Assembly (NCBI RefSeq): GCF_008704995.1
Contig: NZ_CP023747.1
Location: 1,762,501-1,826,500, forward strand
DNA: 64,000 bases
Source of the DNA: Streptomyces nodosus
Lineage (GTDB): Bacteria > Actinomycetota > Actinomycetes > Streptomycetales > Streptomycetaceae
Direction: 5' to 3'
Below the pieces are notes generated by a model. The model was given only the letters and a program-made list of their open reading frames with translations. It was not told the DNA's origin and did not search any database. The position numbers were made by a program, and so were the translations under genes. Positions 1 through 64,000 of this stretch are shown piece by piece. The stretch's first letter is position 1. Every line of letters starts with the position of its first letter.

Positions 1-1
1 G

Positions 2-676
2 ATGGTGGCGGCAGCCGCCGAGCGGGGCCTGGCGTACTACGCGGTCACCGATCACGCGCCCCGTCTGTATATGCAGCGGATGACCGACGAGAAGATCCTC
101 GCCCAGCGGGAGCGGGTGCGGGAGCTGGACGGCGTCCATCACGGGATGCGGCTGCTGCACGGGACCGAGCTCAACATCGGTCCCGAGGGGGAGGTGGACT
201 GGCCCGACGAGTTCCTGGCCGGCTTCGACCTCTGTGTGGCCTCCCTGCACTCCCATTTCGACCTGGGCCGCAAGGAGATGACCCGGCGGCTGGTGCGGGC
301 CTGCGAGAACCCGTACGTCCATGTCCTCGGCCATCCGACGACCCGGCTGATCGGCAGACGGCCCGGGGTCGACGCCGACTGGGACGAGGTGTTCGCCGTC
401 TGTGCGCGCGCCGGCACCGCGCTGGAGATCAACGCCCAGCCCGACCGGCTCGATCTGTGCGACGAGGAGATCCTGCGTGCCAAGGAGCACGGCGTGAAGT
501 TCGCCGTGGACACCGACGCCCACTCGGTGCTGCACCTCGGCTATCTGCGCTACGGCGTCGGCACCGCCCAACGCGGCTGGCTCACCCGGGACGACGTGAT
601 CAACACCTGGCCGCTGCGCAGCCTGCGCCGCTTCCTGTCGAAGGGCGGGAGGAGCAGGAAGGGTGCGGCTGGATGA
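2..676 (+). CDS. PHP-domain protein, C-terminal part (PolX-like), truncated by window edge
   Basis: The visible 224 residues form a PHP metal-dependent hydrolase domain. The metal-ligand motifs are in the expected order: TDHAP near residue 17, LHGTELNI near 52, SLHSHFD near 81, LGHPTTRL near 109 and DTDAHS near 169. This arrangement, with the GYLRYGVGTAQRGWL-type ending, is what is seen at the C-terminus of bacterial family-X DNA polymerases (PolX), where PHP supplies 3'-5' exonuclease or phosphatase activity. The frame is open at base 2, so the polymerase part, if present, lies to the left of the window and the listed start is not trustworthy. A stand-alone PHP phosphoesterase (histidinol-phosphatase-like) is the alternative. 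The next gene converges on it with 8 bp between stop codons. Confidence 0.8.
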   Translation: MVAAAAERGLAYYAVTDHAPRLYMQRMTDEKILAQRERVRELDGVHHGMRLLHGTELNIGPEGEVDWPDEFLAGFDLCVASLHSHFDLGRKEMTRRLVRACENPYVHVLGHPTTRLIGRRPGVDADWDEVFAVCARAGTALEINAQPDRLDLCDEEILRAKEHGVKFAVDTDAHSVLHLGYLRYGVGTAQRGWLTRDDVINTWPLRSLRRFLSKGGRSRKGAAG

Positions 677-684
677 ACAAGGCC

Positions 685-1815
685 CTAGGTGTGCCGGCAC
701 GACCGCAGGGAGCGCAGGGTGAGGGTGCCGTCGGGGCCGGGCTCCACGCGGGTGCCGAAGTCCCGGCTGTGCCGGTCGAGTTGGGCGCACAGCCAGCGGG
801 TGTCGTCGGCCGTGGCGTGTTCCAGGCGCATCCGGCGTGCCTGGAGGGGAACGATCCGCACCCCGGCGAACCGCCCGGTGTCCCGTTCCACCGAGACCAG
901 ATACAGCGGCCGCAGGTCGTCCCGGTACCGCTCGTAGCCGCCGATGCCCTCGTAGTCGTCGATCAGGTCGCCGCAGCCGTAGAGGACGAGTCGGCCCCGG
1001 TACGCCTCCAGCGGGCGCGGGTGGTGCGAGGAGTGCCCGTGCACGATGTCCACGCCCGCGTCGACGAGCGCATGGGCGAAGCGGACCTCGGCGCGGCAGA
1101 CGGCGTAGCCCCAGTTGGGGCCCCAGTGGACCGAGGCGACCACGATGTCGCCCGGGCGCCTCAGCTGCCGCAGTCGCTCGGCGCACACGGCCGCGGCCGC
1201 CTCCGAGGGTCCCGCGACGAGTTCCACACCGGGCCGGTCCCCGGTGGCGGCCCAGTCCTCCGGGATCCCGCTGGACGGCATCCCGAAGGAGAACACCAGC
1301 ACCCGGCCGCCCCCGTCCAGGGGGACCGCCGCGGGCCGGCCCGCGTCGAGGGCGTCGCGGCCCGCCCCCGCGGTCCGCAGTCCCGCCTCCGCCAGGGCGG
1401 CGAGCGTCTCCGTCAGGCCGTTCCGGCCGAAGTCGAGGACATGGTTGTTGGCCAGGACGCTGACGTCCGGGCGGATCGTGGCCAGGCACGGCAGATTGGC
1501 CGGGCTCATCCGGTAGTGGACGCCCTTGCCGGGGGCGAACTCCCCGTCCCCGGTGACGGAGGTCTCCAGATTGATCACCCGTACATCGGGGGCGGCCTCG
1601 TCCAGTACCGCCGGTGCCTCGCCCCACGGCCAGTCGAAGGGGACCGGCCGGGGTATCGGGCCGTTCGCCGCCTCGGCCAGGCCGACATAGGCCCGGGCGT
1701 CATGGATGTAGGTCTCCCGCAGCGCCGGGTTCCCGGGGTGCGGAAGGATCTGGTCGACGCCCCGGCCGAGCATCACGTCACCGCCGAGGAACAGGGTGAC
1801 CAGGCCGTCCTGCAC
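685..1815 (-). CDS. CapA family protein (poly-gamma-glutamate capsule-type metallophosphatase fold)
   Basis: The 376-residue product has the CapA/PgsA signature set: GGDVMLGR at 11-18, NLETS at 82-86, NNHVLDFG at 123-130, SVHWG near 228 and HGHSSHHP near 260. These are the metal-binding motifs of a calcineurin-like fold. CapA proteins are linked to poly-gamma-glutamate capsule synthesis in Bacillus, but no CapB or CapC partner lies nearby, so a stand-alone role is likely and the substrate is unknown. There is no obvious signal peptide. The GTG start at 1815 sits almost on top of a GGAAGG, which is unusually tight, so the true start could be slightly internal. Confidence 0.8.
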   Translation of the reverse strand: MQDGLVTLFLGGDVMLGRGVDQILPHPGNPALRETYIHDARAYVGLAEAANGPIPRPVPFDWPWGEAPAVLDEAAPDVRVINLETSVTGDGEFAPGKGVHYRMSPANLPCLATIRPDVSVLANNHVLDFGRNGLTETLAALAEAGLRTAGAGRDALDAGRPAAVPLDGGGRVLVFSFGMPSSGIPEDWAATGDRPGVELVAGPSEAAAAVCAERLRQLRRPGDIVVASVHWGPNWGYAVCRAEVRFAHALVDAGVDIVHGHSSHHPRPLEAYRGRLVLYGCGDLIDDYEGIGGYERYRDDLRPLYLVSVERDTGRFAGVRIVPLQARRMRLEHATADDTRWLCAQLDRHSRDFGTRVEPGPDGTLTLRSLRSCRHT

Positions 1816-1844
1816 CCTTCCACGCTAAATCCGTCGCGGACGCG

Positions 1845-1896
1845 GTGCGAGGGTCTGCACATGGGCGGGGGTGCGAGGGTCTACACATGCGCGGGG
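1845..1896. repeat. 26-bp imperfect tandem duplication
   Basis: Two adjacent 26-bp units, 1845-1870 and 1871-1896, begin GTGCGAGGGTCT and differ at two positions (G/A at unit base 13, G/C at base 20). The second copy contains the stop codon (TAG on the minus strand, 1881-1883) of the phosphoribosyltransferase-hydrolase gene. The first copy has CAG at that place. The structure suggests replication slippage. Confidence 0.85.
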
Positions 1897-3185
1897 GCCA
1901 TATGGTCGGTGAACCAGTCACGGGCCAGTTCGGCCACCGTCCGCAGCGCGCCGGGCTCCTCGAACAGGTGGGTGGCGCCGGGGACGACCGCGAGCCGGCT
2001 CTCGCAGCGCAGCCGGGCCTGTGCCTGCCGGTTGAGGTCGAGCACGACCGGGTCGGCGCCGCCCACGATGAGCAGGGTGGGGGCGGTCACCTCGGGCAGC
2101 CGGGGCCCGGCGAGGTCGGGTCTGCCGCCCCGGGAGACGACCGCGGCGATACGCGGTTCCGGCTCCGCGGCGGCCCACAGGGCGGCGGCCGCCCCGGTGC
2201 TGGCGCCGAAGTAGCCGAGGGCGAGCCCCTCGGTGCCGGGCCGTTCGAGCAGTGACCGGGTGGTCTCGGTGAGCCGTGCGGCCAGCAGACCGGTGTCGAA
2301 CACATGGGCCCGGTCGCGTTCCTCCTCCTCGGTGAGCAGGTCGAAGAGCAGGGTGCCGAGCCCGGCCCGGTTCAGTTCTGCGGCCACGAACTGGTTGCGG
2401 GGGCTGTGCCGGCTGCTGCCGCTGCCGTGGGCGAAGACCACGATCCCGGCCGCGTCCTCGGGCACGGTCAGCCGGCCCCGCAGCCGTACGGCGCCGACGG
2501 CCATCTCCACCTCCTGGTCCCGGGGCCCTGCCCCGGCAAAGCCGTGCGGGCGGCCCGCGGTGCGCTCCAGGCAGACGGCGACCTCCCGGTCGTCGACCTG
2601 GGCGAAGTCGATGTAGAACTGGCCGACCGCGTAGAAGTCCAGCGGGGTGTCCAGGGCGACCAGTTCATCGGCCTCCCCGCCCAGCCGTTCGGTCCAGTCG
2701 TGCGGTGCGACGGGCACCGCCAGCACGATCCGCGCCGCGCCACGGGCCCGGGCGATCCGGCAGGCCGCCCGCGCGGTCGAGCCGGTGGCCACCCCGTCGT
2801 CGATCACCACCACGGTCCGCCCGTCGACGCGGACCGGGGCACGTCCGCCCCGATAGCGCCTGCCCCGTCGTTCCAGCACCTCGCGCTCGTTCCGCTCGAC
2901 CCGGGCCAGCTCCTCCGGGGTCACGCGGGCCTCGCGCACCACCGCGTCGTTGATCACCCGCACGCCGTCCTCGCCGAGTGCTCCCATGCCCAGCTCCGGC
3001 TGGTAGGGCACCCCCAGCTTCCGGACCAGGCATACGTCCAGAGGCGCGCCGAGCGCCTCGGCCACCTCCGCGGCGACCGGCACTCCTCCCCTGGGCAGCC
3101 CCAGCACCACGACGTCCTCGTCCCTGAGGTGGCACAGGCGTTCGCCCAGCAGCCGGCCGGCTTCGAGACGATCCATGAAGACCAC
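1881..3185 (-). CDS. Phosphoribosyltransferase / alpha-beta hydrolase fusion protein
   Basis: This 434-residue protein joins two enzyme domains. Residues 5-210 are a type I phosphoribosyltransferase domain with the PRPP-binding loop VVVIDDGVATGST at 125-137. Residues 225-430 are a dienelactone-hydrolase-like alpha/beta hydrolase with nucleophile elbow GASTG (Ser329), a probable acid at Asp378 and His406 in GATHLF. The individual domains are common in actinobacteria, and fusions of this kind occur in stress-associated gene sets. The substrate of either half is unknown. The GTG start has a GGAGG seven bases upstream. The gene is followed by the CapA-like gene and preceded on the same strand, 12 bp away, by the DUF1876 gene, so the three may be co-transcribed. 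Confidence 0.85.
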   Translation of the reverse strand: MVFMDRLEAGRLLGERLCHLRDEDVVVLGLPRGGVPVAAEVAEALGAPLDVCLVRKLGVPYQPELGMGALGEDGVRVINDAVVREARVTPEELARVERNEREVLERRGRRYRGGRAPVRVDGRTVVVIDDGVATGSTARAACRIARARGAARIVLAVPVAPHDWTERLGGEADELVALDTPLDFYAVGQFYIDFAQVDDREVAVCLERTAGRPHGFAGAGPRDQEVEMAVGAVRLRGRLTVPEDAAGIVVFAHGSGSSRHSPRNQFVAAELNRAGLGTLLFDLLTEEEERDRAHVFDTGLLAARLTETTRSLLERPGTEGLALGYFGASTGAAAALWAAAEPEPRIAAVVSRGGRPDLAGPRLPEVTAPTLLIVGGADPVVLDLNRQAQARLRCESRLAVVPGATHLFEEPGALRTVAELARDWFTDHMAPAHV

Positions 3186-3197
3186 GATGCGGCCTCC

Positions 3198-3509
3198 TCA
3201 CTCCCGTGGAGCCCAGAGCGGAGCGGGAGGGGTGTCCTCGGGCACCCCGGCCGTCGACAGGTCGCCCGCGGCGGCGCGCAGCAGCTGCCGGCCCAGCGAG
3301 ATCAGTGCCCGTCCGGCGGCGAGTTCGTCGCCGATCCCGGGCACCGCCGTGTCGTCGGGGTTCCGGTGGGCCTCCGCACAGCTCTCCAGCACATGGTCAC
3401 CGGTGTCCAGGACGATCCGGGCCTTGGTGGCCGGGTCGCGTTCGGACAGGTAGAGGTTGAGCCTCCACTCCTTGGCGGACGGAGGCGGGCTCCCGTCGGC
3501 TCCGGTCAT
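3198..3509 (-). CDS. DUF1876 domain protein
   Basis: This small 103-residue protein matches the actinobacterial DUF1876 pattern: an EWRLNLYLSE strand near 14-23, a TKARIVLDTG strand near 28-37, then a conserved NPDD near 50 and a helical C-terminus with a GDELAAGRAL segment. The family has a dsRBD-like alpha/beta fold and no assigned activity. It is often found with universal-stress or dormancy-type genes. The ATG has a clean GGAGG six bases upstream. It heads the minus-strand set that continues into the phosphoribosyltransferase-hydrolase and CapA genes. The role is unknown. Confidence 0.8.
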   Translation of the reverse strand: MTGADGSPPPSAKEWRLNLYLSERDPATKARIVLDTGDHVLESCAEAHRNPDDTAVPGIGDELAAGRALISLGRQLLRAAAGDLSTAGVPEDTPPAPLWAPRE

Positions 3510-3687
3510 CGTCCGTCCTCCTCACATCCGTACGGCCCGCACGCCGGTGCGGGGCGACGGGCACCGCGGGCACGGGGCGTACGGCCCTCTTCCACTGTGA
3601 CTCCGTCGGGCGCGCGATGCATGGTGCGTGCCGCCCGGCGCACGGTGCCCGCGGGGACGCGTCGCCGTGGCGGGCAGAATGGGGGCC

Positions 3688-4059
3688 ATGACCACGCGTT
3701 CCTGCCCCTGCGGGCTGCCCGGGGAGTACGAGAGCTGCTGCGGCCGTTTCCACACGGGTGCCGCCACCGCGCCGACCGCCGAGGCGCTGATGCGGTCGCG
3801 GTACAGCGCGTTCGTGAAGGGGGAGGCGGGCTATCTGCTGCGGACCTGGCATCCGGGCACCCGCCCCGCGCGCCTCGACCTCGATCCCGGGATGCGCTGG
3901 ACGGGGCTTGAGGTCCTGGACAGCACGGACGGTTCCGCCTTCCACACCACGGGGACGGTGACCTTCCAGGCCTCCTACCGGGGCGGTGTCCTGCGGGAGC
4001 ACAGCCGGTTCGAACGGGTCGACGGGGCCTGGGTGTACGTCGACGGGGACCTCGGCTGA
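3688..4059 (+). CDS. YchJ-family SEC-C motif protein
   Basis: The 123-residue product begins with a metal-binding SEC-C type cluster (CPCG at 6-9, then CC near 17-18) and has the AEALMRSRYSAF segment (near residue 30) that defines the YchJ/UPF0225 family, followed by an NTF2-like body ending in FERVDGAWVYVDG. The family is conserved and of unknown function; the cysteines probably bind zinc. The frame is open upstream, but the ATG at 3688 is the family start. A CAGAAT element eight bases before it could be a -10 box of a leaderless transcript. It converges with the gluconate regulator gene. Confidence 0.8.
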   Translation: MTTRSCPCGLPGEYESCCGRFHTGAATAPTAEALMRSRYSAFVKGEAGYLLRTWHPGTRPARLDLDPGMRWTGLEVLDSTDGSAFHTTGTVTFQASYRGGVLREHSRFERVDGAWVYVDGDLG

Positions 4060-4111
4060 GGCGTCCGGGGCCTTCCCCTAGAGGGGCTGTCGGGCGGCGG
4101 GGCGGGCGTCG

Positions 4112-4813
4112 CTACGGCGCCAGGATGTCCAGTTCGTGCAGCGCGCCGACCGTGATCTCGCGGGTGAGCCGCTCCGCGCGGTCCGCGTCACCCTCCCGTA
4201 CCGCCTCGGCGACCCGCACATGCAGGGTGACGGCGGCCGGGTCGGGGTCCTCGAACATGACGTCGTGGTGGGTGCGGCCGGACAGGACCTCGGCGACCAC
4301 GTCTCCCAGCCGGGCGAACATCTCGTTGCCGGACGCGTCCAGGACGACCCGGTGGAAGGCCACGTCATGGATCAGATAGGCCTCCAGCTGATGGCCGCGC
4401 GCATTGGCGACCATGCCCAGCGCGCATTCGGTGAGCCGGGCGCACTGCTCGGCCGTGGCGTGGCGCGCGGCCAGTCGCGCGGCCACCGGTTCGACCGCGG
4501 AGCGCAGCACGGTCAGTGAGCGCAGCTGCCGCGGGCGGTCGGCGCCGGCCAGACGCCATCGGATGACCTGGGGGTCGTAGACGTTCCACTCGGTGTCGGG
4601 GCGGACCGTGACCCCCACCCGGCGGCGGGACTCCACCAGGTGCATCGACTCCAGGACGCGCACCGCCTCGCGCATCACGGAGCGCGACACCTCGAAGTGC
4701 TGGGCGAGTTCGTCGGTGCGCAGCACACTGCCCGCCGGGTACTCCCCCGCGGTGATCGCGGGCCCGAGGGTGTCCAGTACATGGCCGTGCAACCCCCGGC
4801 CCGGTGTGGTCAT
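4112..4813 (-). CDS. gntR: FadR-type GntR regulator of the gluconate operon
   Basis: The 233-residue protein has a winged helix-turn-helix at 10-75 (SRSVMREAVRVLE recognition segment) and an FCD effector domain at about 95-225, the FadR subfamily layout. It is divergent from gluconokinase, permease and dehydrogenase genes, so it most likely represses that operon and is released by gluconate or 6-phosphogluconate. Two related inverted-repeat elements lie in the 127-bp divergent region (see 4845-4893). The symbol is assigned from context and family. The effector cannot be read from sequence. Confidence 0.85.
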   Translation of the reverse strand: MTTPGRGLHGHVLDTLGPAITAGEYPAGSVLRTDELAQHFEVSRSVMREAVRVLESMHLVESRRRVGVTVRPDTEWNVYDPQVIRWRLAGADRPRQLRSLTVLRSAVEPVAARLAARHATAEQCARLTECALGMVANARGHQLEAYLIHDVAFHRVVLDASGNEMFARLGDVVAEVLSGRTHHDVMFEDPDPAAVTLHVRVAEAVREGDADRAERLTREITVGALHELDILAP

Positions 4814-4844
4814 GGACTCAGAGTACGAGGCGGATCACGCCCCA

Positions 4845-4893
4845 AAAAAGTCAGACTTATATGTCACAGGGGCTTGAATTAGTCGTACCTAAT
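4845..4893. promoter_or_regulatory. Two candidate GntR operators between gntR and gntK
   Basis: AAGTCAGACTT at 4848-4858 is a perfect 5-1-5 inverted repeat. A related element, ATTAGTCGTACCTAAT, lies at 4878-4893 with ATTAG/CTAAT arms. Aligned on AGTC, the two share the pattern A..AGTC..AC.TA and are 32 bp apart, about three helical turns. The region is AT-rich compared with its surroundings. This fits a looped or doubly occupied FadR-type operator controlling both directions; binding is inferred. Confidence 0.55.
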
Positions 4894-4940
4894 GGGTTTC
4901 AGTGACCTCGACAGCAGTCGACGAAGACAGCGAGGAAGCG

Positions 4941-5465
4941 ATGAGTACCCCCCACGTCGTCGTGGTCATGGGCGTCTCGGGCACGGGGAAGACCACCATC
5001 GGTGCCCTGCTCGCGGCCCGTCTCGGCGTCCCGTACGCCGAGGGCGACGACTTCCACCCCCCGGCCAACATCGCCAAGATGTCGGCCGGGGTCCCGCTCG
5101 ACGACGAGGACCGGCGGCCCTGGCTGGATGCCATCGGTGCCTGGGCGCACGAGCGGGCCGGACACGGTGGGGTGGTCAGCAGTTCGGCGCTGAAGCGGGC
5201 GTACCGCGACCGGTTGCGGGCCGCGGCTCCCGGCGTCGTCTTCGTGCATCTCACGGGCGACCGCTCGCTGATCGAGGAGCGACTGGCGCATCGGCAGGGG
5301 CACTTCATGCCCACGACCCTGCTGGACTCCCAGTTCGCCGCGCTCCAGCCGCTGGAGGCGGACGAGCGGGGGGTCGCGGTGGATGTCTCGGGCAGCCCCG
5401 AGGAGATCACCGCCCGCGCCCTGAACGCCCTGGGGGATCTGGAGCGGTCCGCCGCCCCGCAGTAG
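4941..5465 (+). CDS. gntK: Gluconokinase
   Basis: This enzyme phosphorylates D-gluconate to 6-phosphogluconate, feeding the pentose phosphate pathway. The 174-residue product has the small P-loop kinase layout: Walker A GVSGTGKTT at 11-19, the EGDDFHPPANIAKM substrate segment near 35-48, and DDEDRRPWL near 55. This is the GntK/IdnK subfamily, not the FGGY kinase type. The start chosen is the ATG at 4941, which gives the normal family N-terminus and has AGCGAGGAAG before it. An upstream in-frame start at 4902 would add 13 unconserved residues. It is the first gene of the gluconate operon. Confidence 0.92.
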   Translation: MSTPHVVVVMGVSGTGKTTIGALLAARLGVPYAEGDDFHPPANIAKMSAGVPLDDEDRRPWLDAIGAWAHERAGHGGVVSSSALKRAYRDRLRAAAPGVVFVHLTGDRSLIEERLAHRQGHFMPTTLLDSQFAALQPLEADERGVAVDVSGSPEEITARALNALGDLERSAAPQ

Positions 5466-5607
5466 TCCCCGCAACCGCACCTCCGCGGCAGTCCCCCACC
5501 TTCGCGGCATCCCCCGGCCTTGTGGCGGGCCCCCTCCCCGGGACCGTCGTGCCGGGATCTCCCCCATCCGAATCGAGAGTTCCTCTCCTCCACCCAAGGG
5601 AACCCCC

Positions 5608-7005
5608 GTGACCAGACTCAGCGTCGAGATACTGGCAGCGGACACCGTCGAGCCGATCACCTCGGCGGGCCACGCTCAACTGGGCATCGCGGTACTGGCG
5701 GGCATCGCCCTCATCGTGCTGCTCATCACCAAGTTCAAGCTCCACGCCTTCCTGGCCCTCACCATCGGCTCGCTCGCACTCGGCGCGTTCGCCGGGGCGC
5801 CGCTGGACAAGGCCATCGCCAGCTTCACCGCCGGGCTCGGGTCGACCGTCGCCGGCGTGGGCGTCCTGATCGCCCTCGGCTCGATCCTCGGCAAGCTGCT
5901 CTCCGACTCCGGCGGCGCGGACCGGATCGTGGACACGATCCTGGCCAGGGCCGGTGGACGGGCGATGCCCTGGGCGATGGTGCTGATCGCCTCGCTGATC
6001 GGTCTTCCGCTGTTCTTCGAGGTCGGCATCGTGCTGCTGATCCCGGTGGTGCTGATGGTCGCCAAGCGCGGCAACTACTCGCTGATGCGCATCGGCATCC
6101 CGGCGCTCGCGGGTCTGTCCGTGATGCACGGTCTGGTCCCGCCGCACCCCGGTCCGCTGGTCGCCATCGACGCCGTGCAGGCCAACCTCGGTGTGACGCT
6201 GGCGCTGGGTGTGCTGGTCGCCGTCCCCACGGTGATCATCGCCGGTCCGCTGTTCTCCAAGGTCGCCGCCCGCTGGGTGGACGTCCCGGTCCCCGAGCGG
6301 ATGGTCCCGCCGCGTCCTTCCGAGGATCTGGAGAAGCGCCCCGGCTTCGGTGTCACGCTGGCCACGGTGCTGCTGCCGGTCGTCCTGATGCTGTCCAAGG
6401 CCCTGGTGGACATCGTGGTGGACGATCCCGCGCACACGGTGCAGCGCGTCTTCGATGTGATCGGCTCTCCGATGATCGCCCTGCTCGTCTCGGTGATCGT
6501 GGGCATCTTCACGCTGGGCCGCCCGGCCGGTTTCAGCAAGCAGCAGCTCTCCGGGATCGTGGAGAAGAGCCTGATGCCGATCGCCGGCATCCTGCTGATC
6601 GTCGGCGCCGGCGGCGGCTTCAAGCAGACGCTGATCGACGCCGGTGTGGGCCAGATGGTCCTCGACGTCTCCAAGAGCTGGTCGATACCCGCGCTGCTGC
6701 TGGCCTGGCTGATCGCGGTGGCGATCCGGCTGGCCACCGGTTCGGCGACGGTGGCGACGGTCTCCGCCGCCGGTCTGGTCGCACCGCTCGCGGCCGACAT
6801 GTCGACCACCCACGCCGCCCTGCTGGTGCTGGCCATCGGCGCCGGCTCGCTGTTCCTGAGCCATGTCAACGACGCGGGGTTCTGGCTGGTCAAGGAGTAC
6901 TTCGGGCTCAGCGTCGGCCAGAACCTGAAGACCTGGTCCGTCATGGAGTGCATCATCTCCGTGGTCGCCGGGGGCCTGGTCCTGCTGCTGTCGCTCGTCA
7001 TCTAG
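5608..7005 (+). CDS. gntP: Gluconate permease, GntP family
   Basis: The 465-residue integral membrane protein has about twelve hydrophobic segments and the hallmark GLVPPHPGPL motif (near residue 175) of gluconate:proton symporters, plus the SHVNDAGFW signature near 415. It imports gluconate, and possibly idonate given the neighbouring genes. The GTG start at 5608 follows a purine-rich AAGGGAA. A 142-bp gap after gntK holds no other gene. The dehydrogenase gene follows after 10 bp, so gntK, gntP, the 5-dehydrogenase and the idonate dehydrogenase look like one transcript. Confidence 0.92.
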   Translation: MTRLSVEILAADTVEPITSAGHAQLGIAVLAGIALIVLLITKFKLHAFLALTIGSLALGAFAGAPLDKAIASFTAGLGSTVAGVGVLIALGSILGKLLSDSGGADRIVDTILARAGGRAMPWAMVLIASLIGLPLFFEVGIVLLIPVVLMVAKRGNYSLMRIGIPALAGLSVMHGLVPPHPGPLVAIDAVQANLGVTLALGVLVAVPTVIIAGPLFSKVAARWVDVPVPERMVPPRPSEDLEKRPGFGVTLATVLLPVVLMLSKALVDIVVDDPAHTVQRVFDVIGSPMIALLVSVIVGIFTLGRPAGFSKQQLSGIVEKSLMPIAGILLIVGAGGGFKQTLIDAGVGQMVLDVSKSWSIPALLLAWLIAVAIRLATGSATVATVSAAGLVAPLAADMSTTHAALLVLAIGAGSLFLSHVNDAGFWLVKEYFGLSVGQNLKTWSVMECIISVVAGGLVLLLSLVI

Positions 7006-7015
7006 GAGTCCTGGC

Positions 7016-7774
7016 ATGGGTCACCCGCTCTTCGACATCGCCGGCCGCAGGGCACTGGTCACCGGTTCCAGCCGGGGCATCGGGCTCGCGCTGGCCCGGG
7101 GCCTGCTGGAGGCCGGCTGCACGGTGGTCCTCAACGGACGGGACGCCGGACGGCTGAAGGAGGCCGCGACGGAGCTGCCCGGGGACGTCCGTACGGCCGT
7201 CTTCGACGTGACCGACGGGGCTGCGGTCGCCGCCGGTGTCGCGGACGTCGAGGAGCGGGTGGGCCCGCTCGACATCCTGGTCAACAACGCGGGGATGCAA
7301 CTGCGGGCCCCGCTCCTGGAGTTCGCCGACGCCGACTGGCACCGGATCCTGGACACCAACCTCACCAGCGCCTTCCTGGTCGGCCGCGAGGCGGCCCGGC
7401 GGATGACGGCACGCGGCCACGGGAAGATCATCAACATCTGCTCGCTGCAGAGCGAGGTCGTCCGCCCCGGTATCGCGCCCTATGCGGCGACCAAGGGCGC
7501 GCTGAAGATGCTCACCAAGGGCATGTGCGCGGACTGGGGGCCGTACGGCGTGCAGGTCAACGCGCTCGGCCCCGGCTATATCGAGACCGAACTGACCCGG
7601 CCGCTGGTGGCGGACGAGGAGTTCAGCTCCTGGGTACGGCAGCGCACTCCGGCCGGGCGCTGGGGGCGCACCGAGGACCTGGTCGGCGGGCTGCTGTTCC
7701 TCGCCTCCCCCGCGGCGGACTTCGTCGGCGGGCAGGTGCTGTACGTCGACGGGGGCATGACGAGCGTGCTGTAG
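7016..7774 (+). CDS. SDR oxidoreductase, probable gluconate 5-dehydrogenase
   Basis: A classical short-chain dehydrogenase of 252 residues. The dinucleotide motif TGSSRGIG is at 16-23, NNAG at 90-93, and the catalytic Ser143, Tyr156 and Lys160 are in place. Close family members (IdnO/Gno) interconvert gluconate and 5-ketogluconate. Its position between a gluconate permease and an idonate dehydrogenase supports that reaction rather than generic sugar-alcohol oxidation. In the classical GntII scheme 5-ketogluconate is made from L-idonate by the next gene's product, reduced here to gluconate and phosphorylated by gluconokinase. NADP versus NAD preference is not clear. Confidence 0.85.
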   Translation: MGHPLFDIAGRRALVTGSSRGIGLALARGLLEAGCTVVLNGRDAGRLKEAATELPGDVRTAVFDVTDGAAVAAGVADVEERVGPLDILVNNAGMQLRAPLLEFADADWHRILDTNLTSAFLVGREAARRMTARGHGKIINICSLQSEVVRPGIAPYAATKGALKMLTKGMCADWGPYGVQVNALGPGYIETELTRPLVADEEFSSWVRQRTPAGRWGRTEDLVGGLLFLASPAADFVGGQVLYVDGGMTSVL

Positions 7775-7796
7775 GAACGCGGAAGGGAGCCCGGCG

Positions 7797-8822
7797 ATGC
7801 TGGGATGTGTGATCCACGGTCAGGGCGACCTGCGGGTCGACGAGCTGCCGGTCCCGGAGCCCGGGCCCGGACAGGCGGTGGTCGCCGTCCGCTACGGCGG
7901 GGTGTGCGGTTCTGACCTGCACTACTGGCGGCACGGCGGGGTCGGGGACTTCCGGCTCCGGGAGCCGATGGTGCTCGGGCACGAGGTGGTGGGCACGGTC
8001 GTCTCGTACGGGGCGGGGGCGTCGGGTCCCGCCGTCGGCACGGCCGTCGCCGTGCACCCGGCCACGCCCTGCGGGGTCTGCCCGGAGTGCGCGAAGGGGC
8101 GGCGCAATGTGTGCCGGGACACCCGCTATCTCGGCAGCGCGGCCCGGTTCCCGCATGTCCAGGGCGGTTTCGCGGCCCGGGTGACGGTCCCCGCCGGCCA
8201 GCTCAGGGCCGTCCCGGCGGGCCTCGCACTGCGCCGGGCGGCGCTGGCCGAACCGCTCGCGGTGGCACTGCACGCGGTGCGGCGGGCCGGACCGGTCGCG
8301 GGGCGGCATCTGCTGGTGACGGGCGCCGGGCCGATCGGCTGTCTGGTGGTGGCGGCCGCGAAGGCGGCGGGCGCGGCATCGGTCACGGTGACGGACCTGC
8401 TGCCCCGGGCACTGGACTTCGCCGCGGCGGCGGGCGCCGACACCCTCGTACGGGCGGACGAGCCGGACGACCCGGGGTGGCCCACCGAGGTCGACACGGC
8501 AATCGAGGCGTCGGGGGTCGCCGCGGGCCTCGACACCTGTGTACGGCTGGTGCGGCGGGGCGGGACCGTGGTGCAGCTGGGCATGCTGCCGCCGGGGCAG
8601 AGCCCCTTCGCGGGGAACCTGGTGGTGAGCCGGGAGATCGAGGTGCGCGGGGCGTTCCGCTTCGACACCGAGTTCGACGAGGCGCTGGAACTGCTCGCCT
8701 CGGAGCCGGGTTTCGACGCGCTGGTGAGCGCGGTGGTGCCGGTCCGGGAGGCGGAGTCGGCGTTCGCCCTCGCCGCGGACCGCAGCAGGTCCTGCAAGGT
8801 GCTGCTGGACTTCGGGGCCTGA
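7797..8822 (+). CDS. idnD: Zinc-dependent L-idonate 5-dehydrogenase
   Basis: The 341-residue medium-chain dehydrogenase has all zinc ligands visible: catalytic Cys37 (GVCGSD) and His62-Glu63 (GHE), and structural cysteines 92, 95, 98 and 106. The nucleotide motif GAGPIG is at 176-181. The overall pattern is that of IdnD (L-idonate to 5-ketogluconate) rather than sorbitol or alcohol dehydrogenase. It follows the SDR gene by 22 bp with GGAAGGGAG upstream of the ATG. It completes an L-idonate to gluconate to 6-phosphogluconate route within one operon. No separate idonate transporter is seen, so the GntP protein probably serves both acids. Confidence 0.85.
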   Translation: MLGCVIHGQGDLRVDELPVPEPGPGQAVVAVRYGGVCGSDLHYWRHGGVGDFRLREPMVLGHEVVGTVVSYGAGASGPAVGTAVAVHPATPCGVCPECAKGRRNVCRDTRYLGSAARFPHVQGGFAARVTVPAGQLRAVPAGLALRRAALAEPLAVALHAVRRAGPVAGRHLLVTGAGPIGCLVVAAAKAAGAASVTVTDLLPRALDFAAAAGADTLVRADEPDDPGWPTEVDTAIEASGVAAGLDTCVRLVRRGGTVVQLGMLPPGQSPFAGNLVVSREIEVRGAFRFDTEFDEALELLASEPGFDALVSAVVPVREAESAFALAADRSRSCKVLLDFGA

Positions 8823-8840
8823 CGGCCTTGCCGCGGCGGG

Positions 8841-8915
8841 GTGTCGCGACCACCCGTGTCGCGACCACCCGTGTCGCGGACTCCGGTACCGCTGGCACCC
8901 GTACCGCTGGCACCC
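8841..8915. repeat. Five 15-bp tandem units in two sub-families
   Basis: Units at 8841, 8856, 8871, 8886 and 8901: two copies of GTGTCGCGACCACCC, one variant, then two copies of GTACCGCTGGCACCC. All begin GT and the four main copies end CACCC. The array lies in the 120-bp gap between the convergent idonate dehydrogenase and flavin dehydrogenase genes. It has no spacers and is not a CRISPR. It looks like slippage-generated filler, though a role in transcript termination cannot be excluded. Confidence 0.8.
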
Positions 8916-8942
8916 CACCGGCGAAGCCCCGGCCCGCCCGGG

Positions 8943-10598
8943 CTATCCCACCGCCCTCGCCGCCGCGCGTCCTGCGGTGCGGCCCGAGAAGAGGCAGCCG
9001 CCGAGGAAGGTGCCCTCCAGGGCGCGGTAGCCATGGACCCCGCCGCCGCCGAAGCCGGCCGCCTCCCCGGCCGCGTACACCCCGGCCAGCGGATCGCCGC
9101 CCTCGGTCAGCACCCTCGAGGACAGGTCGGTCTCCAGGCCGCCGAGCGTCTTGCGGGTGAGGATGTTCAGGCGCACCGCGATGAGCGGGCCCGCCGCGGG
9201 GTCGAGGATGCGGTGCGGGGCGGCGGTGCGGACCAGCCGGTCGCCCAGGAATCTGCGGGCACCGCGGATCGCCGTCACCTGGAGGTCCTTGGTGAAGGGG
9301 TTGAGGATCTCCCGGTCTCGGGCGACGATCTCGCGGCGCAGTTCGGCCTCGTCGATGAGCGGTTCCCCGCTGAGCGCGTTCATGCCGCGCACCAGTGCAC
9401 CCAGGTCCTTCTCGACGACGAAGTCGACACCGTGGTCCATGAACGCCTTGACCGGTGCCGGTACGTCCGCGCGCGCCCGCCCGATCACATCGCGCACCGA
9501 CTTGCCGGTCAGATCGGGGTTCTGCTCGGAGCCGGAGAGCGCGAACTCCTTGCCGATGATCTTCCGGTCGAGCACGAACCAGGTGTAGTGGTACCCGGTC
9601 CTCATGATGTGTTCGAGGGTGCCGAGGGTGTCGAAGCCCGGGAAGAGCGGGACGGGCAGCCGCCGGCCGCGGGCGTCCAGCCAGAGGGAGGACGGGCCCG
9701 GCAGGATACGGATGCCGTGGTTCTCCCAGATGGGGCTCCAGTTGTGGATGCCCTCGGTGTAGTGCCACATGCGGTCGCGGTTGATCAGACGGGCGCCGGC
9801 CTCCTCGGCGACCCCCAGCATCTTCCCGTCGACATGGGCGGGGACGCCGGAGACCATCCGCTCGGGCGGGCTGCCCAGGCGCTCGGGCCAGTGGGCGCGC
9901 ACCAGCCTGTGGTTGCCGCCGATGCCGCCGCTGGTGACGATCACCGCCTGCGCCCTGAGCTCGAAGGCGCCGACGACCGCGCGCCCGCCGGCCCGGCCGC
10001 GCGGCTCGGCGGACGGCTCCAGGATCTCCCCGGTGACGGTGTCCACGGCACCCGCGCTGCGCGCAAGGCCCGTGACGCGGTGACGGAACCTCAGCTGGAC
10101 GAGTCCGCGCGCGACCCCGGCCCGTACCCGTCGCAGGAACGGGGCGAGCACCCCGGGGCCGGTCCCCCAGGTGATGTGGAAGCGGGGGACGGAGTTGCCG
10201 TGCCCGGTGGCGTCGTAGCCGCCGCGCTCGGCCCAGCCGACCACCGGGAAGAAACGTATGCCCTGCCGGTGCAGCCAGGCCCGCTTCTCGCCGGCCGCGA
10301 AGTCGACGTAGGCCTCGGCCCAGCGGCGCGGCCAGTGGTCCTCGGGGCGGTCGAAGGCGGCCGTGCCCATCCAGTCCTGGAGGGCGAGGGCATGGCTGTC
10401 CCTGATCCGCAGCCGGCGCTGTTCCGGTGAGTCGACGAGGAACAGTCCGCCGAGGGACCAGAACGCCTGGCCGCCCAGCGACTGTTCGGGTTCCTGGTCC
10501 AGGAGGATCACCTTGCGGCCGGCGTCCACCAGTTCCGCGGTCGCCGTGAGCCCGGCCAGGCCCGCCCCGATCACGATGACATCAGCGTCGTAGGCCAT
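8943..10598 (-). CDS. FAD-binding dehydrogenase (fumarate reductase/ketosteroid-dehydrogenase-like)
   Basis: The 551-residue flavoprotein starts with a Rossmann GAGLAG motif (12-17) followed by a strand ending in the acidic residue that binds the FAD ribose (LLDQE, 33-37), and ends with the second FAD contact GEAAGFGGGG near 515. The mid-region (WNPI-type SPIWENHGIR, YHYTWFVLD) matches a large actinobacterial group annotated only as FAD-binding dehydrogenase. Sequence alone does not give the substrate; steroid-type desaturation or fumarate-like reduction are both possible. The ATG has GAGAGGA eight bases upstream. It stands alone, with no shared operon. Confidence 0.78.
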   Translation of the reverse strand: MAYDADVIVIGAGLAGLTATAELVDAGRKVILLDQEPEQSLGGQAFWSLGGLFLVDSPEQRRLRIRDSHALALQDWMGTAAFDRPEDHWPRRWAEAYVDFAAGEKRAWLHRQGIRFFPVVGWAERGGYDATGHGNSVPRFHITWGTGPGVLAPFLRRVRAGVARGLVQLRFRHRVTGLARSAGAVDTVTGEILEPSAEPRGRAGGRAVVGAFELRAQAVIVTSGGIGGNHRLVRAHWPERLGSPPERMVSGVPAHVDGKMLGVAEEAGARLINRDRMWHYTEGIHNWSPIWENHGIRILPGPSSLWLDARGRRLPVPLFPGFDTLGTLEHIMRTGYHYTWFVLDRKIIGKEFALSGSEQNPDLTGKSVRDVIGRARADVPAPVKAFMDHGVDFVVEKDLGALVRGMNALSGEPLIDEAELRREIVARDREILNPFTKDLQVTAIRGARRFLGDRLVRTAAPHRILDPAAGPLIAVRLNILTRKTLGGLETDLSSRVLTEGGDPLAGVYAAGEAAGFGGGGVHGYRALEGTFLGGCLFSGRTAGRAAARAVG

Positions 10599-10844
10599 GC
10601 GCCCGTCCTCTCACGGTGGCTGCCGGTCCTCCCGTTGTTACCGACGGGTCAGATCCTTGGGCACGGGGAGTGAGCGCGTCAACCGCCCTCTCCCGGTGCA
10701 CCCGGGCGGCCCGCGATTTCCGGCCCCGCCCCGTCCGGGACGGGGCTCGCGGAGAAGCCGTCAAGCAGGGGCGGGGCCCGGCGGGGGGCGCTACAGTCGG
10801 CGTGATACGCATCCCGTGACTCCGCTGAATCATCGAGGTACAGC

Positions 10845-11738
10845 GTGTCCGTACTGGTTCTGGCTCTCTCCTTGAGCGCGGCTTTCTGTCTGGGCACCGG
10901 ATTCGTGCTGCAGCAGAACGCCGCCCAGCAGGCACCGCTGAGCGACTTCCTCTCCTTTCGGCTGCTGCTGGACCTGATGCGGATGCCGCGCTGGCTCGGC
11001 GGCCTCGCTCTGATGGTGGCCGGCATGGGTCTCAGCGCCGTCGCACTGGCCCACGGCGAGATCTCCCTGGTCGAGCCGCTGGTCGCCACCAATCTGCTGT
11101 TCGCGCTGGCCGAGTCCCGCCGGCAGACCAGACAGTCCGTGGGCCGCCAGGGCTGGGCCGGTCTGGCGCTGCTCGCCGGCGGGGTCACCGCCTTCATCGT
11201 CGCGGGCCGGCCCCGGGGAGGCGATGCGGTCACCGATCCCCTCCGGCACTGGCTGATCATCGGGTTGACGGTGGGTCTGGCGCTGCTGCTGACGACCTGC
11301 GCCAAGAAGTCGCGTCTGATCATCGGACCGGTACTTCTCGGGCTGGCGGCGGGACTGCTGTACGGGGTGCAGGACGCGCTCACCCGGGTCAGCGGTCAGC
11401 GCTTCGCGGCGGGCGGGTGGAGCGAGTTCGTCATCGGCTGGCAGCCGTACGCCGTGCTGGTGCTGGGGGTGACGGGCCTGGTCCTGGTGCAGAGCGCCTT
11501 CGAGACGGCACCGCTGCGGATGTCCCTGCCCGCGCTCACCGCGGCCCAGCCGCTGGCCGGGATCCTCTGCGGGGTGGGCTTCCTGGGTGACCGGCTGCGC
11601 ACCGACACCGGCGCGCTGGCGTGGGAGGCCTGGGGGCTGGCGGCGATCGTCTGCGGCATCGTGCTGCTGGGGCTGCACCCGGCCATGCCCCGGGGCCTGG
11701 GGGAACCGCAGCGGGAGAGGGATCTGCAGCCGAGATGA
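10845..11738 (+). CDS. DMT-superfamily transporter
   Basis: The 297-residue protein has nine or ten predicted membrane segments in a drug/metabolite transporter arrangement, with internal repeat character (one half to about residue 150, then a second half). The HGEISLVEPLVATNLLFAL stretch near 65-83 and the second-half equivalent FETAPLRMSLPALTAAQPL near 225 are typical of the EamA/NIPA-like group common in Streptomyces. The transported substrate is unknown. The GTG start at 10845 gives the N-terminal membrane segment directly. It appears monocistronic. Confidence 0.8.
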   Translation: MSVLVLALSLSAAFCLGTGFVLQQNAAQQAPLSDFLSFRLLLDLMRMPRWLGGLALMVAGMGLSAVALAHGEISLVEPLVATNLLFALAESRRQTRQSVGRQGWAGLALLAGGVTAFIVAGRPRGGDAVTDPLRHWLIIGLTVGLALLLTTCAKKSRLIIGPVLLGLAAGLLYGVQDALTRVSGQRFAAGGWSEFVIGWQPYAVLVLGVTGLVLVQSAFETAPLRMSLPALTAAQPLAGILCGVGFLGDRLRTDTGALAWEAWGLAAIVCGIVLLGLHPAMPRGLGEPQRERDLQPR

Positions 11739-11827
11739 GCGAGATGGGGAGGCCCGGGCGTGGGTACGGCGGAGCCGAGGACCGTCCGCCGGTGGGCCGC
11801 GGGGCCGGGGGCTGCTTGGATGGGGCC

Positions 11828-12346
11828 ATGAGTGCCGCCGACGAACTCCTCGACATCGTGGACGAGAACGACAAGGTCATCGGGCAGTCGCCCCGTGGTG
11901 AGGCCTATGCCCGCCGGTTGCGCCACCGATGTGTGTTCATCGAGGCGCGGGACCCCGAGGGCCGGATCTTCGTCCATCGCCGCACCCCGACCAAGCTGGT
12001 CTTCCCGTCCATGTACGACATGTTCGTCGGCGGGGTCGTCGGCGCCGGGGAGACCTATGACGACGCGGCCCTGCGGGAGGCCGAGGAGGAACTGGGCGTC
12101 AGCGGACTGCCCCGGCCCGAACTGCTGTTCAAGTTCCGGTACGACGACGCCGTCGGCCGGTCCTGGTGGTCCTCGGTCTACCAGGTGCGCTGCGAACTGC
12201 CCGTGGACCCCCAGGCCGAGGAGGTGGCCTGGCACGACTTCCTGCCGGAGGACGAACTGGAGCGCCGGCTGCCCGACTGGGAGTGGGTCCCGGACGGCCT
12301 CGCCGCCTACCGGCGGCTCACCGAGCAGCGCCGCGCCGCCCGCTGA
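11828..12346 (+). CDS. NUDIX hydrolase (YfcD-like)
   Basis: This hydrolyses nucleoside-diphosphate-linked substrates. The full Nudix box G-x5-E-x7-REAEEELGV is present at about residues 66-88 of the 172-residue product. The N-terminal ELLDIVDENDKVIG segment resembles the YfcD/isopentenyl-diphosphate-isomerase-like NUDIX group. The true substrate cannot be assigned. The frame is open further upstream, but the ATG at 11828 is the family start. A TTGGAT eight bases before it suggests a leaderless or near-leaderless transcript. Confidence 0.88.
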   Translation: MSAADELLDIVDENDKVIGQSPRGEAYARRLRHRCVFIEARDPEGRIFVHRRTPTKLVFPSMYDMFVGGVVGAGETYDDAALREAEEELGVSGLPRPELLFKFRYDDAVGRSWWSSVYQVRCELPVDPQAEEVAWHDFLPEDELERRLPDWEWVPDGLAAYRRLTEQRRAAR

Positions 12347-12414
12347 CCGCCGGCCCGCCCCCGCCCCGGTGCCCCGGACGGGCTCCGCACCGGGGCCCGG
12401 TAGGGTCCTGTGAC

Positions 12415-12807
12415 GTGATCGCATTCGTACGGAACGTCCGGCTGTGGTTCGCGCCCCAGGAGATCCGGGAAGAAGGCCGTACGCCCGACTATCGCTTCTC
12501 GCTGGCCAATGAGCGCACCTTTCTCGCCTGGCTGCGCACCGCACTGGCGCTCATCGGCGGCGGCTTCGCCGTGGACCAGTTCCTGCCCGATCTGCCCTGG
12601 GCCTGGCGTGTCGGGCTCGCTCTGGGGCTGCTCGCCGCGGGCGTGCTGTGCTCGCTGCGCGCCGTCAACCACTGGGTGCGCTGCGAGCGGGCGATGCGCC
12701 GCGGCGAGGACCTTCCCGCGTCCCGGTTCCCGGCGCTGCTGAGCATCGTCGTCGCCGTGGTGGCCGTCGCCATGGTCGTGGTGGTCTTCATCGGCTGGGA
12801 GCGATGA
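12415..12807 (+). CDS. DUF202 (YidH-type) membrane protein
   Basis: The 130-residue product has the DUF202 signature (FSLANERTFLAWLRTALALI near 31-50) followed by three membrane helices. DUF202 proteins are small inner-membrane proteins of unknown role. The GTG start is preceded by TAGGGT at 12401-12406, positioned as a -10 box for a leaderless transcript. The stop overlaps the start of the next DUF202-like gene (ATGA at 12804-12807), so the two are translated together and may form a heteromer. Confidence 0.85.
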   Translation: MIAFVRNVRLWFAPQEIREEGRTPDYRFSLANERTFLAWLRTALALIGGGFAVDQFLPDLPWAWRVGLALGLLAAGVLCSLRAVNHWVRCERAMRRGEDLPASRFPALLSIVVAVVAVAMVVVVFIGWER

Positions 12808-13127
12808 GCACCCCGGTCCCGCCGCGCGACCCGGGGCTCCAGCCGGAGCGCACCCGGCTCGCCTGGCGGCGCACCACGCTGTCGAACACCGTGGCCGCCG
12901 TGCTCGCGGCGCGGGCGGCGCTGCGCACCGGGACGGCGGCGGGTCTCGCCGTGGTCTCCCTGTGCTGTCTGCTGTGGCTCGGCTTCCTGGCCCTCGCCCA
13001 TCTGCGCATCCGCCTGCTGACGGCGGCGGACGCCGGACCTCCGCCGCGCCTGGCACCCCGCCATGCCGCCGCCGCGGCCCTGTGCACGGTGGCCCTCGCG
13101 GTGTGTGCCGCGGTGCTGGTCCTCTGA
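12804..13127 (+). CDS. Second, divergent DUF202-like membrane protein
   Basis: The 107-residue product keeps the core of the family motif (ERTRLAWRRTTLS near 15-27) and three hydrophobic segments but is shorter and more divergent than its upstream partner. It is translationally coupled to it by an ATGA overlap. Paired, coupled DUF202 genes suggest a two-subunit membrane assembly. The biochemical role is unknown for the whole family. No further gene follows in the transcript; a 185-bp gap leads to the His-rich gene. Confidence 0.8.
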   Translation: MSTPVPPRDPGLQPERTRLAWRRTTLSNTVAAVLAARAALRTGTAAGLAVVSLCCLLWLGFLALAHLRIRLLTAADAGPPPRLAPRHAAAAALCTVALAVCAAVLVL

Positions 13128-13312
13128 CCCCCGTCCCACCCGCCGCTCCACCACACCCACCCCGCCACCCCGGTCGCCCGACCGCCCTTCCCGCCGCGCT
13201 TTCCGGTCGCACTCGGGGCATCCTGAGGGCACACATGCCGGATGAACCGGAATGCCCCACTTCATCCCGTTAGCCTGAGCCGTCACTTCACGACGCCTTG
13301 AAGGTGAGCGCC

Positions 13313-13609
13313 ATGAACACCGTCCACCAGGAACATCCCGCGCACTCCCACACCCACGGCCCGGCCTGCGGCCATGACGCGGTGCCCCACGGGGACCATG
13401 TCGACTACGCGCACGACGGCCATCTGCATCGCCAGCACACCGACCACTGGGACGAGTGCGAGCCCGGCGCGCACGTCACCCATGCGGGCCATGACCACCG
13501 GCACGGCGAGAGCTGCGGCCACCGCGGGGTCCGGCACGGCGACCACGTCGACTATCTGCACGACGGTCACCGGCACGCCGAGCACGAGGGGCACTGGGAC
13601 GACCACTGA
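13313..13609 (+). CDS. Histidine-rich putative metal-binding protein with internal duplication
   Basis: This 98-residue soluble protein contains 27 histidines by my count, plus four cysteines. It has two related halves: a CGHDAVPHGDHVDYAHDGHLH block near 19-39 and a CGHRGVRHGDHVDYLHDGHRH block near 66-86, each ending in a HWDD/HWDE element. Such composition indicates binding of zinc, nickel or copper. Similar actinobacterial proteins are sometimes loosely labelled zinc transporter permease, but this one has no membrane segment. The ATG at 13313 has AAGGTGAG upstream. I see no obvious Zur box in the 185 bp before it. A perfect 24-bp palindrome follows the stop. Confidence 0.82.
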   Translation: MNTVHQEHPAHSHTHGPACGHDAVPHGDHVDYAHDGHLHRQHTDHWDECEPGAHVTHAGHDHRHGESCGHRGVRHGDHVDYLHDGHRHAEHEGHWDDH

Positions 13610-13634
13610 CGGGCGTCCCCGGCGAGAACTGTGC

Positions 13635-13658
13635 GTGGGCCACCGGCCGGTGGCCCAC
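13635..13658 (+). terminator. Terminator-like perfect palindrome after the His-rich gene
   Basis: A 24-bp perfect palindrome beginning GTGGGCCACC, 25 bp after the stop codon. It can form a 10-bp GC-rich stem with a GGCC loop. There is no T-run, which is normal for Streptomyces terminators. Confidence 0.65.
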
Positions 13659-13722
13659 TGCCGTGCCCCGGCCACCGTGGCACCGATCACGTTCGCTTCC
13701 CGTTCGCTCTCCGCACTGGACT

Positions 13723-13743
13723 ACATACCGACCGGTCGGCATC
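13723..13743. promoter_or_regulatory. TetR operator-like palindrome upstream of the APH/acyl-CoA dehydrogenase genes
   Basis: ATACCGACCGGTCGGCAT (13725-13742) is an inverted repeat with a perfect 12-bp core CCGACCGGTCGG. A near copy of its right half, ACCGGTCGGTATGT, is found at 17697-17710 upstream of the divergently placed SDR gene. The TetR regulator encoded between the two (16141-16743) is the obvious candidate ligand. Confidence 0.6.
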
Positions 13744-13800
13744 ATGAGGCGGGTCCGTCCCGCCGACGCGGGTCAGGTGTCCATGCGTGGAGGAGAAACG

Positions 13801-14823
13801 ATGAGCCCAGACCACCCACCGGGTCTCGACCTCGACCGGCTGCACGGCCTGCTGGACGCCGAGCGGCCCGGACTGGTCACCGGTCCCCTGACGGGCCGGC
13901 TGATCGAGGGCGGGAGGTCCAACCTCACCTACGCCGTGTCGGACGGCACCGCGCGGTGGGTCGTGCGCCGTCCCCCGCTCGGGCATGTCCTGGCCACCGC
14001 GCACGACATGAGGCGCGAACACCGGGTGATCAGCGCGCTGCACCCGACGGCCGTGCCGGTGCCCCGCCCGATCCTGCTGTGCGAGGACGAGTCGGTCCTG
14101 GGCGCCCCCTTCTATGTGATGGACTTCGTCGAGGGCACCCCCTACCGCACCGCCGAGCAGCTGGCCGCGCTCGGCCCGGGGCGCACCCGGGAGGCGGTGC
14201 TCGCTCTGGTGGACACCCTGGTCGAGCTGCACGCGGCCGACCCCGCCGGGCTGGGCCTCGCCGGCTTCGGCCGCCCCGAGGGCTTCCTCGACCGCCAGCT
14301 GCGCCGCTGGGGCAAACAGCTGGACGCCTCCCGCAGCCGTGAACTGCCCGGCGTGGACGAGTTGCACGCGGCGCTCGGCCGGATGCTCCCCGCCTCCCCG
14401 CAGCCGACCGTCGTCCACGGCGACTACCGCCTGGACAATGTGCTGCTCGGCGACGACGACCGGATCAACGCCGTCCTGGACTGGGAGATGTCCACGCTCG
14501 GCGACCCGCTCACCGATGTGGGGCTGCTGGCGATGTACAGCGTGCCGCTCGCCCTGCCGGACTCCCCCGTCTCCACCACGGCCTCGGCCCCGGGGCACCC
14601 GGACGTCACCGAGCTGCTGGAGCGGTACGCCGCCCGCTCGGGGCGCGATCTGAGCGCCGTCTCCTGGTACACGGCCTTCGCCTGGTTCAAGCTCGCCGTG
14701 ATCCTCGAGGGCATCCACTACCGCTACACACTCGGCCGGACGGTCGGTGCCGGTTTCGACCGCATCGGCGATCTGGTGCCGGTCTTCATCGAGCACGGAC
14801 TGACCACCCTCGAGGAGGGCTGA
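13801..14823 (+). CDS. APH-type phosphotransferase of the ACAD10/11 group
   Basis: The 340-residue protein has an aminoglycoside-phosphotransferase/choline-kinase fold with catalytic loop HGDYRLDN (206-213) and metal-binding DWE (227-229). It is followed after 6 bp by an acyl-CoA dehydrogenase gene. In eukaryotic ACAD10/11 these two activities are fused and act on 4-hydroxyacyl-CoAs by phosphorylation and elimination, so a similar catabolic role is a reasonable inference here. It is not an antibiotic-resistance gene by context. The ATG at 13801 has GGAGGAGAAAC upstream; the longer open frame to 13663 overlaps the operator and is not used. Confidence 0.85.
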   Translation: MSPDHPPGLDLDRLHGLLDAERPGLVTGPLTGRLIEGGRSNLTYAVSDGTARWVVRRPPLGHVLATAHDMRREHRVISALHPTAVPVPRPILLCEDESVLGAPFYVMDFVEGTPYRTAEQLAALGPGRTREAVLALVDTLVELHAADPAGLGLAGFGRPEGFLDRQLRRWGKQLDASRSRELPGVDELHAALGRMLPASPQPTVVHGDYRLDNVLLGDDDRINAVLDWEMSTLGDPLTDVGLLAMYSVPLALPDSPVSTTASAPGHPDVTELLERYAARSGRDLSAVSWYTAFAWFKLAVILEGIHYRYTLGRTVGAGFDRIGDLVPVFIEHGLTTLEEG

Positions 14824-14829
14824 TCCGCC

Positions 14830-16044
14830 ATGGACTTCGCTTTCGACGCGCGCACCGAGGAACTGCGCGCCCGGCTGCTGGCCTTCATGGACGACTACGT
14901 CCACCCGGCGGAGGCCCTCGCCCGGGAGCAGCGGGCACGGCTGGCCTCGCCGTGGGACACCCCCGCGGTGGTGGAGGAGCTGAAGGCCGAGGCACGCCGG
15001 CAGGGTCTGTGGAACCTCTTCCTGCCGGACTCCGTGTACGGTGCCGGGCTCACCAACCTCCAGTACGCCCCGCTCGCCGAGATCACCGGCCGCTCCCCGC
15101 AGCTGGCGCCGACCGCGCTGAACTGCGCGGCGCCCGACACGGGCAACATGGAGGTGCTGGCGCAGTTCGGGGACGAGCGGCAGCAGAAGCAGTGGCTGGA
15201 ACCGCTGCTCGCCGGGGAGATCCGCTCGGCGTTCGCGATGACCGAGCCCGAGGTGGCCTCCTCGGACGCCACCAACATCACCACCCGTATCGAGCGCGAC
15301 GGCGACGACTATGTCGTCACCGGCCGCAAGTGGTACATCTCCGGGGCGATGAACCCGGACTGCCGGATCTTCATCGTGATGGGCAAGACGGACCCGGACG
15401 GGCCCGACATCCGCCGTCAGCAGTCCATGGTGCTGGTCCCGCGTGACACCCCGGGCGTCCGGGTCCGCCGCGCCATGCAGGTCTACGGCTACGAGGACCA
15501 CTGGCACGGCGGCCACGCCGAGGTGGTCTTCGACCGGGCGCGGGTGCCGGTGTCCCATCTGATCGGCGAGGAGGGCGGCGGCTTCGCCATCGCCCAGGCC
15601 CGGCTGGGTCCCGGCCGTATCCATCACTGCATGCGGCTGATCGGTATGGCGGAGCGGGCGATCGAGCTGATGTGTGAGCGGGCGGTGGCCCGGACGGCGT
15701 TCGGCAAGCCCCTGGCCCAGCAGGGCGTCGTGCACAACTGGATCGCGGACGCGCGGGTCGCCGTGGAGCAGCTGCGGCTGCTGGTGCTGAAGACGGCGTG
15801 GCTGATGGACACGGTCGGGAACAAGGGCGCGCACACCGAGATCCAGGCGATCAAGATCGCCACTCCGCGCACGGTCGTCGACATCATCGACAAGGCGGTG
15901 CAGTTGCACGGCGCGGGCGGGGTGGGCCAGGACTTCCCGCTGGCCGAACTCTGGGCGGCGGCCCGGACGTTGAGGCTCGCGGACGGTCCGGACGAGGTGC
16001 ACCAGCGGTCGCTGGCGCGGCGGGAGCTGAGGAAGTACCGGTGA
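14830..16044 (+). CDS. Acyl-CoA dehydrogenase (ACAD10/11-like)
   Basis: This flavoenzyme introduces an alpha-beta double bond into acyl-CoA. The 404-residue product has the FAD/substrate motif AMTEPEVASSDATN (near 136-149), the GRKWYISGA strand, and a C-terminal LHGAGGVGQDFPLAEL segment typical of the long ACAD subfamily that accompanies APH-like kinases. It is co-transcribed with that kinase (6-bp spacing). Together with the SDR and TetR genes it forms a small acyl-CoA catabolic unit for an unknown fatty or hydroxy acid. Confidence 0.9.
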   Translation: MDFAFDARTEELRARLLAFMDDYVHPAEALAREQRARLASPWDTPAVVEELKAEARRQGLWNLFLPDSVYGAGLTNLQYAPLAEITGRSPQLAPTALNCAAPDTGNMEVLAQFGDERQQKQWLEPLLAGEIRSAFAMTEPEVASSDATNITTRIERDGDDYVVTGRKWYISGAMNPDCRIFIVMGKTDPDGPDIRRQQSMVLVPRDTPGVRVRRAMQVYGYEDHWHGGHAEVVFDRARVPVSHLIGEEGGGFAIAQARLGPGRIHHCMRLIGMAERAIELMCERAVARTAFGKPLAQQGVVHNWIADARVAVEQLRLLVLKTAWLMDTVGNKGAHTEIQAIKIATPRTVVDIIDKAVQLHGAGGVGQDFPLAELWAAARTLRLADGPDEVHQRSLARRELRKYR

Positions 16045-16069
16045 CACCGGGGCCATACCGGTGAGCCAT

Positions 16070-16107
16070 GGCCGGGGGGCGACCGCGGAGAGGGGTCGCC
16101 CCCGGCC
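16070..16107. terminator. Bidirectional terminator between acyl-CoA dehydrogenase and tetR
   Basis: A GC-rich stem of 14 bp (GGCCGGGG.GCGACC against GGTCGCCCCCGGCC) with one bulged G and a nine-base loop lies between convergent stop codons at 16044 and 16141. Confidence 0.7.
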
Positions 16108-16140
16108 GGTCCCGCCCTGCCCCGGTGGCCGTCGGGGGCG

Positions 16141-16743
16141 CTAGGGCCGCAGCGCCCTCAGCAGCAGGTCCGCGAGATGGTCGGCGACCTGCTGGGGGCT
16201 GAGCGTGCCGTCGGGGCGGTACCAGGTCGACAGATGGTGCACCGAGCCGAAGTGGTAGTCGACGACCAGGTCGGCGGGGGTGGCGGTGGAGAACACCCCC
16301 GCCTCCTGGCCCTCCTCGATCAGGGCGCGGAACCGTTCGTGGTAGTGCCGCCGGGCGGCGCGTACCTGCTTGCTCTTCTCCGGGCCGAGATGGTGCATGG
16401 ACCGGAAGAAGATCATGGCATCGTCGAGGTTCTCGATCGTGGTGACGACGACGTCCGCGGCGGCGTCCCGCAGTCGCTTCTCCACCGGCTCGTCGGCGTC
16501 CGCGAAGGCGTCCAGACGTTCCTGCTGGACGCGCAGCACCCGCGCGTACACCTCGTGCAGCAGATCGTCCTTGGAGCCGAAGTAGTGGTACAGCGCCCCC
16601 TTGGTGACGCCGGCCGCCTCCACGATCTCCTGCACGGAGGTGCGGTCGTACCCCCGGTCGGCGAAGAGCCGGGTGGCGGCGGCCAGCAGCCGCTGCGGGA
16701 CGGGCGTACCGTCCCCGTCCGTCGTTCTGGGCACTGCCGCCAC
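16141..16743 (-). CDS. TetR-family regulator of the acyl-CoA locus
   Basis: The 200-residue regulator has a TetR helix-turn-helix in its first 60 residues (VQEIVEAAGVTKGALYHYF recognition region). The GTG at 16743 is preferred: it follows GAGGAAAG and gives a normal N-terminus. A longer frame to 16830 would add 29 low-complexity residues. It lies between the kinase/dehydrogenase pair and an SDR gene, both preceded by a shared CCGACCGGTCGG-type element, so it probably represses both in response to an acyl-CoA. I see no copy of the element directly in front of its own gene. Confidence 0.85.
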   Translation of the reverse strand: MAAVPRTTDGDGTPVPQRLLAAATRLFADRGYDRTSVQEIVEAAGVTKGALYHYFGSKDDLLHEVYARVLRVQQERLDAFADADEPVEKRLRDAAADVVVTTIENLDDAMIFFRSMHHLGPEKSKQVRAARRHYHERFRALIEEGQEAGVFSTATPADLVVDYHFGSVHHLSTWYRPDGTLSPQQVADHLADLLLRALRP

Positions 16744-16870
16744 CTGCCTTTCCTCGAGGTCCGCCGGCGATGAGGTCCACCGGCTCGTCCGCCGGCCGGG
16801 AACGCGTTCCCCGACGCAGGATCCTCCCACTCGCCGTCCCCGGCGGACCGGGCGGGCGCCGTGGGAGGGG

Positions 16871-17635
16871 TCACCGGCCGGCCTCCCAGCTGCGCTGGAT
16901 CTGGTTCATGGTCGTCAGCCAGCGGTCCGGCTCACCGGCGCGTGCCCGGTAGTACGCGGCGACCTCGGGGTGCGGCAGGATCAGGAACCGGTCCTCCTCG
17001 ATGCCCTTGAAGAGCGCGTCGGCGACGTCCTCGGGCTCGATCGCGGTCGGTACCAGCACCAGTTCGCCGGCGCTTCCGGAGGCGGTCAGCAGATCGGTGC
17101 GGACGCCCTGGGGGCAGATCGCATGGACCTTCAGCCCGCGGTGCCGGTAGGTCAGGGAGAGCCATTCGGCGAAGGCGTAGGCCCCGTGCTTGGTGACGCT
17201 GTAGGGGGCGGCGCCGATCATGGTGAGCAGTCCGGCGGCGGAGACGGTGGAGACGAAACGGCCCGCGCCGCGTTCCAGCCAGTCGGGCAGCAGGGCGCGG
17301 GCGGCGCGGACATGCGCCATCACATTCACGTCCCAGGTCCGCTCCCACACCTCCTCGTCGGCGGCCTCGGTGCCGGCGGAGCCGATGCCCGCGTTGGCGC
17401 AGTAGATGTCGACCGTGCCGCCGAGGGCGTCCCGCGCCTCGGTCACGGTCGTGGAGGCGTCGCCGGGGACGGGGATGCCGCCGATCTCGTCGGCCACGGC
17501 CCGGGCCCGGCCGGCGTCCAGGTCGTTGACGACGACCCGGGCTCCCTCGGCGGCGAAGCGGCGGGCCAGCGCCGCCCCGATGCCGCCTCCCGCTCCGGTG
17601 ACGACCACTCCGGCACCCTGCACGGCTTCCACCAT
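16871..17635 (-). CDS. SDR-family oxidoreductase
   Basis: A classical short-chain dehydrogenase with TGAGGGIG near residue 13, CANAG in place of the usual NNAG, and the Ser-Tyr-Lys triad visible in STVSAAG and YSVTK. The 254-residue form starts at the ATG with AAGGGGAC upstream; a second ATG at 17662 also has an acceptable ribosome site and adds nine residues. The C-terminal extension (AAYYRARAGEPDRWL) is typical of actinobacterial acyl-CoA-locus SDRs. It may oxidise a hydroxyacyl intermediate made by the neighbouring enzymes. Confidence 0.85.
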   Translation of the reverse strand: MVEAVQGAGVVVTGAGGGIGAALARRFAAEGARVVVNDLDAGRARAVADEIGGIPVPGDASTTVTEARDALGGTVDIYCANAGIGSAGTEAADEEVWERTWDVNVMAHVRAARALLPDWLERGAGRFVSTVSAAGLLTMIGAAPYSVTKHGAYAFAEWLSLTYRHRGLKVHAICPQGVRTDLLTASGSAGELVLVPTAIEPEDVADALFKGIEEDRFLILPHPEVAAYYRARAGEPDRWLTTMNQIQRSWEAGR

Positions 17636-17692
17636 CGGCCCTGTCCCCTTCGATGTCGGCATGACGCTTTCCCGGCTCCGCTGACACCGCAG

Positions 17693-17710
17693 ACTAACCG
17701 GTCGGTATGT
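17693..17710. promoter_or_regulatory. TetR operator half-match upstream of the SDR gene
   Basis: ACTAACCGGTCGGTATGT shares ACCGGTCGG and the outer AT with the palindrome at 13725-13742, but its left arm has diverged. It lies 58 bp before the SDR start at 17635, a normal operator position. Confidence 0.5.
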
Positions 17711-17878
17711 GGCGGGGGAAGGATCTGTCCGGCGTCCCGCACGGCCCCGACCGCCCCGCTCGCGGAGCACGCGCGCCCGCTTCTGCGGACGGACGTGTCA
17801 TGACGTATGGCCAACCTTCGCCATGAGCAGGACGATACGCCCACGGCGCACTCGTTCCCCGGGCGAAGGGGGCCCGTC

Positions 17879-19243
17879 ATGGCGGTACCGGCGATCAGCG
17901 TGAGTCCCTACTGGGAGCTGACCTTCGACGCGGACGGGGACGTGGACGGCCCCGAACGGGACCGGCTGCTCACGGAGGTGAGCCGACGAGGGGTACGGGA
18001 CCTGCTGCTCTTCGCCCATGGCTGGAACGACGACCGCTCCGGCGCGACCCTGCTCTACGACCGCTTCTTCGCGCCGGTCCCCTCGCTGGCCCCGGCGGCA
18101 CAACTGGGTTACGCGGGCGTGATCTGGCCGTCGATGATGTTCGCGGACGAGCCGATCCCCGACTTCCCCCCGTCACTCGCGGCCGGCGCCCCGGCGTCCC
18201 CACGGCTGGACGACAGCAGCCGGCAGGCCCTGCTCCGGGTGTTCCCGGACCGCGCGACCGTGCTGGACCGGATCGCCCGGCTGCTGGAACGGCAGCCGGA
18301 CGACGGCGCCTCGCTGGAGGAGTTCGGGCGGCTGGTGCGGGAGTTGGTGGAGGTGCCCGTGCGGGGGCCGCAGGCCCGGTGCACCGAGGACACCCGGGTG
18401 CCGGGTGCGGCGGCCACCGGCCCCGAGATGCTCCGCGGGGAGACGGCCCGGGTGTGCCGGGACTTCGCGGGGGCCCTGGAGCAGGTGGCGGGAAGGGGCA
18501 CGGAGGAGTTCTCGCTCACCCCGAAGGGACTGTGGGACGGGGCACGCGAACTGCTGCGGCAGGCCACGTACTACGCCATGAAACGGCGCGCGGGGGCCGT
18601 CGGGGAGCGGGGGCTGGGGCCGGTGCTCGGTCGGCTGGCGCAGGCCGCTCCCGGGGTGCGGGTGCATCTGGTGGGCCACAGCTTCGGCGCGCGGCTGGTG
18701 TCCTTCGCGCTGCGCGGGCTGCCGGACGGAGTGCGCACGGTGAAGTCCGTGACGCTGCTCCAGGGTGCCTTCTCGCACTACGCGTTCGCGGCCCGGCTGC
18801 CCCGGGACCCGGGTGCGGGCGGCGTTCTCGCCGGGCGGCAGCGGCGCGTCGACGGCCCCCTGGTGTGCTGCCACTCCCGTTTCGACTCGGCGCTCGGCAC
18901 GCTGTATCCGCTGGCGTCGAGGGTGGTGGGGGACGACCGGTCGGTGGCCGGGGAGCTTCCCGGCCGCGCGGAGGACGTGGGCGTCGGCCTCCTCCTGGGG
19001 CCGCGCTGGGGCGCGCTGGGGCACGACGGGGTGCAGGCGGTGGACGGCACCCGGGAGGTCACCCTCGCCGACGCGCTGAGCGCGGGGCTGCCGGCGTCGG
19101 GCTGTGTGAACGTCGACGCCTCCGCCGTGGTCCGCCGCGGCGGCCCGCCCGCCGGCGCCCACAGCGACATCCTCCACCGGGAGCTGGCACAGCTGGTGCT
19201 GACGGCGGGCCGGGTGGACCGGCCCGCCGCCGCGGGCGGTTGA
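17879..19243 (+). CDS. Alpha/beta hydrolase, serine-lipase type
   Basis: The 454-residue product has an early LLLFAHGWNDD oxyanion-hole segment (near 45) and a nucleophile elbow GHSFG in the C-terminal half (near 265). Between them is a helical region of about 200 residues unlike ordinary lipase lids. No signal peptide is evident. Similar Streptomyces proteins have been mis-labelled as serine/threonine protein kinases; nothing kinase-like is visible here. The ATG at 17879 follows GAAGGGGGC and is preferred over an upstream in-frame start at 17807. Its stop codon directly abuts the stop of the convergent penicillin acylase gene with no bases between. Confidence 0.75.
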   Translation: MAVPAISVSPYWELTFDADGDVDGPERDRLLTEVSRRGVRDLLLFAHGWNDDRSGATLLYDRFFAPVPSLAPAAQLGYAGVIWPSMMFADEPIPDFPPSLAAGAPASPRLDDSSRQALLRVFPDRATVLDRIARLLERQPDDGASLEEFGRLVRELVEVPVRGPQARCTEDTRVPGAAATGPEMLRGETARVCRDFAGALEQVAGRGTEEFSLTPKGLWDGARELLRQATYYAMKRRAGAVGERGLGPVLGRLAQAAPGVRVHLVGHSFGARLVSFALRGLPDGVRTVKSVTLLQGAFSHYAFAARLPRDPGAGGVLAGRQRRVDGPLVCCHSRFDSALGTLYPLASRVVGDDRSVAGELPGRAEDVGVGLLLGPRWGALGHDGVQAVDGTREVTLADALSAGLPASGCVNVDASAVVRRGGPPAGAHSDILHRELAQLVLTAGRVDRPAAAGG

Positions 19244-22024
19244 CTACCGGTGTGAGGTGTACTCCACCACCTGCTGGTACGTCGGCCGGTTCTGCCAGCC
19301 GATCTTGCCGTGCTTGATGCCTCCCAGGGTGCGCTGGACGATCGAGTCGGCGCACCACTGGTCACCCGCCGAGCACTGGTCGTCGCCGGGGTAGACCTGG
19401 GACGCGGTGGCGCCGGCGGCCTGCTTCAGCGTGCCGATCAGGATGTCCCGGCAGGAGGCGAGGTTCCCTCCGCCGCAGTAGGTCCGGGCCAGGGGGCCCT
19501 GCACCGGCTCACCCAGCACCGCCCGGATGTCCTTGTCGACATAGCTCCACCAGCCGTACTGGAAGGAGCTTCCGGCGTGCGATCCGGTCGGCCCGTGTCC
19601 GGCCGAGGGGGATTCGTCGACCGGGAGGTTCGCGGTGAACGCCGTGTACAGGTCGCCGCCCAGACCGGGTTGGAACTCTGCCTTCACCAGCAGCGGCCAC
19701 CAGGCGTCCAGGATGCGGATCGCGTCGGCGTCGGCGTACTTCTTCGAACCGGCCGAGGTCTCGGTGCGCCTGGCGCCCGCCGACACCCAGGCGGACAGCT
19801 TGCTCACCGCCGCCGCGGCCGTGGAGTCCGTGACCGGCGAGCTGGTGACGACCTTCAGCAGCTTCGGCAGCACGTCCTCGGCCCGCAGATCGGCGAGGGC
19901 CGCGTCCGCCATGGCCTTCACCAGCGCCGACCTGGTCACCCCGCCGGCCGTCACCAGTCTCTTCACCCGGTCCTCCAGCAGATCGCCGCGATGGACCGAA
20001 CCGTCGCCCCAGGACGCGGTGGTGTAGTCCTTGGCCTGCTTGTTGTTCCAGGAGATGTAGTAGTCCTGGTCGAGGGAGTTCGGGTGCTGGGAGGCCGGGG
20101 TGTAGTCGGCGGTATTGGTCGCCGGGTCCCAGTTCCTCCACTCGTACGCCGGCCGCGCCCACACCGGGAACTCGGCGTCGACGCCGCTCGCGCGCACCGG
20201 GTTGTCGCCGCTGTTGTAGTACGCGGTGTGCCGGGAGTCGGCGTAGAACCAGTTGAAGGTGAAGTTGATGTGCTGGGCCGCGCTCTGGAAGTCCTCGGGC
20301 CCCTTGACGTAGTCGGGGTCGTTCAGCATCTGGAAGCCGACGATCGAGTCGGCCTCGTGCAGATAGGACGAGCGCAGGGTGGTGTAGGCGACCTTGGTGC
20401 CGCCGACCGTGGCGCGGTACTCCACCGGCCCGTACGCGGTGCGCCAGGCCCGCATGGTGTAGGAGCCGGCCGCGGTGCCGTCGGCGACGCTCGGCGTCCA
20501 GGAGTTCTTCTGTTCGACCTTCTCCATCGCGGTGCAGGTGCCGTGGAGAAGGTAGTGGTGGTCGTCCTGGCACAGCTCGACCGCATAGGTGTCGATGATG
20601 TCCTGGCCGGAGGTGGTGGCGCTCCATGAGTAGTCCTGGCCGCGGCCCAGTTCGACATACATGCTCAGGCCCGCGAAGGAGGCGCCACGGGCGCTGATGC
20701 CGGGCCCCTGGATCTCCTGGAGCATCAGCAGCTGGGGCGCGAAGTAGCCGGTCTGCGGCCCGAAGACGGCGATCGGATGGCCGCTCGCGGTGTGCTTCCC
20801 GCTGACCACCAGGGCGTTGGACATGCCCCGCCGGGCCGAGCCGAGGGCCGTCGTCGCGGCCGTGGCGGAGGCGGCGGTGGCGGCGGAGGCGGTGGCGCTG
20901 CCGGTGCGGTCGTACACCAGTGGTTCCCGGGTGACCGAACCGGCGTCGGGCAGCGCGGCGCCCTTCGGGTCGTCGGGCCTGGACGCGTAGGGGAAGCTCT
21001 CGCCGTCGTGGACGGTGAGCACCGCCTCCGGGTCGTTGCGCTCCCGGAAGGACTCCCAGACCTCGGTGCCCTCCGCCACTCCGTACTTCGACTGGGCGGC
21101 GAGCAGGGAGACCGCGTTCTCGACCTCTCCGCCGCCGCCCGAGCCGAAGAGGGAGCCGACGACCGAGGCGAGCGCCACCAGGTCGGTGACCTTGAAGTGG
21201 TCGATGGTGCCGGCGTTGGTGATGGAGTCCTTGTGGCCGGTCAGGACGTACTCGCCGGGGAAGTAGCGGCCGCGGTCGGAGGCGTCGATATAGGCGTTGA
21301 TGCCGTCCAGATAGGCGTTCACATCGTCCAGGGCCTGCCGGCCCCGGTCACCCGCGCCGGCCGCGACATGGTCGATCTGGGCCTGGAGATCGGCCTCGGT
21401 GTAGGGCGCGTTGCGCCAGAACTCCTGCTCCAGGCCCTGGTTGGCGGCGGCTCCGCCCGCGAAGGGGGTGAGCCCGCCGCGTCCTACGTGCCGGAAGACG
21501 TCCATCAGCCACAGCCGGTCCTCGGCGGCGGCGTAACCGGCTCCGAACTCGGTTCCGTAGCGGGTGGTGCCGGTGATGTGCGGCACCCCCCTCTTCTTGT
21601 CCCGGACGATGGTCACATCGCCCCGGCCCGCGGGTTTCTCGGTGGAGGCCACCTGGCCGGAAGGGACCCCGAACGACGCGTCGTCGAAGAAGTTGTTGAT
21701 CTTCGCGTCGGTGAGCGCGGAGTACCCGCCGGCGAGGTCGGCGTAGGGGCCGAGCTGATCCTCGGCGTGGGCGGGCTGGGTGCCGAAGAGCTGGTTGAGG
21801 AGGATCTCGGCGAGGGTGGCGTTGCCGTTCTCGCCGGGCGGGAGGATGTCCGAACACCGGCCGCCGCAGTGGTCGTCGGGCGTGGCCGCCTGGGCGGTGC
21901 CCGCGGCCGTCGGGGACAGCAGACCGGCGACGAGCGCGCATATCGCCGCGGTCTTGAGGAACTTGGGGAATCTGCCGGGAGTTCTCAGTCTGTCGAGGGT
22001 GCTGCGTGGGGTGCGCCGTGGCAT
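19244..22024 (-). CDS. Secreted penicillin acylase family protein (Ntn hydrolase)
   Basis: A 926-residue precursor with a signal peptide (hydrophobic 24-42, AQA cleavage near 46) and a penicillin amidase domain. The autocatalytic nucleophile is Ser402 in GMSNALVVSG; Asn-containing oxyanion segments follow. It would be processed into an alpha chain, a spacer and a beta chain of about 525 residues. Just before Ser402 lies an Ala/Ser/Thr-rich stretch (375-396), probably the excised spacer. Related actinobacterial enzymes hydrolyse N-acyl-homoserine lactones, cyclic lipopeptides or penicillins; substrate is open. The ATG at 22024 has GGAGGAGC upstream; a longer open frame to 22228 is rejected. 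Confidence 0.9.
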   Translation of the reverse strand: MPRRTPRSTLDRLRTPGRFPKFLKTAAICALVAGLLSPTAAGTAQAATPDDHCGGRCSDILPPGENGNATLAEILLNQLFGTQPAHAEDQLGPYADLAGGYSALTDAKINNFFDDASFGVPSGQVASTEKPAGRGDVTIVRDKKRGVPHITGTTRYGTEFGAGYAAAEDRLWLMDVFRHVGRGGLTPFAGGAAANQGLEQEFWRNAPYTEADLQAQIDHVAAGAGDRGRQALDDVNAYLDGINAYIDASDRGRYFPGEYVLTGHKDSITNAGTIDHFKVTDLVALASVVGSLFGSGGGGEVENAVSLLAAQSKYGVAEGTEVWESFRERNDPEAVLTVHDGESFPYASRPDDPKGAALPDAGSVTREPLVYDRTGSATASAATAASATAATTALGSARRGMSNALVVSGKHTASGHPIAVFGPQTGYFAPQLLMLQEIQGPGISARGASFAGLSMYVELGRGQDYSWSATTSGQDIIDTYAVELCQDDHHYLLHGTCTAMEKVEQKNSWTPSVADGTAAGSYTMRAWRTAYGPVEYRATVGGTKVAYTTLRSSYLHEADSIVGFQMLNDPDYVKGPEDFQSAAQHINFTFNWFYADSRHTAYYNSGDNPVRASGVDAEFPVWARPAYEWRNWDPATNTADYTPASQHPNSLDQDYYISWNNKQAKDYTTASWGDGSVHRGDLLEDRVKRLVTAGGVTRSALVKAMADAALADLRAEDVLPKLLKVVTSSPVTDSTAAAAVSKLSAWVSAGARRTETSAGSKKYADADAIRILDAWWPLLVKAEFQPGLGGDLYTAFTANLPVDESPSAGHGPTGSHAGSSFQYGWWSYVDKDIRAVLGEPVQGPLARTYCGGGNLASCRDILIGTLKQAAGATASQVYPGDDQCSAGDQWCADSIVQRTLGGIKHGKIGWQNRPTYQQVVEYTSHR

Positions 22025-22339
22025 GGCTGCTCCTCCGGACGATGATGGGCGGGATGTTACCGCCGGTATTCCCCGGATTGAACATAAGCGTGAGTCAACT
22101 TCCGGGGGGCCGCCGGGGATTCCCGAGGGGCAGGCGGGGCCACTGCGCCGACGTGGGGCTCTCGACGGGCGACCGACGGCATGAAGGAGACGGCAAAGAA
22201 CCGTTCGGAGGTGACAAATGGAGGTCATCGGACAACGGATGGAGCCGAATCGCTTGTCGATACGTCTATTCGGCGAGGTCCCTACGACGACGCCGAAGTG
22301 ACCGCAGTACAGGTGCAGGTGTGACGGAGGTGCAGGGCG

Positions 22340-22942
22340 ATGGCCGGTTTCCGGAGTCTGGCGAGACAGGTGCGCGATCCCAGGTGCGATCTGGCGCTGC
22401 GCCGCTATTCACTGCGCAAGTGTCTGGAAAAGTTCGCCCCTTATGGGCACCGGGCGACCTGGGACCATCTGTGCTCCCGGGCCGGTTTCGGTCCCGAGGA
22501 CCGCTCCCCCGACCCGGCGCGGCTCGTGGCCGCACTGGACGAACTGGAGGAGGCCCGGTCCGTCTGGCTGGCGCACGAGGCCGTGTTCACTCAGCGCCGC
22601 AGGAGGGAGAAGCACGACGGGCTGCGCAGGCCGGGCAGTGTGGACGACTGGCGCCGGCTGACCTGGGGCGGGTTCGGGGTGGTCTGGTGCGACGACCCGC
22701 GCCTCCACCCCGACCAGCCGCTGGCGGAGGTGCTGCGCCGGCTCATCGCCGCGCTGGAGCGCGAGCCCGGCTCGGCCTGCCCGGTGTGCGCCGACGAGCG
22801 CCTGGTGTGGCGGTGCGACCTGGCCCACGCACCCTCCTCGGGCCCGGTCTGCACGGGCTGCGGCATCGTGGTGCCGACGCCGGCGCTGACCCCCGCGGCC
22901 CTGGCCGGGGCCCGGCGGGCGCGGATGCTGGTGTCCGCCTGA
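22340..22942 (+). CDS. Putative zinc-ribbon protein, unknown function
   Basis: The 200-residue protein is rich in Arg and Trp and has a possible C-terminal zinc ribbon: CPVC near 149-152 and CTGC near 174-177. The N-terminal part contains several Arg-rich helices (LALRRYSLRKCLEKF; FTQRRRREKHDG). This would fit a nucleic-acid-binding or adaptor protein, but I recognise no named family. The ATG is preceded by GGAGGTG. A hairpin follows the stop. Base composition matches its neighbours, so no sign of recent transfer. Confidence 0.7.
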   Translation: MAGFRSLARQVRDPRCDLALRRYSLRKCLEKFAPYGHRATWDHLCSRAGFGPEDRSPDPARLVAALDELEEARSVWLAHEAVFTQRRRREKHDGLRRPGSVDDWRRLTWGGFGVVWCDDPRLHPDQPLAEVLRRLIAALEREPGSACPVCADERLVWRCDLAHAPSSGPVCTGCGIVVPTPALTPAALAGARRARMLVSA

Positions 22943-22945
22943 CGA

Positions 22946-22963
22946 CCGGGCCCGGAGGCCCGG
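22946..22963 (+). terminator. Short GC hairpin after the zinc-ribbon gene
   Basis: CCGGGCC-CGGA-GGCCCGG, a 7-bp stem with a 4-base loop starting four bases after the stop codon at 22942. Confidence 0.45.
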
Positions 22964-23146
22964 GGCCCGGGGGTGCGCCGAGGCTGCCGCGCCCCCGTCG
23001 GCGGCGGTGCCCGCCACGGCCGCCGGGAGCGGCGGCGGGGCGCGGTGACCCGGCACGCCCGAGCCCGCGGGCCCGTCACCCGCCGACCCCGCGGCCGGAC
23101 GCACGGCGCTACGCGGGGCCGTACGACAGCCGCGCCTGCCACAGCA

Positions 23147-23668
23147 CTAGCAGCACCCCTCCGGTTTCCGCTCCTGCGTCCGGCCGCCGGAACCGTCCGC
23201 CGTCCGGTTGCTCCCCCGCTCCACCATCAGGCGCGAACCCGAGTGGCGTTCGCCGAAGACGTCGTCGGGGTTGGAGAGCACACAGGTCTCCAGGGAGAGA
23301 CAGCCGCAGCCGATGCAGTCCGTGAGATGGTCCCGGAGCCGGCTCAGCTGGGTGATGCGCTCGTCGAGTTCGGAGCGCCAGGCCTCGGAGAGCCGGGCCC
23401 AGTCCGCCCGGGTCGGGGTCCGTTCCTCGGGGAGTTCGGCGAGCGCCTCGCGGATCACGGCCAGTGGGATGCCGACCCGCTGCGCGGCGCGCACAAAGGC
23501 GACCCGGCGCAGTGCGTCACGCTGATAGCGGCGCTGGTTGCCCGAGGTGCGGCGGCTGCTGATCAGCCCCTTGGACTCGTAGAAGTGCAGGGCGGAGACG
23601 GCGGCTCCGCTGCGGGCGGACAGCTGACCGACGGAGAGCTCATGGATCGTCTCGGGGATCTGGGGCAC
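23147..23668 (-). CDS. soxR: Redox-sensing MerR-family activator SoxR
   Basis: The 173-residue protein has a MerR helix-turn-helix (LSVGQLSARSG, 11-21), a dimerisation helix, and the SoxR-specific [2Fe-2S] ligand set C-x2-C-x-C-x5-C at Cys118, 121, 123 and 129. In Streptomyces SoxR senses redox-active secondary metabolites and activates a few quinone reductase/ABC/monooxygenase genes elsewhere; there is no SoxS. I see no clear SoxR box in the 113 bp between it and the divergent MaoC gene, so that gene is probably not its target. The C-terminal tail is longer than in E. coli and ends in GCC. Confidence 0.93.
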   Translation of the reverse strand: MPQIPETIHELSVGQLSARSGAAVSALHFYESKGLISSRRTSGNQRRYQRDALRRVAFVRAAQRVGIPLAVIREALAELPEERTPTRADWARLSEAWRSELDERITQLSRLRDHLTDCIGCGCLSLETCVLSNPDDVFGERHSGSRLMVERGSNRTADGSGGRTQERKPEGCC

Positions 23669-23732
23669 CCCTCAGAGCCTACCCACCGCGTTCCGGCCGG
23701 GTCCGTTGACAGGGGACCCGGATCCGACCATG

Positions 23733-23748
23733 CTAAGCAGTCGCTTAG
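23733..23748. promoter_or_regulatory. TetR operator-like inverted repeat before the MaoC gene
   Basis: CTAAGC-AGTC-GCTTAG, perfect 6-bp arms with a 4-bp spacer, 34 bp before the MaoC ATG. A matching element with the same spacing (GTGAGC-GAGC-GCTTAG) lies in front of the convergently placed tetR gene. Confidence 0.65.
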
Positions 23749-23781
23749 AACGCTGGCTTCGTGATGCGAAAGGCCGGGACC

Positions 23782-24243
23782 ATGGCAGAGCCGAGGATCT
23801 TCACCTCCGTCGACGAGCTGAGGGCGGCGGTGGGCGAGCAGTTGGGGTACACCGACTGGGTGGAGATCGACCAGAAGCGGATCGATCTGTTCGCGGACGC
23901 CACCGGCGACCACCAGTGGATCCATGTGGACCCAGGGAAGGCGGCCTCGGGCCCCTTCGGCAGGACCGTCGCGCACGGCTATCTCACCCTGTCCTTGCTG
24001 CCGCTCTTCGGGCCGCAGCTGATCAAGGTCGAGAACGTGCGGATGGGCCTCAACTACGGGACGAACAAGGTGCGTTTCCCCGCGCCCGTCCCGGTGGGCT
24101 CCCGGCTGCGCGCCACCGCGGTGATCACCGGCGTCGAGGACGTGCCGGGCGGGGTGCAGCTGGCGGTCGCCTTCACCGTGGAGCGCGAGGGCGGCGACAA
24201 GCCGGTGTGTGTGGCCGAGTCGGTGGCGCGCTACTACCTCTGA
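23782..24243 (+). CDS. MaoC family (R)-specific enoyl-CoA hydratase-like protein
   Basis: The 153-residue hot-dog-fold protein contains the hydratase-2 motif with catalytic Asp and His (DATGDHQWIHVD near 42-53) and the RTVAHGYLTLSLLP segment that follows. It would hydrate enoyl-CoA in fatty acid or related catabolism. The ATG at 23782 gives the usual MAEPRIF start; the GTG at 23761 would add seven residues. An inverted repeat upstream matches one before the downstream convergent TetR gene, implying shared control. Confidence 0.87.
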   Translation: MAEPRIFTSVDELRAAVGEQLGYTDWVEIDQKRIDLFADATGDHQWIHVDPGKAASGPFGRTVAHGYLTLSLLPLFGPQLIKVENVRMGLNYGTNKVRFPAPVPVGSRLRATAVITGVEDVPGGVQLAVAFTVEREGGDKPVCVAESVARYYL

Positions 24244-24269
24244 GCGCCGGGGCGCCCTCGGGAGTCGGG

Positions 24270-24917
24270 TCAGCCGACAGCACCCGGGGCCTCGGTACGG
24301 GCCTCCACCATCCGCAGCACGAGGCCGGCGTAGAGCGCGCCCACCTCGTCCGGCGTACGGGGGCCTTCGGCCCTGAACCAGCGGGCCACATCGATGCACA
24401 GGGAGAGCACGGCGAGGGTGGTCCCGCGCACATCGGGCACATCGAACTCGCCCGCCGCCACCCCGTCCTCGATGATCCCGCGCACCTCGGCGTCGACCTG
24501 CCGGCGCAGTGCGACGATCTCAGCGCGCGACTCGGGACCGAGCGCGTCCAGCTCGTACTGCACGACCCGCGCCACGGTGTGCTGCCCGGCGTGCCAGCGG
24601 ACGAAGGAGGACACCGCGTCGGCGAGCCGCTCGGCGGCGGTGCCCTCGCCCCGGGCCGCCGTGCGCAGGACGTCGAGCGCCTTCTCGTGCCCGATCCTGC
24701 TGATGCGGTGGAGCAGCTCTTCCTTGGTCTTGTAGTGGATGTAGAGCGCGGCCGGGCTCATACCGGCGCGGCCCGCGATGTCGCGCGTCGTCGTGGCGTG
24801 GTAGCCGCGTTCGGCGAAGGCCTCCACGGCGGCGAGCAACAGCCGCCGGGCCGCCTCGGGGGTGACCTCCGCCCACGGCTGCGTTCCGCCGTCGGCCGTC
24901 TCCTCCGCCGTACTCAT
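24270..24917 (-). CDS. TetR-family regulator paired with the MaoC hydratase
   Basis: The 215-residue regulator has a standard N-terminal DNA-binding domain (TTRDIAGRAGMSPAALYIHY near 43-62) and a C-terminal ligand domain of the type found with fatty-acid genes. The ATG at 24917 has GGAAGGGGC upstream. A GCTTAG-type palindrome at 24962-24977 is 45 bp before its start, and a perfect copy lies before the MaoC gene, so autoregulation and control of the hydratase are likely. The ligand is probably an acyl-CoA. Confidence 0.85.
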   Translation of the reverse strand: MSTAEETADGGTQPWAEVTPEAARRLLLAAVEAFAERGYHATTTRDIAGRAGMSPAALYIHYKTKEELLHRISRIGHEKALDVLRTAARGEGTAAERLADAVSSFVRWHAGQHTVARVVQYELDALGPESRAEIVALRRQVDAEVRGIIEDGVAAGEFDVPDVRGTTLAVLSLCIDVARWFRAEGPRTPDEVGALYAGLVLRMVEARTEAPGAVG

Positions 24918-24961
24918 CGCTCGCCCCTTCCACCGCCAGGACGCACACCATACCTCCGACG

Positions 24962-24977
24962 GTGAGCGAGCGCTTAG
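24962..24977. promoter_or_regulatory. TetR operator-like inverted repeat before its own gene
   Basis: GTGAGC-GAGC-GCTTAG keeps one perfect arm and 4 of 6 bases of the other arm of the element at 23733-23748, with identical 4-bp spacing. Confidence 0.55.
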
Positions 24978-25002
24978 AGCGGCTTGGAGTGCCCGCTTCC
25001 CT

Positions 25003-25032
25003 TCAGAGCCTCTCGAATCAGAGCTTCTCGAA
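25003..25032. repeat. 15-bp tandem duplication of the last codons and stop of the YiaA/YiaB gene
   Basis: Units 25003-25017 and 25018-25032 differ at one base. On the minus strand they read F-E-K-L-stop followed by F-E-R-L-stop, so the duplication has copied the last four sense codons and the stop codon in frame. Confidence 0.85.
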
Positions 25033-25305
25033 GGGGTCGTGTTCGGCGAGCAGCTTCTCCAGCCGCGCCTGGTCGACGCGGCTGACCAGCTGACCGGCCT
25101 CCTGCCGGTCCCGGACCACCTTGGCCAGGGTGAAGGCGGAGGTCACCAGGTAGAGGACGGCGATCCCCAGGAAGGCCCGCACCCAGGTGTCGGCCTCCAG
25201 CCGGAGGATCCCGACGGCGGTGGCCACCAGGGCGACGGCGAAGGACGCGACGGCCTGGCCGTAGTAGGCGGCCGTGTTCTGCTGTCTGACCGGAGTCTCG
25301 TTCAT
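25018..25305 (-). CDS. YiaA/YiaB two-helix membrane protein
   Basis: A 95-residue membrane protein with two hydrophobic helices (about 18-36 and 42-62) of the YiaAB domain and a charged cytoplasmic C-terminus. The function of the family is unknown. The ribosome site is weak (CCTGGACCCC before the ATG). The final codons including the stop are duplicated in tandem just downstream, which would catch any readthrough after four extra residues. It is not clearly in an operon with the TetR gene 100 bp further on. Confidence 0.8.
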   Translation of the reverse strand: MNETPVRQQNTAAYYGQAVASFAVALVATAVGILRLEADTWVRAFLGIAVLYLVTSAFTLAKVVRDRQEAGQLVSRVDQARLEKLLAEHDPFEKL

Positions 25306-25440
25306 GGGGTCCAGGGTCCGGGTCGGGGGGCGCGGGCCGCATCCGTCGCGCTACTCAGCCGGGTACTCAGACGCGCACCGCCCCGGGCGGGCGCCGAAAC
25401 CTTCATGCCGCATCCTGGAGGCACTTCCGACCTCTGGAGC

Positions 25441-26400
25441 ATGATGAACGACTCGCCGTCCCGTCCGGGTCACCGCGCCCCCTGGCAGGCCGCGGGCGCG
25501 GTCACGGTCACCGTGGTGCTGTGGGCCTCCGCCTTTGTCTCGATCCGCAGCGCGGGGGCCGCTTACTCGCCGGGTGCGCTGGCGCTCGGACGGCTGCTCA
25601 CGGGGGCGCTGGCGCTCGGGGTCCTGTGGGCCGTGCGGCGGGAGGGGCTTCCGCCGCGTGCCGCCTGGCGCGGGATCGCGGTGTCCGGGGTGCTGTGGTT
25701 CGGGGTGTACATGGTGGTCCTCAACTGGGGCGAGCAGCAGGTGGACGCCGGGACCGCGGCGCTGGTCGTCAACATAGGACCGATCCTGATCGCGCTGCTG
25801 GGTTCCCGGCTGCTCGGCGACGCCATGCCGCCGCGGCTGCTCGCGGGAATGGCGGTGTCCTTCGCGGGGGCGGTGGCGGTCGGGCTGTCGATGTCGGGCG
25901 GGGGCGGCTCGTCCGTGCTCGGGGTGGTGCTCTGTCTGCTGGCCGCGGGTGCGTACGCGGGCGGGGTCGTCGCGCAGAAGCCCGCGCTGGCCACCGCGAG
26001 CGCGCTCCAGGTAACGACGTTCGGCTGTCTGATCGGGGCGGTCGCCTGTCTGCCGTTCGCCGGACGGCTGGTCCAGGACGCGGCCGACGCCCCGGTGACC
26101 GCGACGCTCAACATGGTCTATCTGGGGGTCTTCCCGACCGCGCTGGCCTTCACGACCTGGGCGTACGCGCTGGCCCGTACGACCGCGAGCCGGATGGGCG
26201 CCACGACCTACGCCGTGCCCGCGCTGGTCGTCCTGATGTCATGGCTGTTCCTCGGCGAGGTACCGGGCCTGGTGACGCTCGGGGGCGGCGTGCTGTGCCT
26301 GGCGGGTGTGGCGGTCTCGCGGTCCCGGCCGCGTCTCTCGCCGCCGCGCGGGGCGGCCGTCGTGCGCCCCGAGCCGGAGCCCGAGCCGGCCTCGGACTGA
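25441..26400 (+). CDS. EamA/DMT family transporter
   Basis: A 319-residue integral membrane protein with ten predicted helices in two EamA repeats: the first (about 15-145) begins VVLWASAFVSIRS, the second (about 155-290) has YLGVFPTALAFTTWAYALAR. This is the RhaT/EamA metabolite exporter group; the substrate is unknown. Two adjacent ATG codons (25441 and 25444) can serve as start. The frame is open far upstream without family similarity. The Pro/Glu repeat at the C-terminus (PEPEPEP) is a soluble tail. Confidence 0.83.
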   Translation: MMNDSPSRPGHRAPWQAAGAVTVTVVLWASAFVSIRSAGAAYSPGALALGRLLTGALALGVLWAVRREGLPPRAAWRGIAVSGVLWFGVYMVVLNWGEQQVDAGTAALVVNIGPILIALLGSRLLGDAMPPRLLAGMAVSFAGAVAVGLSMSGGGGSSVLGVVLCLLAAGAYAGGVVAQKPALATASALQVTTFGCLIGAVACLPFAGRLVQDAADAPVTATLNMVYLGVFPTALAFTTWAYALARTTASRMGATTYAVPALVVLMSWLFLGEVPGLVTLGGGVLCLAGVAVSRSRPRLSPPRGAAVVRPEPEPEPASD

Positions 26401-26449
26401 AGACCGTTGCCGGTGGTCTCCGGCGGAGGGGGGTACGACGACCGCGCGC

Positions 26450-27847
26450 TCAGCTCTCCTGGAACTGGAGGGACTTGGTCTGCAGATACTCGGCCAGCCC
26501 GTGCGCCCCGAGCTCGCGGCCCACCCCGGACTGCTTGTAACCGCCGAACGGGGCGAACGGGTTGAAGCGTCCGCCGTTGATGTCGACCTGTCCGGTGTCC
26601 AGTCTCCGCGCGAACGCGACGGCCTCCGCGTCGTCGGCCGCCCAGACGGCGCCGGCCAGTCCGTACACTGTGCCGTTGGCGATGCGCAGGGCGTCCTCCT
26701 CGTCCTCGTACCGCAGGACGGAGAGCACCGGGCCGAAGATCTCCTCCTGGGCGATCGTCATCTCCGGGGTCACCTCGGCGAAGACGGTGGGCCGCACGAA
26801 GTAGCCCTTCTCGCGGGGTGCTTCGGGGCCGCCCTCGACCAGGCGCGCGCCCTCCGCCAGGCCCTTGTCGATATAGCCCTTCACCCGGGTCCGCTGCTTG
26901 GCGTTCACCAGCGGGCCGATGCGGTCGCCGTATGCGGCCGCGGCCTCGGCGGCGAGGCCGACCGCCTCCTCGTAGTGGTCCCGGTGCACCAGCATCCGCG
27001 TCCATGCGCTGCACGTCTGGCCGGAGTTGGCCATCACGTTGGCGACGCCCACCTTGACCGCCTCGGCCAGGTCGGCGCCGGGCAGGATGACATTGGCGGA
27101 CTTGCCCCCCAGCTCCAGGGCGACCCGCTTCACGGCCGCGCCCGCCGTGGCGCCGATCTGCCGGCCCACCGCCGTGGAGCCGGTGAAGGAGACCAGGTCG
27201 ACCCCGTGGTGTTCGGCGAGCGCCTGGCCCGCCACCGGGCCGAGTCCGGTGACGAGGTTGAACACCCCGGCCGGTACGCCCGCCTCGTCGACGGCCTCCG
27301 CGAAGAGCTGGGCGGTCAGCGGGGTGTCCTCGGCGGGCTTGAGGACGACGGTGCAGCCCGCCGCCAGGGCCGGGGCGACCTTGGCGACGATCTGGTGGAG
27401 CGGATAGTTCCAGGGGGTGATCGCGCCCACCACTCCGACGGGCTCCTGGTAGACGGTGGAGTTGCCGACCCGCTCCTGGAAGGGGTGCGTCTCGGCCAGC
27501 CGGGCGTACGAGCCCGCCACCAGGATCGGCATGCCCACCTGGACCGCCTGGGAGAACGCCGGCGGGGCACCCAGCTCGGCCGTGATGATCTCGGCGATCT
27601 CGTCCTTGCGGGCGACCAGCACGTCCCGCAGGGCGGTGAGCCGGACGGCCCGTTCCGCGGGCGGGGTGGCGGCCCAGCCCGGGAGGGCGGCCCGAGCGGC
27701 GCGGACGGCGGCGTCGACGTCCTCGGCGGTGCCCGCCGGGACCCGGCCGACGACCTCTTCGTCGGCGGGGTTCACCACCTCGATGGTGTCCGGCCCGGCC
27801 GCGGGGCGCCAGGCGCCGTCGATGTACATGCCGTCATGTGCCTTCAT
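26450..27847 (-). CDS. NAD(P)-dependent aldehyde dehydrogenase
   Basis: A 465-residue aldehyde dehydrogenase that oxidises an aldehyde to the acid. The nucleotide and general-base region [10 protein letters not shown] is near 225-234 (Glu is the base) and the nucleophile Cys is in SGQTCSAW near 277. The C-terminal [11 protein letters not shown]...YLQTKSL is standard. The start at 27847 has GGAGG upstream. No operon partner reveals its substrate; the family is broad. The gene converges with the EamA transporter gene. Confidence 0.9.
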
Positions 27848-27998
27848 GGTCGTCCTCCGAGCCCGGGCGGCGTGGTGCGCGCCCGTCAGGCGGTCACCCC
27901 CCCTGATTTCTGGTGATCACGTGATTCCCGGCGATCACTTCCCAAACTAGCGAGGTCGGTTGTGGGGCGCCAGAGGACCGGGAACGCCCTGCTCCCGC

Positions 27999-29342
27999 TC
28001 ATTCGTCCAGTCCGGGCAGATACTGCGGCGCCGGGCAGACGCGCTGACCGCTCCGGTCGAAGACGAAGAGATGGGCGAGGTCGACCAGGAGCGGGACATG
28101 CATGCCCGGGCGCAGCGCCATGTCCGGGGTCGTACGGACGACGAGATCACCGGGAAGCCGGGGCGCCTCGGACCTGGGTTCTTCAGGGTCGGGGCCCTCG
28201 TCCGTGGGATGCTCCAGGACCACGACCGGCCCGGCCCGCAGGGTGCCGGTGCGCTCCCGCAGCCGGTCCAGGACGCCGCCGTCGCGGCGGCGGCGACGGA
28301 CGGGCCTGGCCGGGCGCGGCGCCTCCAGCTCCGGTACGACCGCGGGCCGCGAGCCCGTGTTGAAGTGGACCAGGACCTCGTGCCCCTGGAACTCCACATG
28401 CGCGACCAGGCCGCTGATCGCCACCTCCCGGGGCCGTGCCGCGGCGGGCGAGGCGATGCGCACCGCCTCCGAGCGCAGCCCGACGATCACTTCGCGGCCC
28501 TGCTGCACGCGGAGCAACTGGTGGTCCGAGGAAAGGGGTTCGGGCAGTCGCAGATACTGGCGGCCCAGGCTGATCGACATCGCTCCGTCGAGCGGGGCGC
28601 GGACCGTCCCGCGCAGCAGATTGATGCGCGGGGTGCCGATGAAGGCGGCGACGAAGACGTTCTCCGGCAGCCGGTAGACCGCGCGGGGACCGGCGAGCTG
28701 CTGGAGCACCCCGCCGCGCAGCACGGCGACCCGGTCGCCGAGCGACATGGCCTCGGACTGGTCGTGGGTGACATACACGGTGGTGACGCCGAGGTCCCGG
28801 GTGAGGCTGGAGATCTCCGCCCGCAGATGGTTGCGGAGCTTGGCGTCGAGGTTGGACAACGGCTCGTCCATCAGAAAGGCCGAGGGGTGGCGGGCGATCG
28901 CGCGTCCCATGGCGACGCGCTGCCGTTCGCCGCCGGAGAGCTGGGCGGGGAAGCGGCCCAGCAGGTCCTCGATGCCGAGTCTGCGGGCCGTCGCGTCCAC
29001 CCGGGGGCGGGGGTCCCCGCCGGGGTTCTCGATGCGCAGGGGGAAGCCGATGTTGTCGCGGCTGGTCATGTTCGGGTACAGGGCGAAGTTCTGGAAGACC
29101 ATGGCCATGTCCCGGGCGGAGGGCGGCAGATCGTTGGCGTACTCCCCGTCGAGGCGGATCTCTCCCTCGGTCACGTCCTCGAGCCCGGCGATCATCCTGA
29201 GGACGGTCGACTTTCCGCAGCCCGAGGGGCCGAGGAGGACGAGGAACTCGCCGGGCCGGATGTCCAGTGAAAGCCGCTCCACCACGCGCACACCGCGGGT
29301 GTACGACTTGCTGACCTGATTCAGCGAGATGGTGCGCGTCAT
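27999..29342 (-). CDS. Sugar-type (MsmX/UgpC-like) ABC transporter ATP-binding protein, orphan
   Basis: The 447-residue ATPase has Walker A GPSGCGKST (38-46), the signature LSGGERQR near 134, Walker B FLMDEPLSNLD near 155, and a C-terminal OB-type regulatory domain, the layout of CUT1 carbohydrate importer ATPases. It is about 70 residues longer than usual because of an Arg-rich, then acidic, insertion at roughly 345-405 inside the regulatory domain. No permease or binding-protein genes are adjacent, so it may energise importers encoded elsewhere, as MsiK does in Streptomyces. The TetR gene upstream on the same strand may control it. Confidence 0.85.
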   Translation of the reverse strand: MTRTISLNQVSKSYTRGVRVVERLSLDIRPGEFLVLLGPSGCGKSTVLRMIAGLEDVTEGEIRLDGEYANDLPPSARDMAMVFQNFALYPNMTSRDNIGFPLRIENPGGDPRPRVDATARRLGIEDLLGRFPAQLSGGERQRVAMGRAIARHPSAFLMDEPLSNLDAKLRNHLRAEISSLTRDLGVTTVYVTHDQSEAMSLGDRVAVLRGGVLQQLAGPRAVYRLPENVFVAAFIGTPRINLLRGTVRAPLDGAMSISLGRQYLRLPEPLSSDHQLLRVQQGREVIVGLRSEAVRIASPAAARPREVAISGLVAHVEFQGHEVLVHFNTGSRPAVVPELEAPRPARPVRRRRRDGGVLDRLRERTGTLRAGPVVVLEHPTDEGPDPEEPRSEAPRLPGDLVVRTTPDMALRPGMHVPLLVDLAHLFVFDRSGQRVCPAPQYLPGLDE

Positions 29343-29563
29343 GACTGCCCCCGGGGACGCACGGGACCCACCGGTGCCCCGTGGTCGACTGGTCCCGTGC
29401 GGGTCGTACGGGACGCTGAGTCACGGAAGTTAACGGACGTCACACCCTTGGGGGAAGAGAAGTGACGGGATCGGACGTCCGGTCTCGACCGATGAGAAAA
29501 CGGACGCTCCGATTCTGCACCGGTCCGGTGTCCCGCGCGGGCGCCGGGGAGCTCCGGTCGTCC

Positions 29564-30184
29564 TCAGTCGAGGGCGCTCTCCAGATAGGTCCGCAGCAGG
29601 CCCCGCGTCTCCCCGACGATCTTCTCGTCCCCGGCCGGGTCCATCCGGAAGGCCAGGTGGACCAGGGTGTCGGCGGTTTCCACCGCGATCAGGAACCGGC
29701 GGCGCAGATCGTCGTCCGGCTCCCGGTCGAGATACCCGGACAGCAGGTCCGTCAGACGGGCGGCGACCCGGTGGTTGGGTTCGGCGCGGCGGGCGCCGAC
29801 CGGGATCTGGTTGCCGAAGTCGATGAGGGAGAAGCCGGGTGCCGTGCGCTTCATGTCCAGGTACTCGTCGAGCATCGCGTCGGTGGCCGCGCGCCAGCCG
29901 CCCTCGCGCCCGGTGTCCGCAAGCCGGCGGCCGACGCGCTCGAGATAGCGCTCCAGATTGCGTTCGGCGAGGGCGTCGGCCATCGCCCTCTTGTTGCCGA
30001 AGAAGCGGTACACGGAGCCGATGGGCACTCCGGCGCGCTGGGCCACGTCCCGGGTGCTCAGGGCGTCGTAGCCGATCTCGTCGAGCAGGTCGGCGCAGGC
30101 GTCCAGGATCCTGGTCAGTCGTTCGGCGCTGCGGCGCTGGACGGGCGCGCGGCGCAGCGTTGTCGCGTGGTGCACGGGTTTCAT
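29564..30184 (-). CDS. TetR-family regulator
   Basis: A 206-residue regulator with a typical helix-turn-helix (ALSTRDVAQRAGVPIGSVYRFF, about 40-61) and a C-terminal domain without recognisable ligand signature. The ATG has GGAAGG upstream. It lies 221 bp upstream of the orphan ABC ATPase on the same strand; that gap contains no gene. The target is not evident: I see no clear palindrome around either start. Confidence 0.82.
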   Translation of the reverse strand: MKPVHHATTLRRAPVQRRSAERLTRILDACADLLDEIGYDALSTRDVAQRAGVPIGSVYRFFGNKRAMADALAERNLERYLERVGRRLADTGREGGWRAATDAMLDEYLDMKRTAPGFSLIDFGNQIPVGARRAEPNHRVAARLTDLLSGYLDREPDDDLRRRFLIAVETADTLVHLAFRMDPAGDEKIVGETRGLLRTYLESALD

Positions 30185-30332
30185 GACGCCTTCCGCCGGG
30201 GGGACGGTGAACTTCCCTCACCTATACGGAAGCCGGAGGCCCCAGCACTCATCGCCCGGCCGACGGGACCGGCCCGCCCTCAGGCGGGCCAGCGCCTCCG
30301 AGCCCGGTCGCCGGCCCGTGTCGGCCCCCGGC

Positions 30333-30860
30333 TCAGCCCGTCCCGCCCGGGTTCGCCGTGCCCTCCGCCGCCGAGGCCGTGATGTCCGCGGTGCTCTCGA
30401 CCGGCTTGCCCTGTACCGCCCACACCGTCCGGTCGTCCGCATGGAGCCGGGCCGTCAGCTGGTGGGTGCCCCGCGGGATCAGCTCCCCGGGAAGCCGGTA
30501 CTCGGTGGTCCGCAGCCAGATGAGGGGGCGGCCGTCGAGGAAGAGCCGTACGACGCCGTGGCCGGTCACGGCCGCCGGGGGTGTACCGGCGGGCGAGAGG
30601 CGGAAGTTGCGGACGGTCAGCCGCACCTGCCAGTCGTCCCGGGCGCCCGGCTGGACCTCCACCGCCACCTCGGGCGCGTCCTTCCTGTCCACCTCACGGT
30701 AGTGCCGCCCCTCCTCGTCCGTGCCGGCCAGCACCTTGCCCACCGGCGAGGCCGTCACCCCGCCCCGCTGCTCGTGCCCACCGCCGGAGCCGCAGCCCGT
30801 CGAGCCGCCGAGCAGGGCGCCCGCCACGAGCACGGCGAGCAGTCCGCGCATCCACGACAT
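30333..30860 (-). CDS. Putative secreted lipoprotein of unknown function
   Basis: The 175-residue product has a hydrophobic signal segment followed by a Gly/Ser-rich GGSTGCGSGGG; the Cys near 23 could be lipidated, although the lipobox is imperfect (Leu is not at the -3 position). The rest is a beta-rich domain with QVRLTVRNFRLSP and a TVWAVQGK strand, resembling small periplasmic-type beta-sandwich proteins. I recognise no family. Start at the ATG at 30860 or three codons later is likely; an open frame to 30905 exists but lacks a signal-peptide-like start. Confidence 0.6.
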   Translation of the reverse strand: MSWMRGLLAVLVAGALLGGSTGCGSGGGHEQRGGVTASPVGKVLAGTDEEGRHYREVDRKDAPEVAVEVQPGARDDWQVRLTVRNFRLSPAGTPPAAVTGHGVVRLFLDGRPLIWLRTTEYRLPGELIPRGTHQLTARLHADDRTVWAVQGKPVESTADITASAAEGTANPGGTG

Positions 30861-30994
30861 GCCTGGGAGCGTAGGGCACCCTTGCGTCGGCCGAATCCCC
30901 CTCAAGGCTGGTTCTCGCCGTCCGTCCGTCCCCCTTGCCGCCTACGCGTGGAGGTGTCCGCTCCCCCGCGCCCCCTTCCTGGCTGATCTCCCCC

Positions 30995-31037
30995 TTGCGC
31001 AGCCGATCCCCGAATCCTACGGTGACCCATAGGAATC
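30995..31037 (+). promoter_or_regulatory. hmgA promoter with overlapping operator-like palindrome
   Basis: TTGCGC (30995-31000), a 17-bp spacer and TACGGT (31018-31023) fit a vegetative sigma promoter. The imperfect inverted repeat GAATCCTACGGTG/ACCCATAGGAATC (31012-31037, 9 of 13 pairs) overlaps the -10 box and probable start point, a position expected for a repressor. Confidence 0.5.
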
Positions 31038-31055
31038 GGCGACCAGGGAGCGGTG

Positions 31056-32396
31056 ATGAGCGGGGACGCGAGGAAGACAGCGGAGGGGTTGTCGTATCTC
31101 TCCGGTTTCGGCAACGAGCACAGCTCGGAAGCGGTGCCGGGCGCGCTGCCCGAGGGCCGGAACTCACCGCAGCGCGCGCCGCTCGGGCTGTACGCGGAGC
31201 AGCTGAGCGGTACGGCGTTCACCGAGCCGAGGGCCCACAACCGGCGCTCCTGGCTCTACCGCATCCGCCCCTCGGCCGCCCACCCGGCGTTCACCCGTAC
31301 GGACAACGGCGCGATCCGCACGGCGCCGTTCACGGAGACGGTGCCCGACCCCAACCGGCTGCGCTGGAACCCGCTGCCCGAGCCCCCGGCCGGGACGGAC
31401 TTCCTCGGGGGCCTGTGGACCCTCGGCGGCAACGGCGACGCGGCCCAGCGCACCGGTATGGCGGTGCATCTGTACCACGCCGACACCTCCATGGAGCGGG
31501 TCTTCAGCAATGCCGACGGCGAACTGCTGATCGTGCCCGAGCGCGGCGCGCTGCTGCTGCACACCGAGTTCGGGCTGCTGCGCGTGGCGCCCTCGGAGGT
31601 GGCGCTGATCCCGCGCGGGGTCCGCTTCCGCGTCGAGCTCCTGGACTCCGCCGACGACGGCGGCCGGGCGCCGGCCGCCCGCGGTTATGTCTGCGAGAAC
31701 TACGGCGCCCCCTTCCGGCTGCCCGACCTCGGCCCGATCGGCGCCAACGGGCTGGCCCACGCCCGTGACTTCCGGGCGCCGGTCGCCGCGTACCAGGACG
31801 TCGAGGGCCCCGTCGAGGTGGTCAACAAGTTCTGCGGCAACCTCTGGACGGCGACCTACGACCACTCCCCGCTGGATGTGGTCGCCTGGCACGGCAACCA
31901 TGTGCCCTATGTCTATGACCTCCGGCGCTTCAATGTGATCGGCACCATCAGCTACGACCACCCGGACCCGTCGATCTTCACGGTGCTGACCTCGCCGAGC
32001 GACACCCCCGGACTGGCGGGCATCGACTTCGTGGTGTTCGCGCCGCGCTGGCTGGTGGGCGAGGACACCTTCCGGCCGCCGTACTTCCACCGCAATGTGA
32101 TGAGCGAGTACATGGGTCTCGTCGAGGGCGCCTACGACGCCAAGGCGGAGGGCTTCGTGCCGGGCGGGGGTTCGCTGCACAACATGATGTCGGCGCACGG
32201 CCCGGACCGGGAGACCTTCGACCGGGCGAGCGCCGCGGAGCTCGCGCCGCAGAAGGTGGACGACGGGCTCGCGTTCATGTTCGAGACCCGCTGGCCGGTG
32301 ACCCTGACACCGCACGCGGCGGGCGCGGAACATCTGCAACGCGGGTACGACGGGGTGTGGCAGGGCCTGGAACGTCACTTCCGCCCGTTGCGTTGA
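31056..32396 (+). CDS. hmgA: Homogentisate 1,2-dioxygenase
   Basis: This iron-dependent ring-cleaving enzyme converts homogentisate to maleylacetoacetate in tyrosine/phenylalanine breakdown. The 446-residue product starts with the family-specific [13 protein letters not shown], has the iron-ligand region [16 protein letters not shown] near 345 and [10 protein letters not shown] near 375. The ATG at 31056 is preferred over the GTG one codon upstream because of spacing from GGGAG. No maleylacetoacetate isomerase or fumarylacetoacetase gene is adjacent, so the pathway is split. Loss of such genes often leads to brown pyomelanin-type pigment. Confidence 0.95.
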
Positions 32397-32423
32397 GCCG
32401 TCCCGACCGGTACGGATAGCCCC

Positions 32424-33173
32424 GTGACCTCCTTTGCCCCCGACTCGATCGTCCTGAACCGCAAGCTGCCGCTCTGGTACCAGGTGTCCCAGTCTCTGCG
32501 CGCCTCGATACTGGGCCGCTCGCCGCGGGATCCGCTGCGTCTGCCCACCGAGGAGCAGCTGGCGGGGCACTACGGGGTGAGCGTGCTGACCATGCGGCAG
32601 GCGCTGAAGGAGCTGGAGGGCGAGGGGCTCATCTCACGCCACCGCCGGCGCGGCACCTTCATCGAGCCGGGGGTGCGCAGGGGTGCCCCGGTACGGCTGC
32701 TGGGCTCGGTGGACGCCATCGTGGCCCAGCAGTCCGGGATGACGACCGAGCTGCTGGACCACGGCAGGGTGCCGGTGCCGTCCGATCTCGCCGAGTACTT
32801 CCCGGATCTCGCCGAGGTCGCGGCGTACCACCGGCTGCGCAGCGACGAGAAGACCGGCGAGCCGACCAACCACGCCCGCAACTACGTCCGTCCGGAGCTG
32901 GCCGAGCGCTTCGACCAGGAGGATCTGGTGCGGTGGCCGATGACCAAGGTGCTGCGGGACGTGGTGGGGGTGGAGATCAGTCGTATCACCGACACGGTGC
33001 AGGCACGGCTCGCGGACCCGGAGACGGCGCGGCTGCTCGAAGTCCCGCTGCTCAGCCCGATCCTGCACTACACGGGCATCACCTATGACACCGAGGGGCG
33101 GCCGCTCGACGTGGCGGTGATCCACTATCGCGGGGACCGGTTCTCCTTCACCGTCACCCTCGAAGCCACCTGA
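32424..33173 (+). CDS. GntR/HutC-family regulator (UTRA domain)
   Basis: The 249-residue regulator has a winged helix at about 10-80 (HYGVSVLTMRQALKELEGEGL) and a UTRA ligand domain at 95-245 (the DTVQARLADPETARLLEV segment and the final YHYRGDRFSF). It lies 27 bp downstream of hmgA on the same strand, so it is a candidate regulator of aromatic amino acid degradation. The GTG start follows closely on a TACGGAT element, so it may also have its own, nearly leaderless, transcript. Confidence 0.85.
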   Translation: MTSFAPDSIVLNRKLPLWYQVSQSLRASILGRSPRDPLRLPTEEQLAGHYGVSVLTMRQALKELEGEGLISRHRRRGTFIEPGVRRGAPVRLLGSVDAIVAQQSGMTTELLDHGRVPVPSDLAEYFPDLAEVAAYHRLRSDEKTGEPTNHARNYVRPELAERFDQEDLVRWPMTKVLRDVVGVEISRITDTVQARLADPETARLLEVPLLSPILHYTGITYDTEGRPLDVAVIHYRGDRFSFTVTLEAT

Positions 33174-33186
33174 CCGCGTCAGTACG

Positions 33187-34362
33187 ATGCCCGGCGTGAC
33201 GCAGGACGACGCTCCGCTGCTCGCGGACCTCATGCCGTGGTCCGTCGCACCCCTGCGGCCGGGCCGGGCCTGGCCGTCGGCGCCCGACGCGGCCTCGCTC
33301 AGGGCACGCTGGGACGCCCTAGTGACGGCGGAGGGGCCGGAGCGGGAGGCGCTGTTCGAGCCGACGCGCTCCCGCACCCTGCACTCGGCAGTCGGGCAGC
33401 TGCCCGGCCGGTCCGGCGGCACCGGGAAGCTGGTCCGCGCCCCGGGCCCCTGCGCGGAGCCGGTACGGGTGCTGTACGCGCCGTTCGACGAGCGGTGGCT
33501 GATCCCCGATCACCGGCTGATCGATGTGGCCCGACCGGAGTTGTGGCGGGTGGCGGACGGGCAGCAGGTCTTCGTGGTGGAGACGGCCGCCGCACCCGGC
33601 TCCTCGGGCCCGCCGCTGCTGGTGTCGTCGCTGCCGCCCCTGCTGAGGACCGGCCGGATCCGCCCGCTGTACCGCCGCCCCGGCGGCGCCGAACCCAATC
33701 TGGCACCGGGCCTGCCGGAGCATCTGGGCGCCCGGCTGGGCCTGGCCGTCACACCCTTGGACGTCCTCGCCTGGAGCCTGGCCGCGGCCCGCCCCGGGCC
33801 CGGCGGACTCGCCGGCCCGCTCACCGGGGACGCCGGGCTCTGGGCGCACGGAGTCGAAATGGGCCGCCGGCTGCTCCGGCTGATGCGCCGCGACGGCGAG
33901 CGCCCCAAGCTCCCCGGCGGACGGCGCCCCTATGTCCGCGCCCCGGTGCCCGCACGCCCCCGCGCCCTCCACTACGACCGTGCCGAGGAGACCCTCCACC
34001 TCGACGAGGGCCGGATCTCCCCGGTGCCGCCCCTGGCCTGGGACTTCGAGGTGAGCGGGGCCCGGGTCCTCGAGGAGTGGTTCACCGCCCGGACCGCCGA
34101 GGCCGCCGCCGGCACCCTGGAGGCGATCCGCCCGGCCGCCTGGCCGCAGTCCTGGACGTCCGAGCTGCTGGAGCTGATCACGGTCCTCGCCCTGCTCGCG
34201 GAAGTGCGCCCGCGGCAGGAGGCGTTGGAGATGACCGCCCCCGTCACGGCCGCCGAGCTGCACACCGCGGGGATCCTTCCCCCGCCTGCGGCGATGCGCC
34301 GCCCGGCCTCGGTCCTCGACCACCATGAGGAGGGCCCCGAGGGCCAGTTCGCGCTGCTCTAG
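33187..34362 (+). CDS. Stand-alone type-ISP restriction-modification recognition-domain-like protein
   Basis: The 391-residue protein resembles the C-terminal target-recognition half of type ISP (LlaBIII-like) single-chain restriction-modification enzymes. YAPFDERWL at 97-105 matches the Y-x-PFD-x-R motif, DVLAWSLAA near 192 matches the conserved helix, and FEVSGARVLEEWFTART at 287-303 matches the late GY-V-x-x-W element. There is no nuclease, helicase or methyltransferase motif (no DPPY/NPPY, no Walker boxes). Streptomyces genomes carry such solo proteins; their function is unknown. It follows the GntR gene by 13 bp. Its stop overlaps that of the convergent TetR gene by a shared CTAG. Confidence 0.72.
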   Translation: MPGVTQDDAPLLADLMPWSVAPLRPGRAWPSAPDAASLRARWDALVTAEGPEREALFEPTRSRTLHSAVGQLPGRSGGTGKLVRAPGPCAEPVRVLYAPFDERWLIPDHRLIDVARPELWRVADGQQVFVVETAAAPGSSGPPLLVSSLPPLLRTGRIRPLYRRPGGAEPNLAPGLPEHLGARLGLAVTPLDVLAWSLAAARPGPGGLAGPLTGDAGLWAHGVEMGRRLLRLMRRDGERPKLPGGRRPYVRAPVPARPRALHYDRAEETLHLDEGRISPVPPLAWDFEVSGARVLEEWFTARTAEAAAGTLEAIRPAAWPQSWTSELLELITVLALLAEVRPRQEALEMTAPVTAAELHTAGILPPPAAMRRPASVLDHHEEGPEGQFALL

Positions 34363-35147
34363 GCTCCTTCGTCCGGGTCGGGGTGGGGCCGATCCCGACC
34401 TACCGGCCCGGCGCCGCCGTTCGCCGCGTCGTTGCGGCCCCGGGGTTCGAACCCGTCCAGCAACCGCCCCAGCGTCCGCCCGAACGCCGCTTCGAGATCG
34501 ACCGGTCCCGAGTCCTGCGCGAGGGCCGCCGCCATCCGGGGGTATGCGCCCGTGGCGATCCGGCCCGCCAGATAGGCGAACCGGACGGCGTTCTCCTGCT
34601 CCTCCGACCAGGGCAGCGACCGGACACGCTCCGCGACGGCCAGCTCGTTGGCCACATACATGGTGACCACGCCGTTGAGCATCGCCACCAGCTCCAGCTT
34701 GGTACCGGGGGCCGCGTCGAGCGGGTCGAGGCAGACCAGACAGTGCTCCAGATAGCGGAGCGCACGGGGGCTGAAGCCGTGCAGCCCGGACATCAGACGC
34801 GGCAGCCAGGGGTGGCGGCGCATCAGATCCCTGGTCTGGTGGGCGACCCGGACCATGTCGGCACGCCAGTCGCCGGAGGGCTCCCACAGCTCGTGCTCCC
34901 CGCCGACGGCGTCCACCATCAGCTCCAGCAGGTCCTCCTTGCGGGGGACGTAGTTGTAGAGCGACATGGTGCCGCAGCCCAGCTCGGCCGCCACCCGCCG
35001 CATCGAGACCGCGTCGAGCCCCTCCGCGTCGGCGATCCGCACCGCGGCGGCGGCGATGTCGGCACGGCTGTACGCCGGTCTCGGCCCCCGGCCCGCGCGC
35101 TCGGGCCGGCTCCAGATCACTTCGGGTTCGGTCGCCCGGCCCGCCAT
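34359..35147 (-). CDS. TetR-family regulator (TetR_C class) of the adjacent ABC exporter
   Basis: The 262-residue regulator has a helix-turn-helix with the tetracycline-repressor-like sequence SMRRVAAELGCGTMSLYNYV (47-66) and a large TetR_C-type ligand domain. It is divergent from an ABC drug-exporter pair. The 63-bp intergenic region contains an operator-like element repeated inside the exporter gene start. Repression of the exporter relieved by a hydrophobic drug is the natural model. Its stop codon is embedded in CTAG shared with the convergent type-ISP-like gene. Confidence 0.87.
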   Translation of the reverse strand: MAGRATEPEVIWSRPERAGRGPRPAYSRADIAAAAVRIADAEGLDAVSMRRVAAELGCGTMSLYNYVPRKEDLLELMVDAVGGEHELWEPSGDWRADMVRVAHQTRDLMRRHPWLPRLMSGLHGFSPRALRYLEHCLVCLDPLDAAPGTKLELVAMLNGVVTMYVANELAVAERVRSLPWSEEQENAVRFAYLAGRIATGAYPRMAAALAQDSGPVDLEAAFGRTLGRLLDGFEPRGRNDAANGGAGPVGRDRPHPDPDEGA

Positions 35148-35175
35148 CGGTCATCACCTCGATCACCATCGTAGT

Positions 35176-35195
35176 TACGTACGCCGTACGCAGTG
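35176..35195. promoter_or_regulatory. Operator copy 1 of the TetR/ABC exporter module
   Basis: TACGTACGCCGTACGCAGTG; its core GTACGCCGTAC is close to palindromic. It occupies the expected -35/spacer region of a promoter whose -10 would be TATGGT at 35200-35205, just before the ATPase ATG. Confidence 0.65.
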
Positions 35196-35210
35196 CGCTA
35201 TGGTCACCCC

Positions 35211-36167
35211 ATGACTTCTACGTACGCTGTACTCAGTGAGGGACTGGAGAAGCGTTTCGGCGCGGTGCATGCCGTCCGGGGGCTGGATCTCGCGGTGGCC
35301 GAGGGCACGGTCTGCGGGGTGCTCGGGCCGAACGGCGCGGGCAAGACCACCGCGGTGCGGTTGCTGACGACGCTGCTGCGGCCGGACGCGGGCTCGGCGC
35401 GGATCGCGGGGCACGATCTGCTGCGGGAGCCCCATGCCGTACGCGCCGGGATCGGCGTCACCGGGCAGAGCTCCTCGGTCGACGACGACCTCACCGGACG
35501 TCAGAATCTGCGGCTGTTCGCGCGGCTGCACCGGGTCCGGGACACGGCGGCACGGGCCGGCGAGCTGCTGGACCACCTGGACCTGGCCGAGGCCGCCGAC
35601 CGGCCCGTGTCCACCTACTCGGGCGGGATGCGGCGCCGGCTCGACCTCGCGGCGAGCCTGATCCGCCGCCCCGCCGTGCTGTTCCTGGACGAGCCCACCA
35701 CCGGGCTCGACCCGGCGAGCCGCAACCGGATCTGGGACACCGTGCGCGCCGTCCGGGAGCAGGGCACGACCGTGCTGCTCACCACGCAGTATCTGGAGGA
35801 GGCCGACCGGCTCGCCGACGACATCGTCCTCGTCGACCGGGGGCGGGTGGCCCACAGCGGGTCGCCGGCCGAGCTGAAGGCGCTCATCGGCCGGCATGCC
35901 GAGGCCGTCGTCGCCCACCCGGACGCGATGATGGCCGCGGCGGCGGTCCTGGACCGGCTCACCGGCACCGAGCCGTCCTTCGACCGGGAGCGGAACGCCG
36001 TCGGCGCGGTCACCACCGACCCCACCCTCACCCTCCCGCGCCTGGTCCGCGAACTGGACGCCGCGGGCGTGCCGTTGCTCGACGCGAGCCTGCGGCCGGC
36101 CACGCTCGACGAGGTGTTCCTGAGACTGACGGGCGACCTCACCGACAGCAGGGAGGCGGCGGCATGA
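35211..36167 (+). CDS. ABC exporter ATP-binding protein (DrrA family)
   Basis: The 318-residue ATPase of a daunorubicin-resistance-type exporter: Walker A GPNGAGKTT (39-47), signature YSGGM near 131, Walker B VLFLDEPTTGLD near 153, and the DrrA-type C-terminal domain ending in TLDEVFLRLTG. It pairs with the permease gene that overlaps its end by ATGA. The ATG at 35211 is probably leaderless: TATGGT ends six bases before it. The second operator copy is inside codons 3-10. Confidence 0.92.
   Translation: MTSTYAVLSEGLEKRFGAVHAVRGLDLAVAEGTVCGVLGPNGAGKTTAVRLLTTLLRPDAGSARIAGHDLLREPHAVRAGIGVTGQSSSVDDDLTGRQNLRLFARLHRVRDTAARAGELLDHLDLAEAADRPVSTYSGGMRRRLDLAASLIRRPAVLFLDEPTTGLDPASRNRIWDTVRAVREQGTTVLLTTQYLEEADRLADDIVLVDRGRVAHSGSPAELKALIGRHAEAVVAHPDAMMAAAAVLDRLTGTEPSFDRERNAVGAVTTDPTLTLPRLVRELDAAGVPLLDASLRPATLDEVFLRLTGDLTDSREAAA
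35219..35238. promoter_or_regulatory. Operator copy 2, inside the 5' end of the ABC ATPase gene
   Basis: TACGTACGCTGTACTCAGTG matches operator copy 1 at 18 of 20 positions and lies 43 bp downstream, within codons 3-10 (Ser-Thr-Tyr-Ala-Val-Leu-Ser-Glu region). Confidence 0.65.
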
Positions 36168-36985
36168 GCGCATGGGTGTACGACGGCACGGCGATGTTCG
36201 GCCGCCATCTCCGCCGGATCCTCAACAATCCCGGGCTCGCCGTCCTCAGCCAGACCATGCCGGTGACGATGCTGCTGTTCTTCGGCTATGTCTTCGGCAG
36301 CGCGGTCGCCATGCCCGGCGAGGAGTACCGGAGCTTCCTGGTGCCGGGGCTGCTGGCGGCGACGGCCGCGGGCGGGATCATGACCGGGATGTTCCAGTCG
36401 GCCCAGGACTCCCACCGGGGCGTGACGGACCGCTTCCGTACGCTTCCGATGAGCCGGGCGGCCGTACCGCTGGGGCAGGCGGTGGCCGATCTCGTCGTCA
36501 CGGCCGCGGGCACGGTCCCCTTGCTGCTGGTGGGGCTCGCGATGGGCTGGCGGGTCGAGGGGACGGTGCCCCGGGCGCTGGGCGCGGTGGGTCTGCTGCT
36601 GCTGTTCCGGTTCGCCTGCACCTGGATCGGGATCTTCCTCGGGCTGCTCACCCGCAGTGAGGAGGCCGCAGGACAGCTGGGCGGCGCGACCTTCGTCCTG
36701 CCGCTGCTGTCCAATGCCTACATCCCCACGGAGAATCTGCCGGGGTGGCTGCGCACGGTCGCCGAGTGGAATCCGATCAGCGCGGTGACCACGGCTCTGC
36801 GGGAGCTGTTCGCCGCCGGGCCTTCGCCGTCGCTCGCGCGGGGGGACGCACCCGTCACCGGAGTGCCGGAGGGAGCCGCCTGGCCGGTGGCCCATCCGGT
36901 CGCCGGGTCGCTGCTGTGGAGCGTGGCACTGCTCGCGGTGTTCCTGCCGCTCGCCGTGCGCCGGTACGCCCATGACGGACGCTGA
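36164..36985 (+). CDS. ABC exporter permease (DrrB family, ABC-2 type)
   Basis: The 273-residue permease has six membrane segments and the ABC-2 features: the FLVPGLLA segment near 59, TDRFRTLPMSR cytoplasmic loop near 88, and NAYIPTENLPGWLRTVAEWNP near 184. With the ATPase it would form a homodimeric exporter for a hydrophobic drug or pigment. The start codon overlaps the ATPase stop (ATGA), showing translational coupling. Confidence 0.92.
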   Translation: MSAWVYDGTAMFGRHLRRILNNPGLAVLSQTMPVTMLLFFGYVFGSAVAMPGEEYRSFLVPGLLAATAAGGIMTGMFQSAQDSHRGVTDRFRTLPMSRAAVPLGQAVADLVVTAAGTVPLLLVGLAMGWRVEGTVPRALGAVGLLLLFRFACTWIGIFLGLLTRSEEAAGQLGGATFVLPLLSNAYIPTENLPGWLRTVAEWNPISAVTTALRELFAAGPSPSLARGDAPVTGVPEGAAWPVAHPVAGSLLWSVALLAVFLPLAVRRYAHDGR

Positions 36986-37247
36986 ACGCGGCACCGCACC
37001 ACGCTCGTCGAGCGGCGCGGGACCGGGCATCGGTGGTGGAGGGTGCCCCCTTGCCCCCGAACGGGGACGGGGCAGGGATGGGGATGTGCCCGCGCTCGGG
37101 GGCCGCACCGGAGTGCTGCGGTGTGTGCTGCGTGCCAGGGGGGTGACGGGTGAGGAGGTCGCAGCGCCGCGTCGGGGCGGTGTGGCGTCAGAGCGCGGGG
37201 TCCTGACCGAACGCCCGCGTCGCGGGCGCCGTGGGGAACGCCGGTGC
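36986..37247. other. Intergenic region without recognised gene
   Basis: 262 bp between the ABC permease stop and the stop of the convergent 37248-37517 gene. It holds only GC-rich sequence and a compact CGCCCGCG/CGCGGGCG inverted repeat at 37212-37228, which could act as a weak terminator for the minus-strand gene. Plus-strand open frames here have no family resemblance. Confidence 0.5.
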
Positions 37248-37517
37248 TCAGCGCCCGCCGAACAGCGAGCGGCGCAGCCGCCGCAGCGGCGCGAAGAGCG
37301 AGACCTTGCGCATACGGGCACCCCTGCCGGTGGCGTCGTGCGCGGTGTCGCGTGCGATCAGTTCGCGCATCAGCGAGGTCGCCTCCGCCGCCTCACGCTG
37401 CGGGACGGCAGGTCCCGCCAGCACCGAGAGATGGCGGTCCAGACGCCTGCTGGTCGCACTGCTCCCACAGATGATCGCAGGGACCCTGGCCCTGCTGTGC
37501 ACCGTTATCTGTTCCAT
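37248..37517 (-). CDS. Conserved Streptomyces small protein of unknown function
   Basis: The 89-residue product starting MEQITVHSRAR is basic, has a central helix with LMRELIARDTAHDA and ends in a basic KVSLFAPLRRLRRSLFG tail that could be amphipathic. From memory, close relatives are widespread in Streptomyces as hypothetical proteins. I do not recognise a function. The ATG at 37517 has GGGGAG upstream. The upstream region is unusually AT-rich for this window and probably contains its promoter (TAGGGT on the minus strand near 37560). Confidence 0.7.
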   Translation of the reverse strand: MEQITVHSRARVPAIICGSSATSRRLDRHLSVLAGPAVPQREAAEATSLMRELIARDTAHDATGRGARMRKVSLFAPLRRLRRSLFGGR

Positions 37518-37966
37518 GTCACTCCCCACCCGTACGAGTCCACCCAGCCCGGGCAGAGTAACCCTATCGCCCCCTCATGGCAGTCGTGTATCGCAGCGAC
37601 AGGATTCACCTGCCCCATAAGGGGGTTGACGACTACGGTCCGAAACCGTCGGATTGCAGGGCGAGTTGGACAACCGGCTGGTCGGCGGGGTGCACCGGGC
37701 CGACGCCGCGCTCGACGGTTACGGCGCGTGATGTCACGCAGATGTGCGGATCGTTCGCGACCAGGGCCGTTCTCCCGGAGAGGGTTCCACGGGAGCACGG
37801 GGGCACAGGGGGGCGCATGAGCCGGAGCCGGTGCACGCGCCCGCCGGGCCGTGCACCGGTCCACCGGCGGTGTCGACGGCGCACCCCGCCGGTCCGGACG
37901 GGACTTCTCCGCCACCGGGAAGGACGGAGGCCCCGGCGACGGGGCCTCCTCGCGCACCGGCGGCCG
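37518..37966. other. Intergenic region with hairpins and promoter-like AT-rich patch
   Basis: 449 bp between the small basic protein gene and the GDSL lipase stop. 37550-37660 is AT-rich and probably holds the promoter of the 37248-37517 gene. A 9-bp inverted repeat CCGGTGCAC/GTGCACCGG lies at 37828-37859. The lipase terminator is at 37927-37950. No coding frame with recognisable features was found. Confidence 0.5.
37927..37950 (-). terminator. Terminator of the GDSL lipase gene
   Basis: GGAGGCCCCG-GCGA-CGGGGCCTCC, a perfect 10-bp stem with a GNRA-type loop, 17 bp beyond the stop codon on the minus strand. Confidence 0.75.
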
Positions 37967-38773
37967 TCAGGCCGCGTTGGTCAGGACCGGCAGATAGCCG
38001 CCGGACTGGCCGGCCGCGGTCGGGTGGTAGGACTCGGTGATGTTCAGCAGGTTGACACTGTGCAGCCAGGCGTCCCCGGAGCACAGCTCATGGCCGGTGA
38101 AGGTGGTGCGCACGTCACCGAAGGTGAAGCCGTGGTCGGCGGCGCGCTTGGCGATGGCGGCGTCCATGTAGTCGGCGGCGCCGTTGATGGCCGACCGCTT
38201 GGTCTCGGACAGGCCGAGGCAGAGCGTGGTGCCGAGCTTGTAGAAGCGGGGGTAGCCGAGGACGACCACACGGGCCGAGGGAGCCTTGGACCTGATCGCC
38301 GAGTAGACGGCGTCGAGCCGGCCGGGCAGGGTCGAGTCGATGAACGCCCTGGCCGTCGCGATCCGCGACAGACAGGTGCTGTCGGAGTCCAGCACACAGG
38401 ACGTCATGACGTCGGAGAAGCCGGCGTCGTTGCCGCCGACGCTGATGGAGACGAGGCTCGTGGAGGAGTTGAGGGCACCGAGCTGGTTGTTGATCACGTC
38501 GGTGGTGATCGCGCCCGAGCAGGCCATGAAGCTGAACGAGGCGGGGGCCTTGGCGGCCTGCCACAGATACGGGTAGGCCTTGGTGCTGCGGTTGCAGGAG
38601 CCGCTGGAGCTGATGTAGCTGCCGGCGCCGACGCCGGAGGAATAGGAGTCACCGAGCGCCACATAGCCGGTGACCGCGGCGGAGGACGCGTGCGCCGCGG
38701 CAGCCCCGGTGAGGGCCATGCCGACGGCAAGGAAGAGCGAAGTCAGGTACGCCGCGAGTCGGTTACGTCTCAT
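37967..38773 (-). CDS. Secreted SGNH/GDSL lipase
   Basis: The 268-residue precursor has a signal peptide (cleavage after AHA near 29) and an SGNH hydrolase domain: block I GDSYSSG (nucleophile Ser43), block III SVGGNDAGF, and block V SYHPTAAGQ with the catalytic His. Six cysteines match the disulfide pattern of the Streptomyces extracellular lipase group (S. rimosus type). It hydrolyses lipid or ester substrates outside the cell. The ATG at 38773 is preceded by AAGGGAGG; an upstream in-frame start at 38860 lies before the ribosome site and is rejected. Confidence 0.92.
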   Translation of the reverse strand: MRRNRLAAYLTSLFLAVGMALTGAAAAHASSAAVTGYVALGDSYSSGVGAGSYISSSGSCNRSTKAYPYLWQAAKAPASFSFMACSGAITTDVINNQLGALNSSTSLVSISVGGNDAGFSDVMTSCVLDSDSTCLSRIATARAFIDSTLPGRLDAVYSAIRSKAPSARVVVLGYPRFYKLGTTLCLGLSETKRSAINGAADYMDAAIAKRAADHGFTFGDVRTTFTGHELCSGDAWLHSVNLLNITESYHPTAAGQSGGYLPVLTNAA

Positions 38774-39068
38774 GGAACCTCCCTTGAGCAGGATCTCTGC
38801 GACAACTGTGGTAGCAGCTACGCGTGTTGACTGGAAGTGTCCATGCCAAATCTGTTTCAATATTCACCGATCACTGACGCCTCGTTATGCCCCTCGACAT
38901 GCGGACGACGGCTCCCGACGGCGGCTCGCACCGGCGCACGCCCACGCCGGAACGCAGGTTTGAAGCGCCCCCGGAACCGATACGTCCCGCTTCCGCGTCT
39001 TGACGGCCCCCCGCCCGCTGCGCGACATTGAAGCCCGGCATCCGGCGCTTCAGGGGGCAAAGTCGCCC

Positions 39069-39488
39069 ATGCAGACCATACGTATCAAGCCACCTTCATC
39101 AGGCGGTGACGGGCGGTCGGGACAGGATCCGGGGAGGGACCTGTTTCCCCTGTTCGCCGGTGCGGCCGTCGCCGTCGCGGGGGTCGGTGCGATCCTCGCG
39201 CTCAGCGACGCCGACTCACCGCTGCGCGGCCCGTTCACGCTGTTCTTCCTGCTCGCCGCGCCGGCCACGGCCCTCGGAGCCGCCCTGCGGGGCCTGGACC
39301 CCTTCGCCCGCACGGTGGTCTCCGTCGCGGGAGCGATCGCGGCCGATCTTCTGGTCGCCCAGGGCATGTTGGCGGTGCACCGTTGGTCGGTGGGCGGCGG
39401 GATCGTCGCCGTGGCCGTGCTCAGTTCCCTCGTTCTCCTGCTGGTTCCGGTACGGCGACGGCGCCGTACGGCGAGAAGACAGGCCTGA
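39069..39488 (+). CDS. Small multi-spanning membrane protein of unknown function
   Basis: The 139-residue product has four hydrophobic segments (about 27-45, 57-72, 82-98, 108-128) after a soluble N-terminus and ends with an Arg-rich tail. It has no recognisable domain. It lies five bases before the acyltransferase gene on the same strand and may be part of the polysaccharide locus. The ATG at 39069 is chosen as the first giving a sensible soluble N-terminus; ribosome binding upstream is weak. Confidence 0.62.
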   Translation: MQTIRIKPPSSGGDGRSGQDPGRDLFPLFAGAAVAVAGVGAILALSDADSPLRGPFTLFFLLAAPATALGAALRGLDPFARTVVSVAGAIAADLLVAQGMLAVHRWSVGGGIVAVAVLSSLVLLLVPVRRRRRTARRQA

Positions 39489-39492
39489 AGAC

Positions 39493-40587
39493 GTGGACAT
39501 CAGCGTGTACCGTCCCGGCGAACTCAGCTCCGCCGACCGGGCGGCATGGACGGCTTTGCAGTCCAAGGCCCATCTGAACGGCTCACCCGAGCTGGCGAAC
39601 CCGTTCCTGTCGCCCGAGTTCGCGCTCGCCGTGGGCCGGACCAGACGCGGCGTACGGATCGCGGTGGTGCGCGAGGAGGGGGAGCCGGCCGCGTTCTTCC
39701 CGTTCCAGCGAACGGCCGCCGGCGTGGGACGGGCCGTGGGACTCGGCGTGTCGGACTGCCAGGGCCTGGTGCACCGGCCGGGCTTCGCCTGGGACGCACA
39801 GGACCTGCTGCGGGCCTGCGGGCTCGCCGTCTGGGAGTTCGACCATCTGGTGGAGGGCCAGGCGCCGTTCGAGGCGGGCGCCTCCGGCACCTTCCCGTCC
39901 CCGGTCATGGACGTCGACCAGGGGTACGACACCTATCTTCGGCAACTGCGCGGGCAGTCGCCGAAGTTCACCCGTACGACGCTGGCCAAGGAGCGCAGGC
40001 TCGGGCGGGACGCCGGGGAGGTGCGCTATGTCCACGACGAGCGCGATCCCGCCGCCCTGCACACGCTGATGAGATGGAAGTCCGCCCAGTACCGCAGAAC
40101 CGGGCGCAGCGACCGCTTCGCACACCCCTGGATCAACCAGCTGGTGCACCAGCTCCACCACACCCGTTCCCAGCCGTTCGCGGGGGTCCTGTCGATGCTC
40201 TACGCCGACGGACGCCCGGTCGCCGCACACTTCGGACTGCGCACCGAGAGGGTGCTGGCCTGCTGGTTCCCGGCGTACGACCCGGCGTTCGCCAGATATT
40301 CGCCCGGGCTGGTCCTGCATCTGCGGATGGCCGAGGCGGCCGCCGCCGACGGCATCGCCTATCTGGATCTGGGGCGGGGCCAGAAGGAGTACAAGGACTC
40401 CCTGAAGACACGGGAACTCTTCGTGTCCGAGGGGTGGGTGACCCGGCGTCACCCGGTCGCGCTGGGGCACCGGGCGCGCCGCGCCCCGGTCCGGGCGCTG
40501 CGCAATGCGGTGCTGTCCCGGCCGGAGCTCTTCGAACCGGCCGACCGGATCCTCAAGCGGATGGGAAAAATCCGCTCGAGGCGTTGA
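39493..40587 (+). CDS. FemAB/CelD-like GNAT acyltransferase
   Basis: The 364-residue protein has the double-GNAT layout of the CelD/BcsL-like group found in polysaccharide loci: an N-terminal FLSPEFALAVG segment, then a GVLSMLYADGRPVAAHFGL strand pair near 235-255 and YLDLGRGQKEYKDSL near 293. These enzymes acylate sugars or polymers, or add amino acids to precursors. The start is a GTG four bases after the preceding stop; ribosome binding could come from CTGAAGAC. It precedes a structured leader and the glycosyltransferase operon, so a role in modifying the polymer is inferred. Confidence 0.78.
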   Translation: MDISVYRPGELSSADRAAWTALQSKAHLNGSPELANPFLSPEFALAVGRTRRGVRIAVVREEGEPAAFFPFQRTAAGVGRAVGLGVSDCQGLVHRPGFAWDAQDLLRACGLAVWEFDHLVEGQAPFEAGASGTFPSPVMDVDQGYDTYLRQLRGQSPKFTRTTLAKERRLGRDAGEVRYVHDERDPAALHTLMRWKSAQYRRTGRSDRFAHPWINQLVHQLHHTRSQPFAGVLSMLYADGRPVAAHFGLRTERVLACWFPAYDPAFARYSPGLVLHLRMAEAAAADGIAYLDLGRGQKEYKDSLKTRELFVSEGWVTRRHPVALGHRARRAPVRALRNAVLSRPELFEPADRILKRMGKIRSRR

Positions 40588-40953
40588 GTTACGGCCATAC
40601 CAACAAAAACGCGAGACACGTTCCAGGCCTTGCCATAACGACTCAATCGTCAATACCGTCATACATCAACCCGCATCGGTCCATCATCACGCGATTCCAG
40701 GGGGAGGGCTCAGGGTCCGCGATGGTGCCGGCGCGGGGCGCGGTAGGGGGGTGCCGAGCTCGGCGACCACGGTCGTTCGAGCCGTGCCGCGCAACCGGCT
40801 GCCGTTTTCCGGCAGCCGGTCAGCAATGCCAGCTCACCCGGCCTGCACAGAGTTCGATGTCGGCATGCCACGGGTGAGAACCCCCCTTTCGAACCGGACA
40901 CGACACCGGACCGTCCAGGGGCGGACGGTCCACCGGACGAGAGGGACACGACC
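40588..40953. promoter_or_regulatory. Long structured leader/promoter region of the polysaccharide operon
   Basis: 366 bp without a gene. Bases 40588-40690 are strikingly AT-rich and probably hold the promoter. Then come three inverted-repeat systems: ACCGGCTGCCG/CGGCAGCCGGT with a TTTTC loop (40794-40820), CTCACCCG/CGGGTGAG enclosing a 30-base insert with a GGCATGCC palindrome (40833-40878), and GGACCGTCC/GGACGGTCC (40908-40931). The last ends 22 bases before the first ATG. The arrangement could be a terminator for the upstream gene followed by an attenuator or riboswitch-like leader. Confidence 0.5.
40794..40820. terminator. Strong hairpin upstream of the glycosyltransferase operon
   Basis: Perfect 11-bp stem, 5-base TTTTC loop. 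It could terminate the acyltransferase transcript or act in the leader of the next operon. Confidence 0.55.
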
Positions 40954-41772
40954 ATGAGTTCTGTTCTGCGCCCTGCGGCTTCCGACCGAGATCCTTCCGC
41001 CCAGGGGAAGTACCGGCCCGTCTCCTCCCATATGGCGATCGCACCGCCGGTGAGCGTGGTGATCCCCGCCATGAACGAGGCGGAGAACCTCCCCTATGTC
41101 TTCAAGACCCTTCCCGACTGGATCCATGAAGTGGTCCTGGTCGACGGCAACTCCACGGATGACACCGTGGAGGTCGCGCGTGCGATGTGGCCCGGGGTGA
41201 AGGTCGTCGGGCAGCGCGGCAAGGGCAAGGGCGACGCCCTGATCACCGGCTTCGCGGCCTGCACCGGCGACATCATCGTGATGGTCGACGCGGACGGCTC
41301 CGCGGACGGCCAGGAGATCGTCAGCTATGTCTCCGCGCTGGTGTCCGGCGCGGACTTCGCCAAGGGCTCGCGGTTCGCCAACGGCGGCGGGACCTCCGAC
41401 ATGACACCGATCCGCAAGCTGGGCAACCGGGTGCTCTGCGCGATCGTCAACGCCAAGTTCGGCGCCCGCTACACCGATCTGTGCTACGGGTACAACGCGT
41501 TCTGGCGGCACTGCCTGGACAAGATCGATCTGGACTGCACCGGCTTCGAGGTCGAGACCCTGATGAACATCCGGGTGGTCAAGGCCGGGCTCAAGGTCCA
41601 GGAGATCCCCAGCCACGAGTATCTGCGCATCCACGGCGCCAGCAATCTGCGGGCGGTGCGCGACGGGTTCCGGGTGCTGAGAGTGATCCTCCAGGAGCGC
41701 TCCAACCGGCGTGCGCTGCGCCGGCGTCCGCGGGCGGTGGCGCTCGACACGGTCCGGGGAGAGCTGTCTTGA
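40954..41772 (+). CDS. Family 2 glycosyltransferase (dolichyl-phosphate-mannose-synthase-like)
   Basis: The 272-residue product has a GT-A fold: SVVIPAMNEAENL near 34-46, VDGNSTDDT near 65 and the metal-binding VDADGS near 110. The overall architecture is that of polyprenol-phosphate sugar synthases, so it may start the polymer or make a lipid-linked sugar donor. Its last bases overlap the TTG start of the second glycosyltransferase (TTGA). First gene of a four-gene overlapping operon. Confidence 0.88.
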   Translation: MSSVLRPAASDRDPSAQGKYRPVSSHMAIAPPVSVVIPAMNEAENLPYVFKTLPDWIHEVVLVDGNSTDDTVEVARAMWPGVKVVGQRGKGKGDALITGFAACTGDIIVMVDADGSADGQEIVSYVSALVSGADFAKGSRFANGGGTSDMTPIRKLGNRVLCAIVNAKFGARYTDLCYGYNAFWRHCLDKIDLDCTGFEVETLMNIRVVKAGLKVQEIPSHEYLRIHGASNLRAVRDGFRVLRVILQERSNRRALRRRPRAVALDTVRGELS

Positions 41773-42764
41773 GAGACCCGGACATCTCCGTGGTGATCTG
41801 CGTCTACACCGAGGACCGCTGGGAGGACATCCTCGCGGCGGTCGCCTCGGTGCGGGCGCAGTCCCGGCCGGCGCGCGAGACGCTGCTGGTCGTCGACCAC
41901 AACGACATCCTGCGGGAACGGCTGGCCGGGGAGTACAAGGAGGCCGGGGACGTCCGGGTGCTCGCCAACGCGGGCCCCCGCGGTCTGTCCGCGGGCCGCA
42001 ACACCGGGGTCGCCGCCTCCCGCGGCGAGGTCATCGCCTTCCTCGACGACGACGCCGTGGCCGAGCGCGACTGGCTGAGGCACTTCGCCGAGGGGTACGA
42101 GGATCCCCGTGTCATGGCCGTCGGCGGCCGGACCATGCCGATCTGGGCGTCGGGACGCCGGCCGGCCTGGTTCCCGGAGGAGTTCGACTGGGTGGTGGGC
42201 TGCACCTACCGGGGGCTGCCGCCCGGCCGGGTCCGGGTGCGCAATGTGCTCGGCGGCAACGCCTCCTTCCGCCGCGCGGCGTTCGAGGCCGCGGGCGGCT
42301 TCGCCACGGGCATCGGGCGCGACGGCGACCGGCGTCCGCTGGGCTGCGAGGAGACCGAACTGTGCATCCGTCTCGCCCGGGCCAGGCCCGACGCGATCCT
42401 GCTGATCGACGACCGCGCCGTGATCCACCACCGGGTGCCGGCACCCCGCGAGCAGTTCGCCTACTTCCGCACCCGCACCTACGCCGAGGGCCTCTCCAAA
42501 GCGCTGGTGGCGCGCAGCGTCGGCGCCGGCAAGGGCCTGGAGTCGGAGCGCCGCTACACCACCCGGGTGCTGCCCGCCGGGGTGGTCCGGGGGCTGCGGG
42601 ACGCCGTGCTGGCCCGTCCCGGCGGGGCGGGCCGGGCGGGCGCGATCGTCACCGGAGTGCTCACGGCCGCCGGGGGGTATGTGCTCGGGAGTGTGCGGGC
42701 CCGCAGGGGCGGCACGGCGTTCTCCGTGGTACGGATCCCGGACGGCGAGGGGGACGCCGCATGA
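41769..42764 (+). CDS. Second family 2 glycosyltransferase, TTG start
   Basis: The 331-residue product starts with DISVVICVYTEDR, has the DDD metal-binding element FLDDDAVAERDW near 92-103, an acceptor-side WFPEEFDWVVG segment near 134 and a GNASFRRAAFEAAGGF catalytic-loop element near 165. The C-terminus carries one or two hydrophobic segments. The only start compatible with the domain boundary is the TTG inside TTGA, overlapping the previous stop codon; the long open frame upstream is out of phase shadow coding. It probably extends the chain begun by the first enzyme. Confidence 0.87.
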   Translation: MRDPDISVVICVYTEDRWEDILAAVASVRAQSRPARETLLVVDHNDILRERLAGEYKEAGDVRVLANAGPRGLSAGRNTGVAASRGEVIAFLDDDAVAERDWLRHFAEGYEDPRVMAVGGRTMPIWASGRRPAWFPEEFDWVVGCTYRGLPPGRVRVRNVLGGNASFRRAAFEAAGGFATGIGRDGDRRPLGCEETELCIRLARARPDAILLIDDRAVIHHRVPAPREQFAYFRTRTYAEGLSKALVARSVGAGKGLESERRYTTRVLPAGVVRGLRDAVLARPGGAGRAGAIVTGVLTAAGGYVLGSVRARRGGTAFSVVRIPDGEGDAA

Positions 42765-43561
42765 GCGACCAGCGCGTGCCGATTCTCATGTACCACTCGG
42801 TCGCGGCGGAGCCCAGCCGGGCGACGCGCGCCCTGTCGGTGGCCCCGGAGGCCTTCGCCCGGCAGATGGAGCGGATCGTGGAGACGGGCCGCACTCCTGT
42901 CACCACCGCCGAGCTGGCGCGCAGTTGGCGGGAGGGCGCACCGCTGCCCGAACGGCCCGTCCTGATCACCTTCGACGACGGCTACGAGGGGGTGCACCGG
43001 CACGCCCTGCCGGTGCTCGCCCGGCACGGTTTCGTCTCCACGCTGTTCGTCTCGACGGGGTGGATCCGGGGCGCCCACGACACCGGGGGCGGCCTGGACA
43101 CCATGCTCGACTGGGACCAGATCCGCGCCCTCGCGGAGGCGGGGGCCGAGATCGGCGGGCACAGCCACACCCATCCGCAGCTGGACCAGCTCGACGACGA
43201 GACGCTCCGGTCCGAGCTGGTGCACTGCCGGGAGATCATCGCCGATGAACTGGGCGGCTTCCCGGTCTCGTTCGCCTACCCGTACGGCTACTCCAGCCGC
43301 CGGGTGCGGCGCATGGTGCGCGAGACGGGCTACCGCCAGTCCCTCGCCGTCGGCAACGGTCTCGCCCGCCGCCGGCAAGGCCCCTATGCGCTGCGGCGGG
43401 TCACCGTGCGCCGCAGCACCGGGGCCGAGGAGTTCGAGCGGCTGCTCCGGGGCCGGGGTATCGCTCTCCGCTTCGCCGGGGACCGCGCCCTGACCAAGGG
43501 GTACGCCATGGTCCGAAGAGCACGACAGGTCCGGGGGAAGGCCATCCGTTCCCGTGTCTGA
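42761..43561 (+). CDS. Polysaccharide deacetylase (NodB homology)
   Basis: The 266-residue protein has the NodB motifs: TFDDGYEG near 69-76 (catalytic base and metal Asp), HSHTHPQL near 129-136 (metal histidines) and FAYPYGY near 168. It removes acetyl groups from N-acetylated sugars such as poly-GlcNAc. No clear signal peptide is visible, suggesting a cytosolic or membrane-anchored role before export. The ATG overlaps the preceding stop (ATGA), and its own stop lies eight bases into the next gene. Confidence 0.88.
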   Translation: MSDQRVPILMYHSVAAEPSRATRALSVAPEAFARQMERIVETGRTPVTTAELARSWREGAPLPERPVLITFDDGYEGVHRHALPVLARHGFVSTLFVSTGWIRGAHDTGGGLDTMLDWDQIRALAEAGAEIGGHSHTHPQLDQLDDETLRSELVHCREIIADELGGFPVSFAYPYGYSSRRVRRMVRETGYRQSLAVGNGLARRRQGPYALRRVTVRRSTGAEEFERLLRGRGIALRFAGDRALTKGYAMVRRARQVRGKAIRSRV

Positions 43562-46500
43562 CACGACGACCACAGCCCAGGACGACCAGGCCGCACCCGA
43601 GGTACCAGAGCGGTCCCGCCGCCGTCTGCGCCTGCCCACCGGCGGGGGCGGCGGCAACCAGCTGTTCCGCAACGCCTATGCGCTGATGCTGAACACCGGT
43701 GTCTCCGCGGTGCTCGGCCTCGGCTACTGGCTGGTGGCCGCCCGGTACTACTCCGACTCCGCGGTCGGCCAGGGCTCGGCCGCGATCGCCGCGATGAAGC
43801 TCCTCGCCGGGCTCACCGCGGTGACGCTGACCGGCGCCCTGGCCCGCTTCATCCCGGTCGCGGGCCGGGCCACCGGCCGGCTGATCTTCCGTACGTACGC
43901 GGGCAGTTCGGTGGTGGTGGCGCTCGCGGCGGGCGTCTTCCTGCTGACCCTGGACGTCTGGGGGCCCTCGTACCGCTTTCTGCACGGGCCCCTCAACGGG
44001 CTCGGGTTCGTCGTGGCCGTCGTCGCCTGGAGTCTGCTCACCCTCCAGGACGGGGTGCTGACCGGGCTGCGCAGCGCACTGTGGGTGCCGGTGGGCAACA
44101 CGGTGTTCTCGGCGGTGAAGCTGGCACTGCTCATCGGGCTCGCCGTGGCCATCCCGACGACCGGTGTCTTCGTCTCCTGGGTCGCGGCCATCGCCACCTC
44201 CGTGATACCGCTCGGCTGGCTGGTGTTCCGGCGCCTGGTGCCCCGGCACGTCAAGGCGACCGAGGACCGCGCCAGACCCCCGTCGCCCAAGGAGATCGGG
44301 CGGTTCCTGGCCGGCGACTACACCGGCTCGCTGTTCTCGCTCGCCGTGGTCTATCTCGTCCCGGTGATCGTGGCCGCGCAGGTGGGCTCCGCGGACAACG
44401 CGTACTTCTACATCACCACCACCATCGGCGGCACGACCAATCTGCTCGCCATCAACATGGGCGCCTCGCTCACCGTCGAGGGCTCCCACGATCCGGCGCG
44501 GCTCGCCGCCAACACCCGGGCCGCGCTCCGACGCATGGCCCGGATCATGCTGCCGGTGAGCGGGCTGCTGTTCGTCGGCGCGCCCTTCATCCTGAGGGTG
44601 TTCGGCCAGGGATACGCCGACGCGGCGACCCCGCTGCTGCGCTGGTTCGCGGTCGGCGCGCTGCTGAGGGTGGTCATGGAGACCTACTTCGCGGTGCTGC
44701 GGGCGCAGAGCCGCACCTCGGGACTCGCCTATCTCCAGGGTCTGCTCTGCGTTCTGGTGCTCGGACTCACCCTGCTGCTGCTCCCCCGCATGGGGCTGAC
44801 CGGAGCGGGGGTCGCGGAGATCTCCAGCCTCGCGGTGATCGTGGCGATCGCCGCTCCCCGGCTGTACACCGTGATGCGCGCCGCCCCGGCGGACGCCGTG
44901 CCCGAGGACACCGCACCGGACGGGGACCTCGCCGACCTGGGGCCGGCCGAGGTGCCGGCGCCGAGGAGCGGCCCGTCCTGGGCGAGGAAGCCCGACGCCG
45001 AGACACTCGCGCTCGGCACCCGCCCGAGCACGGGAAACCCGGCGGCAGCGGTCGGCATGGAGGGCGCGGAGGCGGAGAGCGTCACGGAGGAGCAGGCCGG
45101 GGCGGGCGCGGCAGAGGCGGTGTGTTCCGCCGCACCCTCCCTGCGGGAGCGGCTGCGGCCCACGCGCGTCGGGCTGCTGCTCGGCGGTCTGCTGGCCACC
45201 GCGCTGCTGTTGTACTGGGTGCCCGCGCTGAGGCTCGACGACGGCTCCCTCACCCGGATGGGCGGACTGGGCCTGATCTCGGTGCTTCCGCTGCCGACCC
45301 TGGCGGGGGCGGCACTGCTGGTCGTGGTCTTCGCGACGCTGCTGGGGCGGGTCCGGGAGTCCCGGGGGCTGCTGCTGGTCACCCTGCTGGCCACCGTCGT
45401 CTCCCTGCATGCGCTGCCCGCGGTGATCGAGACCGAACCGCGGTTCCCCACGGCCTGGCAGCACCTCGGCTTCCTGGACTACATCGACCGCACCGGGTCG
45501 GCCGTACCCGACCTGGACGCCCGCTGGAGCTGGCCGGGCTTCTTCGCGGCGGCCGCGTTCATGGCGAAGGCCTGTGGGGTCACCGATCTCACCGAGGTCA
45601 TCCGCTGGTGGCCGCTGACCATCCAACTCCTCTATCTGGCACCGATGTTCCTGCTGCTGCGATCGCTGCGGGCGAGCTGGCGCGCCAAGTGGACCGGGCT
45701 ATGGATCTTCGTCCTCGGGAGCTGGGTCGGCCAGGACTACTTCTCCCCGCAGGGCTTCACTTATCTCTTCTATCTGGTGTTCGTGGCGATCCTGCTGGTC
45801 TGGTTCCGGGCGCCCCATGTCATCTGGACGAAGGCGCGCCCCGGCGAGGCCGAGGTGGAGCCGGCCGGGCGCGGTCAGCGGGCCGTGCTGCTGCTGGTGC
45901 TGATCGGCCTGTATGCGGCGAGCGTGCCCGCCCATCAGCTCACCCCGTTCGTGATGCTGGGTGTGCTCGCGGTGCTCGTGCTGGTGGGCCGCTCCGAACT
46001 GCGCGGGCTGCCGCTGCTGTTCGCGGTGCTGGTCGCGTTCTGGGTCGGTTTCATGGCCGAGCCGTACTGGTCCGGGCACTTCGACGAGCTCTTCGGCGGG
46101 GTCGGCGGCGTCGGCAGCAATGTGTCGACCTCCGTCTCCGGCCGCATCCAGGGCGGCGACTCCACGCACCAGCTGGTGCTCTACGCACGGGTGCTGCTCG
46201 CCGGCACGGTGCTGGGCCTGGCCTGCTGGGGCTGGTGGCGGCGGCGCGAGCACGGATACCGCGAGCGGTCGCTGCTCGTGCTCACCTTCGTGCCGTTCCT
46301 GGGCTTCGGCATGCAGTCGTACGGCGGTGAGATGGCCCTGCGGGTCTTCATGTTCGCCCTGCCGGGCGCGGCGCTGCTGGCCGGACTCGCTCTCTTCCCC
46401 CGTACCGGGGTGACGGAGGAGGAGCGCGGCAAGGACCGGACGAGCCTCGCCCCGCTCGCGGCGCTGCTGGCGGGCCTGCTGCTGATGGGCGGCTTTCTGG

Positions 46501-47174
46501 TGGCCCGCTGGGGCAATGAGCCCTTCGAGCGGATCCGCCCCGGCGAGGTGGCCGCCATGGACTTCGTGTACGCCCATGACGACCCGACCGTACAGCTGCT
46601 GTGGCTGAGCAGCGACCCCGTCGAGAACGTCACTCCGGCGATGCCGTGGGGCGCCAGGGACATGGAGAAGGTCCAGTACGTACCGACGCTCGCCCCCGTC
46701 GATCCGGTGCTGGTGTCGGGGCTGGTCACCTCGCTCCAGGACGCGGGCCCGAACTCGTATCTGATGATCAATGCGAGTCAGGTGACCTATCTCCGGATGG
46801 ACGTCGGCTACTCGGCGACCTGGGAGTCACGGCTGATCAGGCATCTGGACGAACATCAGGAGCTGGAGAAGGTCCTGGTCAACGACGATGTGACGCTGTA
46901 TGCGCTGCGCGCGCAGCCCACCGGACGGGTGGCCGGACCTGATCCGGGGCCGATCGGCCCCCGGGTGACCTGGACGCCGTGGTCGGTCGTCGGCGGGCTC
47001 TCCGCGGTGGCCCTGGTGCTGTTGCTCACGGCGCGTGAGGTGGTGCGGGTCGCGATGCGGCCGAGCGTGCGTCAGCTGCGGTTGCTTCAGTCCGGCCTCT
47101 GGTTCTCCCTGCCGCTGATGGCGGTGCTGCTGGCCTCGCTGGTGCAACGGTTCCTGACGCTGGGCAACGGCTGA
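43554..47174 (+). CDS. Giant membrane protein: flippase domain fused to a second polytopic domain
   Basis: This 1206-residue protein has two parts. Residues about 25-445 look like a Wzx/MurJ-type polysaccharide flippase with 12-14 helices (SAVLGLGYWLVAARYYS; NLLAINMGASLTVEGSHD). Then a soluble Ala/Glu/Pro-rich linker (about 450-540) leads to a second polytopic region (about 540-1195) with roughly twelve helices and large loops, including RWSWPGFFAAAAFMAK and YFSPQGFTYLFYLVFVA, which resembles GT-C glycosyltransferases or Wzy polymerases. The GTG start overlaps the deacetylase stop by 8 bp. Flipping and polymerising lipid-linked units in one chain is the inferred role. Confidence 0.8.
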   Translation: MSDTTTTAQDDQAAPEVPERSRRRLRLPTGGGGGNQLFRNAYALMLNTGVSAVLGLGYWLVAARYYSDSAVGQGSAAIAAMKLLAGLTAVTLTGALARFIPVAGRATGRLIFRTYAGSSVVVALAAGVFLLTLDVWGPSYRFLHGPLNGLGFVVAVVAWSLLTLQDGVLTGLRSALWVPVGNTVFSAVKLALLIGLAVAIPTTGVFVSWVAAIATSVIPLGWLVFRRLVPRHVKATEDRARPPSPKEIGRFLAGDYTGSLFSLAVVYLVPVIVAAQVGSADNAYFYITTTIGGTTNLLAINMGASLTVEGSHDPARLAANTRAALRRMARIMLPVSGLLFVGAPFILRVFGQGYADAATPLLRWFAVGALLRVVMETYFAVLRAQSRTSGLAYLQGLLCVLVLGLTLLLLPRMGLTGAGVAEISSLAVIVAIAAPRLYTVMRAAPADAVPEDTAPDGDLADLGPAEVPAPRSGPSWARKPDAETLALGTRPSTGNPAAAVGMEGAEAESVTEEQAGAGAAEAVCSAAPSLRERLRPTRVGLLLGGLLATALLLYWVPALRLDDGSLTRMGGLGLISVLPLPTLAGAALLVVVFATLLGRVRESRGLLLVTLLATVVSLHALPAVIETEPRFPTAWQHLGFLDYIDRTGSAVPDLDARWSWPGFFAAAAFMAKACGVTDLTEVIRWWPLTIQLLYLAPMFLLLRSLRASWRAKWTGLWIFVLGSWVGQDYFSPQGFTYLFYLVFVAILLVWFRAPHVIWTKARPGEAEVEPAGRGQRAVLLLVLIGLYAASVPAHQLTPFVMLGVLAVLVLVGRSELRGLPLLFAVLVAFWVGFMAEPYWSGHFDELFGGVGGVGSNVSTSVSGRIQGGDSTHQLVLYARVLLAGTVLGLACWGWWRRREHGYRERSLLVLTFVPFLGFGMQSYGGEMALRVFMFALPGAALLAGLALFPRTGVTEEERGKDRTSLAPLAALLAGLLLMGGFLVARWGNEPFERIRPGEVAAMDFVYAHDDPTVQLLWLSSDPVENVTPAMPWGARDMEKVQYVPTLAPVDPVLVSGLVTSLQDAGPNSYLMINASQVTYLRMDVGYSATWESRLIRHLDEHQELEKVLVNDDVTLYALRAQPTGRVAGPDPGPIGPRVTWTPWSVVGGLSAVALVLLLTAREVVRVAMRPSVRQLRLLQSGLWFSLPLMAVLLASLVQRFLTLGNG

Positions 47175-47216
47175 GTCCCCACCGGGGCAGGAGGTGGGGT
47201 GCGGCGGCGGCGCGGC

Positions 47217-48638
47217 TCAGCGCCGCAGCCACTTCACCTCGTACCCCTTCATGGTGAACCGTCTGCCGTCGACCAGGGCGCTGATCGGCCGGTCGAGGGT
47301 GTTCACCACGAGGACGGTCCTGCCGGTGGCGAGGACACGGACGTTGGGGACGTCGTCCTCGGCGACCCGCACCGTCGCATACGTCGTGCCCGGCGGGAAC
47401 TCCCGGGCGAAGCGGGACACCAGGTCGTACAGGGGAAGCGCCCGGCCGCCGCCGGAGGTGTCGGTCGGCGTCCACAGGCAGCCCGGGCAGTCCGGTCCCG
47501 TCTTGTTCTCGGGGTTCCAGTAGAAACCGGAGGAGGCGCCGCCCTTGGCCATGGCGATCATCCCGGCGGCCTGCACGGCGACGCGGTGCTTCTCGCTCCA
47601 GTCCTTGCGGTCGTCATTGCCGTCGGCGGGCTCGACGTAGTACTCGGCCCACCACAGCGGAAGATCACCGGTCCGCCGGCGGACCCACTCGCCCACCGCG
47701 GTCAGCTTGTCGGTGGCGGCGAACTCGTCGGGCAGCAGTTCGTCGTCCTTGGTGTAGCTGGAGCCGTCCACCACGACGAAGTCGGCGCCCGCCTTGTGGG
47801 TGTTCCAGTAGTCGAAGGCGTCCAGGACCCGCTGGTCCATGGCGCCCCAACTGCCGCGCAACGCCGTGGAGGCGTTCTCCTTCCGCCGCGGGCCGAGGCT
47901 GTCCATGACGAGATAGGGGCCGCCCACCTTGATCTGCGGGTCGACCTGTTTGAGCGCCCGGTGGACCAGGTTGTACAGCTCGGTGTAGCCCTCGTAGTCC
48001 CAGCGGCCCTCGGAGTTGTTCCAGAAGCCCTTGAACTCGTTCCAGACGATGAAGTGGCGCACATCCGGATAGCGCCGGGCGACGGTCGCGGCGAGGGCCG
48101 CGAAGTCCTTGTAGTGGGCGCGGGTCGGGGCGGTCTCCAGGAAGGACTGGCTCCAGTCGGTGGTGCCGGCGCCCGCCCTGCCGCCCTTCATCCAGTCCGG
48201 GGCGCAGCACAGGGTGACCACCGGGGTCCCGCCGGACGCCCGGACGAAGTCGATGCGGCGGTCCATCTCCTCGAAGTCGTAACGCCCCTCGACCGGCTCC
48301 GGATTGCCCGCGCCCCAGCCCATGATGTGCTGGTTCTGCGGCAGCCCGGTCCCGGACAGCAGCCGCTCCACCCGCCCGGTGGCGCTGCCGGGGCCCTCGT
48401 CGGCGCTGTACTGCGTATGGGTGAAGCCCCAGCCGACGTCCGGTCGTGTCGTGCGGGGCGGGGTGGCCGGTGTGCCGTGCACCTTGTCGCCGTCGGGCGA
48501 GGTGCCCCTGGTGCTCGGTGGACTGCCGGGCACTAGCTGGATCAGGGTCACCACCAGGGCCAGAGCGGCCGCGCCCACGCCGAGCAGTGCGGTGAGGCGC
48601 CACCGCCGTGCCCCCGGATCCCACCCATGACGTCGCAT
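47217..48638 (-). CDS. GH39-like glycoside hydrolase, membrane-anchored or secreted
   Basis: The 473-residue protein has an N-terminal membrane/signal helix (about 17-38) followed by a TIM-barrel with clan-A features: acid/base Glu in FIVWNEFKGFW near 200 and a probable nucleophile Glu in LWWAEYY near 335. The N-terminal WGFTHTQYSADEG and the PCW-type disulfide-rich segment near 405 resemble GH39 xylosidase/iduronidase-like enzymes. It is convergent with the polysaccharide operon, 43 bp from its end, so it may trim or release the polymer. The start is the ATG at 48638; TTG three codons earlier is possible. Confidence 0.78.
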   Translation of the reverse strand: MRRHGWDPGARRWRLTALLGVGAAALALVVTLIQLVPGSPPSTRGTSPDGDKVHGTPATPPRTTRPDVGWGFTHTQYSADEGPGSATGRVERLLSGTGLPQNQHIMGWGAGNPEPVEGRYDFEEMDRRIDFVRASGGTPVVTLCCAPDWMKGGRAGAGTTDWSQSFLETAPTRAHYKDFAALAATVARRYPDVRHFIVWNEFKGFWNNSEGRWDYEGYTELYNLVHRALKQVDPQIKVGGPYLVMDSLGPRRKENASTALRGSWGAMDQRVLDAFDYWNTHKAGADFVVVDGSSYTKDDELLPDEFAATDKLTAVGEWVRRRTGDLPLWWAEYYVEPADGNDDRKDWSEKHRVAVQAAGMIAMAKGGASSGFYWNPENKTGPDCPGCLWTPTDTSGGGRALPLYDLVSRFAREFPPGTTYATVRVAEDDVPNVRVLATGRTVLVVNTLDRPISALVDGRRFTMKGYEVKWLRR

Positions 48639-48804
48639 CAGGGGCAACCCTAACGGCCGTGGACGTCCCGGGACAGATTCCGTCGTACGACAGCCCGATG
48701 ACGGGACGTACCGGATGGACCGGGAGGGCGGGGCACAGCCGACACACCCGGCGCACCACGGGAAACCGGGTGCATGGGACGGCCCCGTGACAGATCATGT
48801 CGGC

Positions 48805-49899
48805 ATGTCCGCGAACCCATACGACGCTCTGCCGATCCGGCTCACCGTCGACGACAGCGACTCGCCGTCCGATGTCGTCGACGCGTTGTTCCTCGGCCGC
48901 TTCGCGGCGGGCGAGCAGCCGTACTCGCACGCGGCGAACATCGACCGCGTACGGTCCGGGGCCACCCTGCTGCCGCCGGGCGCCCGGGTGCTGCGGCTGG
49001 CCCGCGACGACGACCGCAGCGCGACGCTCGCGGAGGGCGACGGCTGGACGCTGCTGGTCTCCCGCTGGAACCGCGGCGCGGACGTCACGGTCACCGCGAC
49101 CACCGCCGAGCTGGCCGAACGGGTGCTGAACCAGGCGGTCGACGGCGCGACCGACGAGCCGGAACCGCAGCCGGAGAACGTGACGATGGGGTTCTGGTAC
49201 GTGTCGCCGAGGCGTGGCCCGTACCGCACGACGCGGCGGATCGCGGCGGGCACCTGGGAGGAGGTCCGCCCCAACTACACGGCGCCGGTCGCGGACGCCA
49301 TGGACCACCTGATGAAGACGACACCGGAGGACATCGCGGGCCGTCTGCTGCTGCTCCACGGTCCGCCGGGCACCGGCAAGACCTCGGCGCTGCGCACCCT
49401 GGCCCGTTCGTGGCGGGACTGGTGCCAGGTGGACTGCGTCCTCGACCCCGAGCGGCTGTTCTCCGACGTCGGTTATCTCATGGACATCGCGATCGGCGAG
49501 GAGGACGGCACGGGCAAGGGCCGCTGGCGGCTGCTGCTCCTGGAGGACTGCGACGAACTGATCCGCGGGGAGGCCAAGCACACGGCGGGCCAGGCGCTGT
49601 CCCGGCTGCTGAATCTGACGGACGGGCTGCTGGGCCAGGGCAGGAACGTTCTGGTGGGCATCACCACCAATGAGGACCTGGAGCGTCTCCATCCGGCCGT
49701 GGTCCGCCCCGGCCGCTGTCTGGCCCGTATCGAGGTCGGCCCGCTGACCCGCCCCGAGGCCGTGAGCTGGCTGGGCCAGGAGGAGGGCGTGGGCCGCGAC
49801 GGGGCGACCCTGGCGGAGCTGTACGCGCTGCGGCGGGGCACCTCACCGGCCTCGGTGCCGGACCAGCGGGCGGGCGCGGACTCGGGGCTGTATCTGTAG
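48805..49899 (+). CDS. AAA ATPase with N-terminal DUF5925
   Basis: The 364-residue product has a DUF5925 N-terminal domain (about 1-165) and a AAA domain with Walker A GPPGTGKT at 186-193, Walker B LLLLEDCDELI near 237-247, a sensor-1 Asn in GITTNED and an Arg-finger region PGRC. The family is widespread in Streptomyces and of unknown function. An in-frame GTG at 48787 would add six residues and cannot be excluded. It is not obviously linked to a substrate gene. Confidence 0.85.
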   Translation: MSANPYDALPIRLTVDDSDSPSDVVDALFLGRFAAGEQPYSHAANIDRVRSGATLLPPGARVLRLARDDDRSATLAEGDGWTLLVSRWNRGADVTVTATTAELAERVLNQAVDGATDEPEPQPENVTMGFWYVSPRRGPYRTTRRIAAGTWEEVRPNYTAPVADAMDHLMKTTPEDIAGRLLLLHGPPGTGKTSALRTLARSWRDWCQVDCVLDPERLFSDVGYLMDIAIGEEDGTGKGRWRLLLLEDCDELIRGEAKHTAGQALSRLLNLTDGLLGQGRNVLVGITTNEDLERLHPAVVRPGRCLARIEVGPLTRPEAVSWLGQEEGVGRDGATLAELYALRRGTSPASVPDQRAGADSGLYL

Positions 49900-49933
49900 C
49901 CGCCCGGAGCCGGCCGGGTGCTTTGATGGGGGT

Positions 49934-50725
49934 ATGACCCTGTACGTCGGCACCTCGGGGTGGCAGTACAAGGACTGGCGGGACGTCCTGTACCCGGCCG
50001 AGGTGCCCATGCGGCTGTGGCTGGAGGAGTACGCGGCACGGTTCGCCACCGTCGAGATCAACAACGCGTTCTACCGGCTGCCGTCCCGGGAGAGCTTCGA
50101 GAGCTGGCGCGAGCGGGTGCCGGGGGACTTCGTGGTCGCGGTGAAGGCGAGCCGCTATCTGACGCACATCAAACGCCTGAAGGACCCCGAGGAGCCGGTG
50201 CACCGGCTGATGAGCCATGCGGCGGGCCTCGGCGACCGGCTCGGCCCCGTGCTGCTCCAACTTCCGCCCACCCTGCGCTGCGACCCGGCGCTCCTCGACG
50301 ACTGCCTGGCCTGCTTCCCCTCCGGCACCCGGGTCGCGGTGGAACCGCGCCACGACTCCTGGTGGACGCCCCGGGTGCGCGGGGTGCTGGAGGCGCGGGG
50401 CGCGGCGCTGTGCTGGGCCGATGTGCTGTCCCGCCCGGTCACCCCGCTGTGGCGGACCGCCGACTGGGGCTATGTCCGCTTCCACGCGGGGCGCGCCCGG
50501 CCCTGGCCGCACTACGGCCGCCGGTCGCTGGCCTCCTGGGTGCGGCGCCTGGCGGCGGCCTGGCCCGACGACCGGGACGTCCACGCCTACTTCAACAACG
50601 ACCCGCAGGCGGCGGCGGTCCTGGACGCCATGGCGTTCGCCCGCCTGGCGAGGTCGGCGGGCCTGGCGGTCTCCCGCACACCGCACCGTCTACCGACCGC
50701 GACTGCGGGCACGGCACGGCGCTGA
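49934..50725 (+). CDS. DUF72 domain protein
   Basis: The 263-residue TIM-barrel protein begins with the family pattern YVGTSGWQYKDWRD and has FATVEINNAFYRLPS near 38-52, KASRYLTHIKRL near 76 and AVEPRHDSWW near 140. DUF72 has a UV-endonuclease-like fold; no activity is established. TTTGAT placed seven bases before the ATG suggests a leaderless transcript. It follows the DUF5925 gene by 34 bp. Confidence 0.88.
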   Translation: MTLYVGTSGWQYKDWRDVLYPAEVPMRLWLEEYAARFATVEINNAFYRLPSRESFESWRERVPGDFVVAVKASRYLTHIKRLKDPEEPVHRLMSHAAGLGDRLGPVLLQLPPTLRCDPALLDDCLACFPSGTRVAVEPRHDSWWTPRVRGVLEARGAALCWADVLSRPVTPLWRTADWGYVRFHAGRARPWPHYGRRSLASWVRRLAAAWPDDRDVHAYFNNDPQAAAVLDAMAFARLARSAGLAVSRTPHRLPTATAGTARR

Positions 50726-50746
50726 GCAGCAGCACCCGGGCCGGTC

Positions 50747-51115
50747 TCAGTCCCCGTAGGCAGCCCGCAGGGCGTCCCGGACCGCCGCCAGCGCCTCCTC
50801 CTCGCCGAGGCCGAGGCGGTGTGCCCGGTCCGCGTAGGCCTGCGCGGCACTCGCCGCCTCGCGCTCGGCGGCCGAGCCGGCGGCCGCCACAAAGGTGCCG
50901 TTGCGCCCGCGCGTCTCGATCACCCCGTCCGTCTCCAGCGCCCGGTAGGCCTTGGCGACCGTGTTCGCCGCGAGGCCGAGGGACTCGGCCAGCCCGCGCA
51001 CGGTGGGCAGCCGGTATCCCACCGGCAGCACCCCCGAGCGGGCCTGTTCGGAGATCTGCGCCCGCACCTGCTCATAGGGCGGTGCGCCCTCATCGATATG
51101 GATCTTCAAGGTCAC
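50747..51115 (-). CDS. Small GntR regulator, YtrA subfamily
   Basis: The 122-residue product has only a winged helix-turn-helix (PPYEQVRAQISEQARSG... then LPTVRGLAESLGLAANTVAKAYRALE) and a short C-terminal helical tail, as in the YtrA group. Such regulators usually control adjacent ABC or membrane genes, but none is here; the divergent neighbour is an acetyltransferase 71 bp away. The GTG start at 51115 overlaps no ribosome site of note. Confidence 0.85.
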   Translation of the reverse strand: MTLKIHIDEGAPPYEQVRAQISEQARSGVLPVGYRLPTVRGLAESLGLAANTVAKAYRALETDGVIETRGRNGTFVAAAGSAAEREAASAAQAYADRAHRLGLGEEEALAAVRDALRAAYGD

Positions 51116-51186
51116 GGGGCCGATTGTCCCGCACCCGCCGGAAAATGAGAGGCACCGTGCACCCGCCCCGCGTACCGTGCGCCCTC

Positions 51187-52116
51187 ATGACCGTGATCGT
51201 GCGCGAACTCCGCCCCGACGTCCCGGCCGACACCGAGGGCTTCGCCCGGGTCCGGCGGCTCGCCCTGCCCTTCGTCCTGTACACCCCGGAGTCCATCGCC
51301 CACGACGTCGCCCATGTCCACCCCGACGCCCGCTACCGGGTGCTGCTGGCGGAGGAGGACGGCGAGATCGTGGGCACGGCCGCGGTGGGCCTCGCCCATG
51401 AGAGCCCGGAGCCCGGCCGGGGGTACCTCAATGTGTATGTGCACCCCGGGCGGACGCGCCGCGGCGCCGGGTCGCTGCTCGTCCGGGCCGCCGAGGAGCA
51501 TCTGGTGTCCGTGGGCGCGACCGCGCTCTTCGCCTGGGTCCTGGACGAGCCCGGCAACCGCGCCTTCGCCGAGCGGCACGGCTATCGCGCGAGCCGCTCC
51601 GCCCACTTCCTCCGGCTGGACCTGGCCGGGGGCACCCTGCCGCCGCTCCAGGACCCGCCGTCGGGCGTCCGGCTGTGCACGGGCGCGGACTTCGCCGACG
51701 ATCCGCGCCCCCTGTTCGAACTGGACGCGGAGGTCACGTCCGACGAGCCGGGCGACATCGGCGCCGAACTCACCGACTACGAGGCCTGGCTGGCAGAGAC
51801 CTGGCGGCACCCGCTGTTCAGCCCCGAGCTGACCTCGGTGGCGCTGGTCGACGGCCGCCCCGCCGCCTTCAGCGCGGCCCGCACCGACGGCGCCACCCGC
51901 TACGGCTCCGCGATGACCGGGACCGCCCGCGCCCACCGGGGCCGCGGTCTCGCCAAGCTGGCCAAGAACGACTCCCTGCACCGGGCCCGCGCCGCCGGGT
52001 GCACGGAGGCGTTCACGGGCAACGACACCGGCAACGACCCGATGATCGCGATCAACAAGTGGTTCGGCTACGAGGTCTGCGAGACGGAGGTGCGGTATGT
52101 CCGCGAACTCGGCTGA
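51187..52116 (+). CDS. Tandem GNAT acetyltransferase
   Basis: The 309-residue protein has two GNAT domains. The N-terminal one (about 5-150) has LNVYVHPGRTRRGAGSLLV acetyl-CoA motif A near 82-100; the second (about 165-305) has a more degenerate AHRGRGLAKLAKND motif near 245. Bidomain GNATs of this kind modify small molecules or antibiotics. The ATG at 51187 gives the family start. Its 3' end overlaps the DUF402 gene by 20 bp, so the two are co-expressed. Confidence 0.86.
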   Translation: MTVIVRELRPDVPADTEGFARVRRLALPFVLYTPESIAHDVAHVHPDARYRVLLAEEDGEIVGTAAVGLAHESPEPGRGYLNVYVHPGRTRRGAGSLLVRAAEEHLVSVGATALFAWVLDEPGNRAFAERHGYRASRSAHFLRLDLAGGTLPPLQDPPSGVRLCTGADFADDPRPLFELDAEVTSDEPGDIGAELTDYEAWLAETWRHPLFSPELTSVALVDGRPAAFSAARTDGATRYGSAMTGTARAHRGRGLAKLAKNDSLHRARAAGCTEAFTGNDTGNDPMIAINKWFGYEVCETEVRYVRELG

Positions 52117-52597
52117 CACCGCGGCCCGGTGGGAGGTCGTCCTGGTCAAGGCGGGTCGTACGAAGATCCGTTATCCCGCCGAACTGCTCCATGACGACGG
52201 CACCCGGATCGCCGTACGCGCGCTCTGGGCGGGCGAGGGCGTCCGGGACTTCGGCTTCGTACGGTTCGAGCCCGGTGATGTCTTCACCGAGTACTACTGG
52301 CGCGACCGCTGGTACGCGGTCAAGGAGGTCCGCGACGGGCGGGGCGTCCTGAAGGGCTGGTACTGCGACATCACCCGACCGGCCGAGGTCTCCGACGGCG
52401 AACTGGTCGTGGAGGACCTCGACCTGGACCTGTGGCGTTCGGCGGACGGCGCGACCGTGCTCCGCCTCGACGAGGACGAGTTCGCGGCGAGCGGGCTCGG
52501 GGCGAGTGACCCCGAGGCCGCCACGGCCGCCGTACGGGCCCTGGATTCCCTGGAACTCCTCGCCCGTGAGGGCGGTTTCGGGGCGCTGCTGGACTGA
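52097..52597 (+). CDS. DUF402 domain protein
   Basis: The 166-residue product fits the DUF402 fold: FEPGDVFTEYYWRDRWYAVKEV near 57-78 and the KGWYCDITRPAEV motif with DLDLDLW near 107. Family members are FomD-like nucleotide/phosphonate hydrolases or of unknown role. It overlaps the acetyltransferase gene by 20 bp. The substrate cannot be assigned. Confidence 0.85.
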   Translation: MSANSADTAARWEVVLVKAGRTKIRYPAELLHDDGTRIAVRALWAGEGVRDFGFVRFEPGDVFTEYYWRDRWYAVKEVRDGRGVLKGWYCDITRPAEVSDGELVVEDLDLDLWRSADGATVLRLDEDEFAASGLGASDPEAATAAVRALDSLELLAREGGFGALLD

Positions 52598-52607
52598 TCC
52601 CGGCCGG

Positions 52608-53271
52608 TCAGGGCACGGCCACCACCGCATACCGCTCGTCGTCGACCTTCTTCCCCCACAGCCGGGCGTCGTCCGACAGACGTTCGACGTGGACCTGCCG
52701 GGCGAGGGGGGCGAGCAGGGCGGTCAGCCGGTCGGCGGGGATGCCGATCGGGCTCGCCGTCCCCCACACCCCCTCGACCAGCACCAGGCGCCCCTCCGGC
52801 CGCAGCAGCCCCCGCCAGTGCCGCAGCACCCGGTCCGGCTCCGGCAGGGTCCACAGCACATGGCGGACGAGGACGGCGTCGAAGAGCTGCCCGCCGACCG
52901 GCGGCGCCGCCGCGTCACCCACCCGGAACACGGCCTCCCGGCCGGCGAGCTTGGCGCGGGCCCGGTCGAGCATGGCGGGGGACAGGTCCACGCCCGTCAC
53001 CCGATGCCCCTGCTCGGACGCGAGGAGTGACAGGCTGCCCGTGCCGCAGCCCAGGTCCAGGACGTCACCGGGCTCCGGCGGCAGCCATCGCTCCAGCCGG
53101 CCGGCCCAGGCCGCACGCACTGCCCCGGTCGCGCAGCCCGTGGTCCGGCTCGTCGTCGAAGGCGGCGGCCGCGGCCTCCCAGTCGACACCCCCGCCCCCG
53201 CCCGTCGAGGTTTCGGCCGCCCGGTTCCTGGCCATGTTCCTGGTCATGTACCTGGTCACATTCCTGGTCAT
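52608..53271 (-). pseudogene. Class I SAM-dependent methyltransferase, disrupted by a +1 frameshift
   Basis: The downstream frame (to about 53127) encodes a methyltransferase with motif I VLDLGCGTGS and post-motif GVDLSPAML. Its proper N-terminus, VDWEAAAAAFDDEPDHGLRD, is in a different frame ending near 53127, and reading passes from LRD to AVRAAWAGRL only if one base is removed in the CCCC run at 53123-53126. So the gene is either a recent pseudogene or contains a sequencing error at a homopolymer. The intact protein would be about 220 residues. Starts at 53271, 53259, 53247 and 53235 all lie within a 12-bp tandem repeat. Confidence 0.72.
53224..53271. repeat. 12-bp tandem repeat carrying successive start codons
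   Basis: Four 12-bp copies at 53224, 53236, 53248 and 53260, consensus GTTCCTGGTCAT on the plus strand. On the minus strand each copy begins with ATG or GTG in the methyltransferase frame (ATG 53271, GTG 53259, ATG 53247, ATG 53235), encoding a M/V-T/A-R-N/Y tetrapeptide repeat. Confidence 0.82.
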
Positions 53272-53280
53272 GTCACCAGG

Positions 53281-53326
53281 GTGACAGCCGCCACTGACAA
53301 CCGATTCGTGACAGCCGCCACAGACA
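53281..53326. repeat. 19-bp direct repeat in the methyltransferase upstream region
   Basis: GTGACAGCCGCCACTGACA at 53281-53299 and the same with A for T at 53308-53326, 27 bp apart. It lies between the minus-strand methyltransferase and the plus-strand 45-codon ORF and may be a binding-site pair. Confidence 0.65.
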
Positions 53327-53407
53327 GACCGGGATCGATGAGGAACCCTCACCAAAAGGGCCTATCTCCGCGCAAACGCGAAACCCGGTAGGCACAAGGA
53401 GGCAGCC

Positions 53408-53545
53408 ATGCGCCGAATGACCGTGCACAAGCCCCTGAAGAAGGCCGCCCTCTCCCGCCGGTCGCGGGACGAGTCCGACGAGCGCCCCGTCGATCGCCCC
53501 GAGGTGCGCAAGGACATCGCCCGCCTGTGGTGGCCGAACGCCTGA
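53408..53545 (+). CDS. Small basic protein (45 residues), unknown
   Basis: A short ORF with a strong ribosome site (AAGGAGG six bases before the ATG) encodes a 45-residue basic protein starting MRRMTVHKPLKK and ending DIARLWWPNA. It is Arg/Lys/Asp-rich and has no membrane segment. Codon third positions are GC-rich as in real genes. I recognise no family. It lies in an otherwise gene-free stretch between the broken methyltransferase and the lipase terminator. Confidence 0.55.
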   Translation: MRRMTVHKPLKKAALSRRSRDESDERPVDRPEVRKDIARLWWPNA

Positions 53546-53890
53546 GCCCGGGCGATGACGGCACTTCGCATATCCGCCTGGATTCATGCCCGGGTTCGCA
53601 CCCGCGTTCGCGGGGACCTGCGCCATGGGCGCACGGTGATTGCCTGAGCGCAGCCTCAGCGCTCCCTTAACGGCACCATAAGAATCTGCCCCGCCCACCC
53701 GAGTCAGGGGATTTCACTCCCGCTTGGGGCTAGCTTGCTGATCGCCCCCACGGGATCCGCCCGCGGGACCCCGTCCCGCGCTGTGCCGAGGGATCCCCCG
53801 GGGCCTGTCCGGCGGCTCAGGCCGGACAGGCCCCGGCGTCCCACGCAGCGGCTGGGGTCGGCTGCGGAGGCCCCCGGCGGTGATCCGGGG
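53546..53890. other. Gene-free region with hairpins before the lipase stop
   Basis: 345 bp with no convincing ORF. It contains a 7-bp hairpin CGCGGGA/TCCCGCG (53762-53780) and the 16-bp lipase terminator stem. Bases 53650-53740 are comparatively AT-rich (CTTAACGG, CATAAGAATC) and could hold a promoter or a small RNA. Confidence 0.45.
53798..53836 (-). terminator. Terminator of the secreted lipase gene
   Basis: A perfect 16-bp GC-rich stem (CCGGGGCCTGTCCGGC and its complement) with a 7-base loop, 55 bp beyond the lipase stop. Confidence 0.78.
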
Positions 53891-54748
53891 TCAGCTGAAC
53901 GCGGAGGCACAGGTGGTCGGGGTGGCGTGCGCCGGGTCCAGGGCGTTGGCCACCTCATGGAAGGCGATCCGGTCGAACAGCCCGATCACCACATGCTCGG
54001 AGAGGTCCACGGCGCACAGGTTCTGCAGCAGGACGTTACGGACGTCGGATCCGCTCAGGAACTGCGACGTGTACGGCGTGACCACCTCGTCGTACTTGGT
54101 GGCGATGACCGTGTAGTGGACGCCGGGCACGGTGTCGCCGCCCTCGTTGAGCTTGGCCAGGAAGGCCGATCCGGCCACCTGGTCGGCGAGCCCCGGTGTG
54201 GATCGGGAGATCAGGTCCTGGGCGCCGGGGAAGTAGGGCAGCAGGTTGGTGAGACCGCTCAGGGTGGTGCCGTGGTTGTCGGGCGCGATGCCGACGAGGG
54301 AGTTCACCTTGGCGGCGCCACCGAGGAACTTGAGGTAGTAGCGGGGCATCATGCCGCCCTGCGAGTGGCCGACGAGGTCGACCTCGGGGGCACCGGTCGC
54401 GGCGATCACCTTGTCGACGAAGGTCCCGAGCTGCTCCGCGGACGTGGCGATGGGGCCGAGCCCGTAGAACACCGGGACGCCCGGCAGTTGGCCGTAGTCG
54501 AGCGAGAAGACGCAGTAGCCACGGCTCTGGAGGTAGGGCGCGAAGGTCAGCCAGTTGTCGACGGAGTTGGCCAGGGTGCCATGGACCAGGACGACGGGAC
54601 GGGGGTGGGCGGAGGACGGTTTGCAGGAGTAGTCGTTCCACCCCGAGCTCGGCGCGGCGGCCTCGGCGGTGGCGGCGGGGACGAGGACGACCGCGGCCGT
54701 CAGCAGTGCCGCGACCAGCGGCCTGAGCAGGCGTTTCCAGGGCAGCAT
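53891..54748 (-). CDS. Secreted alpha/beta-fold lipase (class I.7-like)
   Basis: The 285-residue precursor has a signal peptide (about 1-31, AEA cleavage) and a lipase domain with the oxyanion-loop VLVHGT (53-58) and nucleophile elbow GHSQGG (Ser129). Two cysteine pairs are visible (Cys42/79 and C-terminal Cys residues), as in Streptomyces and Nocardia triacylglycerol lipases. The start at 54748 has AAGGAGAT upstream. A CRP-like palindrome lies 48 bp and a duplicated TTACG-type motif 83 bp before it, so expression is probably carbon-regulated. Confidence 0.9.
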   Translation of the reverse strand: MLPWKRLLRPLVAALLTAAVVLVPAATAEAAAPSSGWNDYSCKPSSAHPRPVVLVHGTLANSVDNWLTFAPYLQSRGYCVFSLDYGQLPGVPVFYGLGPIATSAEQLGTFVDKVIAATGAPEVDLVGHSQGGMMPRYYLKFLGGAAKVNSLVGIAPDNHGTTLSGLTNLLPYFPGAQDLISRSTPGLADQVAGSAFLAKLNEGGDTVPGVHYTVIATKYDEVVTPYTSQFLSGSDVRNVLLQNLCAVDLSEHVVIGLFDRIAFHEVANALDPAHATPTTCASAFS

Positions 54749-54795
54749 CGGGTGATCTCCTTGCGGCTCGAGGGAGGCGTGAGGGCTTGCGCCTC

Positions 54796-54811
54796 TGTGA
54801 TCCGGATCACG
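54796..54811. promoter_or_regulatory. CRP-like palindrome upstream of the lipase gene
   Basis: TGTGATCCGGATCACG: GTGATCCGGATCAC is a perfect 14-bp palindrome and the whole fits TGTGA-N6-TCAC. It lies 48-63 bp before the lipase ATG, a position suited to CRP/FNR-type activation or repression. Streptomyces has one Crp protein of this class. Confidence 0.5.
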
Positions 54812-54830
54812 AGGATGCTGTTCAACCGTC

Positions 54831-54875
54831 AAGTTACGGACGAGTAGGGCCCGCTGGGAAGTTACGCGTCAGTAA
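54831..54875. promoter_or_regulatory. Duplicated AAGTTACG-N4-AGTA motif upstream of the lipase gene
   Basis: AAGTTACGGACGAGTAG (54831-54847) and AAGTTACGCGTCAGTAA (54859-54875) share 12 of 17 positions with identical outer parts, 28 bp apart. They may be sites for a second lipase regulator. Confidence 0.45.
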
Positions 54876-54908
54876 AAAATTCCCGTGCCGGCCGAAGCCG
54901 ACCGGGAA
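54873..54908 (-). terminator. Intrinsic-type terminator of the dnaE2 operon
   Basis: TTCCCG/CGGGAA outer stem with an inner CGGC/GCCG stem and CGAA loop, followed on the minus strand by a run of T residues (ATTTTTTACT). This is one of few hairpins here with a U-tract. It lies about 165 bp beyond the last gene of the operon. Confidence 0.6.
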
Positions 54909-55071
54909 CCCTGATAAAGCCCCACCCGAAGGTGACGTACCGTCACCAGGAAGGGCGGACCGGCCCATAAGGCGCGATCCACAGCGACTGAACCGCCTCC
55001 CTCGGACTGGAGGCGGAGCCGGCCGACGGCACCCGGACCGCTCCCCCGTGGGCGCGCCGACCCGCAAGGGG

Positions 55072-56046
55072 CTACGCGGCCAGCGACCCCGGCATCACCG
55101 CTCGCGGTCCGAACTTCGCCCGGGCGCGGTCCGCGACCTCCTCGATCCGGCGGATCTTCTCGTCCACCGGATCGAAGGTGAGCTGATGGGCCGCGTGCTC
55201 GGCGGAGCCCAGCCCCTCGGCGCGCAGGGCGAGCACCCGCACCCGGGCCCGCTGCAGTCCGAGCGCCTCATAGCCGCGGTACGCCTCGGCGGTGAGCGCC
55301 GCCGAGTGCGCGGTCGGCTCGGCGAGGGTGCGGCTGCGGGTCGTCGAGGAGCGGTCGGCGTAGCGCACGGTGAGGGTGAGCGTGCGGCACACCTGGTTCC
55401 GGGCGCGCAGCCGGACGCCCAGTTCCTCGGCGGCCGACAGCAGGGCGCGCCGGTGCCGTCCGGGGTCCAGCTCGTCGCGGGGGAAGGACCGTTCGGCGGC
55501 CAGGGAGTTCGAGGCGGCGTTCGGCACCACCCGGCCGCGGTCGATGCCGTTCGCCCGCTCGCGCAGTTCACGGCCGGCCCGGGCCCCGACCAGCCGCTGC
55601 ACCGTCGACGGGGGCGCGACGGCGACCTTGCCGACGGTGTCGAGCCCGTACTCGCACAGGGTGCGGGCGGTGACCCCGCCGACCCCGGGCAGCGCCCGGA
55701 CCGGCAGACCGGACAGGAACTCCCGGACGGCGTCCGGGTCCTCGGGCACCACCCGGACCGCGCCGGGCGCCGCCTGCCGCAGCGCCATACGGGCCAGCAT
55801 CGGTCCGGGCCCGGCGCCGATCGCGCAGTCGACCCCGTGATGGGCCAGGGCCCGTACCCGGATCAGTGCGGCCAGTTCGACGGCGTCCCGTCCGAAGTAC
55901 CGTACGGCGCCCCGCAGATCGGCCAGTGCCCCGTCGGGCGGCAGCGCCTGGACGACGGGGGTGAACTCCTTCAGGAGCCCGAGCAGTGCCGGCAGGGCCG
56001 CCTCGTCCGTCGCGGGCAGCTGGAAACATACGCAGAGGATGGTCAT
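55072..56046 (-). CDS. Y-family DNA polymerase-like protein (ImuB-like)
   Basis: The 324-residue protein has the Y-family little-finger and helix-hairpin-helix elements (GVGGVTARTLCEYGLDTVGKVA near 136-157). The catalytic carboxylates of active Y-polymerases are not in place: the first strand reads ILCVCFQLP instead of a DxD-containing motif and the usual SIDEA-like motif is replaced by PDGALADLRGAVRYFG. It therefore resembles the non-catalytic ImuB scaffold of the DnaE2 mutasome. The ATG overlaps the dnaE2 stop (ATGA), so it is coupled to dnaE2. It is shorter than typical ImuB and no ImuA gene is adjacent. Confidence 0.75.
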   Translation of the reverse strand: MTILCVCFQLPATDEAALPALLGLLKEFTPVVQALPPDGALADLRGAVRYFGRDAVELAALIRVRALAHHGVDCAIGAGPGPMLARMALRQAAPGAVRVVPEDPDAVREFLSGLPVRALPGVGGVTARTLCEYGLDTVGKVAVAPPSTVQRLVGARAGRELRERANGIDRGRVVPNAASNSLAAERSFPRDELDPGRHRRALLSAAEELGVRLRARNQVCRTLTLTVRYADRSSTTRSRTLAEPTAHSAALTAEAYRGYEALGLQRARVRVLALRAEGLGSAEHAAHQLTFDPVDEKIRRIEEVADRARAKFGPRAVMPGSLAA

Positions 56047-59000
56047 CCCGCACTCCCCGGGCTCTGGTGCCACAGCTTCCGTCCAGCGGCCGGACCGTCG
56101 CCCGCGGGGCGCAGATCGGCCCAGGGGTTCATCTCGTACCCCGTGGGCATCCGGATGCGCCGGCCGTTCGCCGCGTCGCCGCCGTCGCCGTCGTCGCCGC
56201 CGTCGCCGTTCTCGCCGTCCGGCTGCCGTGTCCCGGGCTCCGCCAGCCGTGCCGCCACCTCCTCGAGGCCGCCCTCGGCGCGCAGTCCGGCCAGTTCGGC
56301 GAGGTTCCAGGCGGCGGCACCCACCACGCTGAGGCTGCGCGGGCCGCGCCGCTGCACCACCCCGCGCACCAGCAGCAGCCAGGAGTGGAAGACGGTGTGG
56401 GCGCAGGCGTCGTGGGAGTCGTCGAAGAAGGCGAGGTCGACCAGGCCCGTGCCGTCGTCGAGGGTGGTGAAGATGACCCGCTTGCCGGAGCGGATCGGTG
56501 GGGTCTGGGTGGCCACCTTGGCGCCCGCGACCAGCACCGTCTCACCGTGCCGCGCCTCGCGCAGCCGGCGTGCCGGCACCGCGCCCAGCTCGTCGAGGAA
56601 GGCGCGGTGGTCGTCCATCAGGTTGTGGGAGACGTCCATGGAGAGCACACCCAGTTCGGCGCTGAGCCGCTCCGCCTCGGTGAGGTCGGGCAGTCCGGCC
56701 GGGCCCGTCCTGCGTTCTCCGGCCCGGGGCACCTCCCCCAGGTCGAGCAGCGGAGGAGGGAGCTGTCCCCCGGCCGCGCCCCGGGCCCCCCGGTGCAGTT
56801 CGGTCAGATGCAGCTGGAGATCGCGGCGGTTGGCGCCGAACGCGTCCAGCGCGCCGACCTGGGCGAGCCGCCCGGCCAGGGGCCGGCTCGGCCGTGCCCG
56901 TTCCCAGAAGTCGAGCAGCGAAGCGTACGGCTGCCCGGCCTCGATCCGGCCGGCCTCGGCCGCGCTGATGCCGTACACATCGCACAGGGCGAGCCGGAGC
57001 CCCCAGCGACCGGCGGAACCCGCCGACTCAGACACCAGTTCGATCCGATGGGTGGCCCCCGACTTGTTCACGTCCAGCGGCAGGATCGGCACCCCCCGGC
57101 GCCGCGCGTCCGCCAGCAGCAGCCGCTTCGGGTACATCCCGGGGTCATGGGTGAGCAACCCCGCGTAGAAGGCGGCCGGATGATGGGCCTTCAGCCACGC
57201 CGACTGATAGGTGGGCACGGCGAAGGCGACCGCGTGCGCCTTGCAGAAGCCGTAGGAGCCGAAGGCCTCGATGATCTCCCAGGTGCGCTGAATCGTTTCT
57301 GCATCGTAGCCGCGCGCCGCCGCCTGTTGCGCGAACCAGAACCGGATCCGCCCCTGCGACTCCGGGTCGGACAGCCCGCGCCGCACCCGGTCCGCCTCGC
57401 CGCGCCCGCAGCCGGTCATGATGTCCAGGATGTGGATGATCTGCTCGTGGAAGACGACGACGCCGTACGTCTCCTTCAGCGGCCCCTCCAGATCGGGGTG
57501 CGGAAAGCGGACCGGCGCCCGTCCGTGCCGTGCCTCGATGAACGGCCGCACCATGTCGGCCGCGACCGGTCCGGGCCGGAACAGCGAGATGTCGACGACG
57601 AGATCGTGGAAGCCGGCCGGCTGGAGCCGCCCGACCAGGTCCCGCTGGCCCGGCGACTCGATCTGGAAGCAGCCCAGCGTCTCGGCGGAGCGGATGAGGC
57701 GGTAGGTCGCCGGGTCGCCCGGCGCCAGGGAGTCCAGGTCGATCCGCTCCCCCGCCGTCCGTGCCACCTCCGCGACCGCGTGCGCCATCGCGGACTGCAT
57801 CCGCACCCCGAGCACATCGAGCTTGAGCAGCCCCAGCTCCTCGACGTCGTCCTTGTCGAACTGCGCCATGGGGAAGCCCTCGCCGCTGGTCGGCACGACC
57901 GGTGTACGGGAGAGCAGGGAGGCGTCGGAGAGCAGCACCCCGCACGGGTGCATGGCGACTCCGCGCGGGAGGGCGTCGAGGGCCTCGACCAGCTCCCAGA
58001 AGTTCCCGTATCTCTCCCGTTCCCCGGCCAGGGGCCTGAGCTCGGGCAGCTCGTCCAGGGCCGCACGGGCGTCGCGGGCCCGGATGTGCGGGAAGGACTT
58101 GGCGATCCGGTCGATGTCGGCCGGATCCATGGACAGGGCCGCGCCCACATCGCGGATCGCATGGCGGACGCGGTAGGTCTCCGGCATCGCGACCGTCGCG
58201 ACCCGTTCGGTGCCGAAGCGGCCGATGATCGCCCGGTAGACCTCGAGCCGGCGCGCGGACTCCACATCGATGTCGATGTCGGGCAGGGCCAGGCGGCGTT
58301 TGGACAGAAAGCGCTCCATCAGCAGGCCGTGGGCGACCGGGTCGGCGTGTGCGATGCCCAGGAGGTGGTTGACGAGGGAGCCGGCACCGGAGCCCCGTGC
58401 GGCGACCCGGATGCCCATCCCCCGTATGTCGTCGACCACTTGGGCGACCGTGAGGAAGTAGGACGCGAAGCCGTGGTGGGCGATGATGTCCAGTTCCTCG
58501 TGCATCCGCTCCCAGTAGGCGCGCCGGGTGTCGTAGCCGCGCAGCATCATGCCCGCCGCGGCCCGGGAGGCGAGCGTGCGCAGGGCGGTGCGGCGGCCGG
58601 CGCCGACGAGATGCGGCTCGGGGAAGTGGACCGTGCCGATGCCGAGGTCGTCCTCGGGGTCGACCAGGCACTCGGCGGCGGTGTCCCGGGTCTGCTCCAG
58701 CAGCCGGTGGGCGGTGTCCCGGCGGTAGCCCGCGGCCTCGACGACCCGCTCGGCGATCGTGAGCATGGCGTCCGCGTCCTTGAGCCAGGCCTCGGTGGAG
58801 TCCAGTTCCTTGGCGGGGTCGATCGGCACCAGGCGCCGGGCGGCGTCCAGGACGTCGGCGACCGGACCGAGGCCCGGGTCGGCGTAGCGCACGGCGTTGC
58901 TGAGCACCGGCCGTACGCCCTGCTCTGCGGCGAAGCCGAGGGTGCGGGCGGCCAGCCGCAGCGAACCGGGGCCGGTGCCCGTGCGGCCGTGCCAGACGGT

Positions 59001-59534
59001 CTCCAGGCGCAGGGCGTCACCGTAGACCTCGCGCCAGGAGGCGAGCAGCCGCGCCGCACGGTCCGGCCGCCCCGCGGCGAGGGCCCGGCCCACATCGGAG
59101 TCGGGGCCGAGCAGGACGGTCAGCCCGTCGGCGTGGTTGTCGGCCCAGGACAGCAGCGGGGCGCCCGCCGCCGTGTGGGCGGCGGTGACGAGCCGGCACA
59201 GATCGGCCCAGCCGCGGGCGCCGTCCCGGGCGAGGAAGGTCACCCGGGGAGTCGACTCGTCGATGAAGGCACCCCCGCGCACGGGGGTACGGCGCCGCTC
59301 CCGCCGTACCGGTTCGGCGCCCACCACCGCGAGCTCCGCCCCGAACAGCGGCCGGACGCCCGCCGCCGCGCAGGCCCTGGTGAACCGGACCGCGCCCGCG
59401 ACGGTGTCCCGGTCGGTGAGCGCGAGGGCGTCCAGGCCCTGCTCACCGGCGCGCTCCGCCAGCCGCTCCGGGTGCGAGGCGCCGTAGCGCAGGGAGAACC
59501 CGGAGGCGGTATGCAGATGCGTGAAGTCCGGCAT
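56043..59534 (-). CDS. dnaE2: Error-prone DNA polymerase III alpha subunit DnaE2
   Basis: The 1163-residue C-family polymerase begins with a PHP domain (FTHLHTASGFSLRYGA), has the catalytic PDIDID motif near residue 420, and ends with an OB-fold tRNA_anti domain (IFTTLDDGTGLVDLAFF) and an acidic Gly/Asp-rich linker. Length and domain set are those of DnaE2/ImuC, the SOS translesion polymerase, not of replicative DnaE1 (about 1180 residues with longer C-terminus). The ATG at 59534 has GGGAGG five bases upstream; a GTG five codons earlier is less good. A LexA box precedes it. It is coupled to the ImuB-like gene. Confidence 0.9.
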   Translation of the reverse strand: MPDFTHLHTASGFSLRYGASHPERLAERAGEQGLDALALTDRDTVAGAVRFTRACAAAGVRPLFGAELAVVGAEPVRRERRRTPVRGGAFIDESTPRVTFLARDGARGWADLCRLVTAAHTAAGAPLLSWADNHADGLTVLLGPDSDVGRALAAGRPDRAARLLASWREVYGDALRLETVWHGRTGTGPGSLRLAARTLGFAAEQGVRPVLSNAVRYADPGLGPVADVLDAARRLVPIDPAKELDSTEAWLKDADAMLTIAERVVEAAGYRRDTAHRLLEQTRDTAAECLVDPEDDLGIGTVHFPEPHLVGAGRRTALRTLASRAAAGMMLRGYDTRRAYWERMHEELDIIAHHGFASYFLTVAQVVDDIRGMGIRVAARGSGAGSLVNHLLGIAHADPVAHGLLMERFLSKRRLALPDIDIDVESARRLEVYRAIIGRFGTERVATVAMPETYRVRHAIRDVGAALSMDPADIDRIAKSFPHIRARDARAALDELPELRPLAGERERYGNFWELVEALDALPRGVAMHPCGVLLSDASLLSRTPVVPTSGEGFPMAQFDKDDVEELGLLKLDVLGVRMQSAMAHAVAEVARTAGERIDLDSLAPGDPATYRLIRSAETLGCFQIESPGQRDLVGRLQPAGFHDLVVDISLFRPGPVAADMVRPFIEARHGRAPVRFPHPDLEGPLKETYGVVVFHEQIIHILDIMTGCGRGEADRVRRGLSDPESQGRIRFWFAQQAAARGYDAETIQRTWEIIEAFGSYGFCKAHAVAFAVPTYQSAWLKAHHPAAFYAGLLTHDPGMYPKRLLLADARRRGVPILPLDVNKSGATHRIELVSESAGSAGRWGLRLALCDVYGISAAEAGRIEAGQPYASLLDFWERARPSRPLAGRLAQVGALDAFGANRRDLQLHLTELHRGARGAAGGQLPPPLLDLGEVPRAGERRTGPAGLPDLTEAERLSAELGVLSMDVSHNLMDDHRAFLDELGAVPARRLREARHGETVLVAGAKVATQTPPIRSGKRVIFTTLDDGTGLVDLAFFDDSHDACAHTVFHSWLLLVRGVVQRRGPRSLSVVGAAAWNLAELAGLRAEGGLEEVAARLAEPGTRQPDGENGDGGDDGDGGDAANGRRIRMPTGYEMNPWADLRPAGDGPAAGRKLWHQSPGSAG

Positions 59535-59569
59535 CCGCACCTCCCGCACTCGCGAGCATCACCGCTCTC

Positions 59570-59581
59570 GAACATCCGTTC
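59570..59581 (-). promoter_or_regulatory. LexA (SOS) box of the dnaE2 operon
   Basis: GAACATCCGTTC fits the actinobacterial/Gram-positive SOS consensus GAAC-N4-GTTC and sits 36-47 bp upstream of the dnaE2 start. A possible second half-site GAACGTC lies near 59617. This supports DNA-damage induction of the polymerase pair. Confidence 0.78.
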
Positions 59582-59700
59582 CCATCTCTCCCACCCCCAC
59601 CATAAACCAATTTCCGAACGTCTGTGCGAGATCCGTTCGAGCGGTTCCCACCTGCGCAAACGTCCGGCGCCCGGAGCGCGAGGGCCCGGGGCGGCCACAG

Positions 59701-59735
59701 CGAAAAGCCCCGGCCTCGTGAGGTCGGGGCTTTCG
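59701..59735 (-). terminator. Terminator of the first streptogrisin gene
   Basis: A 14-15 bp stem CGAAA.GCCCCGGCCT with its complement and a CGTG-type loop, one bulged A, 26 bp beyond the protease stop codon at 59761. Confidence 0.78.
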
Positions 59736-59760
59736 CGGACCGCGAGCAGAAGGGCCTGGA

Positions 59761-60837
59761 TCAGCCGATCTGGGTGCCGGTCGCTGAGAGCGCCTCGGTG
59801 ACCGGCTGGAAGAAGGTCACACCGCCCGAGGTGCAGTCGCCGCTGCCACCGGAGGTGAGACCGATCGCGGTGTCGCCGTCGAACAGGGAACCGCCGCTGT
59901 CACCGGGCTCGGCGCACACATCGGTCTGGATCAGACCGCTGACCGTGCCCTCGGCGTAGTTCACGGTGGCGTTCAGACCGGTGACCGTGCCGCTGTGCAC
60001 CTGGCTCGTCGAGCCGCTGCGGGTCACCCTCTCGCCGACGGTGGCGTCGCCCGCCCGGGTGATCGTCTGCGTCGAGCCGTTGTAGAGGTTCACCACGCTC
60101 GGGTGGTCGACGCTCGCGGTGTACCGGACCAGACCGAAGTCGTTGCCCGGGAAGCTGGACTGCTCGTTCTGGCCGATCACCGTGCCACCGGCCGACCAGG
60201 TGGAGATCGCCTCCGTGCAGTGGCCCGCGGTGAGGAAGTACGGCTGGCCGCCCTTGACCACGTTGAAGCCGAGCGAGCAGCGGCCGCCGGAGCCGGTGAT
60301 CGCGTCACCGCCCGCGACGAAGGGCTTGAACTCCCCCTCGGACCGCTTGAGTTCGGCCTTCTCGCCGAGCCCGTCGACGACCTTGCTCAGCTTGTTCCAC
60401 TCGGCTCCGGAGACCGTGCTGTCGGCGGTGACGACGACCTTGTTGGTCACGGGGTCCGTCGCCCACGAGGTGCCGGGGATGGCCGCGTCCTTCTCCAGCG
60501 TGGTGCGGGCGCCGGTCAGTTCGGCGAGGGAGTTCCGGACGACTCTCGCCTTGGCGCCCGCCCGCTCGACGGTTTCGGCGGCGCTCGGGTCGAGCACGTT
60601 CACCACGAGGTTCTTGGTCGTGGCGTCGTAGTACGTGCCCGCGGCGTCGGCGCCGAGGTCCCGCATGAGCGTCGAGGCGAGCTTTCCGGCCGCCGCGGAC
60701 GAAAGGGTCCGGGCCTCGGGGGCCTTGGCGGGTTCACTGGCGTTCGCATTCTGGAAGGTGAATCCCGCGACGAGCAGGGCGGCGACGCCCGCTCCCGCCA
60801 CGGCCGCACGGCGTCCGGGTATGCGTCGATGCTTCAA
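59761..60837 (-). CDS. Secreted serine protease, streptogrisin C/D-like (S1E)
   Basis: The 358-residue prepro-protein starts at a TTG with AGGAGG seven bases upstream. It has a signal peptide (about 10-33), a long pro-region with an alpha-lytic-protease-type prodomain (about 45-170), and a chymotrypsin-like mature domain from about residue 175: His206 (LTAGHC), Asp233 (PGNDFG) and Ser314 (GDSGGS), with two disulfide pairs. The longer pro-region places it with the streptogrisin C/D or SAM-P20-like group. Terminator follows. The upstream region contains a perfect 14-bp palindrome at 60924-60937. Confidence 0.92.
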
Positions 60838-61234
60838 CTGACGTCCTCCTGTGGGGGATCGGCCCGGCAGGCAGTGGGGGCCCGACGAGCCGGAAGGCGG
60901 TTGAACGGCGCCCACTATTCCGATGCCCCCGGGGGCACACAAGGTCGAACTCCGGACGTGCGTACGTCAATCGGCGGACTCTCCCTGCGTATGGGCCTGC
61001 GCGTGGAGATCGGCGGGGGAGCGTTCACGCAACATTCACATGCAAACACCAGGGGCGGGCGACCGGCGCCGCCCCACGAGCCCTGGCTCTGGCTGGAATT
61101 CACCCCCGGAACCGCAGCCGCTCGACCGGGTGGGGCGGGACGGCGGCGGGGTTCGTGCACAAGGGCGGGCCCCCGCGCGTCATCTCGCGCGGGGGCCCGT
61201 TCACCGTTGAGCCGTACTGCGGATCCCGGTCGGG
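60838..61234. other. Intergenic region between the two protease genes
   Basis: 397 bp. It holds the promoter region of the first protease, a perfect palindrome TGCCCCCGGGGGCA (60924-60937, about 90 bp before its start), AT-rich segments near 61020-61050 and the terminator of the second protease. No coding region seen. Confidence 0.5.
61166..61199 (-). terminator. Terminator of the second streptogrisin gene
   Basis: A perfect 14-bp stem CGGGCCCCCGCGCG and its complement with a TCATCT loop, 36 bp beyond the protease stop. Confidence 0.8.
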
Positions 61235-62140
61235 TCAGCCGATGCTCACGCCGTAGCGGCTGAGGGCCGCGGTCACCGGCTGGAAGAAGGTCGTGCCGCC
61301 GGAGGTGCAGTTGCCGCTGCCGCCGGAGGTCAGACCGTAGGCCACGGTTCCGGAGTAGAGGGGACCGCCGCTGTCGCCGCCCTCGGCGCAGACCGTGGTC
61401 TGGATGAGGCCGGAGACGATGTCACCGCCGCCGTAGTTGACGGTGGCGTTCAGCGCGGTGACCTTGCCGCTGTGGGTGCCGGTGGTGGAGCCGCGCCGGG
61501 TGACGGTCGTACCGACGCTCGGGGTGGCCGCGCTGGTGATGGTCTGGCTGCCGACCGTGCTCGGGTGCGCGACCGACGAGTTGGTGTACTGCACCAGCGC
61601 GTAGTCGTTGCCCGGGAAGGTGTAGCCGGCGTTCTTGCCCAGCACCGTGCTCTGGCCGGAGTCGGAGTACCAGGTGGAGGCGACCTCGGCGCAGTGGCCG
61701 GCGGTCAGGAAGTAGTAGGTGCTCCCGCTGTGCACGTTGAAGCCGAGCGAGCAGCGGTACCCGCCGCCGTAGATGGCGTCGCCGCCGGAGATCAGCTTGT
61801 TGAACGTGCCCGGGGTGTGCTTGATGGTGATGGCGTCGGCGTTGCCGCCGGCCTGCTGCTTGATCTTCGCGATCTCGGACTCGGAGACCGTGCTGTCGAC
61901 GGTGACGACGACACGGTTGGTCTCGGGGTCGACGGCCCAGGCGGTGCCCGCGACATCCGACTTGAGCACCGAGGTGCTGACGCCGGTGAGCTGGTTGGTG
62001 CTGAAGGTCCGTGCATCACTCGCGCTCGCGCTCGCGGTGGGGGCGGCGAACGCAGCAGCGGCCACGAATCCGGTGACCACGGCGATCAGCCGGGTGCGCT
62101 TCGCGATGCCGCCGGTGGGGGTGGTGCGCTTGATCCTCAC
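61235..62140 (-). CDS. Secreted serine protease, streptogrisin A/B-like
   Basis: The 301-residue prepro-protein starts at a GTG with GGAGGG upstream. It has a signal peptide (about 15-40), a shorter pro-region than its neighbour, and a mature domain starting around Ile117 (ISGGDAIY). The triad is His149, Asp179 and Ser257. The mature part closely resembles S. griseus protease B, but the residue after Glu253 is Gly254 rather than Pro (EGGDSGG instead of EPGDSGG). This lies beside the S1 pocket and may shift specificity or folding. Neighbour of a second streptogrisin, suggesting duplication. Confidence 0.92.
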
Positions 62141-62376
62141 TTTTCGTTCCCTCCAAGGGAAGTCGGGGGCCCGCGTGGGGTTGGGGCCCGTGAGGCGCAG
62201 CCAGGGGGAGCTGTCCGTTTTTCGGATATGCCGTGTCCCTGACAATCGCTCTGGGGGAGTATTCGGCTGCACGACCGATCGACACAAGGGCGTCTTTCAG
62301 CCGCGCGACGACTCTCACCCCACGGACCCTCCCGGTGGACCTGACGGGCCCTCACCACGGCGAGGACGGCGACCGC

Positions 62377-63159
62377 CTACCGCAGGACGCGCTCCCCCGC
62401 CTCGATCGCAGGACCCAGGGTGTTGCCGGGCGGCGGGAGGGGGCAGACGAAGTGGTCCGCGAAGGCGCACGGGGGAAGCAGCGCCCGGTTGAAGTCCACC
62501 GTGGTGCGCCCCTCCGCGTCGGGTGCCGGAGGCCTCAGGAACCGGAAGCGATAACTGCCGTTCCCGCTGGTGGCGTCGGCGAAGACGGCCCACAGCGAGC
62601 CGTCGCCCTCGACCGACACCTGGAGCGTGAGGTCCTGCCCGTCGAGCGTGAAGGCGAGCACCCCGCCGAGGCCCAGCCCGCGGTGGCGTCCGTCGGCGTT
62701 CTCGACGCGTACGGTGCGGCCCTCCCCGTACGGGGTGAAGTGCCCCTCGACCGACCAGCGCGGATCGTGGGGCGTGGCGTCGATGCCCTGGAAGGCCCGG
62801 CGCGCCGGAGCCCCGGGATCGTAGTCGCGTACACCCCAGACGCCCTCGCGCACCAGGACGACCAGGCGGCGCTCACCGGCCGAGACCCGGGCCTCGGCCA
62901 CCGGTCCCGGGTCGGCGCCCAGCCGGATCTCACCGGTGAAGGGCTTGTCGTCGACGGTCAGACCGTCGTCCCGGCCGGCCGTCAGCATCACCGCGTCCTC
63001 CTCGGCCACCCAACGCCCGGGGATGGCTGGAATTCGCCCCTCCGGATAATCCTCCAGCCAGTAGGTGCCGGTGAGCGCGAGCGGTCCATAGGGCTCCGAC
63101 ACCCGTGCGGTGCGGTGCTCGTGCCACTGCTTCCACTTGTCGGATGCGTCCGTCGTCAT
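62377..63159 (-). CDS. DUF1684 domain protein
   Basis: The 260-residue product shows the DUF1684 pattern: W-x-x-WHEHR near 12, then LTGTYWLE near 31, strands rich in acidic residues, and the conserved end DFNRALLPPCAFADHFVCPLPP near 220-241. The family is widespread and uncharacterised; no catalytic motif is obvious. The ATG at 63159 is chosen because the preceding in-frame residues do not look like protein; GGAAGGG lies 8 bases upstream. Confidence 0.87.
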   Translation of the reverse strand: MTTDASDKWKQWHEHRTARVSEPYGPLALTGTYWLEDYPEGRIPAIPGRWVAEEDAVMLTAGRDDGLTVDDKPFTGEIRLGADPGPVAEARVSAGERRLVVLVREGVWGVRDYDPGAPARRAFQGIDATPHDPRWSVEGHFTPYGEGRTVRVENADGRHRGLGLGGVLAFTLDGQDLTLQVSVEGDGSLWAVFADATSGNGSYRFRFLRPPAPDAEGRTTVDFNRALLPPCAFADHFVCPLPPPGNTLGPAIEAGERVLR

Positions 63160-63556
63160 GGACGCAACCCTTCCACAGGGATCCGCCGGCCCGATGCGCC
63201 GAGACACCGCGGTTCTCCTGTGTTCCGCCACCCGGCCTGAACCCCTGTCAAAAGAGGGCGGGACTACGGGCCATGGTCCGTCCGGTGCCGGCGTTGAGCT
63301 GCGGCGTCACAACTGCCCCTTCGTTCACCCGTACGCACGACCCGCCACTCGAACGCCGCCGAACATAATATTTCACTCACAGTCAGCAGTCGTATGCGGT
63401 AAGACCCTTGGGATACCAAGGCTCTCGACGTACGCGCCGTGCACCAGTACCGTCACGAAACCCCCGCGCGGCGTCTGTCCACTTGGCGCTACATCCGCAT
63501 CATGGACGACCATGGACCGCGGAAAGCTTGAAAGACCGCTGTGAGAGGAGGCGTCC
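63160..63556. other. Divergent promoter region with AT-rich patch
   Basis: 397 bp between the DUF1684 and SepF-like genes. It includes an AT-rich stretch (CATAATATTTCACTCA near 63364) that could hold a promoter, and a CCTTGG-GATA-CCAAGG inverted repeat at 63406-63421. No coding region recognised. Confidence 0.5.
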
Positions 63557-63994
63557 ATGGGATCGGTACGCAAGGCGAGTGCCTGGCTCGGCCTCGTCGA
63601 CGACAACGAGGACGAGCGTTACTACGACGACGACTACGCCGAGAACCAGGAGCCCCGCGATGCCTGGGTGACCGACCCGCGGGTACAGGTCGCCTCCGGC
63701 ACCGCGGAGCAGAAGGGCCGCCGGATCGGCACGGTCACCCCGGACAGCTTCCGGGACGCCCGCGCCATCGGCGAGCTGTTCCGGGACGGCGTCCCGGTGA
63801 TCATGAACCTCACGAGCATGGACGCCTCCGACGCCAAGCGTGTGGTCGACTTCGCGGCCGGTCTGATCTTCGGCCTGCGCGGCTCCATCGACCGGGTCTC
63901 CAACCGTGTCTTTCTGCTGACCCCCGCCAACACGGAGATCGTCAGCGGTGACGCCGCGAGCCGGAGCACCGACGGCTTCTTCAACCAGAGCTGA
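63557..63994 (+). CDS. sflA: SepF-like cell division protein
   Basis: The 145-residue product has an N-terminal amphipathic membrane anchor ([14 protein letters not shown]), an acidic linker and the SepF domain (about 55-135) with [20 protein letters not shown] and [26 protein letters not shown]. SepF polymerises and tethers FtsZ to the membrane. Streptomyces has a main SepF in the dcw cluster and two SepF-like paralogues; the dcw genes are absent here, and position relative to dnaE2 suggests the paralogue called SflA in S. coelicolor (from memory). The strong AGAGGAGG ribosome site precedes the ATG. Confidence 0.82.
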
Positions 63995-64000
63995 GGCAGG

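Follow-up and report, generated by a model that had tools for sequence, protein, structure and literature searches.

We identified in the window (the whole stretch of 64,000 nucleotides of Streptomyces nodosus DNA that was analysed) a gene encoding, in one chain of 1206 residues, a predicted MOP-superfamily flippase followed by a predicted GT-C glycosyltransferase. We hypothesize that the GT-C half receives a polyprenyl-linked saccharide from the flippase half and would polymerise it or transfer it into an exopolysaccharide, and we assign to this reading a probability of about 0.57. It is built on four features that the computation shows, namely the single chain, the two predicted folds, a conserved operon and repeated switching between fused and adjacent-gene forms. 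The gene, its parts and its neighbours are the following:

37967-38860, reverse strand: GDSL/SGNH esterase near the operon, with a relative in 8/8 fused Streptomyces loci viewed (L081-L088)
39000-39488, forward strand: small predicted membrane protein without Pfam match, preceding the FemAB-like gene
39478-40587, forward strand: FemAB/BioF2-like acyltransferase (PF13480, Acetyltransf_6), start uncertain
40954-41772, forward strand: GT2a, nearest NCBIfam model AglJ (147 bits against a cut-off of 325)
41769-42764, forward strand: GT2b, nearest NCBIfam model AglG (220 bits against a cut-off of 440), start uncertain (TTG overlapping the GT2a stop)
42761-43561, forward strand: CE4 polysaccharide deacetylase (PF01522), in ATGA overlap with GT2b
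43554-47174, forward strand: flippase/GT-C fusion, 1206 residues, GTG start at 43554, TGA stop at 47172-47174
43659-44888, forward strand: predicted MOP-superfamily flippase half, residues 36-445 (AlphaFold2 model and structure comparison)
44889-45143, forward strand: low-complexity acidic linker, residues ~446-530, predicted to be cytoplasmic
45144-47171, forward strand: predicted GT-C glycosyltransferase half, residues 531-1206 (AlphaFold2 model and structure comparison)
47217-48647, reverse strand: convergent GH39-like hydrolase, distantly similar to beta-xylosidases and PslG

The initial annotation had proposed an in-frame fusion at 43554-47174, and translation of the window indeed yields a single chain of 1206 residues with no internal stop. 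Its GTG start overlaps the CE4 stop by 8 bases, and since CE4 and GT2b, and probably GT2b and GT2a, also overlap, we read these genes as one coupled operon. The third-position GC content is 0.84-1.00 in all 50-codon blocks up to residue 1200, so that the coding bias continues unbroken across the junction between the two halves. None of the in-frame ATG/GTG codons of the linker is preceded by a well-placed Shine-Dalgarno sequence (the nearest, AGAGG, lies 2 nt 5' of GTG codon 523), in agreement with the earlier remark that no internal start with a ribosome site was visible. An ortholog of the GT-C half (E<=1e-100) is present in 27 out of 81 Streptomyces genomes. In 26 of these 27, the open frame that contains it spans 1192 codons or more, the remaining copy sitting on a contig of 3,091 bp. 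We thus reject a frameshift or an assembly artefact as the origin of the fusion, since the long frame is conserved across Streptomyces. The fusion is confirmed as a real, single 1206-residue protein. Relatives at E<=1e-5 were found in 52 of 296 genomes sampled from the class.

The N-terminal half was modelled with AlphaFold2 (residues 1-470) from an alignment of 53 out of 67 flippase regions, near-duplicates and locus L162 having been removed by hand, and the model reached a pLDDT of 88.9 and a pTM of 0.86. In the VIA-align comparison, which covered the chains ranked by Foldseek, the best matches were WzxE (Z 32.6 over 390 residues) and MurJ (Z 31.5 over 388), which supports the MurJ/Wzx-like N-terminus suggested by the initial annotation. 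The flippase region ends near residue 442 and the model shows a MOP fold with 12 transmembrane helices, if its 64-residue helix 68-131 is counted as two. Pfam family Polysacc_synt (PF01943) scored 19.4 bits against this half, below its 28.2-bit cut-off, and 28.5 bits against a relative in locus L073; among 18 flippase family members, eight matched Polysacc_synt, two MatE and one MurJ. A first alignment had been assembled from 17 hand-picked regions and that of the window, and a PDB profile search with the flippase half returned one row only, EDS1, with E 0.76. Since the MOP fold is common to MATE transporters, and the best of these occupies row 1 of the Foldseek list, ahead of WzxE in row 2, and reaches a VIA Z of 30.4 against 32.6 for WzxE, the N-terminal half could be imagined as a MATE-like exporter of small molecules rather than a saccharide flippase. 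We regard this as very improbable, given that WzxE and MurJ fill the first three VIA rows, that Polysacc_synt outnumbers MatE (8/18 versus 2/18) among the relatives, and that the operon is glycan-related. The assignment of the N-terminal half as a MOP flippase is therefore supported by the model, and this half would flip a lipid-linked saccharide.

The second half was modelled over residues 519-1206 from 67 out of 80 GT-C regions (near-duplicates and L162 again removed by hand), with a pLDDT of 92.3 and a pTM of 0.93. The model has two extra N-terminal transmembrane helices, a GT-C core from residue ~598, an alpha/beta domain at ~996-1118 and two extra C-terminal transmembrane helices. The first 39 VIA rows (Z 19.3-10.9) are all GT-C enzymes or complexes containing one, assuming that STT3 is the matched chain in three translocon entries, and row 40 drops to Z 6.6. 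The highest scores belong to yeast oligosaccharyltransferase (OST, 19.3), AglB (18.8), human OST (16.4) and Pmt4 (15.7), followed by ArnT (15.4), PglB (15.4), AftA (14.7), EmbB (14.1) and AftD (13.1). Foldseek placed ArnT first (E 3.2e-5, TM-score 0.41), with three rows at E<=0.001. Residues ~530-1206 are thus predicted to adopt the GT-C transmembrane fold. A transporter or signalling fold, which the initial annotation had named as the outcome that would speak against its proposal, was rejected, as none appears in the VIA list at a comparable score.

At the level of sequence families, this half has zero matches in Pfam and NCBIfam at E<=10, and Wzy_C (PF04932) is accordingly absent from it, which argues for a GT-C enzyme rather than one of the Wzy_C type. 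Among 23 GT-C relatives scanned against Pfam, single matches to DUF2079 (E 0.00078), Wzy_C (E 0.0032) and ASTER were obtained, and a second half of the Wzy_C type was rejected. The initial annotation had called the second half GT-C/Wzy-like; the GT-C part of this description is borne out by the models, while the Wzy-like part finds no support in the sequence. A PDB profile search with the GT-C half gave nothing, and the whole fusion protein matched no family in Pfam and NCBIfam (E<=1), PHROGs (E<=0.01) or the PDB sequences, apart from one chance PDB row with E 0.3. This flags what seems to be a GT-C family carrying no Pfam or NCBIfam name for the window protein, with loci in Actinomycetota and Chloroflexota, and also in Deinococcus and rhizobia.

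The general base of GT-C enzymes is an acidic residue in the first outer loop. Beyond a first alignment of 22 hand-picked regions and that of the window, an alignment of 68 rows revealed conserved positions in the GT-C half:

45516-45518, forward strand: D655, in the predicted first outer loop (DARWSWPGFF), candidate catalytic Asp, acidic in 67/68 rows
45723-45752, forward strand: WVGQDYFSPQ motif, with W724, Q727, D728, Y729 and Q733 invariant in 68/68 rows
45933-45935, forward strand: H794 of the HQLTP motif, invariant in 68/68 rows
46320-46331, forward strand: YGGE motif, with Y923 and E926 invariant in 68/68 rows

R930 is likewise invariant in all 68 rows. We take D655 as a candidate catalytic aspartate by analogy with GT-C enzymes in general, and the conservation of the acidic residues D655, D728 and E926 speaks for the hypothesis stated at the outset.

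The two halves are joined by a stretch rich in Ala, Pro and Gly and acidic in character (residues 443-537, 7 Lys/Arg versus 16 Asp/Glu), after which a second polytopic region with large loops begins, just as the initial annotation had described an acidic linker followed by a second membrane region with large loops. According to the predicted topology, twelve transmembrane helices, a cytoplasmic linker and two further transmembrane helices would bring the first GT-C loop to the outer side of the membrane, where GT-C enzymes require it.

The surroundings of the gene point to glycan synthesis. The gene order FemAB, GT2a, GT2b, CE4, flippase, GT-C is common to Streptomyces and to Nonomuraea and its relatives. 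To follow it more widely we used a sample of 80 loci from a genome contig scan, ordered by their similarity to a first sequence that was itself distant; these loci were scored with family profiles and are independent of those used to build the domain profiles (L061-L100). Among the matches listed, GT2a and GT2b are both present in 53/80 loci and the GH39-like hydrolase in 45/80, and this hydrolase, with its distant PslG similarity, seems to point to a polymer. The AglJ and AglG scores of GT2a and GT2b lie below the equivalog cut-offs, these being still the nearest NCBIfam models, and the same pair of nearest models recurs in the Deinococcus and Shinella loci. The window's genome contains no match to the initiating enzyme Bac_transf (PF02397), which is compatible with a polyprenyl monophosphate carrier, but has three PF00953 enzymes elsewhere. 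At 3.97 Mb it also carries a separate PF01943 gene and, on the other strand, a Wzy_C gene, the two matches being ~1.6 kb apart, so the fusion operon is not its only candidate pathway of this kind.

Polymerisation by the GT-C half is itself a guess from context, because this half is no closer to any polymerase than to protein and lipid glycosyltransferases. It may instead be a transferase for side branches or acceptors, comparable to ArnT, AglS or an oligosaccharyltransferase, that attaches a single flipped sugar or oligosaccharide to a polymer, teichoic acid, lipid or protein already in place. The best structural rows (OST, AglB, Pmt4, ArnT and PglB) agree with such a role, as does the resemblance of GT2a and GT2b to AglJ and AglG of haloarchaeal N-glycosylation, in which AglB transfers the glycan to protein (PMC3871713). 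Nevertheless, the acceptor is not fixed by a shared fold, no other polymerase candidate was found among the eight neighbouring proteins scanned, and the operon is accompanied by a deacetylase and a GH39-like hydrolase, as exopolysaccharide loci are; we therefore consider an acceptor transferase unlikely, and favour synthesis of an exopolysaccharide.

The initial annotation had also called for a survey of fused and split homologues, and both forms were found. Among the matches listed, 25 of the 80 loci are fused, 36 (L162 included) carry both on one strand and at most 2.5 kb apart, seven have a flippase that is no same-strand neighbour of the GT-C gene, and in 12, some of them at contig ends, the flippase was not seen. 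In the Streptomycetaceae (Streptomyces, Streptantibioticus and Actinacidiphila), the fused form is found in 20/21 loci among the matches listed, this count being that of the window's ortholog group, with a second, unfused Streptomyces cluster lying outside it. The exception is L162, from a draft of Streptomyces himastatinicus, scored automatically as split-adjacent; we read it as a frameshift, since its flippase frame overlaps that of GT-C and the frames of GT2b and CE4 are broken too, and left it out of the tree-based fusion counts. The other five fused loci among the matches listed belong to Microtetraspora fusca (L150), Actinomycetospora (L153 and L174), a Frankiales MAG (L115) and a Ktedonobacteraceae MAG (L179), the flippase part of the last one being cut by a contig end. 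Where loci of Nonomuraea, Streptosporangium and Sphaerisporangium are long enough to show it, the gene order is unchanged but the genes are separate and adjacent, and the Nonomuraea flippase is an open frame of its own with 462-487 codons, so that the N-terminal half does not belong to a known large multidomain flippase family, the other outcome that had been named as contrary to the proposal. Actinomadura loci have separate genes as well, with FemAB and GT2a swapped in order.

The 40 loci from which the domain profiles were built (L061-L100, whose counts are for this reason not independent) contain 42 GT-C genes: 13 fused, three of these in triple fusions, 12 adjacent, 13 non-adjacent and four with no flippase in view. 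In the triple fusions (L079, 8513-12478; L093, 5301-11084; L094, 8224-13950), flippase, GT2b and GT-C share one open frame of 1322-1928 codons, and in L093 and L094 up to ~480 more open-frame codons extend upstream of the flippase. The nearest model to the GT2 of the triple fusions in L079 and L094 is AglG.

We also noticed several further arrangements. In the second Streptomyces cluster, the GT-C relative is close to the flippase relative and on the other strand in L073 and L089-L091; in L071, L077 and L092 the two share a strand. The flippase relatives (57-59% identical; L073, 12520-15294, reverse strand; L090, 6957-9353, forward strand; L089 and L091) have a C-terminal extension of ~260-360 residues, in which a Pfam scan of L073 and L090 found no match. 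In L075, one 1164-codon open frame (8648-12139) carries a GT2b-like domain upstream of the GT-C relative. Outside Actinomycetota, the set of GT2a, GT2b, flippase and GT-C occurs unfused on large plasmids of Deinococcus aetherius (L184, in which the GT-C protein is annotated as "hypothetical protein"), Shinella (L181) and Ensifer (L182).

The fusion state has changed repeatedly between fused and adjacent-gene forms. In a 121-row GT-C tree, from which 16 rows with no flippase seen and L162 were left unlabelled, fused and triple forms taken together against split forms require eight changes over the 104 labelled rows; two-part fused rows alone require seven, five of them forced by well-supported branches (L069 and L097, with two GT-C genes each, were labelled from the closer pair). 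A 54-row tree of the core clade, calculated with a mixture model, requires four changes, two of them forced by well-supported branches, and rejects a single fused clade with an AU p of 0.00055, a value weakened by the fact that the 54 of 121 rows were chosen by hand after the first tree had been seen. Long branches are a further reason to read the trees with caution, and the numbers of changes do not tell gain from loss.

This pattern bears on whether the halves work on the same molecule. As relatives often keep flippase and GT-C as neighbouring genes, flipping and sugar use are probably linked, and such coupling is supported by the adjacency in split forms together with the repeated change of fusion state; lineages in which the two genes lie apart speak for a looser link. 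In 47 split pairs, the GT-C gene is in the same relative frame in 40 and its start overlaps the flippase stop in 29, which is modest evidence of coupling, weak when taken alone, since a TGA stop in that frame needs just an A or a G before it and many of the pairs are near relatives. The halves might also use different lipid-linked substrates, with the fusion fixing merely 1:1 expression or co-localisation: the linker, of low complexity, varies in length between 15 and 298 residues among 35 two-part fused proteins (median 139), which implies no fixed interface, and both the adjacent, often overlapping split pairs and the separated genes of some lineages would fit. The triple fusions argue against it, as they put an AglG-like GT2, the would-be enzyme of the same saccharide, between the two halves, and we judge different substrates to be quite improbable.

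Returning to the hand-over of one saccharide, we infer from the features described above its substrate, its flipping, its transfer or polymerisation and the direct passage between the halves. GT2a and GT2b would assemble a short saccharide on a polyprenyl carrier at the inner face of the membrane; trimming by the CE4 enzyme and acylation by the FemAB-like one may modify the glycan. The MOP flippase at the N-terminus would carry the lipid-linked saccharide outward, where the tethered GT-C half, with its active site outside, would take it as donor and extend the growing chain. The flexible cytoplasmic linker would hold flippase and transferase together, so that the flipped intermediate is consumed at once. 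Whether flippases hand over to the outer-face enzyme or release their cargo into the membrane is debated for polysaccharide, teichoic acid and glycoprotein pathways. If flipping and sugar use are linked, the fusion is a new arrangement for a common pathway, and a natural single chain of flippase and GT-C, with split and triple forms, makes direct hand-over testable via the linker.

Like the Wzx/Wzy-dependent pathway, the fusion has a MOP flippase followed by an outer-face enzyme that would use the flipped lipid-linked unit; unlike it, this enzyme is of the predicted GT-C fold instead of Wzy_C, and is on the same chain. MprF/LysX also combines a synthase and a flippase in one chain, an analogy of logic alone, as its domains and substrate are unrelated to those of the fusion. 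A search of the PMC literature, which leaves subscription journals mostly outside and does not prove priority, found no paper on a flippase joined to a GT-C enzyme. In the exopolysaccharide cluster imp of Actinoplanes missouriensis, the GT-C-like ImpE (Alg6_Alg8 superfamily) was proposed as polymerase beside the Wzx protein ImpC (PMC12691653), and this assignment, itself inferred, is also found in PMC13390465. ImpC and ImpE are separate proteins, accompanied by three GT4 and one GT2 enzymes, and the likeness of ImpE to the GT-C half is one of description only.

The haloarchaeal Agl pathway (AglJ, AglG, AglR/Agl15, AglB and AglS) shares with the window the nearest models of GT2a and GT2b, and in both a flippase and a transferase of the GT-C fold act downstream or are predicted to do so. 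The Haloferax pathway uses AglJ and AglG to extend a glycan carried on dolichol phosphate, has Agl15 and AglR as proposed flippases, and relies on AglB for transfer of the glycan to protein (PMC3871713). We tentatively suggest, as a possibility that we hold to be less likely than not, that the operon is a bacterial counterpart of Agl, making an exopolysaccharide on polyprenyl monophosphate, in which flippase and a GT-C polymerase of an undescribed family form one channelled protein in Streptomyces, with the last cytoplasmic glycosyltransferase on the same chain in some actinobacteria; synthesis, flipping and polymerisation would then be united in one polypeptide in the latter. The window differs from Agl in its bacterial host, in GT2a and GT2b scores under the equivalog cut-offs and in the fusion of flippase and GT-C, and its CE4, FemAB and GH39 genes suggest a polysaccharide.
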